A DNA stretch of 42,129 nucleotides from a virus: positions 1 through 42,129 of IMG/VR virus record IMGVR_UViG_3300024520_000166. One strand, written 5' to 3'. Positions 1-42,129 of the stretch are shown in pieces; positions within the stretch are counted from its first letter, which is position 1, and every line of letters begins with the position of its first letter. A model generated the notes under the pieces. It ran no database searches. It was not told the origin of the DNA and saw only the letters and a list, made by a program, of their open reading frames with translations. The position numbers and the translations under genes were made by a program.

Positions 1-381
1 CCGACCACCGAGAAAAGAGCCGCCCGGAGACCCATCAGCGCCGACCCCGCGAACGCCCCCGCCACCGTTGCCAATGTCGAGCCCGACGACACCGAAGCCG
101 CCACCCGCCGCAGAGTTTGTAGCCTCGATCCCGCTCTCACCGATGACCGTTGCGGCAGAGTCGATCCCGTTGATGCCGACCCGGTCGGGGCTGCTGCCGA
201 CGCTGAACGTGTCGCCGACCCACTGCGACCACTGCCAAAGCCGGTTCAAGAGCCAGTTGAAAAACTGAGCCGGGGGCTTCTCGGCAGCCACCCACCCGAT
301 ATCTTTCTTGCCTGCTGCGGGCTCGACGATGTCGCCGCCGACATCCGCCCACCGGGGCTGCTGTGTTGGTTGTGTCGGCAC
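1..381 (-). CDS. Tail fibre, N-terminal part (continues across the contig join)
   Basis: This is the start of a 467 aa fibre whose remainder lies at 40977-42003. The GTG start at 381-379 lies just downstream of the TAA of the previous gene (383-385). The first ~70 residues include KKDIGW, EKPPAQFFNWLL and a tryptophan-rich WQWSQWVGD stretch. That is the usual N-terminal anchor of phage tail fibres that attach to a baseplate. After it begins a glycine-rich GVxG repeat region. An in-frame stop at 394-396 bounds the frame upstream. The function as an adhesin or its attachment domain is inferred from this anchor and from its place right after the last baseplate gene. Confidence 0.8.
   Translation of the reverse strand, partial: MPTQPTQQPRWADVGGDIVEPAAGKKDIGWVAAEKPPAQFFNWLLNRLWQWSQWVGDTFSVGSSPDRVGINGIDSAATVIGESGIEATNSAAGGGFGVVGLDIGNGGGGVRGVGADGSPGGSFLGGR
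5..130. repeat. Terminal direct repeat, left copy
   Basis: These 126 bases are identical to 42004-42129. This is the pattern left when an assembler runs once round a circle. Joining here keeps the fibre reading frame open and gives 1404 nt, a multiple of three. The preceding four bases (1-4, ccga) differ from 42000-42003 (ctcg), so the join is not perfect at its outer edge. Confidence 0.9.
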
Positions 382-382
382 G

Positions 383-859
383 TTAAACCCCCGTCACACT
401 TGAGAAGTTGCCACCGACGAGCGGATCGCCGGTGTCACCGAAGCCTGACCCGTCGACCCCGCCGAAAAACTCGAAGGGGTTTGCGATGTTCGTGCGAACG
501 AAACAGCGCACACCGGCAGGCTTTGCAAGACATATAGCACGAGCGAGCTCAGACTCGACACCTGTGAAGACATCATCAACGACGAGCTCGAACGCTGCCG
601 GGTACAGCTCGTCGATGTGAAAGTCGATGCCCCCCGGCAGCAGAGCCCGCGCGATCTGCAAGAGCTCTTCCGGGGTGCCAGTCGAGAGATTGATCCGAAC
701 CTGAGCGCCGATGCGTACCCGATACGCCGGATCCTCGAGCCCGTCACGTGCGACCCCGACGATCGAGCCGATGCCGTCGAGCTGTACACCTGCAGCCGCT
801 TCGAGCGTGCGCAGCCGAAAGAGCTGTTCGAAGACATCCTCGAGACCGACTTCGATCAT
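383..859 (-). CDS. Baseplate protein, DUF2612-like (C-terminal part)
   Basis: The protein has 158 aa. Its N-terminal half carries the DUF2612 signature: LRTLEAAAGVQLDGIGSIVG, then ARDGLEDPAYRVRI, then INLSTGTPEELL. Proteins of this family sit at the baseplate edge beside baseplate J and before the fibre gene, which is its position here; they are thought to link fibre to baseplate. The ATG start overlaps the previous stop as ATGA. It lacks the N-terminal helix usual for the family; that helix appears at the end of the preceding gene product instead, so the domain seems to be split between two genes. The C-terminal half is hydrophilic and ends FSSVTGV. Confidence 0.75.
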   Translation of the reverse strand: MIEVGLEDVFEQLFRLRTLEAAAGVQLDGIGSIVGVARDGLEDPAYRVRIGAQVRINLSTGTPEELLQIARALLPGGIDFHIDELYPAAFELVVDDVFTGVESELARAICLAKPAGVRCFVRTNIANPFEFFGGVDGSGFGDTGDPLVGGNFSSVTGV

Positions 860-1332
860 GCGTGCCCCTCGACCTGATCGACAAGCTCGATCAGTAGCCC
901 TTGCAGGTTCGGCGAGTCTGAAAACTGCGAGAGCAGCCGGCTCTTCGCTTCTTCGCGGTGCGTTGTCTTCTTCGGCAGAAACGGATCGGACGTGAGCTCA
1001 CCGGTCGTGAAGCCCCACACGAGCTGCGACGGGGTCGCTACGGTGTCCTGTGCGTCGATCTGAACCGTGTACGCAGTGAAGGGGTCGAGCGCAAAGAGCC
1101 GCGTGATCTGGATTCGGTACCCGTCGGGCACCGCGTCAACGCTGCCGGCCCATGGCCCGACCACGATCCCCGCCTCGACAGCGAGCCCGCCGACCTCGAC
1201 AACTTGCGCGCACACCGTCGCCAAGTCCACCCCGAGCACGGTGTCGACGATCGTGACGTCGAGCACGAGCACCGGAGCCACACCGACAGTGTCGGCGAGC
1301 GGTGCGATCGGGGTAATGACCGGGGCTGCCAT
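856..1332 (-). CDS. Baseplate protein with one Ig-like domain
   Basis: The protein has 158 aa from the ATG at 1332, which overlaps the baseplate J stop as TGATG. Residues ~1-112 form one Ig-like domain ending in WGFTTGEL; its layout matches each repeat of the protein encoded at 11879-13267. Residues ~125-158 (EEAKSRLLSQFSDSPNLQ and LIELVDQV) look like the N-terminal helix of DUF2612 proteins, whose remainder is the next gene. The product probably joins the baseplate wedge and may use the Ig domain to touch the cell surface or to trim the baseplate. A longer frame opening at 1374 would run into the upstream gene and is not needed. Confidence 0.65.
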   Translation of the reverse strand: MAAPVITPIAPLADTVGVAPVLVLDVTIVDTVLGVDLATVCAQVVEVGGLAVEAGIVVGPWAGSVDAVPDGYRIQITRLFALDPFTAYTVQIDAQDTVATPSQLVWGFTTGELTSDPFLPKKTTHREEAKSRLLSQFSDSPNLQGLLIELVDQVEGHA

Positions 1333-2810
1333 CAGAGCACCACCGCCGAGACGATGATCCGCGACGTGTCCCACTCGCTGATCTCGGTCGGGTCGATCGC
1401 GATGTCGAGCCCAGCAACGACAGCCGTCTCGCCGATCTCGATCCGGGTGATATTGACGACCCCGACGGTGCTCGCCGGGCAGTACAGCTTTGAGATGTAG
1501 ACATCGGTGCCGATGCCGAGCGCGTCACCGTAGTCAACGAGAGCCTGCTTTAGGATGTCGTCACCGGTTACCGGGTAGGTGCCGTCGACCTCGACATCGA
1601 TCTCGACGTATATGTCGACCTCGACCGGTCTCGAAAATGAGATGTCCTGCGGATCACCCTGCGAGTCTTCGGCGGTGCCCGAGATCGTGCCGAACGACTC
1701 GATCCCGGCGGGCTTCACGAGCCACAAGAGATCGATGATATCCTGATCGGTGCCACCTTGAACCACCGGCTCGAATGAGTGCGCGGGTCGCCCGTCGCCA
1801 TCGACCGCGTCGGTGTCATTCTCGAAAATTAGAGCAGCGGTCACACCGTCAACGTCGGTGAGCAGCCGAGCTCGAATCGCTTCGACCGTACCCGCGCCGA
1901 TCACCTGTAGCGATGACGCTCGACGAGCTCGAAAGTCCGGATCGGTCTCGATGTTCCTGCCGAGAGCAGCGTCGAGCCGGTTCATTCCGGCCCGCCGGGT
2001 CGTGTCGAACGCCAGCACGGGGTTGGCGGTGCCGCCGGTGACCTCGAGCACGCTGCCGGCCCCGTCGGTGTCGCTCTCGAGAAAGACAAAGCCGGTGGTG
2101 CCGAGCTCGAAAGAGCTTGCCCCGGTGATGTCGGCATCGATGACGGCTGCGACCTCGGCAGCAGTCGCCGCCCCGATCGCGGCAAAGTCTGCCGTCTCAA
2201 AGAGCGCGGTCTGCTCGGCACCGTCGTCGACCTTGATCGTCAGCGTCTGGCCATTCACGAGCGCGTAAGTCTCGGCGGTGTCGTTGACGATCGCGGTCTT
2301 CGCGGTCCACCCGACCGCCGGGGTTTTGATGGTGTCGAGCGTGTCAGCGTTCGCGATGATCGGCCCGAGCTCGACGCTCTCGGCTTCGGCCGGCGTCAAC
2401 GCTTGCGCACCGCTCGTATTGCTGACATCTGCGGTCGTTCGGAATTCGTTACCAGCGGCACCCACACCGACGAGAGAGCCCGCCGGGATCGCCGTAGTGT
2501 CTGCCAAGTTGAGCAGCAGATCGACGGTTGAGCGGGTCGCTGGCAGCCTTGTAAGCCCGACAATCGCTGCGACGTTGTCGAGCGCTTCGTCGGTCGCGCT
2601 GTCGGGGTACATGCTGCGATAGTCTGCGAGCGCAACTTCCCATGCTTCAGCGAGTTGCGCCGAGAAGATCTTGACCGTCTGCCCGAGCACGCTTGCCGAG
2701 CTCGTATTGATATCGCCACCGAAGCGAGCCCGAAGCGCTGCGACGAGCTCGTCTTCGATGTCCTGCTGCGTCTTGAGCACAAACCCGGCAGCGGTCACCC
2801 CGAAAGCCAT
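1332..2810 (-). CDS. Baseplate wedge protein, baseplate J family
   Basis: The protein has 492 aa. The N-terminus shows the J-family pattern: DIEDELVAALRARFGGDINT, then SVLGQTVKIFSAQLAEAWE, then a middle domain with AIPAGSLVGVG. The C-terminus carries VDIYVEIDVEVDGTYPVTG and ends in IIVSAVVL. Baseplate J forms the wedges round the hub of contractile tails and moves during sheath triggering. It starts at ATG 2810, sharing TGATG with the gpW/gp25-like gene before it. The order gp25-like, J, then peripheral proteins is the usual one in simple myophages. Confidence 0.9.
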   Translation of the reverse strand: MAFGVTAAGFVLKTQQDIEDELVAALRARFGGDINTSSASVLGQTVKIFSAQLAEAWEVALADYRSMYPDSATDEALDNVAAIVGLTRLPATRSTVDLLLNLADTTAIPAGSLVGVGAAGNEFRTTADVSNTSGAQALTPAEAESVELGPIIANADTLDTIKTPAVGWTAKTAIVNDTAETYALVNGQTLTIKVDDGAEQTALFETADFAAIGAATAAEVAAVIDADITGASSFELGTTGFVFLESDTDGAGSVLEVTGGTANPVLAFDTTRRAGMNRLDAALGRNIETDPDFRARRASSLQVIGAGTVEAIRARLLTDVDGVTAALIFENDTDAVDGDGRPAHSFEPVVQGGTDQDIIDLLWLVKPAGIESFGTISGTAEDSQGDPQDISFSRPVEVDIYVEIDVEVDGTYPVTGDDILKQALVDYGDALGIGTDVYISKLYCPASTVGVVNITRIEIGETAVVAGLDIAIDPTEISEWDTSRIIVSAVVL

Positions 2811-3178
2811 CAGCCCACCTCGAAGACTTCAGAGAAGTCGAGCGGCTCGTCGGAGCCGGTTACCTGTAGCGCTGCCGAGACGCTCGCAGAGCGAGCAGCC
2901 TTGTCGGTCTCGATCGACAGCTCTCGGATCTCTATCACACCGGGCGTTTCGATCATCGTTTCTCGCAGAATCGCCAGCACCCGCGCGTTGCTCGTGCCCT
3001 TGCTGAAAATCTCTTGCAGATATGGCACACCCTCGCGCTCGTCGAGAAACCACTCGCCCAGAAGAAAGCGCAGCCGGATCTCTAGATGTTGCCGGATCGC
3101 TTCCGGCCCGGTCACAAATTCCAGATCGTTGGTGGTGAGCTCGAGATCGCCCGCCGTTGTCAGTGCCCAGTCACTCAT
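2810..3178 (-). CDS. Baseplate wedge, gpW/gp25-like
   Basis: The protein has 122 aa, starting at ATG 3178 with an ATGA overlap. It contains DLELTTNDLEFVTGPEAIRQ, then LEIRLRFLLGEWFLDEREGV and PYLQEIF, typical of the gp25/gpW lysozyme-like baseplate family. This family joins the baseplate wedge to the first sheath ring and starts sheath assembly. It lies directly upstream of baseplate J, its known partner. A longer open frame reaching back to 3409 overlaps the previous gene and has no family match, so it was not used. Confidence 0.85.
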   Translation of the reverse strand: MSDWALTTAGDLELTTNDLEFVTGPEAIRQHLEIRLRFLLGEWFLDEREGVPYLQEIFSKGTSNARVLAILRETMIETPGVIEIRELSIETDKAARSASVSAALQVTGSDEPLDFSEVFEVG

Positions 3179-3654
3179 ACGATCACCAATTGCGACGGCC
3201 CGGGAAACGTCGCAGTGCCGAGAGCGTTCGCGGTATGCATGACCCCCGCGATAGCGTCTGCGGAGTCTTCGAGCGATAGCGCTGCGGTCGTGTTCGCTGC
3301 GAAGACCGTCGCGAGCCCCGTTGCGATCGATGCGATGCCGGTCGGCGGTGTGATAACCGTTGCGCCGGTGAAGTAGGCAGAAGGGGCCGCAGCCATCGCG
3401 CCCCACCATGCGACGAGCCCCGCCTGAATTGCAGCCGCGCCGGTGGTCGAGAGTCCTGTCATCGCGTCACGCATGACGTCTCGCGTTGCGTCGAGCGCTG
3501 CCGTCAGAATCGGCAGAGACGGAACCGCGATCTGCGCGTCGGTGAAATACTCGAGCCACGCATCGGCCCATGCCTGACGCGCGGTGCTCTCGGTGTCCGT
3601 CGCCGTGATCTCAGCTTCGAGCTCGTCGCCGAGTTTTGTCATGCTCAGCGTCAC
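3175..3654 (-). CDS. Baseplate-region protein of unknown function
   Basis: The protein has 159 aa if the GTG at 3654 is used (GTGA overlap with the spike gene) or 155 aa from ATG 3642 (MTKLGDELEAE). The overlap pattern elsewhere in the operon favours GTG. It is alanine-rich, with two Ala/Gly/Thr-rich hydrophobic stretches, one around the AAIQAGLVAWWGAMAAAPSA segment and one around GIASIATGLATVFAANTTAA. These could be membrane-active or simply packed helices. Its place between the spike and gp25-like genes points to a baseplate or spike accessory role. I do not recognise the family. Confidence 0.7.
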   Translation of the reverse strand: MTLSMTKLGDELEAEITATDTESTARQAWADAWLEYFTDAQIAVPSLPILTAALDATRDVMRDAMTGLSTTGAAAIQAGLVAWWGAMAAAPSAYFTGATVITPPTGIASIATGLATVFAANTTAALSLEDSADAIAGVMHTANALGTATFPGPSQLVIV

Positions 3655-4361
3655 GGGGTCGACTCGTTGTCGGGGATGATCACCCGGCTCGAATTGATAA
3701 GCGGGTCCCAAGCGGGGACCACCGGTGCCGCCGGTGGCGGTCCGCTCGGGCCGGTGCCCGTCGGGTGCGTGTGCGTCTCGAGCCACGAAACAAGCCCGCC
3801 CGCCGTCGTGCCGTATAGCGCTTCGAGATGATCGGCGATAGCCACCGACACCGCCGGGTGATTCCGCAGCGTCGCCTCGAGCACATCAGCCGAGATCGTC
3901 AACTGGAGCCCGCCGTCATCCTTGCCGAGCACCGCCCGATCCGCGCTCGCCTCTTTGAATGCTCGCCGGTATGCCTTGCCGCCGGGGATGAAAAAGCCAT
4001 CGCTGAGATCGTGAGAGTGCGTCCACCCCGGTTCGACTTCGCCACCGTCGCCACCGACCCACCTATCGATCGACCGGTCGCAGAAGATCGCAAAGCCCTG
4101 ATCGCCCTCGGTGAGCGGAAACGACAGGAAGAAGCCCCCGCCACCGTGCCACGACACCGGCACGGCAGGCAGAATCGGTAGGCTCGTCGGCTCTTCACCT
4201 TCGGCGATGACGTCTCGGATCAACGGCTGCAAGTCTGCCGCTTGCTTCTCCGCGTCATAGCTGACGACCTCGCACGGCAGAGCGACCCGCAGCTCGCGCG
4301 AATTCGCTGCGAGCGCTGCTCTGATGATCTCGCCGAGAGAAGGTGCGCGCGCAACCGTCAT
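3651..4361 (-). CDS. Baseplate spike protein, Gp138/gpV-like
   Basis: The protein has 236 aa from ATG 4361 (ATGA overlap). Residues ~1-110 fit the OB-fold of Gp138-type and gpV spikes: LPCEVVSYDAEKQAADLQPL, a proline-rich loop, then LSFPLTEGDQGFAIFCDRSI. HTHPTGTGPSGPP near the C-terminus is typical of spike tips, where histidines may bind a metal. The protein would sit at the tip of the tail tube and pierce the outer membrane. It follows the hub gene directly, as in Pam3-like and P2-like tails. Confidence 0.8.
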   Translation of the reverse strand: MTVARAPSLGEIIRAALAANSRELRVALPCEVVSYDAEKQAADLQPLIRDVIAEGEEPTSLPILPAVPVSWHGGGGFFLSFPLTEGDQGFAIFCDRSIDRWVGGDGGEVEPGWTHSHDLSDGFFIPGGKAYRRAFKEASADRAVLGKDDGGLQLTISADVLEATLRNHPAVSVAIADHLEALYGTTAGGLVSWLETHTHPTGTGPSGPPPAAPVVPAWDPLINSSRVIIPDNESTP

Positions 4362-5173
4362 ATCGACTTGACCTCGAGCTCGGCAAACCATGCTTCGCCG
4401 TGTGTGTCGCCGGTGTACTTCGTCTGCTCGACCCTAAAGATCCCTTCGATCTCGGTCGCTCTGATCTTCACCCGTCGCCCCGGTGCGAGCCCGGGGTGAA
4501 GCAGCGACACCGCCTGCCATCGCCCCTTTTCCGAGCGATGTGGTGAGCCTATTAACCCGGTCTCTGCGTCCAAAACCACGACCTGATCGGTGGTCGTTTC
4601 GTCCAGCGCGAGCAGTTGAAGCTCCCCGTTTTGAATACTCACCCCGTACCCGAGCGATCCGGCGAGCTCGTTCAGCTTCGGGAAACACTGCCCCGACAGC
4701 ACCCGCCCCCCGCTGAACTCCTGAAGCGTGCCCGCGACGTCACCCGCGTCTGCCTTTTTCAGAGCGTTTCCGATCTTCGCACCGGCGCACTCTGCCGCAG
4801 CTTTCAAGATCTCTTTGATCTTCGTGCCCGGTGCGAAGCTGCGCGAGATCCGACCCCGACGGATCGCGTTGACGCCGTCGCCGCTCTCGACGGTGGTAAT
4901 CCAATCGGGCGCGCTGTACTCGCTCGTGATGTTCGTTGCATCGCCGAGAAACAGATCTTCGAGCTCGTCACCGTAGCCCGCGCGCAGTTGCACCGGTGCG
5001 TCGACCTGGAAAGCGATCCGATCGCGTGTGTCCTGCGAGAGATTGTAGATCCCGATCTTGGCCGTGTTCGGCTCTCGGCTCAGCGACTTCTCGATCTCGA
5101 AGCTCACCCGCAGCCCCACGATCTTCCGGGTGCCGATTGTCAGCTCGTACGCTCTGCCGAAGAGCTCTGTCAT
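4358..5173 (-). CDS. Baseplate hub protein, gpD/gp27-like
   Basis: The protein has 271 aa. It has the shape of late-control gpD-type hubs: LRVSFEIEKSLSREPNTAKI, IYNLSQDTRDRI, a GYGDELEDLFLGD strand, and a C-terminal part with GRRVKIRATEIEGIFRVEQ and KYTGDTHGEAWFAELEV. Hub trimers connect the tail tube to the spike. ATG 5173 overlaps the plug gene stop as ATGA. The neighbours on both sides, plug and spike, agree with the call. Confidence 0.8.
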   Translation of the reverse strand: MTELFGRAYELTIGTRKIVGLRVSFEIEKSLSREPNTAKIGIYNLSQDTRDRIAFQVDAPVQLRAGYGDELEDLFLGDATNITSEYSAPDWITTVESGDGVNAIRRGRISRSFAPGTKIKEILKAAAECAGAKIGNALKKADAGDVAGTLQEFSGGRVLSGQCFPKLNELAGSLGYGVSIQNGELQLLALDETTTDQVVVLDAETGLIGSPHRSEKGRWQAVSLLHPGLAPGRRVKIRATEIEGIFRVEQTKYTGDTHGEAWFAELEVKSI

Positions 5174-5517
5174 AAAGCCGCCTCGACAGCCGCAAGGCTC
5201 TCGGCATCGATGTAAACGATCGGCTTTTCGGCACCGAGCTCGTCGCGGGTCGGGTCGGTCGGCTCGTCGCCGATGGCCACGATCACGATCTCACCACCGG
5301 GCCGGGTTGCCTGTTTCATGAGACGCAAGATCGGCCAGTTGGCAGGCATCGCGAGACCCATACGCAGATCGGATCCGTCGTTGTCTCGCAGATCCATGTA
5401 CCAGCGCTGCTCACGCTCAGACCATATGTGCGTGATGCCGAAAACGACGCCGTCAAGATCGACCGTGTAGGCGAAGCGCTGAAACTCCGGACGGGCTGCG
5501 AGCGTGAAGTGTGCCAT
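5170..5517 (-). CDS. Baseplate plug protein, Pam3 gp18-like
   Basis: The protein has 115 aa, with FTLAARPEFQRFAYTVDLDG, then WSEREQRWYMDLRDNDG and NWPILRLM. These are features of the small proteins named after the Pam3 baseplate plug gp18 and of the beta-sandwich proteins between Dit-like and hub genes. They line or close the tube end. It starts at ATG 5517, overlapping the Dit-like gene's stop (TGATG). Confidence 0.75.
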   Translation of the reverse strand: MAHFTLAARPEFQRFAYTVDLDGVVFGITHIWSEREQRWYMDLRDNDGSDLRMGLAMPANWPILRLMKQATRPGGEIVIVAIGDEPTDPTRDELGAEKPIVYIDAESLAAVEAAL

Positions 5518-6080
5518 CAGAAGAGCCCCGCGACTAATTCGACGCCCGCCGTTGCGAGCGACTCATCTGCCGCTGCCGCTTGTTCATCGGTTGCTGCGGT
5601 GCTCTCTTGCCGCCCCCCGTCTTTCTCGCTCTTGCTGCGCTCGATCGCCGTGACGGGTGCCGAAACCGTCTCTGATTCTGCGGTGACGATCTGCCGGAAG
5701 CTCGCAGCGATCCGAAGAGCGTCGCCGGCATCAGACTCGCGTGTCACCCCGACCGACAGGAAAGCCATATTCTCAGCCGACCGCGTCGGTGTGTCGACGG
5801 TAACGGTGCGCCCCATGACATCGAGAAGCAGAAAGTAGGCGAGCTCTGCGCGATTCTCGGGCTCGACCTCGAGCAGCGCTTCGGTGAGAGCCGGCGAGTT
5901 GCTCACGACACCGTCGACCGCGTACTCGGTCGACTTGCGTCGGATGTTATCCGAGATGTCTGAGCCGCCCTCGACAGCGTGCTCGGTGACGTCGTTCGCG
6001 TCGGTCCACGTCTGCCGCGCGTCGATGTCGAATTCGACGAAGTCGAGATCGGGCTCGCCGTATGTGAATCGGCTAGGCAT
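5517..6080 (-). CDS. Dit-like baseplate/distal tail protein
   Basis: The protein has 187 aa. The N-terminal ~120 residues show the Dit-like pattern: FDIDARQTWTDANDVTEHAV, EGGSDISDNIRRKSTEYAVD, and a strand pair with FLLLDVMGRTVTVDT. The final ~50 residues are Ala/Glu/Ser-rich and probably flexible (STAATDEQAAAADESLATAG). In Pam3-like tails this protein joins tube to hub. It starts with a TGATG junction after the tape measure gene. Confidence 0.75.
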   Translation of the reverse strand: MPSRFTYGEPDLDFVEFDIDARQTWTDANDVTEHAVEGGSDISDNIRRKSTEYAVDGVVSNSPALTEALLEVEPENRAELAYFLLLDVMGRTVTVDTPTRSAENMAFLSVGVTRESDAGDALRIAASFRQIVTAESETVSAPVTAIERSKSEKDGGRQESTAATDEQAAAADESLATAGVELVAGLF

Positions 6081-7576
6081 CAGCCGCCCGCCGGGGCCGC
6101 TTCTGGCGTCGTGGCTTGAAACGCCTTGCGGTATTCTCGGGCACCCTCACGCAGAGCCCCTGACGTGCCACGTTGCACTGCGCCGGCATCAGCGCCCGAT
6201 CCGATGTTATTGACGATGTTCGTTGTATTGCTCTGCGTGACCTTCTGCTCCGGCTTCTGAGCGCGTAACTTCGTCAGCGTTGCGGCAAGCACCGGGTTCG
6301 GCGCTTGTGCCCGCTGCCGTGCCCGCACTTCGACGCTCGCGTCGAGCAGCCCGATCTTCCTCAGCAGCGTCTCGGCACTCTGAATCGCACCCTGGAAGTC
6401 TTCGATCCAGTCGACGACACCCTCGATCCCCTGTGCGATCGCTGCGTTGATGTCATCCCACACACCGACGATCGTCTTGCCGATCCGCACGAGCACGTTG
6501 TCGTCTTCCGAGATCGGCTCTCGCAGCTTCTCGATCAGCGCAGACCAGCCGGTGATCAGCTTGCCGATCTGTGTCTCGCCGCCCTTGCCGAGCGTCTCGA
6601 ATTCATCGATCAGCAGAAAGAGCAGCCCCGCCACGATGCCGATCGCTACGGCTTTGAGCCCGAAGAGAAACACGAGCAGCCCGACCACGGCAGCGAGCCC
6701 GAGCAGCGCTGTTTTTGCTGGCCCGAGCCGCTTCACGATCGCCTCACCCACCCGCAGCAGAGCGCGCGATACGTTCGCAAGAGCTCGAGCGAGTGCGCCG
6801 AAGATCCGCCCGAGCTTTTGAGCGATCAGCTTTTGGTTCGCCTTGAACCACCCGATCACCGCGCGCTGCGTCTTCAGTATCGTCGGCAGGAAAGCACCCG
6901 CGATCGTGGTCTTCACCCCGCGCATAGCTCGACCGAGTCGGGTCTGATTGTCGGTGAATTCGACTGACTGATCGATCACATCCTGCGAGAGCACAGAGCC
7001 GAGCTCGCTCGCCTCTTTTCGCATCGCAGCGAGCCCCGCAGAGCCCCCTTTCAGCACGTTGATCAGCTTCGGCCCCGCTCGCCCGAATAGGTCAGAAGCG
7101 ATCCGCAGCTCGTCGGCTGAGCTGCCGGCCTTGCTAAAGTTAGCGGTGACCTCTTCAAGCAGCACGTCGGTTGGTTTCAACTCGCCGTTCGCGCCCCTAA
7201 CGTCGATGCCGAGATCCCGAAAACTGCGCTGAGCTGTCTCGAGCCCGAGCGCTGCCTCTGACGCTCGCTTGCCGATGATCTCGAGACTCTTGTCGAGCGA
7301 GCCCGTCGACACACCGCCGAGCTCGCCTGCGAAGCGCAGCTCCTGTAGCGCCTTCGTTCCGATCCCGAGCTTGCCGGCAGTCTTGTCGATGCTGTCGCCG
7401 AGCGCTGCGATCTCTTTCGTGATGCCTGCGAGCCCGGTGACGGTCTTGAAGCCGATGAAGCCGGCGGCGAGCCCGCGCAGAGCACCCTTGATTTTGTCGA
7501 GCCCGCTATTCGCAGACTTGAAGCCCGACGGATCGACTTTCAGCCCGAGCCGCTGGAATAGCTCGCCGACGATCAT
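6080..7576 (-). CDS. Tail tape measure protein
   Basis: The protein has 498 aa. It is helical and Ala/Lys/Leu-rich, opening MIVGELFQRLGLKVDPSGFK, with the LRIASDLFGRAGPKLINVL segment common in tape measures. Strongly hydrophobic stretches lie around residues ~285-330 (LLGLAAVVGLLVFLFGLKA, IGIVAGLLFLLIDEF), as expected for a protein ejected into the inner membrane. The C-terminus contains TQSNTTNIVNNIGSG. At roughly 1.5 angstrom per residue, 498 residues would set a short tail of about 75 nm; this is an estimate. It follows the frameshifted chaperone pair, as is standard. Confidence 0.9.
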   Translation of the reverse strand: MIVGELFQRLGLKVDPSGFKSANSGLDKIKGALRGLAAGFIGFKTVTGLAGITKEIAALGDSIDKTAGKLGIGTKALQELRFAGELGGVSTGSLDKSLEIIGKRASEAALGLETAQRSFRDLGIDVRGANGELKPTDVLLEEVTANFSKAGSSADELRIASDLFGRAGPKLINVLKGGSAGLAAMRKEASELGSVLSQDVIDQSVEFTDNQTRLGRAMRGVKTTIAGAFLPTILKTQRAVIGWFKANQKLIAQKLGRIFGALARALANVSRALLRVGEAIVKRLGPAKTALLGLAAVVGLLVFLFGLKAVAIGIVAGLLFLLIDEFETLGKGGETQIGKLITGWSALIEKLREPISEDDNVLVRIGKTIVGVWDDINAAIAQGIEGVVDWIEDFQGAIQSAETLLRKIGLLDASVEVRARQRAQAPNPVLAATLTKLRAQKPEQKVTQSNTTNIVNNIGSGADAGAVQRGTSGALREGAREYRKAFQATTPEAAPAGG

Positions 7577-7585
7577 CGTGTCGCC

Positions 7586-8193
7586 TCACTGTCTCGGTGC
7601 GTCATCATATGCCCGCCGTTCGGCTTCTTCCATCAGATCCAGCGCTTCGTTTGCGTCGAGCACGTCGCCGAGCTCGTAGTGCGTATCGATCTCGCTCAGT
7701 GTCGCAGTCCCTCGGATGACGAGCCGCCAGACAAGCCAGGGGAGATGCTCGGGGACTTCGACGGTGCTGCCGGTTCCGCGTCTCCCATGCCGGCGAGCTT
7801 TGCGCGGACCGCTCCGAACAAAGGGCGATACTGCACCCCCAAAGCCCACCAAAGCCACTGGAGCATCTCAAGATCGCGCCCGAGAAAGTGCACTTCAAAG
7901 GCACCAGCGAGCGAGACCCATTGCCCCGCATCTGCCGCTTTGACCTCGCACACCTCAGCCATAGCCTCGAAGACAGCCCACACCCGATCGTCGTCGAGCC
8001 GATCGGTGATTGCCGAGAGCGGCGCCTCGAGCTGCGCTTCGAGCACGCTGCTCGCTTCGGCAAGCGACCCCGCACCCGGTGCGATCACCTTCATCAGCGA
8101 GCCCATGACAGACAGCGATCGCCGTGGTGGCAGAGGTCGGGACCGGTAGAGCGAGTCGCCGATCTGCGTCTGCTCGGTGCGCGCTTGGCTCAC
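7586..8193 (-). CDS. Tail assembly chaperone, long form by -1 frameshift
   Basis: The minus-one frame runs open from about 7873 to a stop at 7586. It encodes VEVPEHLPWLVWRLVIRG, ATLSEIDTHYELGDVLDANE and ALDLMEEAERRAYDD, a C-terminal extension known from other chaperone pairs. Two canonical slippery heptamers lie in phase with the upstream frame: TTTGGGG (minus strand of 7837-7843) and CCCTTTG (minus strand of 7819-7825). The full product would be 202 aa. Slippage on either is inferred and the exact site is open. No ribosome binding site is needed for the extension. Confidence 0.65.
7696..8193 (-). CDS. Tail assembly chaperone, short (gpG-like) form
   Basis: The protein has 165 aa from GTG 8193, which forms GTGA with the tube gene stop. 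The N-terminus IGDSLYRSRPLPPRRSLSV resembles other phage tail chaperones. The middle is helical (DDDRVWAVFEAMAEVCEV) and the end is a low-complexity Ser/Pro/Gly tail (SPSISPGLSGGSSSEGLRH). Such a poor tail, with a sensible sequence in the overlapping minus-one frame, is typical of a frameshifted chaperone pair. It presumably coats the tape measure during tail assembly. Confidence 0.75.
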   Translation of the reverse strand: MSQARTEQTQIGDSLYRSRPLPPRRSLSVMGSLMKVIAPGAGSLAEASSVLEAQLEAPLSAITDRLDDDRVWAVFEAMAEVCEVKAADAGQWVSLAGAFEVHFLGRDLEMLQWLWWALGVQYRPLFGAVRAKLAGMGDAEPAAPSKSPSISPGLSGGSSSEGLRH

Positions 8194-8615
8194 AGCAGGA
8201 TGCCCCCGTAGTTCTCGACGTCGGTGACAACCATCAGCGTCCACTCACGGGTTCCAGACTCTTTCGCATACCCGGTCGCCGGTGGCTTTTTGACCCACGA
8301 TGCCGCACCCGAGATCAGCGTGTCACCGTTCAGATCGGCAGCGCTGAACGGTACCGCAACGCCCGAAGCGAGACCCGTCAGCCGCACCGCGTTCAGCAGG
8401 CTATTCGCGGGGCTTCCCTGCGTGCACGTGAATGTCACCGTTGCCCGCCTGTCGTTGCTCTTCGAGCGCGTCACACGCCCGTCAGCACCGCTCTCGTCGG
8501 TGTAGTCGTCGCTTTCTTTCTCGATGTTCAAAAAGTCGCCATCGGCAAAGCCCGTCAGCTCAGACGGTCCCATGGTGATCTTTACGTTTGCCGCATCGTA
8601 GGTATCAACAGCCAT
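8190..8615 (-). CDS. Tail tube protein (DUF3277-like)
   Basis: The protein has 141 aa. It opens MAVDTYDAANVKITMGPSEL and continues with DGDFLNIEKESDDYTDESGA, DGRVTRSKSNDRRATVTF and TQGSPANSLLNAV. These are hallmarks of the phage tube proteins that follow DUF3383 sheath genes. Hexamer rings of it would form the inner tube. It lies 28 bases after the sheath stop, in the usual sheath-tube-chaperone-tape measure order. Confidence 0.85.
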   Translation of the reverse strand: MAVDTYDAANVKITMGPSELTGFADGDFLNIEKESDDYTDESGADGRVTRSKSNDRRATVTFTCTQGSPANSLLNAVRLTGLASGVAVPFSAADLNGDTLISGAASWVKKPPATGYAKESGTREWTLMVVTDVENYGGILL

Positions 8616-8643
8616 CGTTTCGCCCTCCTCGAGCGGTGTGCGT

Positions 8644-10023
8644 TTAGAGCGAAATCGTGCCCTGAATCACGATCTTGTGAATGGCCCCGGCGAGCTTCGC
8701 CTGAAATACGATGCCGCCCCCGCCGAGCTCGCGCGCCGCTTTGTCGTTCGCCGGCACATCGAAGGCTCGGGGATAGGTCACCGTGAAGGGCTGCAAGATC
8801 CCGGCATCGGCGTCGAAGGGGTCGGGGCTGAGATAGCCCTGCGAGACACCCTCGCCGAGCTGTGCCCGTACTTCGCTGACGATCTGTGCGATGCCGCCGT
8901 CGGTGAAGGGCAGCTTTTCGTTGTTGAGCTGCAGCACATACAGCCGCTCCTGCATCCTGGCCTTCAGCCAATCCGCACCGCGCTGCGTATCGATGTACTC
9001 CCCGTCCCCTACCGTGCCCTCGCAGAAGATCCCCTGCCCACCGAGCTCGCGATAGAAGTTGGCGTTTTTCGCCTGTAGCGTTGCGACCTGCGTCGCCGAC
9101 AGCACGTCAGGCGTGATGCCCGTCAGCGTCTTAAACTTGCGCGTAGAACTGCCGGGGTCGCGTGTCAGCGCTCGCCCCTGCGACGCTTGCGCCGGGTAGT
9201 CGTCGGGCGTCGAGCTGTACATGACCCACGAGCGAGCCGCTGACCCAAGGTCGCTCGCGATGTCCGTCGAGCTGCCCGAGTCGAGGATGTCATCGTCAGC
9301 GCTCGCCGCCCCGAAGAGTTTCTCTGTCGCCGAGATGACGCCGGCCGCTGCGTTGATCTCTGCTTCGCTCTGTGAGACGAGACTGAGTTCGTACCACTGA
9401 TCATCAGCAGCCAGAATCGCGTTCAAGCTCGCAGCGATCCCGGGGTCGGTGGTCGTGTTTTTCTGCTCGATGAGCACGTCGGTGCTGTCGACGCCGATCT
9501 CGAGCGTATACAGATCGCCTGCGACATCGGCAACGAGATCGACCTCGCCGGCAGTGCCGTTCGCCGCAGTCACCGGCTCGGCGCCGAGATTGATCGCGGT
9601 GAACAGTGCCGTTGCGATGTCGTCTTGATCGTCGAGCGCCACCGCGAGGTAAGTAAACGCGGTGCCGTTGATCGTGATCGTGTACGTCTTGCCCTCGACG
9701 TCGGTCGTTGCCCCGCCGTGCGTGGTCGGATCGACGACGGTGACTGTGTGCTCTTTCGTGGTCGCTTCGGCGATGCGCCCGATCTTGAACTGCGTAACCC
9801 TGGGGCTCTGAGCTTTGAGCGCGACAGCGGCAAGGTACAGCGGATCCGTCGCGACGAATCCCTCGGCAGGCTCGAGCATATCCGCCGCTGAGTTGTAGAC
9901 GCGCACGCGCTCGGGCCAGTTGGTATGATAGCCAGCGGCGAGCGGTACGCCGAAGCTCGCCTTTTCAACGCCTGCCGTGGCGAGCGTAAACTGTACTTCG
10001 ATGATTCCGTCGAGCTCTGACAT
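8644..10023 (-). CDS. Contractile tail sheath protein (DUF3383-like)
   Basis: The protein has 459 aa. The N-terminus contains VEKASFGVPLAAGYHTNWPE, VRVYNSAADML and ATDPLYLAAVALKAQSPRV, matching DUF3383 sheath proteins. The C-terminal domain carries GGQGIFCEGTVGDGEYIDTQ, RGADWLKARMQERLYVLQL and a final GAIHKIVIQGTISL strand of the kind that stitches sheath rings together. Its presence shows that the tail is contractile. The start is the ATG at 10023, joined as TGATG to the neck gene. Confidence 0.9.
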   Translation of the reverse strand: MSELDGIIEVQFTLATAGVEKASFGVPLAAGYHTNWPERVRVYNSAADMLEPAEGFVATDPLYLAAVALKAQSPRVTQFKIGRIAEATTKEHTVTVVDPTTHGGATTDVEGKTYTITINGTAFTYLAVALDDQDDIATALFTAINLGAEPVTAANGTAGEVDLVADVAGDLYTLEIGVDSTDVLIEQKNTTTDPGIAASLNAILAADDQWYELSLVSQSEAEINAAAGVISATEKLFGAASADDDILDSGSSTDIASDLGSAARSWVMYSSTPDDYPAQASQGRALTRDPGSSTRKFKTLTGITPDVLSATQVATLQAKNANFYRELGGQGIFCEGTVGDGEYIDTQRGADWLKARMQERLYVLQLNNEKLPFTDGGIAQIVSEVRAQLGEGVSQGYLSPDPFDADAGILQPFTVTYPRAFDVPANDKAARELGGGGIVFQAKLAGAIHKIVIQGTISL

Positions 10024-10589
10024 CAGGGCACCTCAAGAGTTGTGTCGATTGCGGGGTCAGCCCCCGATAGATTGATTGTGTCGATGTAGCCCGCCGTGCG
10101 CGTGCTGACCGATGTAGCGCGCACACCGACGTCGAGCGACGCTCTCGGCACGAAAGCATCAGACCGCAGATCTGGCCCGAGATTGATCACGTCACCGCGA
10201 AGGAAAATAGCGCAGCACGCAGCTCGCAGCGGGTCGCGCACTTCGTCGTGGTCCATCGATGACGCGAGCTCACCAAGCGCGTCGATCGCTTCGGCGAAGC
10301 AGTCGGGACGCCCGAAGACCTGAATTGTGAGAGTGCGGGTGCGCTCGCCTACTCGGCTCAGCGTGATCTCTTCCCCTGCGTCTGCCGCCGGGTCGTAGGT
10401 CTGCACGAGCGTGTCGATCTGACCGTTGCGAGCGTCACCGGTGAGCCATTGCAGCGTGGCGTGCGGGTAGGTGTTTCGGGGTCTCTTCTGCCCCGCCCAC
10501 GATACACCGACGACCATGCCGAAGTGCGTCTCGAACTCGCACGACACCCAGTCAAAGAGCGCGTTTTGAATGGTTGGCCAGTCGATCAC
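10023..10589 (-). CDS. Neck/tail terminator-like protein
   Basis: The protein has 188 aa from GTG 10589 (GTGA overlap). It contains FEGTH-like motifs of the gp12-type neck terminators in the form VVGVSWAGQKRPRNTYPHAT, and LTIQVFGRPDCFAEAIDALG. The final part is a strand-rich TRTAGYIDTINLSG. Proteins of this type close the top of the tail tube and join it to the connector. Its position just before the sheath gene supports this. Confidence 0.7.
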   Translation of the reverse strand: MIDWPTIQNALFDWVSCEFETHFGMVVGVSWAGQKRPRNTYPHATLQWLTGDARNGQIDTLVQTYDPAADAGEEITLSRVGERTRTLTIQVFGRPDCFAEAIDALGELASSMDHDEVRDPLRAACCAIFLRGDVINLGPDLRSDAFVPRASLDVGVRATSVSTRTAGYIDTINLSGADPAIDTTLEVP

Positions 10590-10951
10590 GGCTGCACCTC
10601 GAGCCGCACTGACAGCGCGTGCCAGAATCCGCCGTGGTCTCGCCAGTCATCGGCCCGCTGCACTTCGTATGTGACGCCATCGGCTCGGGTGATCTGATCG
10701 GGGTTTCGCCCGTCGGGTGCCTCGACTCCGAAGAGCTCGATCGCCGCGTAGAAAGAGCGGACCTCTCGCTGCCGTAGCCCCTCGTCGAGCCGCTCGACCT
10801 CATTGCCCGGTGCGGGGTGAGACGCCATCGTCAGATCGGCGGTGCTCTCGACTTCGCCGGCACAGTAGACACCGCGATCCATGTAGCCCGGCTCAGCTCG
10901 ACGCAGCGTCACGAGCTCGGGGAAAAAGTCTATGCCGCACGCTAGGGTCAC
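10586..10951 (-). CDS. Neck protein of unknown family
   Basis: The protein has 121 aa from GTG 10951 (GTGA overlap). It shows mixed alpha/beta sequence with several aromatic residues and GVTYEVQRADDWRDHGGFWH near the end, resembling small head-tail joining proteins that act as stoppers or completion proteins. No decisive motif is visible. Its location between the HK97-gp10-like and terminator-like genes suggests a neck role. Confidence 0.65.
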   Translation of the reverse strand: MTLACGIDFFPELVTLRRAEPGYMDRGVYCAGEVESTADLTMASHPAPGNEVERLDEGLRQREVRSFYAAIELFGVEAPDGRNPDQITRADGVTYEVQRADDWRDHGGFWHALSVRLEVQP

Positions 10952-11448
10952 TTGAGCCCCACCACGCGGTGCGTGATCGACCGCCTGAGTTGCCCCGTAT
11001 CGATCAGGGGCTTGCTCGATCCCTTGCGAGCGATCGTGCTCTCGGCGAGCGGGGGCTCGATGCCGTCTGCGATCTTGCGCTGCACATCTGCGACAGCCTG
11101 CAGCCCGACCTTGTTGAGTGCTGCCGTGAGCCCGTCAGCGCCACCGGAGACGAATCGACCGCCGGCACCTCGCAGCTTGCCAGTACCGAAAGCCGACGCA
11201 GCGTCAGCCATCATTTGCTTATACTTGTCTCGATTCTCCTCGACCGTCGACCGCAAAAAAGACCGCTGCGGGATGCGACCGTCTGAGCTTCCGAATTCGT
11301 GAATAGTGCCGAGCTCGGCGTTCGTCAGCTCGCCGTGGTCGTCTTCGGCATCGCTGCCGATGATCCCGATCTCGACGTCGATGCGACGCCGTCGCCGAAA
11401 CGCGGCGAGCAGCTTTTTCAGCCCGAAGTCTCGTTCGATCAGCGCCAT
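10948..11448 (-). CDS. Neck/virion morphogenesis protein (HK97 gp10-like)
   Basis: The protein has 166 aa from ATG 11448 (TGATG with the DUF4054-like gene). It carries VEIGIIGSDAEDDHGELTNA, ELGTIHEFGSSDGRIPQRSF and LRSTVEENRDKY, the family signature of HK97-gp10-like and Mu gpG-like morphogenesis proteins. The C-terminus has GSSKPLIDTGQLRRSITHRV, another common ending. An upstream extension to 11703 is basic, overlaps the preceding gene and looks like a frame shadow. Confidence 0.8.
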   Translation of the reverse strand: MALIERDFGLKKLLAAFRRRRRIDVEIGIIGSDAEDDHGELTNAELGTIHEFGSSDGRIPQRSFLRSTVEENRDKYKQMMADAASAFGTGKLRGAGGRFVSGGADGLTAALNKVGLQAVADVQRKIADGIEPPLAESTIARKGSSKPLIDTGQLRRSITHRVVGLK

Positions 11449-11882
11449 CAGAGACACCGCCCCGCGAAGGTCAACCGACGGATGTGCATGAAGCGCAGCC
11501 CGTACCGCGACTTGCCGAGCCACGGCTCGCCACCGAGATCGATTGCGCCGAAGCTCTTCGCCATCGGCCCGACCTTCACGCTCGTGAGCTGCCCCGCACC
11601 GGCCCCGCTCTCTTGCTGCGAGCAGAAGATACAGTGCGCCGCGTAGTTGATGACCGCGAGCTTGTACCGGCACGCCCCGAACGCCTCGAGCGATGCGAAG
11701 CACTGAGCTTCGGCGAGCGCTTGCAATACGGTCAGATCGTCGAGCTCAGCAAACTCGGGGAAGCTGTCCCGGAAGCATTGCAGCAGAGTCGCCGCAGCGG
11801 TCGCAAAGCTGCCGCCGAACGTGAAGACGTTGCCTGTGTAGGGTCCGGTGGTGAACCCGCCTGGAAACGTCGTCATGCTCAC
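11448..11882 (-). CDS. Head-tail adaptor (DUF4054-like)
   Basis: The protein has 144 aa from GTG 11882 (GTGA overlap); an internal ATG two codons later is also possible. The region with FRDSFPEFAELDDLTVLQAL and AEAQCFASLEAFGACRYKLA, then VINYAAHCIF, fits DUF4054 head-tail connectors, which bind below the portal. The C-terminus (YGLRFMHIRRL) is also usual for the family. Eight cysteines or near-cysteine clusters are more than expected and might stabilise the particle. Confidence 0.75.
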   Translation of the reverse strand: MSMTTFPGGFTTGPYTGNVFTFGGSFATAAATLLQCFRDSFPEFAELDDLTVLQALAEAQCFASLEAFGACRYKLAVINYAAHCIFCSQQESGAGAGQLTSVKVGPMAKSFGAIDLGGEPWLGKSRYGLRFMHIRRLTFAGRCL

Positions 11883-13267
11883 GGGGCGAGGTCCCCCGCG
11901 TCGATCTCGTATTCATAGCCTGATTCGTAGTTGAGCCGAGCCACGCGCTGCACTGTGTATCTGAACCCGTCGGCGATGACGTCGATCGCGGTCTCGGTCC
12001 ACCCCGTTTGAACCACGCCAGCAACGACCGCGTTTTCGAAGGTGCCGCCGGTCGGTCGGATCCGCGCGTTGATCGTCGCCTGATCGACACCGCTGCCGGG
12101 GTCGGTAACTTCGAACGTCCAGACAAACGGGTTTGCATCGACGTCGGTGTCACCGTCGTCGGGCGAGTTGTTGCCGAGCACCGGCGGATCGACGTCTGGC
12201 GCGGCTGCGGTCGTGAAGCTGTAATTCTGGTTGTAGGGTCCACTGAGCACGTCGTCATCGACGGTCGTCGAGATCGGGATCCCTGTCTCTGCGTCAAGAT
12301 CGGCGTCTGGATTGATCGTGACTGAAAGCGTCGGTGTGCCGTCGCCGGTGATCGTGCCGGCATAACCTGCCTGAAATACGCCGTTCAAGATCGCCTGCGG
12401 TGGCCCGACACTGACGATCAGTGTCGAAGCGTCCAGATTGTCGCCGCCGGTCAGCACCAGATCGAAGGAGATGTCCGTCGAGATAGCGACGCCGATCTCG
12501 TCTGCCGCTGGATCCTGGTTGTCGAACGACACACCGGCTGCTGCTGCTGCGGTCGTGAAATCGTACGGCGGCAGAAGATACGGGCCCGAGCTCGGCGCCT
12601 CATCAACGTCGCCCGAGATCTCTATCAGGGTTGCGGCAGCCAGCGGGGATGTCAGATCGATCGTCACGCCTAAGACATCAGTCCCGCCGTTTATGACCGC
12701 GGAGCCGATACCGTTGAAGCCCGGTTGAAAGACGCCGGCGATAATGGCGTCGACCCCGCCAACTGCGATGTTCAGCGACACGTTATCCAGCGTTGCGCCG
12801 CCGAGCTGCGCGTCGACGTCGAACGTGATATCAGCGTTGACGTCGACATCGATATCGCCCGCGGTCGGGATCTGCGGGTCGAACTTGGGGTTAATAACGG
12901 CAGCGGCGCCAGTCGTGAAGCTGAAAGACTCAGAGAAAGGCGCCCCGCCCCCAGCCTCATCGGCCTGCACAACGACCGCGATACCTTCCAGATCGGAGAA
13001 TGGCAGGGACTCATATTCGATCTCTACTATGATCTCTTCAGGCCCGGGGCCTTGCGTTATCGAGCTTTGTGGACCTTCCCAGCCGGGCTCAAAATTGCCG
13101 CCCACAATGACGTCGACAAGCGCGGCACCGATCGGATCCATCTGCACATTTAGTTCAGCCAAGTCGATGTCTGCCGCGTCCGATTCAAGCGTGAAGGTAA
13201 CGATCTTGTTCACATCGACATCGGTCTCGGTGTCGAAGGGGTCAGTCGCCGTGAAGGTGATTGTCAT
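11879..13267 (-). CDS. Virion protein with four Ig-like repeats
   Basis: The protein has 462 aa and almost no cysteine or lysine. Four repeats of ~105-120 residues each open with a D-rich strand (TDVDVNKIVTFTLE, DIDVDVNADITFDV, EIGVAISTDISFDL, DTDVDANPFVWTFE). Each then has a GxFQ/VxGW/F/Y turn (GNFEPGW, GVFQPGF, GVFQAGY, GVVQTGW), and the first three end in FTTG or FTTA. This is the pattern of bacterial Ig-like domains of the SbsA/Big_5 kind. The gene interrupts the capsid-to-connector order, so a capsid or neck decoration that sticks to surface glycans is plausible. Junctions: TAATG before, GTGA after. Confidence 0.75.
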   Translation of the reverse strand: MTITFTATDPFDTETDVDVNKIVTFTLESDAADIDLAELNVQMDPIGAALVDVIVGGNFEPGWEGPQSSITQGPGPEEIIVEIEYESLPFSDLEGIAVVVQADEAGGGAPFSESFSFTTGAAAVINPKFDPQIPTAGDIDVDVNADITFDVDAQLGGATLDNVSLNIAVGGVDAIIAGVFQPGFNGIGSAVINGGTDVLGVTIDLTSPLAAATLIEISGDVDEAPSSGPYLLPPYDFTTAAAAAGVSFDNQDPAADEIGVAISTDISFDLVLTGGDNLDASTLIVSVGPPQAILNGVFQAGYAGTITGDGTPTLSVTINPDADLDAETGIPISTTVDDDVLSGPYNQNYSFTTAAAPDVDPPVLGNNSPDDGDTDVDANPFVWTFEVTDPGSGVDQATINARIRPTGGTFENAVVAGVVQTGWTETAIDVIADGFRYTVQRVARLNYESGYEYEIDAGDLAP

Positions 13268-13800
13268 TACTCAGCCCCGCCGGGCTCGGGGTCATAGGTG
13301 TCGGGCTCGTCTTCGGCAGGGGTGGGTGACGGCGGCAAGAGCTCAAACATGTACTGCCCGAGATCTTGGCTGCTCTGTGCTGCGAGCTCGCCCCACTCCG
13401 CGAGCTGTGCGGGGTCGGTCTCGGCTCTGGCGATCTGCTTCGCCTTCCCCAGTGCAGCAGAGAGCAGCGTCGAGCGGGGTCGCTTCCGGCCCCGCTCGCT
13501 GTCATAGAGCTCGAGCACGAGCTCGAAGCTCGAGCAGTTTGCGATCGCGTCTTTCGCGTCAGCGAGCGCAAGCGAAGCGAGCGACGGTGAGAGACTTCCC
13601 CCCGATCCGTCGCTCACCTCGAGCACACCGGCAGCGAGATCACCCGAGAGCATCCCGTGTCCGGTGCGGGCTCGCTGGCCCTTGTCGATCTCGAGGACAG
13701 TCGCCCATACGTCAGGGGCGATCTCGTTGATCCCGGGCTGTAGCTTCGCAAGCCCGTAGTAGCCCCGCGACGCCTTGCCGTGCAGTGTAACGGTCGGCAT
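13267..13800 (-). CDS. Structural-region protein of unknown function
   Basis: The protein has 177 aa. The N-terminus (VTLHGKASRGYYGLAKLQPG, then INEIAPDVWATVLE) is a compact beta-like domain. A helical middle (ALADAKDAIANCSSFELVLE) and a proline/acidic tail (PSPTPAEDEPDTYDPEPGG) follow. It comes directly after the major capsid gene, a place often held by head completion or minor head proteins. I do not recognise the family. The minus-strand sequence TAGGGGGCC just upstream could be its ribosome site. Confidence 0.65.
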   Translation of the reverse strand: MPTVTLHGKASRGYYGLAKLQPGINEIAPDVWATVLEIDKGQRARTGHGMLSGDLAAGVLEVSDGSGGSLSPSLASLALADAKDAIANCSSFELVLELYDSERGRKRPRSTLLSAALGKAKQIARAETDPAQLAEWGELAAQSSQDLGQYMFELLPPSPTPAEDEPDTYDPEPGGAE

Positions 13801-13836
13801 TGCCGGCCCCCTATCGCTTCGAGCTCGTGCCGCCTG

Positions 13837-14811
13837 TCAGATGCCGTCCATGTACTGAAGCCCGAGCGGGTGACGGATCACCGTGCCCGCACACTTCATC
13901 CACGCCGGAACCACGATCTCGAGCCCCTGCTCTTGCGGTGCGAGCATGGTCCATTCCATCGGGGTAACGTAGGAGACGATCGCCGGGTCGCGCCTGAAAG
14001 CAACCATGCGGTCGAGGCCACCGGCACCGGCAGCGGTCAGCTTATGCCAGCCGAAGATCTGCGTGATGTAGGGGCTCGAACGCATCAGGAATGACAGCAG
14101 CGTCTCGCTCGACTCGGGCAGCCGCTTCGTCGACAGCGTCGTGAACTGCGCTTCAGGGAGCACGAGCGTGTCGGGCTTCAACACGCCGGCGGTCGCAAGC
14201 GACATCTCAGCGATCAGAAGGTTCACATCGTCGAGCACGCCTTCGACGAGTGCCGGGGTCGCGATCTTCGTCGCCCAAGTCGTGCCGAGCGTCGGGCTCT
14301 CGACGTTGACAGCCGCGTCGTTGATGAAGCCGGTAAAGCCGATGTCAGCGTCTCCGGTGGCGATCAGTGTGTCGCAGAGCTCGTTCGCCGCAAACTGCGC
14401 AGCACTGGCCCGAAGCGTATCGAGCCCACGGTTGAGAGCCTGCGACTTCATCAGCTCGTCAACGGTGTACCCGAAGCTGTCGCCGATCTGGTAGACCTTC
14501 GTCGGCACTTCGTCGCCACCGACATCAGCCCGGGGCAGATCCGTCGCAGCACCCGATCGGATGATCTTCGCCTCGCCGAACTTCTCGAGGGTGCGATACG
14601 TGTACGTATCGGCCCATGCCGGCCCCATATCGGGATCGGCGGGCACGATTGTCCGCGCCTTGTGCTCGGGGTGCATGACTTCTGAAATCCGGCTCGCGAC
14701 GTGCTCGAGCTCGCGGGCGAAGAAAACGTTAGTCTCGGCATCGACGCGCCTCAGATTATGGCTGTCGACCTTCAGGTGATCGTGTCGCTCGACTTTCGTC
14801 TGATCTCTCAC
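13837..14811 (-). CDS. Major capsid protein (DUF2184-like)
   Basis: The protein has 324 aa. The features are those of DUF2184 capsid proteins with the HK97 fold: an N-terminal stretch with NVFFARELEHVASRISEVMH, then WADTYTYRTLEKFGEAKII, IGDSFGYTVDELMKSQALN and FAANELCDTLIATGDADI. The C-terminus is MEWTMLAPQEQGLEIVVPAW. The GTG start at 14811 is supported by GAGGAG eight bases upstream on the minus strand. It follows the decoration and protease/scaffold genes, the normal order. Confidence 0.9.
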   Translation of the reverse strand: MRDQTKVERHDHLKVDSHNLRRVDAETNVFFARELEHVASRISEVMHPEHKARTIVPADPDMGPAWADTYTYRTLEKFGEAKIIRSGAATDLPRADVGGDEVPTKVYQIGDSFGYTVDELMKSQALNRGLDTLRASAAQFAANELCDTLIATGDADIGFTGFINDAAVNVESPTLGTTWATKIATPALVEGVLDDVNLLIAEMSLATAGVLKPDTLVLPEAQFTTLSTKRLPESSETLLSFLMRSSPYITQIFGWHKLTAAGAGGLDRMVAFRRDPAIVSYVTPMEWTMLAPQEQGLEIVVPAWMKCAGTVIRHPLGLQYMDGI

Positions 14812-14841
14812 GGTTCGTGCTCCTCTCTGCCTTGGCAGGGT

Positions 14842-15333
14842 TTAGGCGTTATTGGTCACGCCTTCGAGCGTGAGAATGGCGGGCTTGCCCGACGTCGGGC
14901 CACCGATGGACTCCCACCGAGCGCGCAGAAGCTGAGCAGCGTTTCCGCCATCGTTGTCGTTGCGTAGCTGGCCCTCATTGCCGCCCTGCCAATTGACGAA
15001 TACATCGTCGCCGGCAGCGACATCGACCTCGGGCAGCACGAAGCACTGGCCGGTGGTGAGACAACCGAAGACCTCGCCCGATGCGACCTCGTTCGCCGGA
15101 TTGTCGTTCTCGAAGGTGCGCAGCACGACGCCGAGAATGTCATCGTCAGCAGCGCTCGGCAGTAGCGCGTTATTGTTGAGCCCCGCCGCTGCGGTGCCGC
15201 GCACAACGCAGTACCCCATCGGGATCGCGCTCGCCTCTTCATTGATCGCGGTGTGCACAGAATTGGCCTGCACACCGGTCGGAGCGCCCGAGATACCGAG
15301 CTTCTGAGCTTCGAAAGTCGTTTGGACTGTCAT
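14842..15333 (-). CDS. Capsid decoration/cement protein (DUF2190-like)
   Basis: The protein has 163 aa from ATG 15333, with AGAGGATG just upstream. It contains AIPMGYCVVRGTAAAGLNNN, then DDDILGVVLRTFEND and GEVFGCLTTGQCFVLPE. This layout, with a repeated gly-rich beta-hairpin and a DxxGVV strand, is that of the small structural cement proteins coded beside HK97-like capsids. It probably sits on the capsid lattice and stabilises it. Confidence 0.75.
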   Translation of the reverse strand: MTVQTTFEAQKLGISGAPTGVQANSVHTAINEEASAIPMGYCVVRGTAAAGLNNNALLPSAADDDILGVVLRTFENDNPANEVASGEVFGCLTTGQCFVLPEVDVAAGDDVFVNWQGGNEGQLRNDNDGGNAAQLLRARWESIGGPTSGKPAILTLEGVTNNA

Positions 15334-15368
15334 ATCATCCTCTGCCTTTGTTGGCCGGTGTGGCCGGT

Positions 15369-16526
15369 TTAGTGGATCTGCGCTTGTGCCTTGCGAACGT
15401 CGTCGGCTCGCTGCTCGTGACGCTCGGCGATGCTCGGCTGCGCTTCGGGCTTCGCATCGTTGATCCGGGGTCGCTGCGTGCTGAGCTTCTCCCGGGGCGT
15501 CTGCCGTGAGCTCACGAGCTCGAAGATCCCGCGAACGTAGTCAGAGCTGCGACCGTCGAGCTTCACGCTCGGCTCGGCCTTAGCCACGACCTTCTGCAAA
15601 ATCTCGTCATCGGTGAGAGCGTCGAGCTCGTCATCGGCGTCGAGCCAGCGGCGGGCTTCGGTGATCAGCTTCGCTCGAGCGTTGACGCGCTCGGTGAGCG
15701 CTTCGGGCTGCTCGGCAGCGTCGGCGCGTTCGGTGGCCTTCACGAGCTCGGCTTCGGCTGCGTCTGCTCGACCTTTGGCCCGCTCGACTTCGCCGTCGAG
15801 CTCTGCGAGCTTCTCGGCTGCTGCGGTGCCGATGCTGTCGCGTTTCGCGTCTCGGGCTTCAATGGCTTGCTTCAACTGCTCGGGGCACTCGTAATCGACC
15901 CCGTCGATCTTGATAGTAGGCACGGTGCGCCCTCCTCGGTCTCCGTCGCTTGATTGCGGCGGTGTGTCGATGTACTGAATTTGCTCGGCGTCTAGCCGAT
16001 CGACGTGCAGCTTGACGCGCGCACCGGCTCGGCCGGCGTCGACTATGCTGACGTGGTTGTAACGGATATTGATCTGTCTGGCGTCATAGCGCTCGCCCCT
16101 GAAGACACCGGGGGTCGTGTCGAGCTCGGCGGTGTAGCCCGCAGACAGCTCTCGCCGGTCACCGCGCTCGACCACGCCTATCAGCTCTTCGTCCTCAATC
16201 GTGACGGTGGCAGCAACGAGGTCTCCGTCGGCTCTGACGTCTTCCCCGATGTGACCGCGCCCGAGCTTGCGTGCGTTCTTCGCGGTGACGAAGTCCTCCG
16301 GGTGTCGGTCGGTGAGCGGCACGCCCCGCAGCGTTGCGAGAGAATCTGCCCGCAGTACCTCTTCAGGGGCTCTGAGCTCGCGACGTTCGGTGCCATCGGC
16401 GAAGCGGTACACGAACACACCGACGCGCGTTAGGTGCGCCGGTGCGCGGAGAAAGCCCGCGTCTGTGCGCTCAGCCTTCCCGAGTGTTCCCCGATCGTAT
16501 CGCTCGACCTGCCGCGTGTCTCGCAT
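15369..16526 (-). CDS. Prohead protease fused to scaffold (DUF2213)
   Basis: The protein has 385 aa. Residues ~20-180 form a DUF2213 protease with candidate catalytic residues His74 (PLTDRHP), Ser128 (ELSAGY) and an acidic residue near NHVSIVD (~158-163), in the spacing of S78 prohead proteases. Residues ~230-300 are a long charged coiled coil (AEKLAELDGEVERAKGRADA), as in internal scaffolds. One gene thus supplies both scaffold and maturation protease. It is the first gene of the leftward structural operon. I see no clear Shine-Dalgarno before the ATG at 16526. Confidence 0.8.
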   Translation of the reverse strand: MRDTRQVERYDRGTLGKAERTDAGFLRAPAHLTRVGVFVYRFADGTERRELRAPEEVLRADSLATLRGVPLTDRHPEDFVTAKNARKLGRGHIGEDVRADGDLVAATVTIEDEELIGVVERGDRRELSAGYTAELDTTPGVFRGERYDARQINIRYNHVSIVDAGRAGARVKLHVDRLDAEQIQYIDTPPQSSDGDRGGRTVPTIKIDGVDYECPEQLKQAIEARDAKRDSIGTAAAEKLAELDGEVERAKGRADAAEAELVKATERADAAEQPEALTERVNARAKLITEARRWLDADDELDALTDDEILQKVVAKAEPSVKLDGRSSDYVRGIFELVSSRQTPREKLSTQRPRINDAKPEAQPSIAERHEQRADDVRKAQAQIH

Positions 16527-16636
16527 ATGGCCATGACGCTACACGTCACATAGTGCAATGTCACCCCCTTTGAGAATTATTGCACCTAGTGCATTTTGTT
16601 GTGGACAGACACAAGACGCGAGCGTAGGGTGTTCTT
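16527..16636. promoter_or_regulatory. Divergent control region with two operator-like palindromes
   Basis: These 110 bases separate the leftward structural operon from a rightward three-gene operon. They are AT-richer than the coding DNA. They contain TGCAC-CTA-GTGCA at 16581-16593, an exact 5+3+5 palindrome, and a weaker GTCAC-ATA-GTGCA at 16545-16557. The same palindrome occurs in the other divergent region near 30.6 kb. TTGAGA at 16570-16575 is a possible -35 for the plus strand, but I see no good -10. Confidence 0.6.
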
Positions 16637-16957
16637 ATGACGACGACAAAAACAAACCGAGCCGGAATCATCGCCGAAGCGCACAAAAACCTCACGGGGC
16701 TCGAGGGTCTGCTCTCGCGATACAGCAACAACGAGATCGACCGCCGTTATGCACAACGCTTCTTTATGGACCCTTGCGACCTCGTGGCCTGCTCGAGCGT
16801 TCGCAACTACCTGCGCACCCTCGCCGAGATTTGTGCCCGAGCCCCGCGCGATGTCGCATCCCGAGCCCGCACCGCCGCTTTCCGTATCTGTGACGGCGAC
16901 ACCTACGCGAAACGGCAGCTTCAATACTTCGACCGGCACGTTGCCCGCAGCCGCTAA
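16637..16957 (+). CDS. Small early-type protein, function unknown
   Basis: The protein has 106 aa, basic and helical, with GLEGLLSRYSNNEIDRRYAQ and RNYLRTLAEICARAPRDVAS. The start is ATG 16637. It is the first gene of the short plus-strand operon controlled from the 16.5 kb divergent region. The richness in Arg would suit nucleic-acid or host-protein binding, but I recognise no family. Confidence 0.65.
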   Translation: MTTTKTNRAGIIAEAHKNLTGLEGLLSRYSNNEIDRRYAQRFFMDPCDLVACSSVRNYLRTLAEICARAPRDVASRARTAAFRICDGDTYAKRQLQYFDRHVARSR

Positions 16958-16999
16958 CCCGAACCCGAGCCGGCGGATACCGGCACAGGAGCCGACACC

Positions 17000-17602
17000 A
17001 TGAAGACGAAAGAGCAGATGAGACAAGAGATCGTCCGGGAGATGTTCGAAGAGCAGCGCAGCTCTCGGGGTGACACCATAACAGCCACCGTGATAAAGCG
17101 ACCCGGACCCACCCCTATGACCGAGCGCCTAAAAGACATCGACCCGATCGCCTTCGGTCAGCGGTGCGCTCTCGCGGTGCTCGAAGCTGCGTCGGTGGCG
17201 GCTGACATCGTCGGCAGCACCGTCGAGCGTAACGACATCGCGCTGCGTCGCTTCGCAGAGCACGTCGCCACCGTGGCATCGTTCGCTGACCGCGGCGGTG
17301 ACATCGCCACCGACCCGAGCCGCAGGCGATCCGAACTCGTGCCGCCGCTCGTGCTGCTCGAAGCGTACATGGGACACGATGCCGAGCTCGAGCTCGTCGC
17401 CGATGCGGTGAGCGCTCGTCTTGCGCTCGCAGAAGGTGCCACGATGTCGCTGAGACACATCGGGGTGCTCGCGAGCATGACGCAACAGGCTCTCGCGTAC
17501 CACGTGAAGACGGGCAAGCTCGTGCCCGACAAGCGGGGCAGGGTCGCGAACGCTGCTGCGCTTCGGTGGCTCTGCGGTCGAGACGTTCGGGGGCTGCGAT
17601 GA
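17000..17602 (+). CDS. Possible DNA-binding protein with C-terminal HTH-like end
   Basis: The protein has 200 aa with AGGAG ahead of ATG 17000. The N-terminus is charged (MKTKEQMRQEIVREMFEEQR); the middle is a helical bundle. The last ~50 residues (MSLRHIGVLASMTQQALAYH, then KTGKLVPDKRGRVANAAALR) read like an excisionase/MerR-type winged helix: helix, TQQALAYH recognition helix, wing. A regulatory role is inferred from that end alone. It is followed by an ATGA overlap. Confidence 0.65.
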   Translation: MKTKEQMRQEIVREMFEEQRSSRGDTITATVIKRPGPTPMTERLKDIDPIAFGQRCALAVLEAASVAADIVGSTVERNDIALRRFAEHVATVASFADRGGDIATDPSRRRSELVPPLVLLEAYMGHDAELELVADAVSARLALAEGATMSLRHIGVLASMTQQALAYHVKTGKLVPDKRGRVANAAALRWLCGRDVRGLR

Positions 17603-17778
17603 CGATCACCGCCTATCACTGCGAAGACTGCGACCTCGAGACGTACAGCCAGTATGACGCGGAGACGCACGACTGCACCGAAGTGATCACGCACTGCGTC
17701 GGGTGCTCTGCCGATCTGACGCTGAAGGACGAAGCCGACGGCTCTATCATCGACGGCCGCTGCGTCGACTGCGCATAG
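17599..17778 (+). CDS. Small zinc-ribbon-like protein
   Basis: The protein has 59 aa and begins at ATG 17599, overlapping the previous stop (ATGA). It holds an N-terminal CEDCDLET pair, THDC, then CVGCSADLTL and a final CVDCA. Four cysteine sites with CxxC spacing fit one or two zinc knuckles. It is acidic, so protein binding is as likely as DNA binding. Its stop lies 14 bases from the stop of the convergent MuF gene, and I see no hairpin between them. Confidence 0.65.
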   Translation: MTITAYHCEDCDLETYSQYDAETHDCTEVITHCVGCSADLTLKDEADGSIIDGRCVDCA

Positions 17779-17792
17779 GGATGCTCGAGACG

Positions 17793-18731
17793 CTATGGGG
17801 CGATCGTGGTAAAATCAGGCAACGCCACACACCGGCATAGAATCGGCTCGCCCGGTGCCCCGTCTTCGGGCGGGTGCTCCCATGAAAACCGATCCCCCTC
17901 GCGCTCGAAGTGCGACGGATCTGCGTCAGGGTAAGCGCCCGACGGGTCGCCCCTGACCCGCTCGTCCTTCGATGTGCTCCAGATGTAGTGGGTGACGCCG
18001 AGCTCTTGCTGTCGGGCTCGGTGAAGCTGCGACGTCAGCTTGCCGATCTGGTCTCGCGCTATCCGCTGAGCATTCCACCCCGAGCTAGCTTCGAGCTCGC
18101 CGAGCCGGTTGACGAGCGAGCTCGCACGCTTGCCGGTGCGTACGTGCTCGATGACCGCTTTTTCGATGCTCGAGAAAAAGCGCTCGGGCACCGTCACGAT
18201 CAGATCCACGTTCAGAGCCGTCCACAGCTCGACGAACGATGCCGGGGCGGTGTCGCTGAGCTCTGAAAGGATGTCGATCCCGAGCACCTGCTGAACGCTC
18301 GACGCCGTCGCTTTCTTGGTGAAGACACCGACGAGCCTGCCGGCCTTCTGCACTGCCTTTCGCCACAGGCTCACCGGCACCTCTTTCGCGAACCTGGCCC
18401 GGATCTCGACCATGCGAGACCTGAAGAGCCGCACGAAACCTTCGGTGCTCGCGTCGGTGCGCAGCCCATCGTCGCCGGTGAGCTCGCGCACATCGACGAG
18501 AGAGCGCACAAGCCGGAACGCTACCCGAAGCATCGGCATCAGACTTCGAAGGTACTGCTCTTCGAGCTGTCGCGTCTCGGGCACCCTCGGCAGCCGTCGA
18601 GCTCGGGGCGATGCCGACAGCGCTTTGAGCCGCTGAGCGAGCCCGGGGCTGAGCTGCTCGGTGCCAGGTCTCCGCTTCCGGGCTGCGGGTCGCGCTCGTC
18701 GCTTCGCCGGTCGTGGCTTACGCTTCGCCAT
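17793..18731 (-). CDS. Minor head protein, MuF/SPP1 gp7-like
   Basis: The protein has 312 aa. The N-terminal ~30 residues are a highly basic tail (KRKPRPAKRRARPAARKRRP) that may touch DNA. The C-terminal ~100 residues carry the MuF-type module: ASSGWNAQRIARDQIGKLTS, then HYIWSTSKDERVRGDPSGAY, DRFSWEHPPEDG and CRCVALP. Such proteins join the portal inside the procapsid. The start overlaps the portal stop by 14 bases. Confidence 0.8.
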   Translation of the reverse strand: MAKRKPRPAKRRARPAARKRRPGTEQLSPGLAQRLKALSASPRARRLPRVPETRQLEEQYLRSLMPMLRVAFRLVRSLVDVRELTGDDGLRTDASTEGFVRLFRSRMVEIRARFAKEVPVSLWRKAVQKAGRLVGVFTKKATASSVQQVLGIDILSELSDTAPASFVELWTALNVDLIVTVPERFFSSIEKAVIEHVRTGKRASSLVNRLGELEASSGWNAQRIARDQIGKLTSQLHRARQQELGVTHYIWSTSKDERVRGDPSGAYPDADPSHFEREGDRFSWEHPPEDGAPGEPILCRCVALPDFTTIAP

Positions 18732-20046
18732 CGACGGGCAGCCCGGTCAGAGCCGGGGCTGTCTCTTCGCTGATCGTGGTCTCGGTCGAGAAGCTTTCGG
18801 TCCCGAACCTCGAGCTGCGGATCTCATCAGGTGCCAACACGCCGAGCTCGAAGTATATCGCATCGGTCTCGGCCGTCATCTTTCGGATCTCAGCCTGCTG
18901 CTTCTCGTCGAGCTGCCACAGCGGCACGGTTTCGAGCGTCCACCCGTCGGGCTCTTTGCCCCCCGTCGGCCCGTTGCTCGCGTTGAAAAGCAGCCCGACA
19001 AGCTGCCGAAGCTGTGGCACCACAAGGCGTTGCTGCGCCGCTGAGATCGTGTCGTAAAACCACCGCAGATCAGCTTCGCCGGTGGCGTTGAGCCCCGCCG
19101 GTGCGCGCCCGAGTAGGATCGACATCGGGATCTCGACCGCGCTCGCGACAGCTTCGGCGAGCCTGTCGAGCGTCTCAGGGATGCCCGAGAGCGGAGTCGC
19201 GACCCGCGTATAGTCCTCGGTCTCGGCGTCGAGCGGTATCATCCGCAGCGTGCTCTTGACGAGCTGTAGAGTGCGCAGCCGCTGTAGCACGAGCCCCTCG
19301 TTATCTTGCGCCAGCATATCGGCCAGATCTTGGATCTTGATCACCGCCTGCGCGAAGTCGGTCAGAGCGTGAGCCGCACCCCCGACCCCTTGCAGATAGT
19401 CGCTCATCGCTTCGTCGGCACGCTCGATCACCGACGCGCCCCACCCGTCACGCCTGCGACGAGCTCGAGCCGGCAGCGGGGCACCGTCAAAGATCAGCAG
19501 CCGGCTCTCATGTACGACCACCGATGCCGCGCCGGTGCGCTGCAAGTCGTAGAATTCCGGCCGGTCGAAGCGGGCGTCGAGCGGGTCGGTGAAGTAGGAC
19601 TTCACCCGCAGATCGCAGCGGTCGACCGGGGTGAGCCACTCGACAGACTGCAGCCGCTCGACGTTGACGGGCTCGTCGAGATCGCCCCCGTCCATGAGCC
19701 CCATCAGAATCCCGCCGCCCCCGAAGAGCCTCGACCACGTGATCGCCTCTTGAAAGGCCGGGGCCGTGCCGAGGTCGGCGAGCGCTGTCGTCATCGCGTC
19801 GCGTGCTTCGGTGTCCTCGGTGACGTCGAGCCGCACCCACTTGCGGATCATCTCTCGAGCCGGCAGCTCGCAGATCCGCGCGGTGAGGTAGTCGCCTTCG
19901 AATTGGTCCGAGAGCTGCTGCGGTGAGATCCGGCGAGCACCCCTGAACCCGAACGCGGTGCGCTTGTCGATGTCGGTGCCGAGCCCGGTGACGACGTTCG
20001 CCCACCCGTCTTGCGTTCGCTTTGCTTGCTCGTTCTTGTCGTTCAT
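18718..20046 (-). CDS. Portal protein (DUF1073-like)
   Basis: The protein has 442 aa. It shows the DUF1073 portal layout: LSDQFEGDYLTARICELPAR, EMIRKWVRLDV, ITWSRLFGGGGILMGLMDGG, and a C-terminal core with MSILLGRAPAGLNATGEADL and RWFYDTISAAQQRLVVPQLR. The portal dodecamer is the DNA gate and motor dock. It follows a methyltransferase gene through an ATGA overlap, so that gene separates it from terminase. The family name has also been linked to Acb1-like N-terminal proteins; the length and context here fit the portal. Confidence 0.85.
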   Translation of the reverse strand: MNDKNEQAKRTQDGWANVVTGLGTDIDKRTAFGFRGARRISPQQLSDQFEGDYLTARICELPAREMIRKWVRLDVTEDTEARDAMTTALADLGTAPAFQEAITWSRLFGGGGILMGLMDGGDLDEPVNVERLQSVEWLTPVDRCDLRVKSYFTDPLDARFDRPEFYDLQRTGAASVVVHESRLLIFDGAPLPARARRRRDGWGASVIERADEAMSDYLQGVGGAAHALTDFAQAVIKIQDLADMLAQDNEGLVLQRLRTLQLVKSTLRMIPLDAETEDYTRVATPLSGIPETLDRLAEAVASAVEIPMSILLGRAPAGLNATGEADLRWFYDTISAAQQRLVVPQLRQLVGLLFNASNGPTGGKEPDGWTLETVPLWQLDEKQQAEIRKMTAETDAIYFELGVLAPDEIRSSRFGTESFSTETTISEETAPALTGLPVDGEA

Positions 20047-20870
20047 ATCAGATCCGCCTGTTTTGGTTTCGGCTCCGGCCCAGAAAAAGACAACGGGAGC
20101 ACGCCTTGCTCGAGCCGCTTCGCTGCGATCTCGCAGTAACTCTCTTCGATCTCAATCCCCACCGCTCGCCTTCCTAGATTTTTCGCGGCAACAAGCGTTG
20201 TTCCTGAACCCATAAACGGATCCATGACTGAGCCCGGGAAAGCGGACACAACAGACCTCGCAAAAGTATTCGAAAACACCGCCGGATGATCTAACCGGTG
20301 CATATCTGTAACGCCCGCTCGATTCGCCCTGATAACACTATCAGAAATTTTGCGCTGCCCGACGCGCGCCCTTTTCGTTGTAAAATCCTTGGTCGTTCCG
20401 TTCGCTTTCCTTTGTGTTTTTCCGCCAGCACCCCCTGCACATCTGCACTTTTCGGATTTATTCAAGCGCGCGCTTGCTTTGTTGAAATGGAAAACAAGCT
20501 CGTGCGATGGAGCAAACCGCCCGCCCCAGTCTCCCGGCAGCCCCGATCCTTGATCCCACACATACATCCCAAACCACCGCCAACCTGTGCCGCGCATGTC
20601 CGAAACCAGGTCCAGCCAATACGGGTCGACCTCCCCGCCGGTGTGGATTTGTCCAAGGCACACAATGATCTGCGTAGACCCATGATCAGCGCATGAAGAA
20701 AGCGCAGGGGGTACCACATCGCCCCACACAAACGAGTCGAGCTTGTACGTGCGCTGCGATCCATACGGAGGGGAAGTGAAGACCAGATCGACGGGCTCTA
20801 GATCTGGTAGCACATCGCGGCAGTCCGCGTGGTAAATCGTGATCCCGCCTTGCTCGTAATACGGCGTCAC
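20043..20870 (-). CDS. DNA methyltransferase, N4-cytosine/N6-adenine, beta class
   Basis: The protein has 275 aa from GTG 20870 (GTGA overlap with terL). The catalytic motif IV TSPPY lies at residues 32-36 and the SAM-binding motif I DPFMGSGTT at 217-225; this order defines the beta class. Which base it modifies cannot be read from the motif. The middle (EKCRCAGGAGGKTQRKANG) is lysine-rich and the gene is visibly AT-richer than its neighbours, with few GAGCTC words. Sitting between terminase and portal, it looks like an inserted gene fully wired into the operon by its overlaps. Confidence 0.85.
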   Translation of the reverse strand: MTPYYEQGGITIYHADCRDVLPDLEPVDLVFTSPPYGSQRTYKLDSFVWGDVVPPALSSCADHGSTQIIVCLGQIHTGGEVDPYWLDLVSDMRGTGWRWFGMYVWDQGSGLPGDWGGRFAPSHELVFHFNKASARLNKSEKCRCAGGAGGKTQRKANGTTKDFTTKRARVGQRKISDSVIRANRAGVTDMHRLDHPAVFSNTFARSVVSAFPGSVMDPFMGSGTTLVAAKNLGRRAVGIEIEESYCEIAAKRLEQGVLPLSFSGPEPKPKQADLI

Positions 20871-22261
20871 ATTCCCCCCAAAGCTCTCAGCCTATCGATA
20901 GCAGCTATACCACCCCCGAGCCCGAAGTGCGAAAGCACGGCAGCGTCGACAGCGTCATCGTGCGCCGCGTCGGGAAATCCCTCGAGCGTCGCCAAAAACA
21001 GATCATTCCACGCAGCCCGCACGAGCGACACGCGCCCGTTTTCAGCCTGCGACGACAGCGGGCCAGCCGCAACTACCTTCCCGGTGCGGTTCGGCCGCAC
21101 AAAGGTCACCTTGTGCCCGTCGAGCACCCCGAGCGTGTGCTGCTGATCGACCTTCCCTGCCTGGCCCGGGTCCTGGTAGCACCACACTTCGGTCCCCGCC
21201 GGGTCGCCGTCGCACAAGTTGCGTTGCCATACATCGACCCCTTGCGGCCGCTTCCGAACCTGATCGAAGTGCTCGACGATATACCCGCCCCCGAGACGGT
21301 GCGATAGCTTCGCCATACGCACCGACGCGCTGTAATCGGGGTCCGGGTAGGCAGAGCTCGGCTCGCTCGCTGCCTTGTCGAAGGCTCGCACCCGCTTGAC
21401 GATGCCCCCTGCCGGCAGCATATCGAGCACCGGGAACCATCCCCGCCGAAAGACGTTGCCCCGAGCTGCTCTGATATTCCAGTTACCACCGAGCAGCCGC
21501 TCTCGCTCGACCATGGGCAGCGCCATCAACCGAGACCGGTAGCCCGGATCCGCAGCCATCAACGCCGGGTTGTCAGTGAGAGCCCCCGGAATGAAGGTCA
21601 GCGACATCGGAGCCCCTTGGTCAGGGTACAGCGCTTCGAGCTCGTCGGCGGTGTCAGCCCAGATCATTTTGTCGTTGATGCGATAAAACCACCGGAGCAC
21701 ACCAGCCCGCTCCGGTATCGCGAGCCCCGTCTCTTCATCGATCCACCATGAGATCAGCCGACGAACGAAGCTGTCGGGGTCGGGGTTCGTGGTCGCCTTG
21801 ATCCGGGGCTTGATGCCCGACACTGAGCGCGCACGCGACCACATGTAGGTGAACATCCGCTCTTCGAAGTGCGTCAGCTCGTCGAAGTTGATGTCGTGAA
21901 ACTGTGCGCCCTGGTATCGGAAGCGATCCTTAGCGTGCTGCATCGACCGAAAACCGACCGACGCACCGCTTGGAAACGTCACGTCGAGCGCTTGCTCGCG
22001 AAGGTCTGCGCCGAGATCGGGGTGACCATATACCCGCTGAGCGTCATCCCAGAGCCCCCCGCCTGCGGTGATCTCGGGGCGAGTGCGCCTGAATGTCACG
22101 GCACGGTATTCGGGCGATCGAAGGTGCCGCAACGAGTTGAGCAGAAGAGCAAAGCTCTTTCCTGACCCGCCGGCACCCCCGTAGATCACGATGTCAGCCG
22201 AGCTCGAAAGGAATTGCTCTTGTGGTCCAGGCTGTGGTCGGAGCTGATCTAGGTCACCCAT
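20867..22261 (-). CDS. terL: Terminase large subunit
   Basis: The protein has 464 aa from ATG 22261, eight bases inside the end of the preceding small gene. Walker A is GGAGGSGKS at residues 28-36; the Walker B-like INFDELT is at 124-130, followed by a coupling ATTNPDPDSFVRR segment. The C-terminal nuclease part has acidic positions (VRAFDKAASE, YQDPGQAGKVDQ, DAAHDDAVDAAVL). It cuts and packages the DNA. The upstream frame to 22306 is excluded by the small-gene overlap. Confidence 0.9.
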   Translation of the reverse strand: MGDLDQLRPQPGPQEQFLSSSADIVIYGGAGGSGKSFALLLNSLRHLRSPEYRAVTFRRTRPEITAGGGLWDDAQRVYGHPDLGADLREQALDVTFPSGASVGFRSMQHAKDRFRYQGAQFHDINFDELTHFEERMFTYMWSRARSVSGIKPRIKATTNPDPDSFVRRLISWWIDEETGLAIPERAGVLRWFYRINDKMIWADTADELEALYPDQGAPMSLTFIPGALTDNPALMAADPGYRSRLMALPMVERERLLGGNWNIRAARGNVFRRGWFPVLDMLPAGGIVKRVRAFDKAASEPSSAYPDPDYSASVRMAKLSHRLGGGYIVEHFDQVRKRPQGVDVWQRNLCDGDPAGTEVWCYQDPGQAGKVDQQHTLGVLDGHKVTFVRPNRTGKVVAAGPLSSQAENGRVSLVRAAWNDLFLATLEGFPDAAHDDAVDAAVLSHFGLGGGIAAIDRLRALGGM

Positions 22262-22448
22262 CAACCTCGCTGCCCGGCAGAGCCTTGCGCTCTTCGACGA
22301 AACCACCGGCCAGCAGCGCCCGGCTCAGATCTTCGCAAGCATCGTATAGCTCCCCGGTGACGTGGCTAGCGCAATGCACGGCGATAGCTGCGTCGAGCAC
22401 TCGACCGAGCCCATCGAACTGCTGCTGTACTTTCTTGGGGGCGCTCAT
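22254..22448 (-). CDS. Small protein between terminase subunits
   Basis: The protein has 64 aa with an ATGA start overlap at 22448. It is amphipathic and helical (VQQQFDGLGRVLDAAIAVHC). Its last six residues, GSEVDG, and their codons are nearly the same as the end of terS just upstream, suggesting a local duplication of the coupling sequence. Its stop lies within the terL start region, so its translation probably sets terL expression. I cannot assign a function. Confidence 0.65.
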   Translation of the reverse strand: MSAPKKVQQQFDGLGRVLDAAIAVHCASHVTGELYDACEDLSRALLAGGFVEERKALPGSEVDG

Positions 22449-22828
22449 CCATCGACCTCGCTGCCGTTCTTGGGGATGTAGATCTCGAGCCGAGCCCGAT
22501 CCCCGCTATGCTCGACCTTCTTGACGAACATCGCTGCCGACTTCCCGAGCAGCTCAGACGCCTTGATCCGGTCTCTCATCTCCGCTTCCATCTCCCCGCT
22601 GACGAGCCCGGTCCACCATTCCCGCAGCTCTTCCGGCCCCATGACCCGGGGCTTTTTCCGGCTCTGCCGCTCAATTTCTGCCCTCACGTCACCAAAGGTC
22701 AACAGCCTCGACCCCTGCTGCTTCGGGCTCTTGTACCCCGCGAGCCGAGCCGCCTGCGTCGCATTGCCTGCCGCCACCCCGAGGTAAGCCCGCACGAAAT
22801 TCCTGCGCTTTTCCGTTAGTTTAGCCAT
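22445..22828 (-). CDS. terS: Terminase small subunit
   Basis: The protein has 127 aa from ATG 22828. It opens KLTEKRRNFVRAYLGVAAGN, then ATQAARLAGYKSPKQQGSRL, the helix-turn-helix typical of small terminases that bind the packaging site. The C-terminus has SELLGKSAAMFVKKVE and a basic/beta tail ending NGSEVDG. It would recognise a pac or cos site that I could not locate. A longer frame back to 22963 is a shadow over the DUF551 gene. Confidence 0.8.
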   Translation of the reverse strand: MAKLTEKRRNFVRAYLGVAAGNATQAARLAGYKSPKQQGSRLLTFGDVRAEIERQSRKKPRVMGPEELREWWTGLVSGEMEAEMRDRIKASELLGKSAAMFVKKVEHSGDRARLEIYIPKNGSEVDG

Positions 22829-22871
22829 GGCTCGCCCATCATAGCACCGGCCGTGCTCACGATGCACGTTT

Positions 22872-23057
22872 TCACGTCGGGGGCTCGGGCAACGGCATCC
22901 AATGCGTCGGCTCGTATTCGTATCCCTCGCCATCGCCGAAGCCGGCGTCAGCCAGAAACGCAATCCACATCTCGTCGAGCCCGGCCCACCCTATCAGCAC
23001 TCTAGCGCCGGGGTCGGGAAGTCTATCAGCCACCGAGATCCACCCATCTCCGCTCAC
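22872..23057 (-). CDS. DUF551-like small protein
   Basis: The protein has 61 aa from GTG 23057, joined as GTGA to the tiny membrane-protein gene. It has the DUF551 frame: DGWISVADRLPDPGARVLIG at the start and THWMPLPEPP at the end. DUF551 proteins are common in phages and have no known role. The match is good over the whole length. It ends 43 bases before terS. Confidence 0.8.
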   Translation of the reverse strand: MSGDGWISVADRLPDPGARVLIGWAGLDEMWIAFLADAGFGDGEGYEYEPTHWMPLPEPPT

Positions 23058-23164
23058 AACGAGTCCGCCAGCGCCCGAAGCACAGCGCACACGACCCCGA
23101 ACCCGATCGCGATGACCGCGACCCATGTCTCACGGCTCCGGTGTTGCCATGGGTGGGTTATCAT
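23054..23164 (-). CDS. Tiny membrane protein (36 aa)
   Basis: Both ends lock to its neighbours: the ATG at 23164 overlaps the previous stop as ATGA, and its own TGA overlaps the DUF551 GTG as GTGA. The product has a basic start (ITHPWQHRSRETW), one membrane helix (VAVIAIGFGVVCAVLRALA) and the end DSL. It would sit in the inner membrane with the N-terminus inside. The precise coupling on both sides is the main evidence that it is real. Confidence 0.6.
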   Translation of the reverse strand: MITHPWQHRSRETWVAVIAIGFGVVCAVLRALADSL

Positions 23165-23451
23165 GAATCCACCTCAACCGCGCCTAGATCTTCGGCCAAT
23201 GATCGGATGACCGCGGCCCGCGATTCCATTTTTTCGGCCTCAGCGTTCAGCCAGCCTGACACACGCGCAGCATCCTGCACGGATGGTTTGCCGCGCCGGC
23301 CCAAAGGGAATCGGCCCACAACCTCGGCGCCTGGCGAATATGCGAAGACCCACCATAATCCAGATTTTCCCGCCTCGCTGAAGATGATCGCCCCCTCCCG
23401 ACAGCGCACAGTCAGCTCTCCGTCGTCACTTGTGATTATTTCAGGGATCAC
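23161..23451 (-). CDS. Small protein of unknown function
   Basis: The protein has 96 aa from GTG 23451 (GTGA overlap). The N-terminal part is beta-rich (IITSDDGELTVRCREGAIIF and SGLWWVFAYSPGAEVVGRF) and the end is helical (AAVIRSLAEDLGAVEV). It reads as a compact folded protein. I do not recognise the family; it belongs to the cluster of small genes behind ssb. Confidence 0.65.
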   Translation of the reverse strand: MIPEIITSDDGELTVRCREGAIIFSEAGKSGLWWVFAYSPGAEVVGRFPLGRRGKPSVQDAARVSGWLNAEAEKMESRAAVIRSLAEDLGAVEVDS

Positions 23452-23645
23452 AGAGCACCCCCTTTTTCGCCGGTCACATCTGCGACCGGGACAGTCGGCA
23501 CCGCGACCACTGGATCCCACACAGTCAGGGCGGCCTCGCTCAGCGCGCCGGCAAGCGCCGAAGCAACCGCCGGGTGTAGTTCGATCTCGATCTCGCCGAA
23601 GTCGATGCCGACTCGACGCCGCTCGGTGTCGTATACAACCCTCAC
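23448..23645 (-). CDS. Small protein of unknown function
   Basis: The protein has 65 aa from GTG 23645, which overlaps the stop of the membrane-protein gene before it (GTGA). It consists of a beta hairpin (VVYDTERRRVGIDFGEIEIE), a helix (HPAVASALAGALSEAAL) and a valine-rich tail. The earlier in-frame starts would overlap the membrane gene heavily, so the coupled GTG is preferred. No function is visible. Confidence 0.6.
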   Translation of the reverse strand: MRVVYDTERRRVGIDFGEIEIELHPAVASALAGALSEAALTVWDPVVAVPTVPVADVTGEKGGAL

Positions 23646-23812
23646 AGCGCACCCCCGCAAGCCACACCGAAGAGCCACCCGCACGCGAAGGACCCGAACA
23701 CACCGAGCACGAGCACCGAGATCGCAAACTCGGCCCGTCGAAGCTGTCGCCGGAGCCGGGTCAGGTATTCGGTGTTCGCGTGCATACTTCCGATCACTGG
23801 ATCAGTCGTCAT
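23642..23812 (-). CDS. Small membrane protein (56 aa)
   Basis: It begins at ATG 23812, eleven bases after the ssb stop, and ends in a GTGA overlap. After a hydrophilic, Arg-rich head (TEYLTRLRRQLRRAEF) comes one membrane segment (AISVLVLGVFGSFACGWLF, then GVACGG). It probably has its N-terminus in the cytoplasm. It is the second single-pass membrane microprotein of this operon. Confidence 0.65.
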   Translation of the reverse strand: MTTDPVIGSMHANTEYLTRLRRQLRRAEFAISVLVLGVFGSFACGWLFGVACGGAL

Positions 23813-23823
23813 CGTCGCCCCCC

Positions 23824-24321
23824 CTAGAAGGGAATTTCTGAATCGGCGAGCGGTGGGGGGCCGAAGTCGAAACCACCCCCCGACCCCTTCGACTCGCGTT
23901 GCTGCTGCTCTCGATTCGACGCCCCGCGCTGCTGTGCCGACGTATGGTCACTTCGGTCACCCTGCGTCGCCCACTCAGACCCCTGCGAGCTCTTGCGGTC
24001 GGCGAGAAACTCGACGGTGCGAGCGTTGATCTGCGTGCTCTCACGCTTGCTCCCGTCTTTCGCTTCCCACTGCCGGGTCTCAAGCCTGCCTTCGATGTAG
24101 ACCGATCGGCCCTTCGAAAGATGCTCCCCGCAGATCTCGCCGAGCCGGCCCCATGCTACGATCCGGTGCCACTCGGTCTTTTCTTTCCGGTCGTCACCCT
24201 TGCCGAAGCGCTCAGATGTCGCGATCGAGAAGTTGCAATAGGCCGTCCCGCCTGCCGTGTGCCCGACCTCGGGATCTCGCCCTAAGTTGCCGATCAGTAT
24301 CACTTTGTTAACGCTAGCCAT
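23824..24321 (-). CDS. ssb: Single-stranded DNA-binding protein
   Basis: The protein has 165 aa. The OB-fold is clear: VNKVILIGNLGRDPEVGHTA, YCNFSIATSERF, EWHRIVAWGRLGEICGEHLS and KGRSVYIEGRLETRQWEAKD. A disordered Gln/Ser/Gly linker leads to the tip DSEIPF, the usual acidic docking tail for partner enzymes. It would coat single strands during replication and RecT recombination. It overlaps the resolvase gene by 22 bases. Confidence 0.95.
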   Translation of the reverse strand: MASVNKVILIGNLGRDPEVGHTAGGTAYCNFSIATSERFGKGDDRKEKTEWHRIVAWGRLGEICGEHLSKGRSVYIEGRLETRQWEAKDGSKRESTQINARTVEFLADRKSSQGSEWATQGDRSDHTSAQQRGASNREQQQRESKGSGGGFDFGPPPLADSEIPF

Positions 24322-24683
24322 CGTATTTCAACCTCGACCCGGGGTCTCTCCGGGTCATACATGGGAGGGCTAAAGTGCCCACCGACGTGCTTGTCGTTGC
24401 CCCGCTTGCCGGTCTCCGGGTGCCAAAAAAGAGCGTCCACCGTGCCTTTATGCGTGTTCTCGGGGTCGCAGTGCACCCCAGTCCGATAGTAGGCCCGAGT
24501 AGTGATCTCGAGTTGCGCACCCTTCGACGCCGTCAACGGCAGTTCGAGCCCCGCAAAGCGTGCCGATATCTGCGCGTGCCGCTTGAACGCGACATAGGCG
24601 TTGAGCCGCTTCCGGTTCGGGACTTTTCCGCTCGCGTAATAACCTCGCGGGTCGCCCTCGATCGTGAATTCGAACACGCTCAC
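24300..24683 (-). CDS. rusA: RusA-like Holliday junction resolvase
   Basis: The protein has 127 aa from GTG 24683 (GTGA overlap). It begins VFEFTIEGDPRGYYASGKVP and has the metal-binding core DPENTHKGTVDALF (Asp73 and Asp83). This is the RusA pattern, DPDNxxKxxxDAL. Such enzymes cut branched DNA before packaging. The start upstream at 24740 overlaps the methyltransferase and is not supported. Confidence 0.8.
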   Translation of the reverse strand: MSVFEFTIEGDPRGYYASGKVPNRKRLNAYVAFKRHAQISARFAGLELPLTASKGAQLEITTRAYYRTGVHCDPENTHKGTVDALFWHPETGKRGNDKHVGGHFSPPMYDPERPRVEVEIRWLALTK

Positions 24684-25603
24684 ACCGACCCCCGCTGCTC
24701 GATTATCTCTCGAATCACCCACCCGATCACCTCTGCGCACTGCGGCACGACAGCATTGCCGAGCGCCCTTAGTCGAGCCACCCTCTGGGGAACCCCATCA
24801 TCCACCCCACAAACCGGGGGTTGAGTCGGCCCTTCAGACCAAGCTCGGCAGGAATCGACGACGAGCGCCCGTGTTCTGCTGGGCTGCCGTTGTCCTTCCA
24901 CGACCGAGCCGCCGGAGTCGGTAGCATCGCCGTCGCCAGGGCTGCTAGACGTCGGTTCGCTGGCCATTTCATCGAATCTGGGCTGAGATGGTTTGCGGTC
25001 TCGGTCGGAGTTGGCAGAAGCCCCTGTGCTGCCATCGTCCACAGACTCGGCTTGCCCTTCGTCGCGTATTCCCCCCGCCCGTCTCCGGGGTTGCCGTTGT
25101 TGCTGCTCCCGTACGATGTCGCCGACGGCGTAGGCAACAACGAAAATCCGCTCTCTTCGGTGCGGTGCGCCGACATCAGCCGCCGACAACGGGATCGGAA
25201 GGACTGCATAACCTCGCCGGCCCAGGTCAGCACATATCGTGTCGACCCATCGCTGCGCACCGCTGGCCACATTTTCAACGACAACCCACGTTGGCCTGAG
25301 CTCACCGACGATCCGGGCAAACTCAAACCAGAGACCCGAGCGCTCGCCACCAAGTCCCGCGCCTTTTCCTGCGCTCGAGACGTCCTGGCACGGGTAGCCC
25401 CCGCAAATGAGGTCGGGGGAAACAAGGTTAGCTGCTCCGACTTCTCTGACATCTTCGAACCTCTCAGCGTCGGGCCAGTGCTTGGCCAGCACCGCCCGAC
25501 AGAATTCGCTCTGCTCTACCTGCCATATTGTTTCGCCGAGCCCCGCCCATTCGAGCCCGAGCTCGAGCCCGCCGATCCCCGAAAACAGCGATCCGATCTT
25601 CAC
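24680..25603 (-). CDS. C5-cytosine DNA methyltransferase
   Basis: The protein has 307 aa from GTG 25603, GTGA-coupled to the loader gene; a GTG at 25615 would add four residues. The motifs run in order: I FSGIGG (7-12), IV GGYPCQD with catalytic Cys72, VI VENV (109-112), VIII RERIF (150-154), then X LGNAVVP (281-287). Residues ~165-265, where the target domain lies, are low in complexity and rich in Ser, Asp, Gln and Arg. That stretch overlaps another patterned frame (24769-25452). Confidence 0.9.
   Translation of the reverse strand: MKIGSLFSGIGGLELGLEWAGLGETIWQVEQSEFCRAVLAKHWPDAERFEDVREVGAANLVSPDLICGGYPCQDVSSAGKGAGLGGERSGLWFEFARIVGELRPTWVVVENVASGAQRWVDTICADLGRRGYAVLPIPLSAADVGAPHRRERIFVVAYAVGDIVREQQQRQPRRRAGGIRDEGQAESVDDGSTGASANSDRDRKPSQPRFDEMASEPTSSSPGDGDATDSGGSVVEGQRQPSRTRALVVDSCRAWSEGPTQPPVCGVDDGVPQRVARLRALGNAVVPQCAEVIGWVIREIIEQRGSV
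24769..25452 (-). CDS. Overprinted ORF inside the C5 methyltransferase gene
   Basis: This is a 227 aa frame, +1 to the methyltransferase and lying wholly inside it. Its sequence matches a protein pattern I know from other phages: FAGATRARTSRAQEKA, repeated LLPTP and MLPTPAARSWKDNG segments, and the ending LNPRFVGWMMGFPRGWLD. It could be a true second product. It could also be a frame shadow that keeps its shape because the methyltransferase motifs are conserved (for example GGYPCQD and the motif X region). I see no clear ribosome site for it. Confidence 0.35.
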   Translation of the reverse strand: MSEKSEQLTLFPPTSFAGATRARTSRAQEKARDLVASARVSGLSLPGSSVSSGQRGLSLKMWPAVRSDGSTRYVLTWAGEVMQSFRSRCRRLMSAHRTEESGFSLLPTPSATSYGSSNNGNPGDGRGEYATKGKPSLWTMAAQGLLPTPTETANHLSPDSMKWPANRRLAALATAMLPTPAARSWKDNGSPAEHGRSSSIPAELGLKGRLNPRFVGWMMGFPRGWLD

Positions 25604-26586
25604 GACTGCACCCACCGACCGATCCGCCGGTCGATCGCTGCACCGTACCGCGACCTAAACCGCTCTCGGTCGAGCTCTGTTGTCATGATTGTCGTCAGCT
25701 TCTCACCGTGTGCCCGCACATCGATCAGCCGGGCAAACTCCGACGCGAACCTCGACCCTTCCCCGCTGTTTTCCTTGTCGATGTCGTCGATCACGAGCAC
25801 CCGCACCCGCAGCAGAAAAGCCCGATAGCTGTCCCCGTCAGCTTCCCACCACCGACGACCCGCGAGGTCGACAGCGTGTGCGAAGTGCGCCGAGAAGGGT
25901 CGCTGCTGCGACGCTGCGAAAAAGGCTTCGGCGATGACACGAGACACCGCACCGACGGTCTTGCCCGAGCCGGTCGAGCCCGACAGCACGAGCACCCCTT
26001 CGGCTTCGGCAGACGCCCGGACAGCCCAGTGCCCGCCCTGGTACGTCGGTCCCTGTATCACCGCGATATGGCCCGAGAGCACGCCGGCCCGCTTCGCATA
26101 GTCGAGCAAATCGAGCGCGCTGGTGTTCGGTGGCGTCTCACACTTCGCAGCGAATACCGGATCAGCCTGGATCTTTCTCTCCCACATCTCCCGCAGCCCG
26201 ACGACGAGCTCGACGTATTTGCTGCCCCGCTTGCCCTCGACGCTCTGCCAAAACCGCCGCGTCTCCTGCTCTTTCTCTGCCTTCGTCCACCCGACATGAT
26301 AGCGCGGTGCTGGTATCCGCCGGTCCCCCGGCATGAAGGTCAGCGACAGCCCGCAGAGCTCGTCGCGCTCTTCGGTGTCGATCACCCGGTATTTGTGGGG
26401 CTCTCTGCCGGTGGTGACATGCTTACCGGCAGCGTTCTTCTGCCACACCGGATCACCGTTCGGCCGAAACAGCTTGCGACGCCTCACCACCGGTGCAGCG
26501 CAGATCCAGATCCCGACATCGTCGAGCGGTGCGAGTTGTGGCCCGTGGTCGGGGCAAATAAGTCGGTGCTGCTCTTGTGCGCTCAC
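25600..26586 (-). CDS. DnaC-like helicase loader ATPase
   Basis: The protein has 328 aa from GTG 26586, with AAAGGAG ten bases upstream. A TTG start at 26616 is less likely. Walker A is GSTGSGKT at residues 203-210 and Walker B VLVIDDID at 263-270, followed by a sensor stretch TTIMTTELDRERFRSRYG. The end DRRIGRWV is usual for DnaC/IstB loaders. The N-terminus has a possible metal site (CPDHG and WICAAP). It lies behind the initiator gene, as lambda P behind O. Confidence 0.8.
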   Translation of the reverse strand: MSAQEQHRLICPDHGPQLAPLDDVGIWICAAPVVRRRKLFRPNGDPVWQKNAAGKHVTTGREPHKYRVIDTEERDELCGLSLTFMPGDRRIPAPRYHVGWTKAEKEQETRRFWQSVEGKRGSKYVELVVGLREMWERKIQADPVFAAKCETPPNTSALDLLDYAKRAGVLSGHIAVIQGPTYQGGHWAVRASAEAEGVLVLSGSTGSGKTVGAVSRVIAEAFFAASQQRPFSAHFAHAVDLAGRRWWEADGDSYRAFLLRVRVLVIDDIDKENSGEGSRFASEFARLIDVRAHGEKLTTIMTTELDRERFRSRYGAAIDRRIGRWVQS

Positions 26587-26632
26587 AGTCCCTGTGCTCC
26601 TTTTCCCGGGCTTCAAATTCCCCGGGGTCCAC

Positions 26633-27703
26633 TTACCCTTCGGTGCCCGAGATCGTGCTGTCCTCGGGCTGCTGCGCCTTCTCGCGTGCCTTTATCTCTT
26701 CCAGCTTCTTGTAATACTCGAATCCGCCACCGATACCAACAAGCTCCGGGTGCTCCGGCGTGCCGCTCGCCTTGAACGGTTCCGCCGGTGCGACCTTGCG
26801 CCGCGACCCCTTGCCCCCTGCCTTTACGCTCTGAGCTGCCTTTCGCCTGAGCCCATGTAGCACCGTGATCGCGTAGCTGACGGCTGAGCCGGTGGCGTCT
26901 CGCTTCGTGATGTCGATCGCACGCTCGACGATGTCGCCGTCGAAGCAATGGGGCTCGGCGAAGGCGAAGCCCTTGGCGAGCTTCCGCTGCTGCGACGGTG
27001 CGAGCATGACGCACCACCCGAGCGAAGCGAAGACCGCGAGCAGCCGATTCTCGCCGTAGAGCCCGTCGGGGTCGATCGTGCCCTTGCGGTCGTCAACGGT
27101 GACCGTCTGCCATTCTGGCCCGACACCCGCTGTAGGTGTTTGTTCTACCTCTACCTCTACCTCTACCTCTACCTCTACCTTAGACGCGTACACATCTGTT
27201 ACAGGCGTTACAGGTGTAACAGGTGTAACGGTTACAGGCATGTTACTGTAACGCTCGCTAACGTCTTGTTTTTTCTTGGCTCTTGACTTGGCCACCCGTC
27301 GCCGCGTGTCCTCTCTCGCCTTGATTGCTTTGCCCGCGTGGTTACTCCACGTCTTGAACTTCAGGTAGCCGTTGCACTCGACGAGCCACCCGACCGTTAC
27401 CATCGCCGTTACAAAGAGCCCCGGATCACCCTTCCAGCCGGCCACGTCTGCCATCATCTGAGCGGGCATTCCGGTCAGCTTTCCGTCGGGCCGGTGGATA
27501 CCAGCCCAGAAGATCAGATCGAGCACGTAGTGATGTGCGCGTTGCCCGTACACATCGAGCGCTATCGCGAGATCTGTCGACTTGCGCGATTCTGCGATCC
27601 TCGGATCTATCGGCATGAAGTTAAGGGGGGCTTCTGTTGACACGTCAGCGCCTTTGCGGCTAGTGTCGGAGCCGCTATTGATGGTGACTGGAATCCCCGT
27701 CAT
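26633..27703 (-). CDS. Replication initiator (O/DnaD-like)
   Basis: The protein has 356 aa from ATG 27703 with GGTGA upstream; the longer frame to 27838 would overlap the zinc-protein gene. The N-terminal domain (~residues 30-130) resembles phage replication winged helices: RAHHYVLDLIFWAGIHRPDG, QMMADVAGWKGDPGLFV and VGWLVECNGYLKFKTWSNHA. A low-complexity linker at ~150-187 (PVT and VE repeats) carries the repeat cluster described separately. The C-terminal part is a helical partner-binding domain (GDIVERAIDITKRDATGSAV). Its neighbour is the loader. Confidence 0.75.
   Translation of the reverse strand: MTGIPVTINSGSDTSRKGADVSTEAPLNFMPIDPRIAESRKSTDLAIALDVYGQRAHHYVLDLIFWAGIHRPDGKLTGMPAQMMADVAGWKGDPGLFVTAMVTVGWLVECNGYLKFKTWSNHAGKAIKAREDTRRRVAKSRAKKKQDVSERYSNMPVTVTPVTPVTPVTDVYASKVEVEVEVEVEVEQTPTAGVGPEWQTVTVDDRKGTIDPDGLYGENRLLAVFASLGWCVMLAPSQQRKLAKGFAFAEPHCFDGDIVERAIDITKRDATGSAVSYAITVLHGLRRKAAQSVKAGGKGSRRKVAPAEPFKASGTPEHPELVGIGGGFEYYKKLEEIKAREKAQQPEDSTISGTEG
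27145..27180. repeat. Six tandem CTACCT units
   Basis: Six perfect 6-base units lie at 27145-27180. They give a pyrimidine-rich plus strand and a purine-rich minus strand, and encode alternating Val-Glu in the initiator linker. The strand asymmetry is like that beside the lambda origin. It abuts the GTTAC repeats, 17 bases away. Confidence 0.85.
27197..27252. repeat. GTTAC/GTAAC cluster, candidate replication origin
   Basis: Seven copies of GTTAC or its complement GTAAC lie within 56 bases, at 27198, 27207, 27216, 27225, 27231, 27242 and 27248. The first four are nine bases apart, one per Pro-Val-Thr triplet. GTTAC-T-GTAAC at 27242-27252 is an exact palindrome. The placement in the linker of the initiator gene matches the lambdoid plan, where the origin lies within O. 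That it is the origin is an inference. Confidence 0.6.
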
Positions 27704-27726
27704 AGCATCACCGCAACGCGCACTGC

Positions 27727-27750
27727 AAGGGGGGCTTTCGAGCCCCCTTT
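27727..27750 (+). terminator. Hairpin with TTCG loop between two replication genes
   Basis: AAGGGGGGCT-TTCG-AGCCCCCTTT forms a ten-pair stem with one G-T pair. On the plus strand it carries a TTCG tetraloop and is followed by GTTGGTT, so it resembles a terminator for transcripts running rightward. On the minus strand it lies between the zinc-protein stop and the initiator start and could form in the operon mRNA. The direction of use is not settled. Confidence 0.5.
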
Positions 27751-27765
27751 GTTGGTTCTGGATCT

Positions 27766-27993
27766 TCATGTCCCGGGAAAGCGCGTGCAATCTTTCCTGC
27801 ACCCGCTGCACCTCAGAATCCACATAGGATCGTACCATGTTGGCATCGGCTCACCCTCAAGTGACCATGTATGCCTAAGCCGCTTCCGGCACTTGAAACA
27901 CCACCGGGTCGGGCGGTCGTCGGGGTCGGTCCGGAAAACCTGCCAGTGCCGGGGCTTGTTGATGTGAACGGTTACGATGTCGTCACCGCTCAC
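27766..27993 (-). CDS. Small zinc-binding protein
   Basis: The protein has 75 aa from GTG 27993, overlapping the previous gene by 11 bases. It has RWCFKCRKRLRH and, 30 residues on, LRCSGCRKDCTRF: two CxxC pairs that make a zinc ribbon. It is rich in Trp, Arg and Pro. It sits directly before the initiator gene and may help replication or bind DNA. I do not recognise a specific family. Confidence 0.7.
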   Translation of the reverse strand: MSGDDIVTVHINKPRHWQVFRTDPDDRPTRWCFKCRKRLRHTWSLEGEPMPTWYDPMWILRCSGCRKDCTRFPGT

Positions 27994-28447
27994 CCGTCAC
28001 CGCCCGGAGCATCTTTCCCTGTGAGCCGTAGACATTGGCGAAGCCTGCCCGGTCGAGATCGCTGCGGTCGCTCGGCAGATCTTCGGCCTTCATCTGCTCG
28101 AAGTCCGCGCGATTCTCTGCCATGATCTGGCGTTTCCTCGCGAGTGCCGGAGCCCCGAGCATCGCGTCGCGCTCGAACGGTAGGCACGTATCGCAGACGA
28201 GATGACCGGCCCCGCTGATAGCGAAGCCCCCACACCCCCACGAACCATAATCGCAGCGAGAGCACGATCGGAAGACGAACGCCCCGAGCACCGTCGAGAG
28301 CCGATAGATCTGCTGCTCGTTCGGCTCAAAGTGCCGGTATATCTCCCTGATCTCTTTCTTCGTCAGATCCGCCGCTTCGGCGAGCCCCTGCGTCGAGAAT
28401 CCTGCCGCGTCTGCTCGGTCGCGCAGCGCGTATCGAAAGTCACTCAT
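27983..28447 (-). CDS. HTH protein with zinc ribbon
   Basis: The protein has 154 aa from ATG 28447, with GGGGGGAGG just upstream. The N-terminal ~60 residues look like a helix-turn-helix (FSTQGLAEAADLTKKEIREI). A cysteine pair region follows (CSRCDYGSWGC and CDTCLPFERDAM), then a charged helical end. The combination of HTH and zinc ribbon suits a transcriptional regulator. It lies behind a methyltransferase gene in the leftward early operon. Confidence 0.65.
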   Translation of the reverse strand: MSDFRYALRDRADAAGFSTQGLAEAADLTKKEIREIYRHFEPNEQQIYRLSTVLGAFVFRSCSRCDYGSWGCGGFAISGAGHLVCDTCLPFERDAMLGAPALARKRQIMAENRADFEQMKAEDLPSDRSDLDRAGFANVYGSQGKMLRAVTGER

Positions 28448-28459
28448 ATACCTCCCCCC

Positions 28460-29155
28460 TCAAAACATCGCCGGAGTGTAGCCACGTGCGAGACGCTCGG
28501 CTGCCTTGCGGTGCGTATCCGGGTCGATCTCGGCGCCGATAGCCCGCCGACCTTCGATCTGTGCGGCGAGCAGCGTTGTCCCGCCACCGGCGAAAGGGTC
28601 GCAGATAAGGTCGCCGGGTCTCGAATAATCGCGAACGATCGCCGAAGCGAGCCAGACCGGCTTAGATCCATTTATCGGTGATGAACGCCGACCCGCAGTG
28701 CATGTGTTTTGTCCTGCGTCAAACGGATTCCCGATATATGCGCCCGGAAGCGTCCCCCACTTGACGAGCCGCTTTGGTCGAGCCACGACAAGCCACACGC
28801 ACCAAGACGACGGACCGTCCCCCGAGATCCGAACCGACATCCCCCGCATAACGCAAGGCACCGGCGCAAAGGCGTACAGGGACGCATCTCGAAACGCGCT
28901 TTGAAAGTGCGGTGCTAACTCGGTGTCGGTCCAGACCGCAAACCACCCCCGGTTCAACGGTGCCCACATTTCGACAAAAACACGCACGTCGTCCGGGCCG
29001 ATGTGTCTATACCCAACAGTCCCCGAGCTAATAGGTGAGGCGCACTGCCCGCTATGTGTGCGTGCAGAATAGGGCGGATCACAGATCACCGCGTCGACCT
29101 CGGTGACATCGGCGAGCACGGTGCGATAGTCGCCGAGCCGCAGATCGACCGTCAC
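28460..29155 (-). CDS. DNA methyltransferase, DPPY type (likely N6-adenine)
   Basis: The protein has 231 aa from GTG 29155 (GTGA overlap). The catalytic DPPY is at residues 26-29 and the SAM-binding DPFAGGGTT at 186-194, again the beta order. It is at the short end for the class, so the target-recognition region between them is small. The central part contains SSWCVWLVVARPKRLVKWGT, typical of phage adenine methylases. It probably shields the phage DNA from host restriction. Confidence 0.85.
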   Translation of the reverse strand: MTVDLRLGDYRTVLADVTEVDAVICDPPYSARTHSGQCASPISSGTVGYRHIGPDDVRVFVEMWAPLNRGWFAVWTDTELAPHFQSAFRDASLYAFAPVPCVMRGMSVRISGDGPSSWCVWLVVARPKRLVKWGTLPGAYIGNPFDAGQNTCTAGRRSSPINGSKPVWLASAIVRDYSRPGDLICDPFAGGGTTLLAAQIEGRRAIGAEIDPDTHRKAAERLARGYTPAMF

Positions 29156-29565
29156 CGCTTCCCCCTTTTGCCCCGCACCCGTCGCCGGTGTGCGAGCTCG
29201 CGGTCAAGATCGATCAGCCCGTTGAGCCGGCACGGCCTGAGCTCACACCGCCGAGCCACGACCGGGGGCTCGTCACGGGGCGAGAAGAGCTGCACACACC
29301 GCGCTGAGCGGGTGCCCGAAACCAGATAGACCGCCGAGCTGTACCACACCGCGAGCCCGTCAGGCATCGCTTCGGGACCGTCGACCCAGCGCACGAGCTC
29401 TTCGGCACCGTGTGCCGTGCCTTCGTACGGTGAACCAATCTCATCGATCACCGCCTGAGCATCGGACACCGAAACGACGACCCCGTGCCCCCAAACACTC
29501 AGCCGGCGATTAAAGCAGAGCACCCGATCGCCGGTGGCGAGCTCGTCGCCGACAAGGTCACGCAT
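29152..29565 (-). CDS. Accessory protein of unknown function
   Basis: The protein has 137 aa from ATG 29565; GTG 29571 would add two residues. The N-terminal half resembles a small beta-barrel (ELATGDRVLCFNRRLSVWGH, then GVVVSVSDAQAVIDEIGSPY). The C-terminus is basic (HRRRVRGKRGKR). It overlaps the previous gene by eight bases and couples by GTGA to the methyltransferase. No family is recognised. Confidence 0.65.
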   Translation of the reverse strand: MRDLVGDELATGDRVLCFNRRLSVWGHGVVVSVSDAQAVIDEIGSPYEGTAHGAEELVRWVDGPEAMPDGLAVWYSSAVYLVSGTRSARCVQLFSPRDEPPVVARRCELRPCRLNGLIDLDRELAHRRRVRGKRGKR

Positions 29566-29806
29566 CGTCACCCCCGAGAATCGTATCGGCGATTCGGAAC
29601 GCGACGAGCGCACCCTCTTCGCAGATCATGGCATGATGCCGGCTCGATGCCTTTGCGGTGCGCATCAGACCGTGCCCCTCACTATTCGCCACCTCAGCGC
29701 ACCGGATCCGCTCCAAAAGCACTTCGGCGGAAACAGTCCGTGTCACTGGGAACTGAGCCGGGGGCGGCTCGGGCCGCTTTTGATTTGGATTGTCGCGCAC
29801 CTTCAT
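29558..29806 (-). CDS. Small protein of unknown function
   Basis: The protein has 82 aa from ATG 29806 (ATGA overlap). The first 25 residues are Pro/Arg-rich and probably disordered; the remainder is helical (SAEVLLERIRCAEVANSEGH) and ends in RIADTILGGDDA. It is part of the leftward chain of small accessory genes. I see no motif. Confidence 0.6.
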   Translation of the reverse strand: MKVRDNPNQKRPEPPPAQFPVTRTVSAEVLLERIRCAEVANSEGHGLMRTAKASSRHHAMICEEGALVAFRIADTILGGDDA

Positions 29807-30003
29807 CCCTCACCCCCGAACCTCTCGCGAAACTCCTCGAGCATCTCATCAGCGCACGATGCCGCACCTTCGGCGGTGAGCACATGCCCCGACCACGATG
29901 CCGCGAAGAGCGACCACAGCACCGATTCGGGGATCTCGATCCGTCGCCGCCACCCGAGCACCCCTGCGACCCACTCGCCGACCGCTTGCCATACGCTGGT
30001 CAC
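29803..30003 (-). CDS. Small protein of unknown function
   Basis: The protein has 66 aa from GTG 30003. It opens VTSVWQAVGEWVAGVLGWRR, partly amphipathic, and continues IPESVLWSLFAASWSGHVLT, then an acidic helix. An eight-codon open frame (30000-30026) links the previous stop by ATGA to this start by GTGA, and its codons include the ribosome-site-like AAGGGGG. The first 20 residues could lie on a membrane. I cannot assign a role. Confidence 0.55.
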   Translation of the reverse strand: MTSVWQAVGEWVAGVLGWRRRIEIPESVLWSLFAASWSGHVLTAEGAASCADEMLEEFRERFGGEG

Positions 30004-30026
30004 GATCTGCCCCCTTCTGCCGTCAT
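30000..30026 (-). CDS. Eight-residue coupling micro-ORF
   Basis: This nine-codon frame begins at ATG 30026 inside the previous stop (ATGA) and ends by overlapping the next GTG start (GTGA). It encodes MTAEGGRS. It may not make a useful peptide; its job would be to carry ribosomes from one gene to the next, and its codons include the AAGGGGG ribosome site. This is inferred from geometry alone. Confidence 0.3.
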   Translation of the reverse strand: MTAEGGRS

Positions 30027-30349
30027 GGCGCCGCCTCGAGCGCTGCCACGAGCGCTTCGGCCTCGGTGGCTGCTGCGAGCAGCGGATCGTCGTTGACAAC
30101 CACGCCCCACGAGTTGCCCGGCCCACCCGAAACAACACAGAGCTCGGGGTCGCCCCACGCTTCCCGCACCAGTGCAAGCAGGCACCCGAGCGTTGCGGGG
30201 TCGGATAGGTCGGGTACGTCGCCGGCAGGTAGCTCGCTCTGATCTGACCGCAGCCGACGAGAAACGCAGCCGACCTCGAAGATCGCCAATGATCCAGGCA
30301 ACCACCGCCACCCCTTGCACGCCACAGCCCTTCTTCCGAGTTCAATCAC
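30023..30349 (-). CDS. Conserved-looking phage accessory protein
   Basis: The protein has 108 aa from GTG 30349 (GTGA overlap). It contains LSDPATLGCLLALVREAWGD and ends TEAEALVAALEAAP, a pattern that recurs in small proteins of many phages with high-GC genomes. The first ~40 residues are basic and probably variable. Its function is unknown. Confidence 0.7.
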   Translation of the reverse strand: MIELGRRAVACKGWRWLPGSLAIFEVGCVSRRLRSDQSELPAGDVPDLSDPATLGCLLALVREAWGDPELCVVSGGPGNSWGVVVNDDPLLAAATEAEALVAALEAAP

Positions 30350-30561
30350 TGCTCACCCCCGGTATAGAAGTCGCTTGCGCACACGTCTCCCGCTGTCTCT
30401 CGGATGATCGCGTGCATATGCTCGGGCTTAGGAAGGACACCGCTTTGCCATCGCGAGACCGTCGAAGCATCGACCCCGCACCGCTCGGCGAATACCCACC
30501 CCTTAACGTCGTTCTCTTCGAGCCATCGCCGCAGCGCTGCCCCGCGTTTTCGGTTTCTCAT
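30346..30561 (-). CDS. Cro-like HTH repressor
   Basis: The protein has 71 aa from ATG 30561. It has RGAALRRWLEENDVKGWVFA, then ERCGVDASTVSRWQSGVLPK: a lambda-repressor-type helix-turn-helix with the recognition helix around STVSRWQSG. It is the first gene of the leftward early operon and faces the rightward recombination operon. The palindromes at 30584 and 30607 lie in its own promoter region, so self-control is likely. Longer frames to 30747 run across the promoter and are rejected. Confidence 0.75.
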   Translation of the reverse strand: MRNRKRGAALRRWLEENDVKGWVFAERCGVDASTVSRWQSGVLPKPEHMHAIIRETAGDVCASDFYTGGEQ

Positions 30562-30708
30562 ACGGTGACCATATGCGGGAAAGTGCATCGCGTGCAAGGT
30601 TTTTCTTGCACTGCGTGCACGGTCGTGAGACAAGACGACTGCGCCCCTGCACCGGAGTCGGAGTGCAGAGGCGCGTCGTCGAACCAACTTCTTAGGAGAT
30701 GCCGCCCC
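30562..30708. promoter_or_regulatory. Divergent early control region with operator palindromes
   Basis: These 147 bases lie between the Cro-like gene and the recombination operon. Two copies of the palindrome are present: TGCAT-CGC-GTGCA (30584-30596, one mismatch) and TGCAC-TGC-GTGCA (30607-30619, exact), with centres 23 bases apart. They match sites in the 16.5 kb control region. CTGCAC and GTGCAG at 30647-30652 and 30663-30668 make a further split inverted repeat. AGGAGA at 30694-30699 is the ribosome site for the plus-strand gene at 30709. Confidence 0.65.
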
Positions 30709-31023
30709 ATGACGAACGACAGAGCCACCGTACACCGCAGGAATCACCTACGCAACGTGATCGCGACGATGACGCGCCGCACCCCCGCCGACGTGCAGCG
30801 CCTTGCAGCGTGCCTCTCGAGCGCTGTCTCGGGCTTTCGTGCTGCTCGGCACATCGTCGAGATCGCCGGCCCCGTCGGCGAGCGGGTGATCATCGTCTAC
30901 GATCGGCAGGCTCGCACCGCGCGGGTCGCCGTCGACGGTCAGCAGCTCGGGCTCGTCGTTGCCCCGAACGTCACCGCAGCCGCTCGCAAAGTCTTCGCAG
31001 AGCTCGACGGGGGTGCCGCGTGA
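30709..31023 (+). CDS. First gene of the recombination operon, unknown function
   Basis: The protein has 104 aa from ATG 30709, with AGGAGA ten bases upstream. The N-terminal part is basic and helical (RNHLRNVIATMTRRTPADVQ); the second half is a small beta domain (ERVIIVYDRQARTARVAVDG) with a closing helix. It is coupled by GTGA to the RecT-like gene, so it may assist recombination. I do not recognise the family. Confidence 0.7.
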   Translation: MTNDRATVHRRNHLRNVIATMTRRTPADVQRLAACLSSAVSGFRAARHIVEIAGPVGERVIIVYDRQARTARVAVDGQQLGLVVAPNVTAAARKVFAELDGGAA

Positions 31024-31844
31024 ACGATCTCACCGTACGCACTGCACCGACGCTCGACCCCTACACGCCCCGCGACTTCGAGCAGACAATGAACCTCGCA
31101 CGTCTGATCGCCGAGACCCCGGAGATCTGCCCCGACAGCCTGCGCGGAAAGACCGGTGCCGTGTGGCTCGTGCTCGCAAAAGGCTCTGAGCTCGGGATCC
31201 CCGCTCTCGCTGCCCTACAGTCGATCTATGTGATGAAGGGTAAGCCGGTGGTCTCGGCGCACCTTGCCGCCGCGCTCGCGAAGAGCTCGCCGAGCTGCGT
31301 CTACTTCCGATGCACCGAGAGCACCGCCGAGCGCGTGACGTACGAGACACTCCGCAAGGGTAGCCCCGAGTCGGAGTCAGTGACGTGGACAATGGAGCGC
31401 GCCCGCGCTGCCGGTCTCGCCGGATCGCCGACGTGGAAGAAGCACAAAAATGAAATGTTAGGGGCACGCGCGAAAATGGAACTCGCCAGAATCAGCTATC
31501 CCGAGCGGGTGCTCGGGCTCTATCTCCCCGACGAAGTCGCACACTTCGACGCCGCCCCCGGTCCGCAGACGCTCGAGAGCCCCGCCACCGTGCCCGCCAT
31601 GGCGCCGCCACCGGCGCCCGAGCCCGAAGCCCCTGCCCCGGTCGTTGAAGCTGAATACAGCGACGACACCGCGCCGAACGAGTTCGAGCGGATCAAGATC
31701 GATCTGAAAGACTGCGCCGACCTCGCGGCATGGGCTGACCTGGCTGCCGAAGTAGCGACGCACTCAGAGGCGGAGCTATCAGGAGACGAGCGGATCAAGC
31801 TGCGCGGGCTCTTTTCCGCGCGCCGAGCAGAGTTGCGATCATGA
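31020..31844 (+). CDS. recT: RecT-like single-strand annealing protein
   Basis: The protein has 274 aa from GTG 31020. The core is RecT-like: MNLARLIAETPEICPDSLRG, AVWLVLAKGSELGIPALAAL, then KGKPVVSAHLAAALAKSSPS and a conserved aromatic YFRCTEST. The stretch SPTWKKHKNEMLGARAKMEL is also family-like. The tail from ~190 is Pro/Ala/Glu-rich and ends in a helical domain. It would pair strands resected by the exonuclease encoded at 32200, helped by Ssb. Confidence 0.8.
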   Translation: MNDLTVRTAPTLDPYTPRDFEQTMNLARLIAETPEICPDSLRGKTGAVWLVLAKGSELGIPALAALQSIYVMKGKPVVSAHLAAALAKSSPSCVYFRCTESTAERVTYETLRKGSPESESVTWTMERARAAGLAGSPTWKKHKNEMLGARAKMELARISYPERVLGLYLPDEVAHFDAAPGPQTLESPATVPAMAPPPAPEPEAPAPVVEAEYSDDTAPNEFERIKIDLKDCADLAAWADLAAEVATHSEAELSGDERIKLRGLFSARRAELRS

Positions 31845-32203
31845 TCGGAGCGTGTGCCGTCTGCGGTGTCAGCGTCCACTCGGTGCGGATCGGGGGCGAA
31901 TTCGCGATCCTTGCGTACTGGCCCGACGATCGAGGCGACATCTATCACGATCTGCACAACGACGATCGCACCCGGCAGCTCTCGGTGGCCGAAGCGATAA
32001 GCTATGCCGGACCGCTGTACCGTCTGCACGAGTGCGGCAGCGGTCGCCGGCTCATCAAAACCTCGGTGAGCATCGAATACAGGCAGGATGTCGAGCTGCG
32101 CGAGCTGCACCGACGAACACGGATCCCGATGGCTGAGTTTATCCGGCAGGGGATCGACCTCGCACTCGAGACCCACAAAGACAAAGGAGACGAAAACCCA
32201 TGA
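31841..32203 (+). CDS. Ribbon-helix-helix protein with N-terminal cysteine pair
   Basis: The protein has 120 aa with ATGA overlaps at both ends. The N-terminus has CAVCGVSVHSV and a later HECGSGRR, which could bind zinc. The C-terminus (KTSVSIEYRQDVELRELHRR, then TRIPMAEFIRQGIDLALE) fits a CopG/Arc ribbon-helix-helix: beta strand, helix, turn, helix. It sits between the two recombination genes and may regulate the operon or guide recombination. Confidence 0.7.
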   Translation: MIGACAVCGVSVHSVRIGGEFAILAYWPDDRGDIYHDLHNDDRTRQLSVAEAISYAGPLYRLHECGSGRRLIKTSVSIEYRQDVELRELHRRTRIPMAEFIRQGIDLALETHKDKGDENP

Positions 32204-33369
32204 GAATCACCGCAAGCAAACTCGACCGGATCGCCCGCTGCCCCGCGTCTGCCGCCCTACCGCAGAGCCCCGACACCGGCGGTGTGTGGGCTACCCGGGG
32301 CACCGCGCTGCACACCTTTTGCGAGCGAGCCGGCGAAGTCGGCCGCGAGACAGCGCTCGAAGAGACGCCCGACGAGCACCGCGCCGCGGCTGCTGCACTT
32401 TCAGAACACAGCTACTCGGGCGATGGCGTCTTCGAGATCGCCTTCGCTTATGACCCGGTCGCCGACACCGCGCGCGAGCTCGGCAGGGGGAAGGGCCGAC
32501 ACTATGGCGACGCCGTCGATGGCGAGATCTGCGGTGCTGCCGACTTCGTCGCTCTGACGCCCGACGGTGGCGTATACGTGCGCGACCTGAAGACCGGCAG
32601 GGGATGGCAGCCCCCGCTTGCTGAGCATTGGCAGCTTCGAATGTACGGGCTCGCAGCGGCACGCGCCTTCGACCGGCAGAGCGTCACAATCGAGCTGTGC
32701 CGCGACCTCGGCGACGGTGGTCTCTCGGTCGGCCGGCTCGAGCTCGACCTTTTCGATCTCGCTGCCTTCGCCGCTGAAGTGCGTGAGCTCACCGAGCGGA
32801 TCCCGCACCAGCACGCAGAGCTCGACCCCGTCGAGGGTGAATGGTGTAAATACTGCCCCGCCTTCGAAGCGTGCCCGAGAAAGCTACAGCTCGCGAAGGC
32901 ACTCGCAGCCCCCGAGCAGCCGCCGCTCTCGGTGGTCATCGACGAGCACAGCTTCGCCGACGTGTGGCGCAAGGTGAAGACCGCGCGCGATGTGCTCTCA
33001 CGCATCGAAAGGGGGCTCGACGCATACGTCGAGATGTGCGGGTCGGTGTCGCTCGGTGACGGGGTGAGCGTCACCAGCGTCGAAAAAAGTCGCGAGTCGG
33101 TGATCGCTCCAGTCGTCGCCAGCCTGCTTGAGACTATGTGGGACCACGAGACCGCCGAGAGTGCCGTTGACACGGTGCAGAAAGCGTCTAAAGCATCGAT
33201 CAAGCGCGCGCTGCGTGGATTGAAAGAAAGCGGAAAGCTGACATGCTCGCTCGCCGCTGCTGAGCGGGAGATCTTCGCCGAGCTTCGCAGTATGGGGGGG
33301 GTGAAAACGTCGACCTTTCGCAAGATCGAAGAGGTATTAGACCCGAAACCAGAGGAGATTGACCCATGA
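32200..33369 (+). CDS. PD-(D/E)XK exonuclease, Cas4/AddB-like (DUF2800)
   Basis: The protein has 389 aa. A nuclease core is visible: TRGTALHTFCER, Asp115 in GAADFVAL, Asp129-Leu-Lys131 in VRDLKTG, and EHWQLRMYGLAAARAF (Gln145). A Fe-S cluster site as in Cas4/AddB is suggested by Cys14 with Cys216, Cys219 and Cys225 (CKYCPAFEACP). Residues ~250-389 form a further helical domain. Paired with the RecT-like gene it makes a RecE/RecT-like module. Confidence 0.85.
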   Translation: MRITASKLDRIARCPASAALPQSPDTGGVWATRGTALHTFCERAGEVGRETALEETPDEHRAAAAALSEHSYSGDGVFEIAFAYDPVADTARELGRGKGRHYGDAVDGEICGAADFVALTPDGGVYVRDLKTGRGWQPPLAEHWQLRMYGLAAARAFDRQSVTIELCRDLGDGGLSVGRLELDLFDLAAFAAEVRELTERIPHQHAELDPVEGEWCKYCPAFEACPRKLQLAKALAAPEQPPLSVVIDEHSFADVWRKVKTARDVLSRIERGLDAYVEMCGSVSLGDGVSVTSVEKSRESVIAPVVASLLETMWDHETAESAVDTVQKASKASIKRALRGLKESGKLTCSLAAAEREIFAELRSMGGVKTSTFRKIEEVLDPKPEEIDP

Positions 33370-33677
33370 CACCAGAAGAGATCGTGAACCGGATCGAGCT
33401 GATCGCCCACATCCCCGAGCGGATCAAAACGCTGAAAGATGAGATCGGGAAGTTGGAAGATCGGCGGCAGGCAATGATCGACGAGCTCGCCGACGACATC
33501 AGCAATGGCGATCCCGAGATGCTCACCCCGGAGAAAGCGGGTCTTCGGCTCGGGGTCTCCGGGGAGACGGTGCGCAAGCTGTGCAAGAGCGGCCAGATCG
33601 AGCACCGGAAAGTTGGCAAGCAATACAGGATCCGGCCCGCAGTTATCGATGCTTTTATCGACGCCGGCACACAGTGA
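33366..33677 (+). CDS. Excisionase-family HTH protein
   Basis: The protein has 103 aa with an ATGA start. An N-terminal coiled coil (IPERIKTLKDEIGKLEDRRQ) precedes a MerR/excisionase-type DNA-binding domain: LTPEKAGLRLGVSGETVRKL, then CKSGQIEHRKVGKQYRIRP and VIDAFID. With no integrase in the genome, excisionase work is unlikely. A regulator of the late or recombination genes, made dimeric by the coiled coil, is a better guess. Confidence 0.8.
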   Translation: MTPEEIVNRIELIAHIPERIKTLKDEIGKLEDRRQAMIDELADDISNGDPEMLTPEKAGLRLGVSGETVRKLCKSGQIEHRKVGKQYRIRPAVIDAFIDAGTQ

Positions 33678-33931
33678 ACACGCCGCAATTCATAAAACCC
33701 ACGGCAGACACCGTGATCCATAACCCGCTGAGCGAGGCGTTTTCGGAAGCGTGTTGGCAGGCTCGATACGGCAGCCCGAGCCGCGTGCAGCTTCTTATCT
33801 TGGCTGCTGCTGCATCGTCCTTTCGGCTTCTCCTAACACACCCTATGGGCAACAACTCGGCCTGTCGCAAGCTGCGGTTATGGCGCAACGCGATTCTGTC
33901 CGGCGGGGTTGCCCAGATCGGCGAGCTGTGA
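33674..33931 (+). CDS. Last gene of the recombination operon, unknown function
   Basis: The protein has 85 aa from GTG 33674 (GTGA overlap). It reads as helical with SRVQLLILAAAASSFRLLLT, a moderately hydrophobic helix that may be buried in a fold or lie on a membrane, then GNNSACRKLRLWRNAILSGG. It ends four bases before the convergent amidase gene. No terminator hairpin is visible there. No family is recognised. Confidence 0.6.
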   Translation: MNTPQFIKPTADTVIHNPLSEAFSEACWQARYGSPSRVQLLILAAAASSFRLLLTHPMGNNSACRKLRLWRNAILSGGVAQIGEL

Positions 33932-33935
33932 GGCG

Positions 33936-34466
33936 CTAAGCCCACACCGGCACATTCGGGGGGCTGAAACTGCACTCGCTTTTGAGGTCCGCCAGCATCG
34001 CCCCCGCCCCCGGGCACACCTTGTCAGCGTCCGACGACCCACCCGGCAGCTCGTCGTGCCCTTTGAGCTGCGCAGTGTACACCGAGCAGAGCGCTCGACA
34101 CAGCACCGCAGCCGAAGCGAATTGCGCCGCGTTGATCTTCGTCTCCCGAAAGTCCCCGAAGAGCGCCACCCCTACGCTGCGGTGATTCCACGCCTTAGCG
34201 TGCGGGGTCTGATAGCGCACCGCCACGGCTTGCTCGGTTATGCCATGGTCCCATACCACGAAGTGATACGGCATCCGGCCGATCGTCCTGTGCAGATCGG
34301 GGTGCTCGCCGAAAGCACGTGCGATGTCGGCAGCGCTGAGCAGCTTCGGCCACTCGGGGATCTCCGGCCCGAAACGGTGAACGACGATCGTGTCGATCTC
34401 TGCGTTCCGAAGCCGGGGCTGATTCCCGAGTCGTGAGCATTCCAGCGTCGAGTCAATGATCCTCAC
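33936..34466 (-). CDS. Endolysin, N-acetylmuramoyl-L-alanine amidase
   Basis: The protein has 176 aa from GTG 34466 (GTGA overlap). The Amidase_2 metal site is His30 (TIVVHRFG), His137 (LKGHDELPGG) and Cys151 (DKVCPG). MPYHFVVWDHG and WNHRSVGVALFGDF are further conserved parts. The protein cuts the bond between glycan and peptide of the cell wall. No signal peptide is present, so a holin should release it. A single domain without a wall-binding module suits a Gram-negative host. Confidence 0.9.
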   Translation of the reverse strand: MRIIDSTLECSRLGNQPRLRNAEIDTIVVHRFGPEIPEWPKLLSAADIARAFGEHPDLHRTIGRMPYHFVVWDHGITEQAVAVRYQTPHAKAWNHRSVGVALFGDFRETKINAAQFASAAVLCRALCSVYTAQLKGHDELPGGSSDADKVCPGAGAMLADLKSECSFSPPNVPVWA

Positions 34467-34948
34467 TGTGCACCCCCGTCGATAACGATAACGCCCGAGC
34501 CCCCGAGCTGAGCGCCTACCACGAAACCAAGCGCGAGAGCCACCGCAGAGCCCATCGCGACCCATGCCCACGCGGGGATAAGGGGCTCGACGCTCGCATC
34601 GTCGAGAGCGGTCGCAAAGGCGTCTCGCTGAGCCTGCGAACTATTCACGACGTCGATCCATGCGGCATCGCGTCGGGCAAGGTGCTCGACCATATACTCG
34701 GTTACCTTGCCGGCATCGACCGCGAACGCCCACAAGTGCTCTGCGAATTCTCGGGGCTCGGCGATGCATGGCTGCGAGTCACAGAGCTCGGGCAGCAACG
34801 TCGTCGGATTGATCGGCCGGTAGAGCCGGGGATCCGGTGGCACTGGTAGCTCTGCGAGCGGCGGGACCGACAGCACCGCAGAGCTCGAGCAGCTACTCGT
34901 CGCGACTGCGAGACATACGGCGAAGAAAATCGATCCCGCTCTCGTCAT
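34463..34948 (-). CDS. Lipoprotein with C-terminal membrane helix, u-spanin-like
   Basis: The protein has 161 aa. The N-terminus is a signal with a weak lipobox (AVATSSC, Cys20), a Pro-rich stretch follows, and ~residues 125-147 (WAWVAMGSAVALALGFVVGA) form a membrane helix. An outer-membrane lipid anchor plus inner-membrane helix is the plan of unimolecular spanins (phage T1 gp11), which fuse the two membranes in the last step of lysis. Its location next to the amidase fits. The first 56 bases lie inside the gene before it, in another frame. Confidence 0.7.
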   Translation of the reverse strand: MTRAGSIFFAVCLAVATSSCSSSAVLSVPPLAELPVPPDPRLYRPINPTTLLPELCDSQPCIAEPREFAEHLWAFAVDAGKVTEYMVEHLARRDAAWIDVVNSSQAQRDAFATALDDASVEPLIPAWAWVAMGSAVALALGFVVGAQLGGSGVIVIDGGAQ

Positions 34949-35168
34949 CTCGTGCTACCTCGACCGGCTCAGCAACGAGCCGATCCGCGTGTGCCTTGTC
35001 TTCGGTGTCGCGCTCTTCGCGACGCTTGCGTCGGGCAAGGCTCTCGGCATCGTCAGCGAGCCTGACAGCGCGAGGAGCGCGCAAACGTACCCGCCCGAGT
35101 GTCAGGGCAGCCACCAGCACCGCAGCGGCTACCATGAACGCAGCAGCGACCTTTTGCCAAAGCGTCAC
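34893..35168 (-). CDS. Lysis-cassette membrane protein
   Basis: The protein has 91 aa from GTG 35168 (GTGA overlap). One membrane helix (VAAAFMVAAAVLVAALTLG) is followed by a charged, helical tail (DDAESLARRKRREERDTEDK). Overlap with a lipoprotein gene recalls the Rz/Rz1 nesting of two-part spanins. Against this, the Arg-rich flank behind the helix suggests the tail stays inside the cell. It may be an i-spanin or a holin accessory. Confidence 0.65.
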   Translation of the reverse strand: MTLWQKVAAAFMVAAAVLVAALTLGRVRLRAPRAVRLADDAESLARRKRREERDTEDKAHADRLVAEPVEVARDDESGIDFLRRMSRSRDE

Positions 35169-35473
35169 TTGTGCCCCGCTGCAAGGTGCGCCGCGAGTCG
35201 CCGGTTGCGCTCTCGGTGCACTTTCAACTGGGCACGGGGTGCGAGCTCACCGCGTCGGATCTTCTGCTCGTTCAGAGCGTCTCGAGCCTGCCATTCGGTG
35301 ATCACGTGAAGCCCGACGAGCGTGTCGCAGAGCTGCTCGCCGGTGAGCGACTGCGTTGAGAGAGCGTGCTCGAGCTGCTCACCGTCGATGTACCCGAGTG
35401 CGACGAGCAGCGAGCCGACGCTCGTTGCGTCGTTCGCCGGATCCTTGCGTCGCCTGAACAGCCCGAAGATCAT
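35165..35473 (-). CDS. MshEN/GspE-N-like small protein in the lysis region
   Basis: The protein has 102 aa with ATGA and GTGA overlaps. The core SVGSLLVALGYIDGEQLEHA, then LCDTLVGLHVITEWQARDAL, is a tandem pattern like the N-terminal domains of type II secretion and pilus ATPases (GspE-N/MshEN), some of which bind cyclic di-GMP. The end is basic. Such a domain in a lysis cassette is unusual, and the likeness rests on pattern alone. Confidence 0.6.
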   Translation of the reverse strand: MIFGLFRRRKDPANDATSVGSLLVALGYIDGEQLEHALSTQSLTGEQLCDTLVGLHVITEWQARDALNEQKIRRGELAPRAQLKVHRERNRRLAAHLAAGHK

Positions 35474-35754
35474 GTCGTGCCCCCGTCAGCTCTAGCCATA
35501 AGGTCGAGCCGGTGGTTGATGTCCTCAGTCGATTGACGCAGAGCGTCTAGTTTTGTGTTTGTTTCCTTCGACGCTTCGGCTGCGCCTGCCATTTTCTCGA
35601 GCGACTTGCCGAGCTCTTGAGAGTGCGCGACAAGGTCGGCGGTGAGCTTCTTCACGTAGGTCTGCGCTTTGATGTACAGCACGAGCAGCACCGCCGCAAA
35701 AGCGTACCCGCCCCCCGTTTGCAGTACGTCCGTTATCAGCGCGATCTCGCTCAT
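35470..35754 (-). CDS. Holin-like protein
   Basis: The protein has 94 aa from ATG 35754. One N-terminal membrane helix (GGYAFAAVLLVLYIKAQ) is followed by a long amphipathic coiled coil (LVAHSQELGKSLEKMAGAAE). This shape occurs in one-helix holins and holin-associated proteins such as XhlA or BhlA. As the first membrane gene of the cassette it is the best holin candidate here. Confidence 0.6.
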   Translation of the reverse strand: MSEIALITDVLQTGGGYAFAAVLLVLYIKAQTYVKKLTADLVAHSQELGKSLEKMAGAAEASKETNTKLDALRQSTEDINHRLDLMARADGGTT

Positions 35755-36323
35755 CTCGTATCAACTACCGCGTCGATCTCGGCCTTTGTCGTGGCCGATC
35801 TTAGCGCGGCCTTTAGTGTGTCGCCGCCGTCGATCACGGCTTTAAGTGCGGCGACTTGCGCGTCGCGGTATGCGTCCAGCGCGGCGGCGTCGGCTAGCGA
35901 AACTATCTCGCTATCGTCACACGTAGGTAACTCGATCGGGTAGTCCTCGGCTGATAGCCGCGCGTAGCCGTCGGCCTTTACCTGGCTAGTAATGCACATC
36001 GAAAGCGTCTTACCGCCATAGGCGAACCCGTTGCACAGCAAGGCTTGCGTTTGCTTGTCTGTTTCGCCGAACCGCAAGGCGCGCAACGTGTCGAGATATA
36101 CGACTTGCGTATAGTGCGCGGCGTCGGTTCCGTCGCCGGACGTGTGTCGATGATAGTAAGCCGGGAGTCCGCCGGTGCGAAATCCCAACTTGCAAACCAC
36201 GCTCGACGGCGCACCGGGCACGACAGCCACGACGCCGGGCGCCTTGCCTTGCACTTGCTCAACCGTGCGCGAGACGGTGCTACATGCTAGGACGTCGCCG
36301 CCGACATCTGTGTATACATACAC
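35751..36323 (-). CDS. Fibre-associated protein of unknown function
   Basis: The protein has 190 aa from GTG 36323 with an ATGA exit. The C-terminus (LDAYRDAQVAALKAVIDGGD, then TLKAALRSATTKAEID) is like the DUF4376-type end of proteins coded beside fibres, some of which help fibre assembly. The rest is beta-rich with five cysteines. Codon use differs from the genome: no GAGCTC words and more A/T at wobble positions, shared with the large fibre before it. It looks like part of an imported receptor-binding unit. Confidence 0.65.
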   Translation of the reverse strand: MYVYTDVGGDVLACSTVSRTVEQVQGKAPGVVAVVPGAPSSVVCKLGFRTGGLPAYYHRHTSGDGTDAAHYTQVVYLDTLRALRFGETDKQTQALLCNGFAYGGKTLSMCITSQVKADGYARLSAEDYPIELPTCDDSEIVSLADAAALDAYRDAQVAALKAVIDGGDTLKAALRSATTKAEIDAVVDTR

Positions 36324-36326
36324 CGG

Positions 36327-38585
36327 TCATGCCCTCCAAAAACGCCCGACCGCACGGGGTTTGTCGACAAGCTCAATGTTGCCCGCAAAAGTATCGTCCG
36401 CATTGCCGCCGGTTGCGTCGCGAAAGATTGAGAAAACAATCCGGTTGCCGGGTAGCGCATTGTGGACCGGTATCGAAAATATCGTTGCTAGGACTTGATC
36501 GATCTGCCCGGAGACAGATACAACCTCGGCGAGTAGATCGTCCGGCAGCGTCCCGTCTAAGACGTCGCCGCCGGCCGCTATGCCATACCTCATCTCGATC
36601 TCAACATCGCCGGCGCCGTTTGTGGCGGGTTTCCATCCGACAACAAACGTGATCGGCGCCCCTGTAAACATTCCCTCTACGACAGTTATTGACCCGGCGA
36701 TCCCGTCGATAGTGTTGTTCGCAAAAACGTTGCTGGTTTCGTCGATCGATATGTTGGCAGTGTAGTCAACCGTCGAGTCGCCAGGCGCCGCGCCGTCGAG
36801 ATCTGACAGGATGAGCGGGATGTCATTCTCTGCCATTGCTAGGCCATAGCGCTCCTCTCGTCCGGTGGCACCCGCTTTCCAATGGTTCGTTTGTAGCTTC
36901 ATGAAATCGGCGACGGGCGCCGTCGTTATGCTGGCGGTCTGAACAATGAAGCGAACCCAGAATTTGGTAACGCCGTCGAGACTCTTAGTTGCCCAACCCG
37001 CCGTATCGCCAAAGCGAATATCCTCAACGATAGCATTCTGAAAATAGATTTCGGCGGTCGCTGCTAGGGTTGCCGCGCCCGTGGCCAGCAACCGCAAGGC
37101 GACCCATGCCGAGCCGTTCCAATACTGCGCCGTGAGGGCGCCGGCGCCCTCGACAAGCGCCGTCGCGATCTTGTGCGCTAGCCCTGGAAACTCGATTCCG
37201 CCGCCGATATAGAGCGCGTTTCCCGTCGTTAGTCCCGGCAAAAGTGCTTGCGTCACGCCATCATCAAGGATCAGATTCGCGGCGATATCCGCCCACGTGC
37301 CCGCCTCGTCGTTCGTGTTCGTGAATACCGACATGTTGCGTGTATGGCTGCGCCCCTCGCCCGTCGACAAGACGCGGCCGGACTTCTCGCTGCCGATGGA
37401 ATGATCGCCGATCGTGATTAGTCCGGCTTCTTTAAATGTCGTATCTAGGAGGTTCGCAACGACGTTGCTCGGGTCGGAGATATTCGGAAACTTGGATTTG
37501 TCAGCGAACCCGGAGAAGCTAACCGTTGCGTCCGAGCCGACCGCCGTTTTCATTCCTTCCGTTAAGCCGTCGCGAAAATCGCCAGCAACAACGCCGATAC
37601 TCGTCCCGGTTCCGGTCGCTCCGATGTCCATGCCGAGCGCAGCGTTATTTACAACGAACCCCTCGATCTTGATATCGGCGCCGTTGTCGGCGAATAGAGC
37701 CGTTCCGCCCAAGAGGTAAGACAACAGGTTGCCGCGGAGTTCGGAGCCTATGCCCTCGATATGAAATCCCGTTACGACCGCCGAACCGGGTCCTGCCATG
37801 GCGGCGCAAAAAAATGCGCTCAGAAATGCGTCGTCGATAACCCGGAACATTTGATTAATCGGCGATCCCAAGTAATGGTTCCCCACAACCATCGCGTGAA
37901 CGTTGGCCTTGCCGGACCCGGGAGTGCTTCCGTCCACGAATACGCCGTAGTAACCGGCGCGCAGCAATACGTCCCGCAGGAATAGCGGGTTTGTGGATAC
38001 AACGCTGTGATGAACGGCCGCGAAACCGACGCCGGTCGGTCCCTCTATTGACATATTCTGCAACGTCGACAACTCGTTTCCGGTGATAAAATGGGCGTTA
38101 TTGTCGTTCGTTTTTAGTATGACGTCGAGCCAGTTCCCAAGCCCAACATAGGTCACATACTTGAGCATAGCGAACGGCGGGATCGTGTAGGTGCCAGGCG
38201 CGATCTGTATGCTAACGGGATTCGCCGCGGTCGGAGTTAGCGCGGCCGCGGCTGTGTTCGCGGTCGCGATGTCCGTAAAGTCGCCGCCGGACTGCGCGAC
38301 CGATACGATCCGCTCGGGCGCGACAGACGCAAGCGACGACAGCGTGATCGGGGTCGGATTGTTCGGATCCCGAAAGCTCAGATCGTTACCATCCCGAGCC
38401 ACGAAGCAATTCTCGTCGCGGTTGCTACCGTCCTGTAGATAGACGCCGGCAGCCTCGATCGCGTCTTCTTGCGGGTCGATAGGTACAGGCGTACCGGTGC
38501 CAGCAAAGCCCGCGTCGGCATCGTCGCCGCCGAGTGCGGTGCTCTCTTGCTTGTAGACCTGTACCCTATCGCTGCCGATCGCCAT
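36327..38585 (-). CDS. Large tail fibre/spike with pectate-lyase-like beta-helix
   Basis: The protein has 752 aa. After an N-terminal anchor (~1-90) comes SGGDFTDIATANTAAAALTP and SIQIAPGTYTIPPFAML, the usual beginning of phage beta-helix spikes. Helix rungs run to ~350. Distal domains follow (AGTWADIAANLILDDG, WNGSAWVALRLLATGAATLA, WKAGATGREERYGLA) and end in a beta sandwich. It probably binds or cuts host surface polysaccharide. The base composition is unlike the neighbours', as expected for exchanged host-range genes. Confidence 0.75.
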   Translation of the reverse strand: MAIGSDRVQVYKQESTALGGDDADAGFAGTGTPVPIDPQEDAIEAAGVYLQDGSNRDENCFVARDGNDLSFRDPNNPTPITLSSLASVAPERIVSVAQSGGDFTDIATANTAAAALTPTAANPVSIQIAPGTYTIPPFAMLKYVTYVGLGNWLDVILKTNDNNAHFITGNELSTLQNMSIEGPTGVGFAAVHHSVVSTNPLFLRDVLLRAGYYGVFVDGSTPGSGKANVHAMVVGNHYLGSPINQMFRVIDDAFLSAFFCAAMAGPGSAVVTGFHIEGIGSELRGNLLSYLLGGTALFADNGADIKIEGFVVNNAALGMDIGATGTGTSIGVVAGDFRDGLTEGMKTAVGSDATVSFSGFADKSKFPNISDPSNVVANLLDTTFKEAGLITIGDHSIGSEKSGRVLSTGEGRSHTRNMSVFTNTNDEAGTWADIAANLILDDGVTQALLPGLTTGNALYIGGGIEFPGLAHKIATALVEGAGALTAQYWNGSAWVALRLLATGAATLAATAEIYFQNAIVEDIRFGDTAGWATKSLDGVTKFWVRFIVQTASITTAPVADFMKLQTNHWKAGATGREERYGLAMAENDIPLILSDLDGAAPGDSTVDYTANISIDETSNVFANNTIDGIAGSITVVEGMFTGAPITFVVGWKPATNGAGDVEIEMRYGIAAGGDVLDGTLPDDLLAEVVSVSGQIDQVLATIFSIPVHNALPGNRIVFSIFRDATGGNADDTFAGNIELVDKPRAVGRFWRA

Positions 38586-38600
38586 TGTGAGCCCCTGCCC

Positions 38601-39845
38601 CTATGCCGCTTTTTGTCCCACAACCTGGATCCGGATGTCGAGATCCGTTGCGTTTTTGGCGGTGCCCATGAAGACGATCCAATCGCCAGCAGATAGCCCG
38701 CCGGTGCCATTGATGAGCCCGCCGGTGCTGCCGAGATAGAAGCGATCGCCGACGGTCGCGCCGGCAACCACGCCCGTCGCCAGCCCCGCCTTGCAGATCT
38801 CAGCGGTCGATCCCGGGGTCGGTTGTGCCGTCACCGCGATCCCGATTGCATCGAGGTTCGCAGTCGTGTCGGCCCGAGCCTTTTGCACTCTGTCGATCAG
38901 CCCGCCCCACTCGACGGGGTCGCCGATAACGACCGCCTCGTTGACGGTGTGCGTCGCCTCGAGCTTCTCGGCTTCGGACACCGCCCCATGTGTGTGCAGA
39001 GTCGTGGCACTGCCGTCGGTGAGCTCGTCGAAGTTGGCAGCGGTGACGGTTGCACCGGTCGCTACACCGCCGACCTCGAAGAGCGTCGGAAGTCCAGCCA
39101 CCGAGAGACCGCCGGCAGCAACTGCGAGCGTCGTGCCGTCGAGCTTCGCTTGCAGCTCGCCGGTGGCGAATTCGAGACCGCCGGCTGCGACAAGGTCGAC
39201 TGAGACGACGTTGCCCGCGACGTCGATGCCGTCACCGCCGACCACCGAGCCCGAGCCGCTGAATTGAGCCCACTCGAGCAGCGAAGTGTTGAGCGTCAGC
39301 GGGTCGTCGGACGTGAGCACCCACCCCGTATCTGCGTTTTCGGCACTGCCTTCGGTGACGAAACAGAATGCCCCTGCATTGACCTCGGCATCAGAGTCGA
39401 AGTCGCCGGCCCGATCCCATGTGGTGGTAGGGGTCTTAACTTCGTAGATCCCGTTCTGTTTCTTGTCGGTCTGACCTTTGACGAGCACCCGATCACCGTC
39501 AGCGAGCACAACGGTGTCGAGCGTGCCCGGTGCGCCGGTAAATTGCCCGGTGCCGCCAGCACCACCGCCCGGTGCGTAGGTCGCACTGAGATCGCCACCC
39601 GCAACGGTGGTCGCTGCTCGCGAGCTGTCTTTGAAATCGAGCCCCGTCGCCACCGCGTCGACGTATGCTTTCGACGCTGCTGCCGTCGGCCCGCCGGGCG
39701 TTGTCGGCAGCCCGGTTACCTCGGCCCCGCCGGTGAGATCGATATCGCCTGAGCTGCTGATCCCTCCGAGCACGACATCGTCGGTAGTCGCCATTTCTTC
39801 GGAGTAGTTCGCAGCGTTGATGAAAAGCGGTTTTCGTGTCGCCAT
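38601..39845 (-). CDS. Tail fibre/appendage protein
   Basis: The protein has 414 aa. It opens MATRKPLFINAANYSEEM and continues with fibre-like repeats: PTAAASKAYVDAVATGLDFK, DGDRVLVKGQTDKKQNGIYE, then the glycine-rich VGGDGIDVAGNVVSVDLVAA. The YVDAV and GIYEV segments recur in phage fibres and base-plate attached structures. The C-terminal domain is a beta-rich tip (VGDRFYLGSTGGLINGTGG). It probably works together with the 752 aa spike. Confidence 0.75.
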   Translation of the reverse strand: MATRKPLFINAANYSEEMATTDDVVLGGISSSGDIDLTGGAEVTGLPTTPGGPTAAASKAYVDAVATGLDFKDSSRAATTVAGGDLSATYAPGGGAGGTGQFTGAPGTLDTVVLADGDRVLVKGQTDKKQNGIYEVKTPTTTWDRAGDFDSDAEVNAGAFCFVTEGSAENADTGWVLTSDDPLTLNTSLLEWAQFSGSGSVVGGDGIDVAGNVVSVDLVAAGGLEFATGELQAKLDGTTLAVAAGGLSVAGLPTLFEVGGVATGATVTAANFDELTDGSATTLHTHGAVSEAEKLEATHTVNEAVVIGDPVEWGGLIDRVQKARADTTANLDAIGIAVTAQPTPGSTAEICKAGLATGVVAGATVGDRFYLGSTGGLINGTGGLSAGDWIVFMGTAKNATDLDIRIQVVGQKAA

Positions 39846-39848
39846 AGC

Positions 39849-40208
39849 TTAGCCCTCTCTTTGATCGTGTAGCTCTGTGATCTTGCCTGTTTCGTCGTCG
39901 AATGAGACCGCCGAGAAGTCGACCCCGTATTTCTCGCTGAGCTTCCCGCAGAGCTGCTCGAGTGCGGTCTGATAGCTGCGCGCCGAAGTCGCGTTAGCGA
40001 CCTGACACGCCTGCATTGTGATCCGTTGTTTCTGCGTCTCGAGCTCGAGAATCCGCAGATCCTTATCGATACACCGCCGCTCTCGTTCGATCGAAGTCAG
40101 CTTCGCATGAAGCACGTTCAGCTCGAGCATATCGAGTCGAGAGAGATGTAGGATCCCGTCTACATGCCGTGGCCCGTTCGGGTCTGCTTTCTTCCGTCGA
40201 GCAGCCAT
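39849..40208 (-). CDS. Coiled-coil protein in the fibre cluster
   Basis: The protein has 119 aa from ATG 40208. The basic head (ARRKKADPNGPRHVDG) precedes a long heptad-bearing helix (MLELNVLHAKLTSIERERRC, then IDKDLRILELETQKQR). The end (YGVDFSAVSFDDETGKITE) resembles the small helper proteins of phage fibre loci. It may be a fibre chaperone or a linker; the sequence does not decide. Confidence 0.6.
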   Translation of the reverse strand: MAARRKKADPNGPRHVDGILHLSRLDMLELNVLHAKLTSIERERRCIDKDLRILELETQKQRITMQACQVANATSARSYQTALEQLCGKLSEKYGVDFSAVSFDDETGKITELHDQREG

Positions 40209-40651
40209 TATGCCCGCCTCATCGGTGGTCGGAGAATCACGAGCACGTCGGTCGCTGAGCTCGCGATCCCGATCTCTGCGATGTATTCGCCCGACGTCGT
40301 CGTCGCCGCTTGCGTCACCCCGCCCCCGCTCTTCGCGTACACCGGAGCACCGGCAGCGAGCCCGGTATATAGAGAGCCTGTCGGCCCGCTGTATCGGATC
40401 GTCGTGGTCGTGCCGTCGGTTGCCATGACGACACCGACCGGCGGCATCGTAGCGCCTATCGAGAGCGTGACGCGCGCGACATCAGGGAAGCCCCCGGTGC
40501 TGCCGCCCGTCAGATAGACCACATCGCCGGCGACAAGCGTGCCCGACACCGCACCGACGAAAGTCGCGTCGAGAATACCGGTGACGCCCGGGGCCGGTCG
40601 CAGCTCGATCGGGGTGACGACCGCAGAGATCTCGACGCTCGGGCAGCTCAT
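40208..40651 (-). CDS. Beta-rich appendage protein
   Basis: The protein has 147 aa, all strands and turns: AGDVVYLTGGSTGGFPDVAR, PPVGVVMATDGTTTTIRYSG, then GAPVYAKSGGGVTQAATTTS. The layout resembles trimeric tip or decoration domains in which GDVVYL and PVGVV strands repeat. It ends in a basic MRRA. Start and stop couple to both neighbours (ATGA upstream, TGATG downstream). It is a likely part of the fibre or baseplate tip. Confidence 0.6.
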   Translation of the reverse strand: MSCPSVEISAVVTPIELRPAPGVTGILDATFVGAVSGTLVAGDVVYLTGGSTGGFPDVARVTLSIGATMPPVGVVMATDGTTTTIRYSGPTGSLYTGLAAGAPVYAKSGGGVTQAATTTSGEYIAEIGIASSATDVLVILRPPMRRA

Positions 40652-40968
40652 AAGATCTTGGTCTTCGCGTTGACGATCAGACGCTCGTCGCCGACGGGTA
40701 GGCGCTGCGGTTTACCTGCGAGATCGACCGTATAGATCTGCGCCCGATACTTGCCGGGCTCGATGTCGGTCGGCCCGAAGCTGAATTCGACGACACCGTT
40801 CGGGCCGTCGGTGATCACTCCGGGGATCGACAACGGCCCCGCCACCGGTCGATCCATGTGTAGGTTGACGGTCCACCCGGTAATATCGCCGACACCGACA
40901 AGCGTGACCTGCCGAACGGGTCGCTCGTCGCTCTCGGTGAAGTTGAGCAGTCTATCGCGTGTCGCCAT
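40648..40968 (-). CDS. BppU-N-like baseplate appendage protein
   Basis: The protein has 106 aa. It follows the pattern of BppU N-terminal domains: a strand RPVRQVTLVGVGDITGWTVN, LHMDRP, VITDGPNGVVEFSFGPTDIE, then PGKYRAQIYTVDLAGKPQRL. In lactococcal phages that domain fastens receptor-binding proteins to the baseplate. Here it stands alone, so it may be an adaptor for the neighbouring fibres. Confidence 0.65.
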   Translation of the reverse strand: MATRDRLLNFTESDERPVRQVTLVGVGDITGWTVNLHMDRPVAGPLSIPGVITDGPNGVVEFSFGPTDIEPGKYRAQIYTVDLAGKPQRLPVGDERLIVNAKTKIL

Positions 40969-40976
40969 TGCCCGCC

Positions 40977-42129
40977 TCAGCTCGTATAGGTCCGAATGAA
41001 GTGCTGCACCCCGCCGATCGTGATCTCGATCCTCCCACTGACGACCGATGTCGAGCCGGCAGAATCCGCGTCGATGATCTCGAGGTCTTCTGTCGATAGC
41101 CCCGAGAGCTTGAGAGCCGGCCCGGTCGCACCCGCGTCCAGCTGCCCGTGAAGCGCTGCGGCTGCGCTATTCGTCGAGCTATTGAACCCGAGCACGGCAT
41201 CGTTGGGGGTGCTCCCGTCGATCGACCCCTTGACCCCGCCACCGTTGATCCCTGCGTCGTTCTGACCTTCGACGCCATACACGCCGGCAGCGACGGCGGT
41301 GCCACTCACCCCGGGGCCGGTGCCGCCGGTGGCATCGCCTTCGACCGCCGGGGCTGCGGCAGTAGAGACGCCGATGACAGCCGCGTCGGTTGCGTCGTTG
41401 CTCTCGCCTCGCACCCCCGGGCCATTCACTGAAGTCCCGAGCACACCTGGCCCGTCGTCGCCGTTGCCTTTTACCCCGGCCCCGGTGCCGTTGCCGTCAC
41501 CCCTGACGCCGACTGTATCGGTGGCGATGCCGAGACCATAGACACCCTCGCCGCCGGTGTCGCCACCGTTGCCCCGAACGCCCCGACCCGAGCCGGTGCC
41601 GCCGTCGCCGATGATACCTGCGAGCCCGGTCGCACCCGCTTCGCCGTGGATACCGATGCCGGTGCCGGTGTTCTTGCCCTCGACCGCATACCCGCTTGCC
41701 GTATTCTCGCCGTATATCGTTGCGTTTCCGGTGCCGGCGTTTTTGGCATCGACCGCGCTGCCGGTGCCGGTGCCAGCCGCTGCACCCGATCGAGCGTGCA
41801 CTGCGATCCCTGTGGTGCCGCTGACCGCGCTGACCCCGATCCCGGTGGTCCCGCCGCCCTGACCCTGAAGTCCTACACCGCCCCCCGTGCCGCCTGTCCC
41901 ATGAACTCCCGTGCCTAGTGGGCCACCGAACGCAGAAACGCCCCTGCCGGTGCTGCCGACCTCGAGCGAGCCCGATGCCGTGACCCCGTGCCCGTCATCC
42001 TCGCCACCGAGAAAAGAGCCGCCCGGAGACCCATCAGCGCCGACCCCGCGAACGCCCCCGCCACCGTTGCCAATGTCGAGCCCGACGACACCGAAGCCGC
42101 CACCCGCCGCAGAGTTTGTAGCCTCGATC
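40977..42129 (-). CDS. Tail fibre, glycine-rich repeat shaft and C-terminal tip (partial at join)
   Basis: This is the remainder of the fibre that begins at 381. The frame is open through 42129 with no start needed within this end. The shaft consists of short GVxG repeats (GRGVRGNGGDTGGEGVYGLG, GAGVKGNGDDGPGVLGTSV), forming about 330 residues of triangular or beta-helix-like fibre. The tip ends in a compact beta domain (STSVVSGRIEITIGGVQHFI). A GTG at 41801 can look like a start but cuts the shaft in two. Bases 42004-42129 duplicate 5-130. Confidence 0.8.
   Translation of the reverse strand, partial: IEATNSAAGGGFGVVGLDIGNGGGGVRGVGADGSPGGSFLGGEDDGHGVTASGSLEVGSTGRGVSAFGGPLGTGVHGTGGTGGGVGLQGQGGGTTGIGVSAVSGTTGIAVHARSGAAAGTGTGSAVDAKNAGTGNATIYGENTASGYAVEGKNTGTGIGIHGEAGATGLAGIIGDGGTGSGRGVRGNGGDTGGEGVYGLGIATDTVGVRGDGNGTGAGVKGNGDDGPGVLGTSVNGPGVRGESNDATDAAVIGVSTAAAPAVEGDATGGTGPGVSGTAVAAGVYGVEGQNDAGINGGGVKGSIDGSTPNDAVLGFNSSTNSAAAALHGQLDAGATGPALKLSGLSTEDLEIIDADSAGSTSVVSGRIEITIGGVQHFIRTYTS
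42004..42129. repeat. Terminal direct repeat, right copy
   Basis: This is identical to bases 5-130. Its presence inside the fibre shaft raises the question of a repeat within the gene, but the copy also contains non-repetitive sequence (for example gtagcctcgatc) and the joined frame is exact. A circular join is the simpler explanation. Confidence 0.9.

Follow-up and report, generated by a model that had tools for sequence, protein, structure and literature searches.

Genes of the replication module

The window analysed here is an entire viral contig of 42,129 bp that carries myophage genes for the sheath, baseplate, portal and terminase. Its replication module includes the following genes and gene parts.

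23824-24321, minus strand: gene for a single-strand DNA-binding protein (SSB) in the same replication module (Pfam SSB, E=3.9e-35)
25600-26616, minus strand: DnaC-like helicase loader gene (phrog_50, E=9e-9; phrog_3277, E=4e-7)
26633-27703, minus strand: initiator gene of the replisome-organiser type (phrog_9474 match, AlphaFold2 model, alignment with the related locus L411/L421)
27344-27604, minus strand: part of the initiator gene coding for the winged-helix DNA-binding domain (AlphaFold2 model, wHTH matches in the PDB)

The loader gene is the next gene downstream of the initiator gene, and its family matches bear out the earlier note, in which a loader had been read there from the sequence. 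Three DNA methyltransferase genes are present in this 42-kb phage (20043-20870, 24680-25615 and 28460-29155), two of which lie near replication genes. Genes for a RecT-like annealing protein and a PD-(D/E)XK exonuclease are located on the plus strand at 30699-33369, the initiator and loader being encoded on the other strand.

The open reading frame of the initiator opens at 27838 (minus strand, 26633-27838). The true start is probably the ATG at 27703, since the homologue in L411/L421 aligns from that methionine. A GC-rich inverted repeat, CAAGGGGGGCT...AGCCCCCTTTG, at 27726-27751 lies within the longer reading frame immediately upstream of the probable start, which also favours a start downstream of 27838.

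The initiator protein matched phrog_9474, 'replication initiation protein', over residues 78-192 in the wHTH region (E=1.8e-21), and also phrog_2509 (E=8.9e-11). No Pfam family was found at E <= 1, including Phage_rep_org_N, to which a homologue (L209) showed a weak match under the cut-off (E=0.028). Named phages gave matches of about 27-31% over a third of the protein, and neither the window protein nor the loader alone retrieved close relatives among viral contigs or genomes. The protein is built of an N-terminal winged helix, a linker predicted to be disordered and a helical C-terminal part. AlphaFold2 modelled the winged helix confidently (residues 34-120 counted from the methionine at 27703, pLDDT mostly 75-97), followed by a long helix, a low-confidence linker that carries the end of the box array described below and the VE repeat, and a poorly resolved helical part. 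Fold comparison to the PDB returned wHTH proteins, among them the plasmid Rep initiators 4pt7 and 5kbj with a Z of about 6, a score that other wHTH proteins share. Foldseek against the PDB gave no match at E <= 0.001, and the fold comparison describes a generic winged helix.

Short boxes within the initiator gene

GTTAC and GTAAC were counted together as GTWAC, because they are one box read from two strands. The DNA elements within the initiator gene are listed below; none is assigned to a strand.

27130-27432: segment with the lowest duplex stability in the 42-kb genome (windows of 50, 75, 100, 150, 200 and 300 bp)
27145-27180: (CTACCT)6, on the coding strand (GTAGAG)n, encoding (VE)n; proposed duplex-unwinding element, within the least stable 50 bp
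27197-27252: core box array, seven GTWAC at 27198, 27207, 27216, 27225, 27231, 27242 and 27248
27225-27235: inverted box pair GTAACGGTTAC (coding strand GTAACCGTTAC), GTWAC-N-GTWAC
27242-27252: second inverted box pair GTTACTGTAAC, GTWAC-N-GTWAC, in RY/SN codons and thus in the other reading frame
27341-27412: outlying boxes in the winged-helix coding part, GTWAC at 27341, 27396 and 27408

The seven boxes at 27198-27252, with the first four spaced by 9 bp, and the six CTACCT units in the linker part of the gene had been described in the earlier note and were found again in the sequence. The intervals of the core array are 9, 9, 9, 6, 11 and 6 bp, the three exact nines falling among the first four boxes, and the core boxes and CTACCT units are encoded in codons for RYSNMPVTVTPVTPVTPVT and (VE)6. 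In total, the gene carries ten boxes, seven of them in the linker that follows the winged helix. Read from the sequence, the base after a GTTAC-oriented box is usually A, and no 5-mer is more enriched in the gene than TTACA/TGTAA. Longer matches within the array consist only of the 9-bp PVT period and the box pairs.

GTWAC occurs 33 times in the genome, and ten of these occurrences fall within 27198-27412; dinucleotide shuffles (n=100) gave at most three in any 220-bp window. No second GTWAC cluster was found anywhere in the genome. Because the boxes sit in a gene, a control that keeps the protein was applied. With the protein and the genome codon usage fixed, 2.4 boxes are expected in the initiator gene compared to ten observed, and at least ten were reached in 2 of 20,000 synonymous randomisations drawn with genome codon usage. 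Permuting the gene's own synonymous codons gave a mean of 4.8 boxes (P = 0.0006).

A protein-level explanation has to be weighed against these counts, namely that a PVT/VE linker repeat grew by slippage and that the boxes and the low stability are its side effects. The exact 9-bp spacing is what PVT, a repeat of three codons, would produce, the CTACCT units are read as (VE)n, and the linker is predicted to be disordered, low-complexity linkers being common in such proteins, so that slippage could account for part of the repeat. It does not explain the reading frames, however. VT codons hold seven of the ten boxes; the other three, against 0.49 expected (P = 0.007), are in RY/SN codons of another frame, where rare codons are used. 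Moreover, the valine codons of the array are all GTA or GTT, which make up 21% of the valine codons of the genome.

Duplex stability and the CTACCT tract

Duplex stability was computed as the mean nearest-neighbour energy per window. The minimum of the whole genome starts at 27130-27139 at all six window sizes of 50 to 300 bp, while 30-bp windows place it elsewhere. At 50 bp the minimum (27133-27182) corresponds to the CTACCT tract, a hexamer tract with a GC content of 50%. The stretch with the outlying boxes (27341-27412) is not destabilised.

Compared to synonymous versions of itself, the linker segment is less stable by a z of 7-7.8, the most extreme value among 1,018 coding segments, whereas in any other gene z reached at most 4.2. 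The boxes alone gave 5.2 and the tract alone 4.4. After in silico deletion of five of the six CTACCT units the region was still the least stable of the genome at 100 bp and remained in the top 0.14% at 50, 75 and 150 bp, which also speaks against low stability as a by-product of a slipped repeat.

Cumulative GC skew, proposed in the earlier note as a test for the replication start, falls through nearly the whole window with no turning point at 27 kb, and the best change point of the strand-corrected third-position skew lies near 35 kb. Because of the near-continuous fall, cumulative skew is uninformative here and was set aside as an origin test.

Retention in a divergent relative

A pattern search of viral contigs with (GTAGAG)4 yielded 25 stretches, among them L411, whose extension L421 is the IMG/VR contig IMGVR_UViG_3300024518_003127. 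The tract in L421 is no independent evidence, since it was the search key; nothing in the search required boxes, an inverted pair, a loader or a stability minimum. The L421 initiator is 43% identical to that of the window over 303 residues and matches phrog_9474 (E=8.7e-21), and a loader homologue with 30% identity follows it.

The linker of the L421 initiator reads DAGGNGNVTVTPPNHVRSCNATK-VEVEVEVE and has no PVT repeat. Four GTWAC boxes lie within 50 bp in frames 1, 0, 0 and 1, half of the eight present in the 8.9-kb locus, while shuffles (n=300) gave at most two in 60 bp. Their spacings are 11, 6 and 28 bp, so that the exact 9-bp spacing is not kept. The (GTAGAG) tract has four units and matches the tract of the window exactly, and an inverted box pair, GTAACTGTTAC, is of the same kind as the pair at 27225-27235. 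In the DNA alignment of both loci the blocks TGTAAC-N-GTTACACC and CTAAGGTAGAGGTAGAGGTAGAGGTAGAGG are kept amid diverged sequence. The least stable 100 bp of L421 start at the first box, and its boxes exceed the synonymous expectation to a modest degree (linker, P = 0.006; whole gene, P = 0.03).

The earlier note had raised the case of related phages that keep the protein repeat and not the DNA boxes. The opposite was observed in L421, where boxes and tract persist and the PVT repeat is absent, and this counts further against slippage as their source. We therefore regard slippage as an unlikely explanation of the locus as a whole. Taken together, the synonymous box excess, the excess instability and the retention in L421 without the PVT repeat indicate that the DNA itself has been selected.

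Other initiators and wider relatives

The initiator of L418 belongs to another family (replisome organiser phrog_4880, E=3e-41; also O-like phrog_345), and its gene carries GTAACGTTAC twice, followed by a (GTAGAG) tract as in the window. In L416 (phrog_2447), GTCAC boxes precede a (GTAGAG) tract. L134, with matches to DnaD-like and replisome-organiser families, shows six GTWAC followed by an AG-rich tract, and the least stable 100 bp of its 14.9 kb fall in the initiator-like gene. It is possible, and we put it forward tentatively, that unrelated phage initiators share a distinct origin design, in which short inverted GTAAC-N0-1-GTTAC half-site pairs are followed directly by a tandem, purine-rich (GTAGAG)n unwinding tract in the sequence coding for a disordered linker, box and tract being held at the DNA level while the protein linker drifts.

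Distant wHTH relatives have neither GTWAC arrays nor the PVT repeat and carry other repeats at the same linker, such as AGTAGACCAG in Faecalibacterium phage FP_Lagaffe, a distant wHTH relative. The GTWAC box is thus lineage-specific, as most relatives of the wHTH family do not have it. Relatives matching phrog_9474 in alphaproteobacterial genomes likewise showed other linker repeats and no GTWAC array, and the A4 profile matched in none of 385 genomes. A literature search for GTTAC together with phage, repeats and replication returned only an unrelated inverted repeat.

Further linker repeats were observed in initiator or initiator-like genes of L205 (931-1875), L206 (1453-2352), L404 (13721-14437), L409 (1744-2430) and L416 (3-740); they comprise (CCCTCT)n coding for (PS)n, a TTGAA/TTCAA cluster, GGAGTCC, AAGCAAAACG and the GTCAC boxes. 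In L404, L409 and L416 a (GTAGAG)n tract comes after the linker repeats.

Among 21 loci of wider relatives, several of which are near-duplicates, the 100-bp stability minimum of the locus fell within the initiator gene in 11, and the initiator gene was within the top 3.1% for instability in 18. In the synonymous-stability test the initiator ranked first in 8 of 19 loci, a rough ranking because the opposite-strand frame was scored for a few of them.

GTWAC arrays outside initiator genes

A scan of viral sequences for four GTWAC at 9-bp spacing gave more than 120 matches, mostly in tail-fibre-like VTP/VTG repeats, with others at VapE helicases and at AAA_25 and DUF927 primases. We rejected the view that phage origins in general use GTWAC boxes spaced by 9 bp, as VapE relatives swap the core and the search was biased towards GTWAC. 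When VapE loci were picked without regard to boxes, GTWAC arrays were present in 2 of 43. The sequence shared with some VapE origins may be a case of convergence, because the 9-bp spacing occurs there with many cores.

The VapE-helicase phages themselves show non-coding origins of constant layout, with opposed arrays of 9-bp-spaced boxes around TATATATA. They were seen in the IMG/VR contigs L315-L394, about 10-260 bp past the VapE gene, and in L310 (2388-2564), L200 (1183-1430), L155 (1735-1999) and L067 (1503-1688). At least five GTWAC were counted in about 15 of 72 distinct regions downstream of VapE. The box core varies between relatives (GTTAC, GTACC, GCAAC, GGAAC, GTCCC), and these swaps form a natural series for the study of initiator-box specificity.

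Thirteen GTWAC lie in non-coding DNA of L142 (6159-6345), between a DUF927/Toprim primase gene, which they directly follow, and an ogr/Delta-like gene. The element is integrative, located beside tRNA-Arg, and is carried by 449 of 5426 E. coli genomes, one copy lying at 1510653-1511253 of NZ_AP018784.2; its thirteen-box array is likely an origin. GTWAC arrays were also noted inside or just after AAA_25 primase-helicase genes in L257 (913-1072), L116 (4173-4404) and L192 (835-866).

Comparison with known origins

In the Stx phages and lambda the origin is situated inside gene O and is followed by P (PMC7466680). The locus described here resembles it in that repeats lie midway along the initiator gene, next to a stretch computed to melt easily, and the loader gene comes after. 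The term 'lambda-like' used in the earlier note is therefore suitable for the layout. It does not extend to homology, as the initiator gave no lambda O match in Pfam at E <= 1, and the loader is DnaC/AAA-like by family match, in contrast to lambda P. The earlier note was also right that the boxes differ from those of lambda and are far shorter: the lambda iterons are 19-bp imperfect inverted repeats, while the boxes here measure 5-6 bp and are partly arranged in inverted pairs.

In phage SPP1, gp38 binds the oriL repeats inside gene 38, beside an AT-rich unwinding element, and gp39 is the loader (PMC6316719). Here, too, a gene for a replisome-organiser-type initiator carries repeats, for which binding is predicted, together with an easily opened element, and the loader comes next in the pathway. 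The repeat sequences are different, and the opening element of SPP1 is AT-rich whereas the hexamer tract here is half GC. SPP1 also has a second origin, oriR, while the window has no second GTWAC cluster.

The origins of the PICI/VapE type (PMC6092414; L310, L200, L155, L067) share short boxes and the 9-bp spacing, with GTTAC in some of them. In these origins an AT-rich core is flanked by a pair of opposed arrays; they lie in non-coding DNA 3' of a primase-helicase gene and serve another type of initiator. The window has a single array inside a gene, with no AT-rich core between the boxes.

Origin model and alternatives

The boxes, the stability minimum, the adjoining loader gene and the retention in L421 support the origin that had been proposed within the initiator gene, and we put the probability that this phage replicates from an origin inside its own initiator gene at about 0.86. 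As part of this reading it is well supported that the boxes are putative initiator sites and the CTACCT tract a putative unwinding element.

By analogy with SPP1 and lambdoid origins, a sequence of binding, tract opening and helicase delivery is proposed. The winged-helix domain of the initiator would bind the GTTAC(A) boxes. At the inverted pairs GTAAC-N-GTTAC it would probably do so as a dimer, as suggested by the retention of such pairs in L421 and by similar ones in L418. The initiator-box complex would then strain and open the adjoining low-stability DNA, chiefly (CTACCT)6. The DnaC-like loader would put the host helicase on the opened strand, and replication would start in this region.

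Initiators often repress their own genes, and clusters of boxes near a gene can act as operators. The array could accordingly be a set of operator sites through which the initiator operon is autoregulated, with the initiator or a repressor as the binding protein and the origin elsewhere. The array occupies a mid-gene position, however, promoter-like sites were not found in 26500-28200, the array coincides with the stability minimum of the genome, and the genome offers no other GTWAC cluster as the origin array. Such a regulatory role in place of an origin is thus very improbable. A parS-like partition site or a methylation-linked array, for which the three methyltransferase genes could be cited, is hardly credible, since no ParA/ParB-type gene was present among the proteins scanned (part of the ORFs), nothing ties a methyltransferase to GTWAC, and the array lies inside the initiator gene next to an extremely unstable tract.

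The probable origin inside the initiator gene is concrete enough to be tested, in a myophage lineage that has no close named relatives. It also suggests how origins can be sought from sequence, by looking for initiator-linker DNA that is less stable and richer in repeats than the protein demands. The pair formed by the window and L421 can be used to ask how binding sites and the protein encoded in the same bases evolve together.
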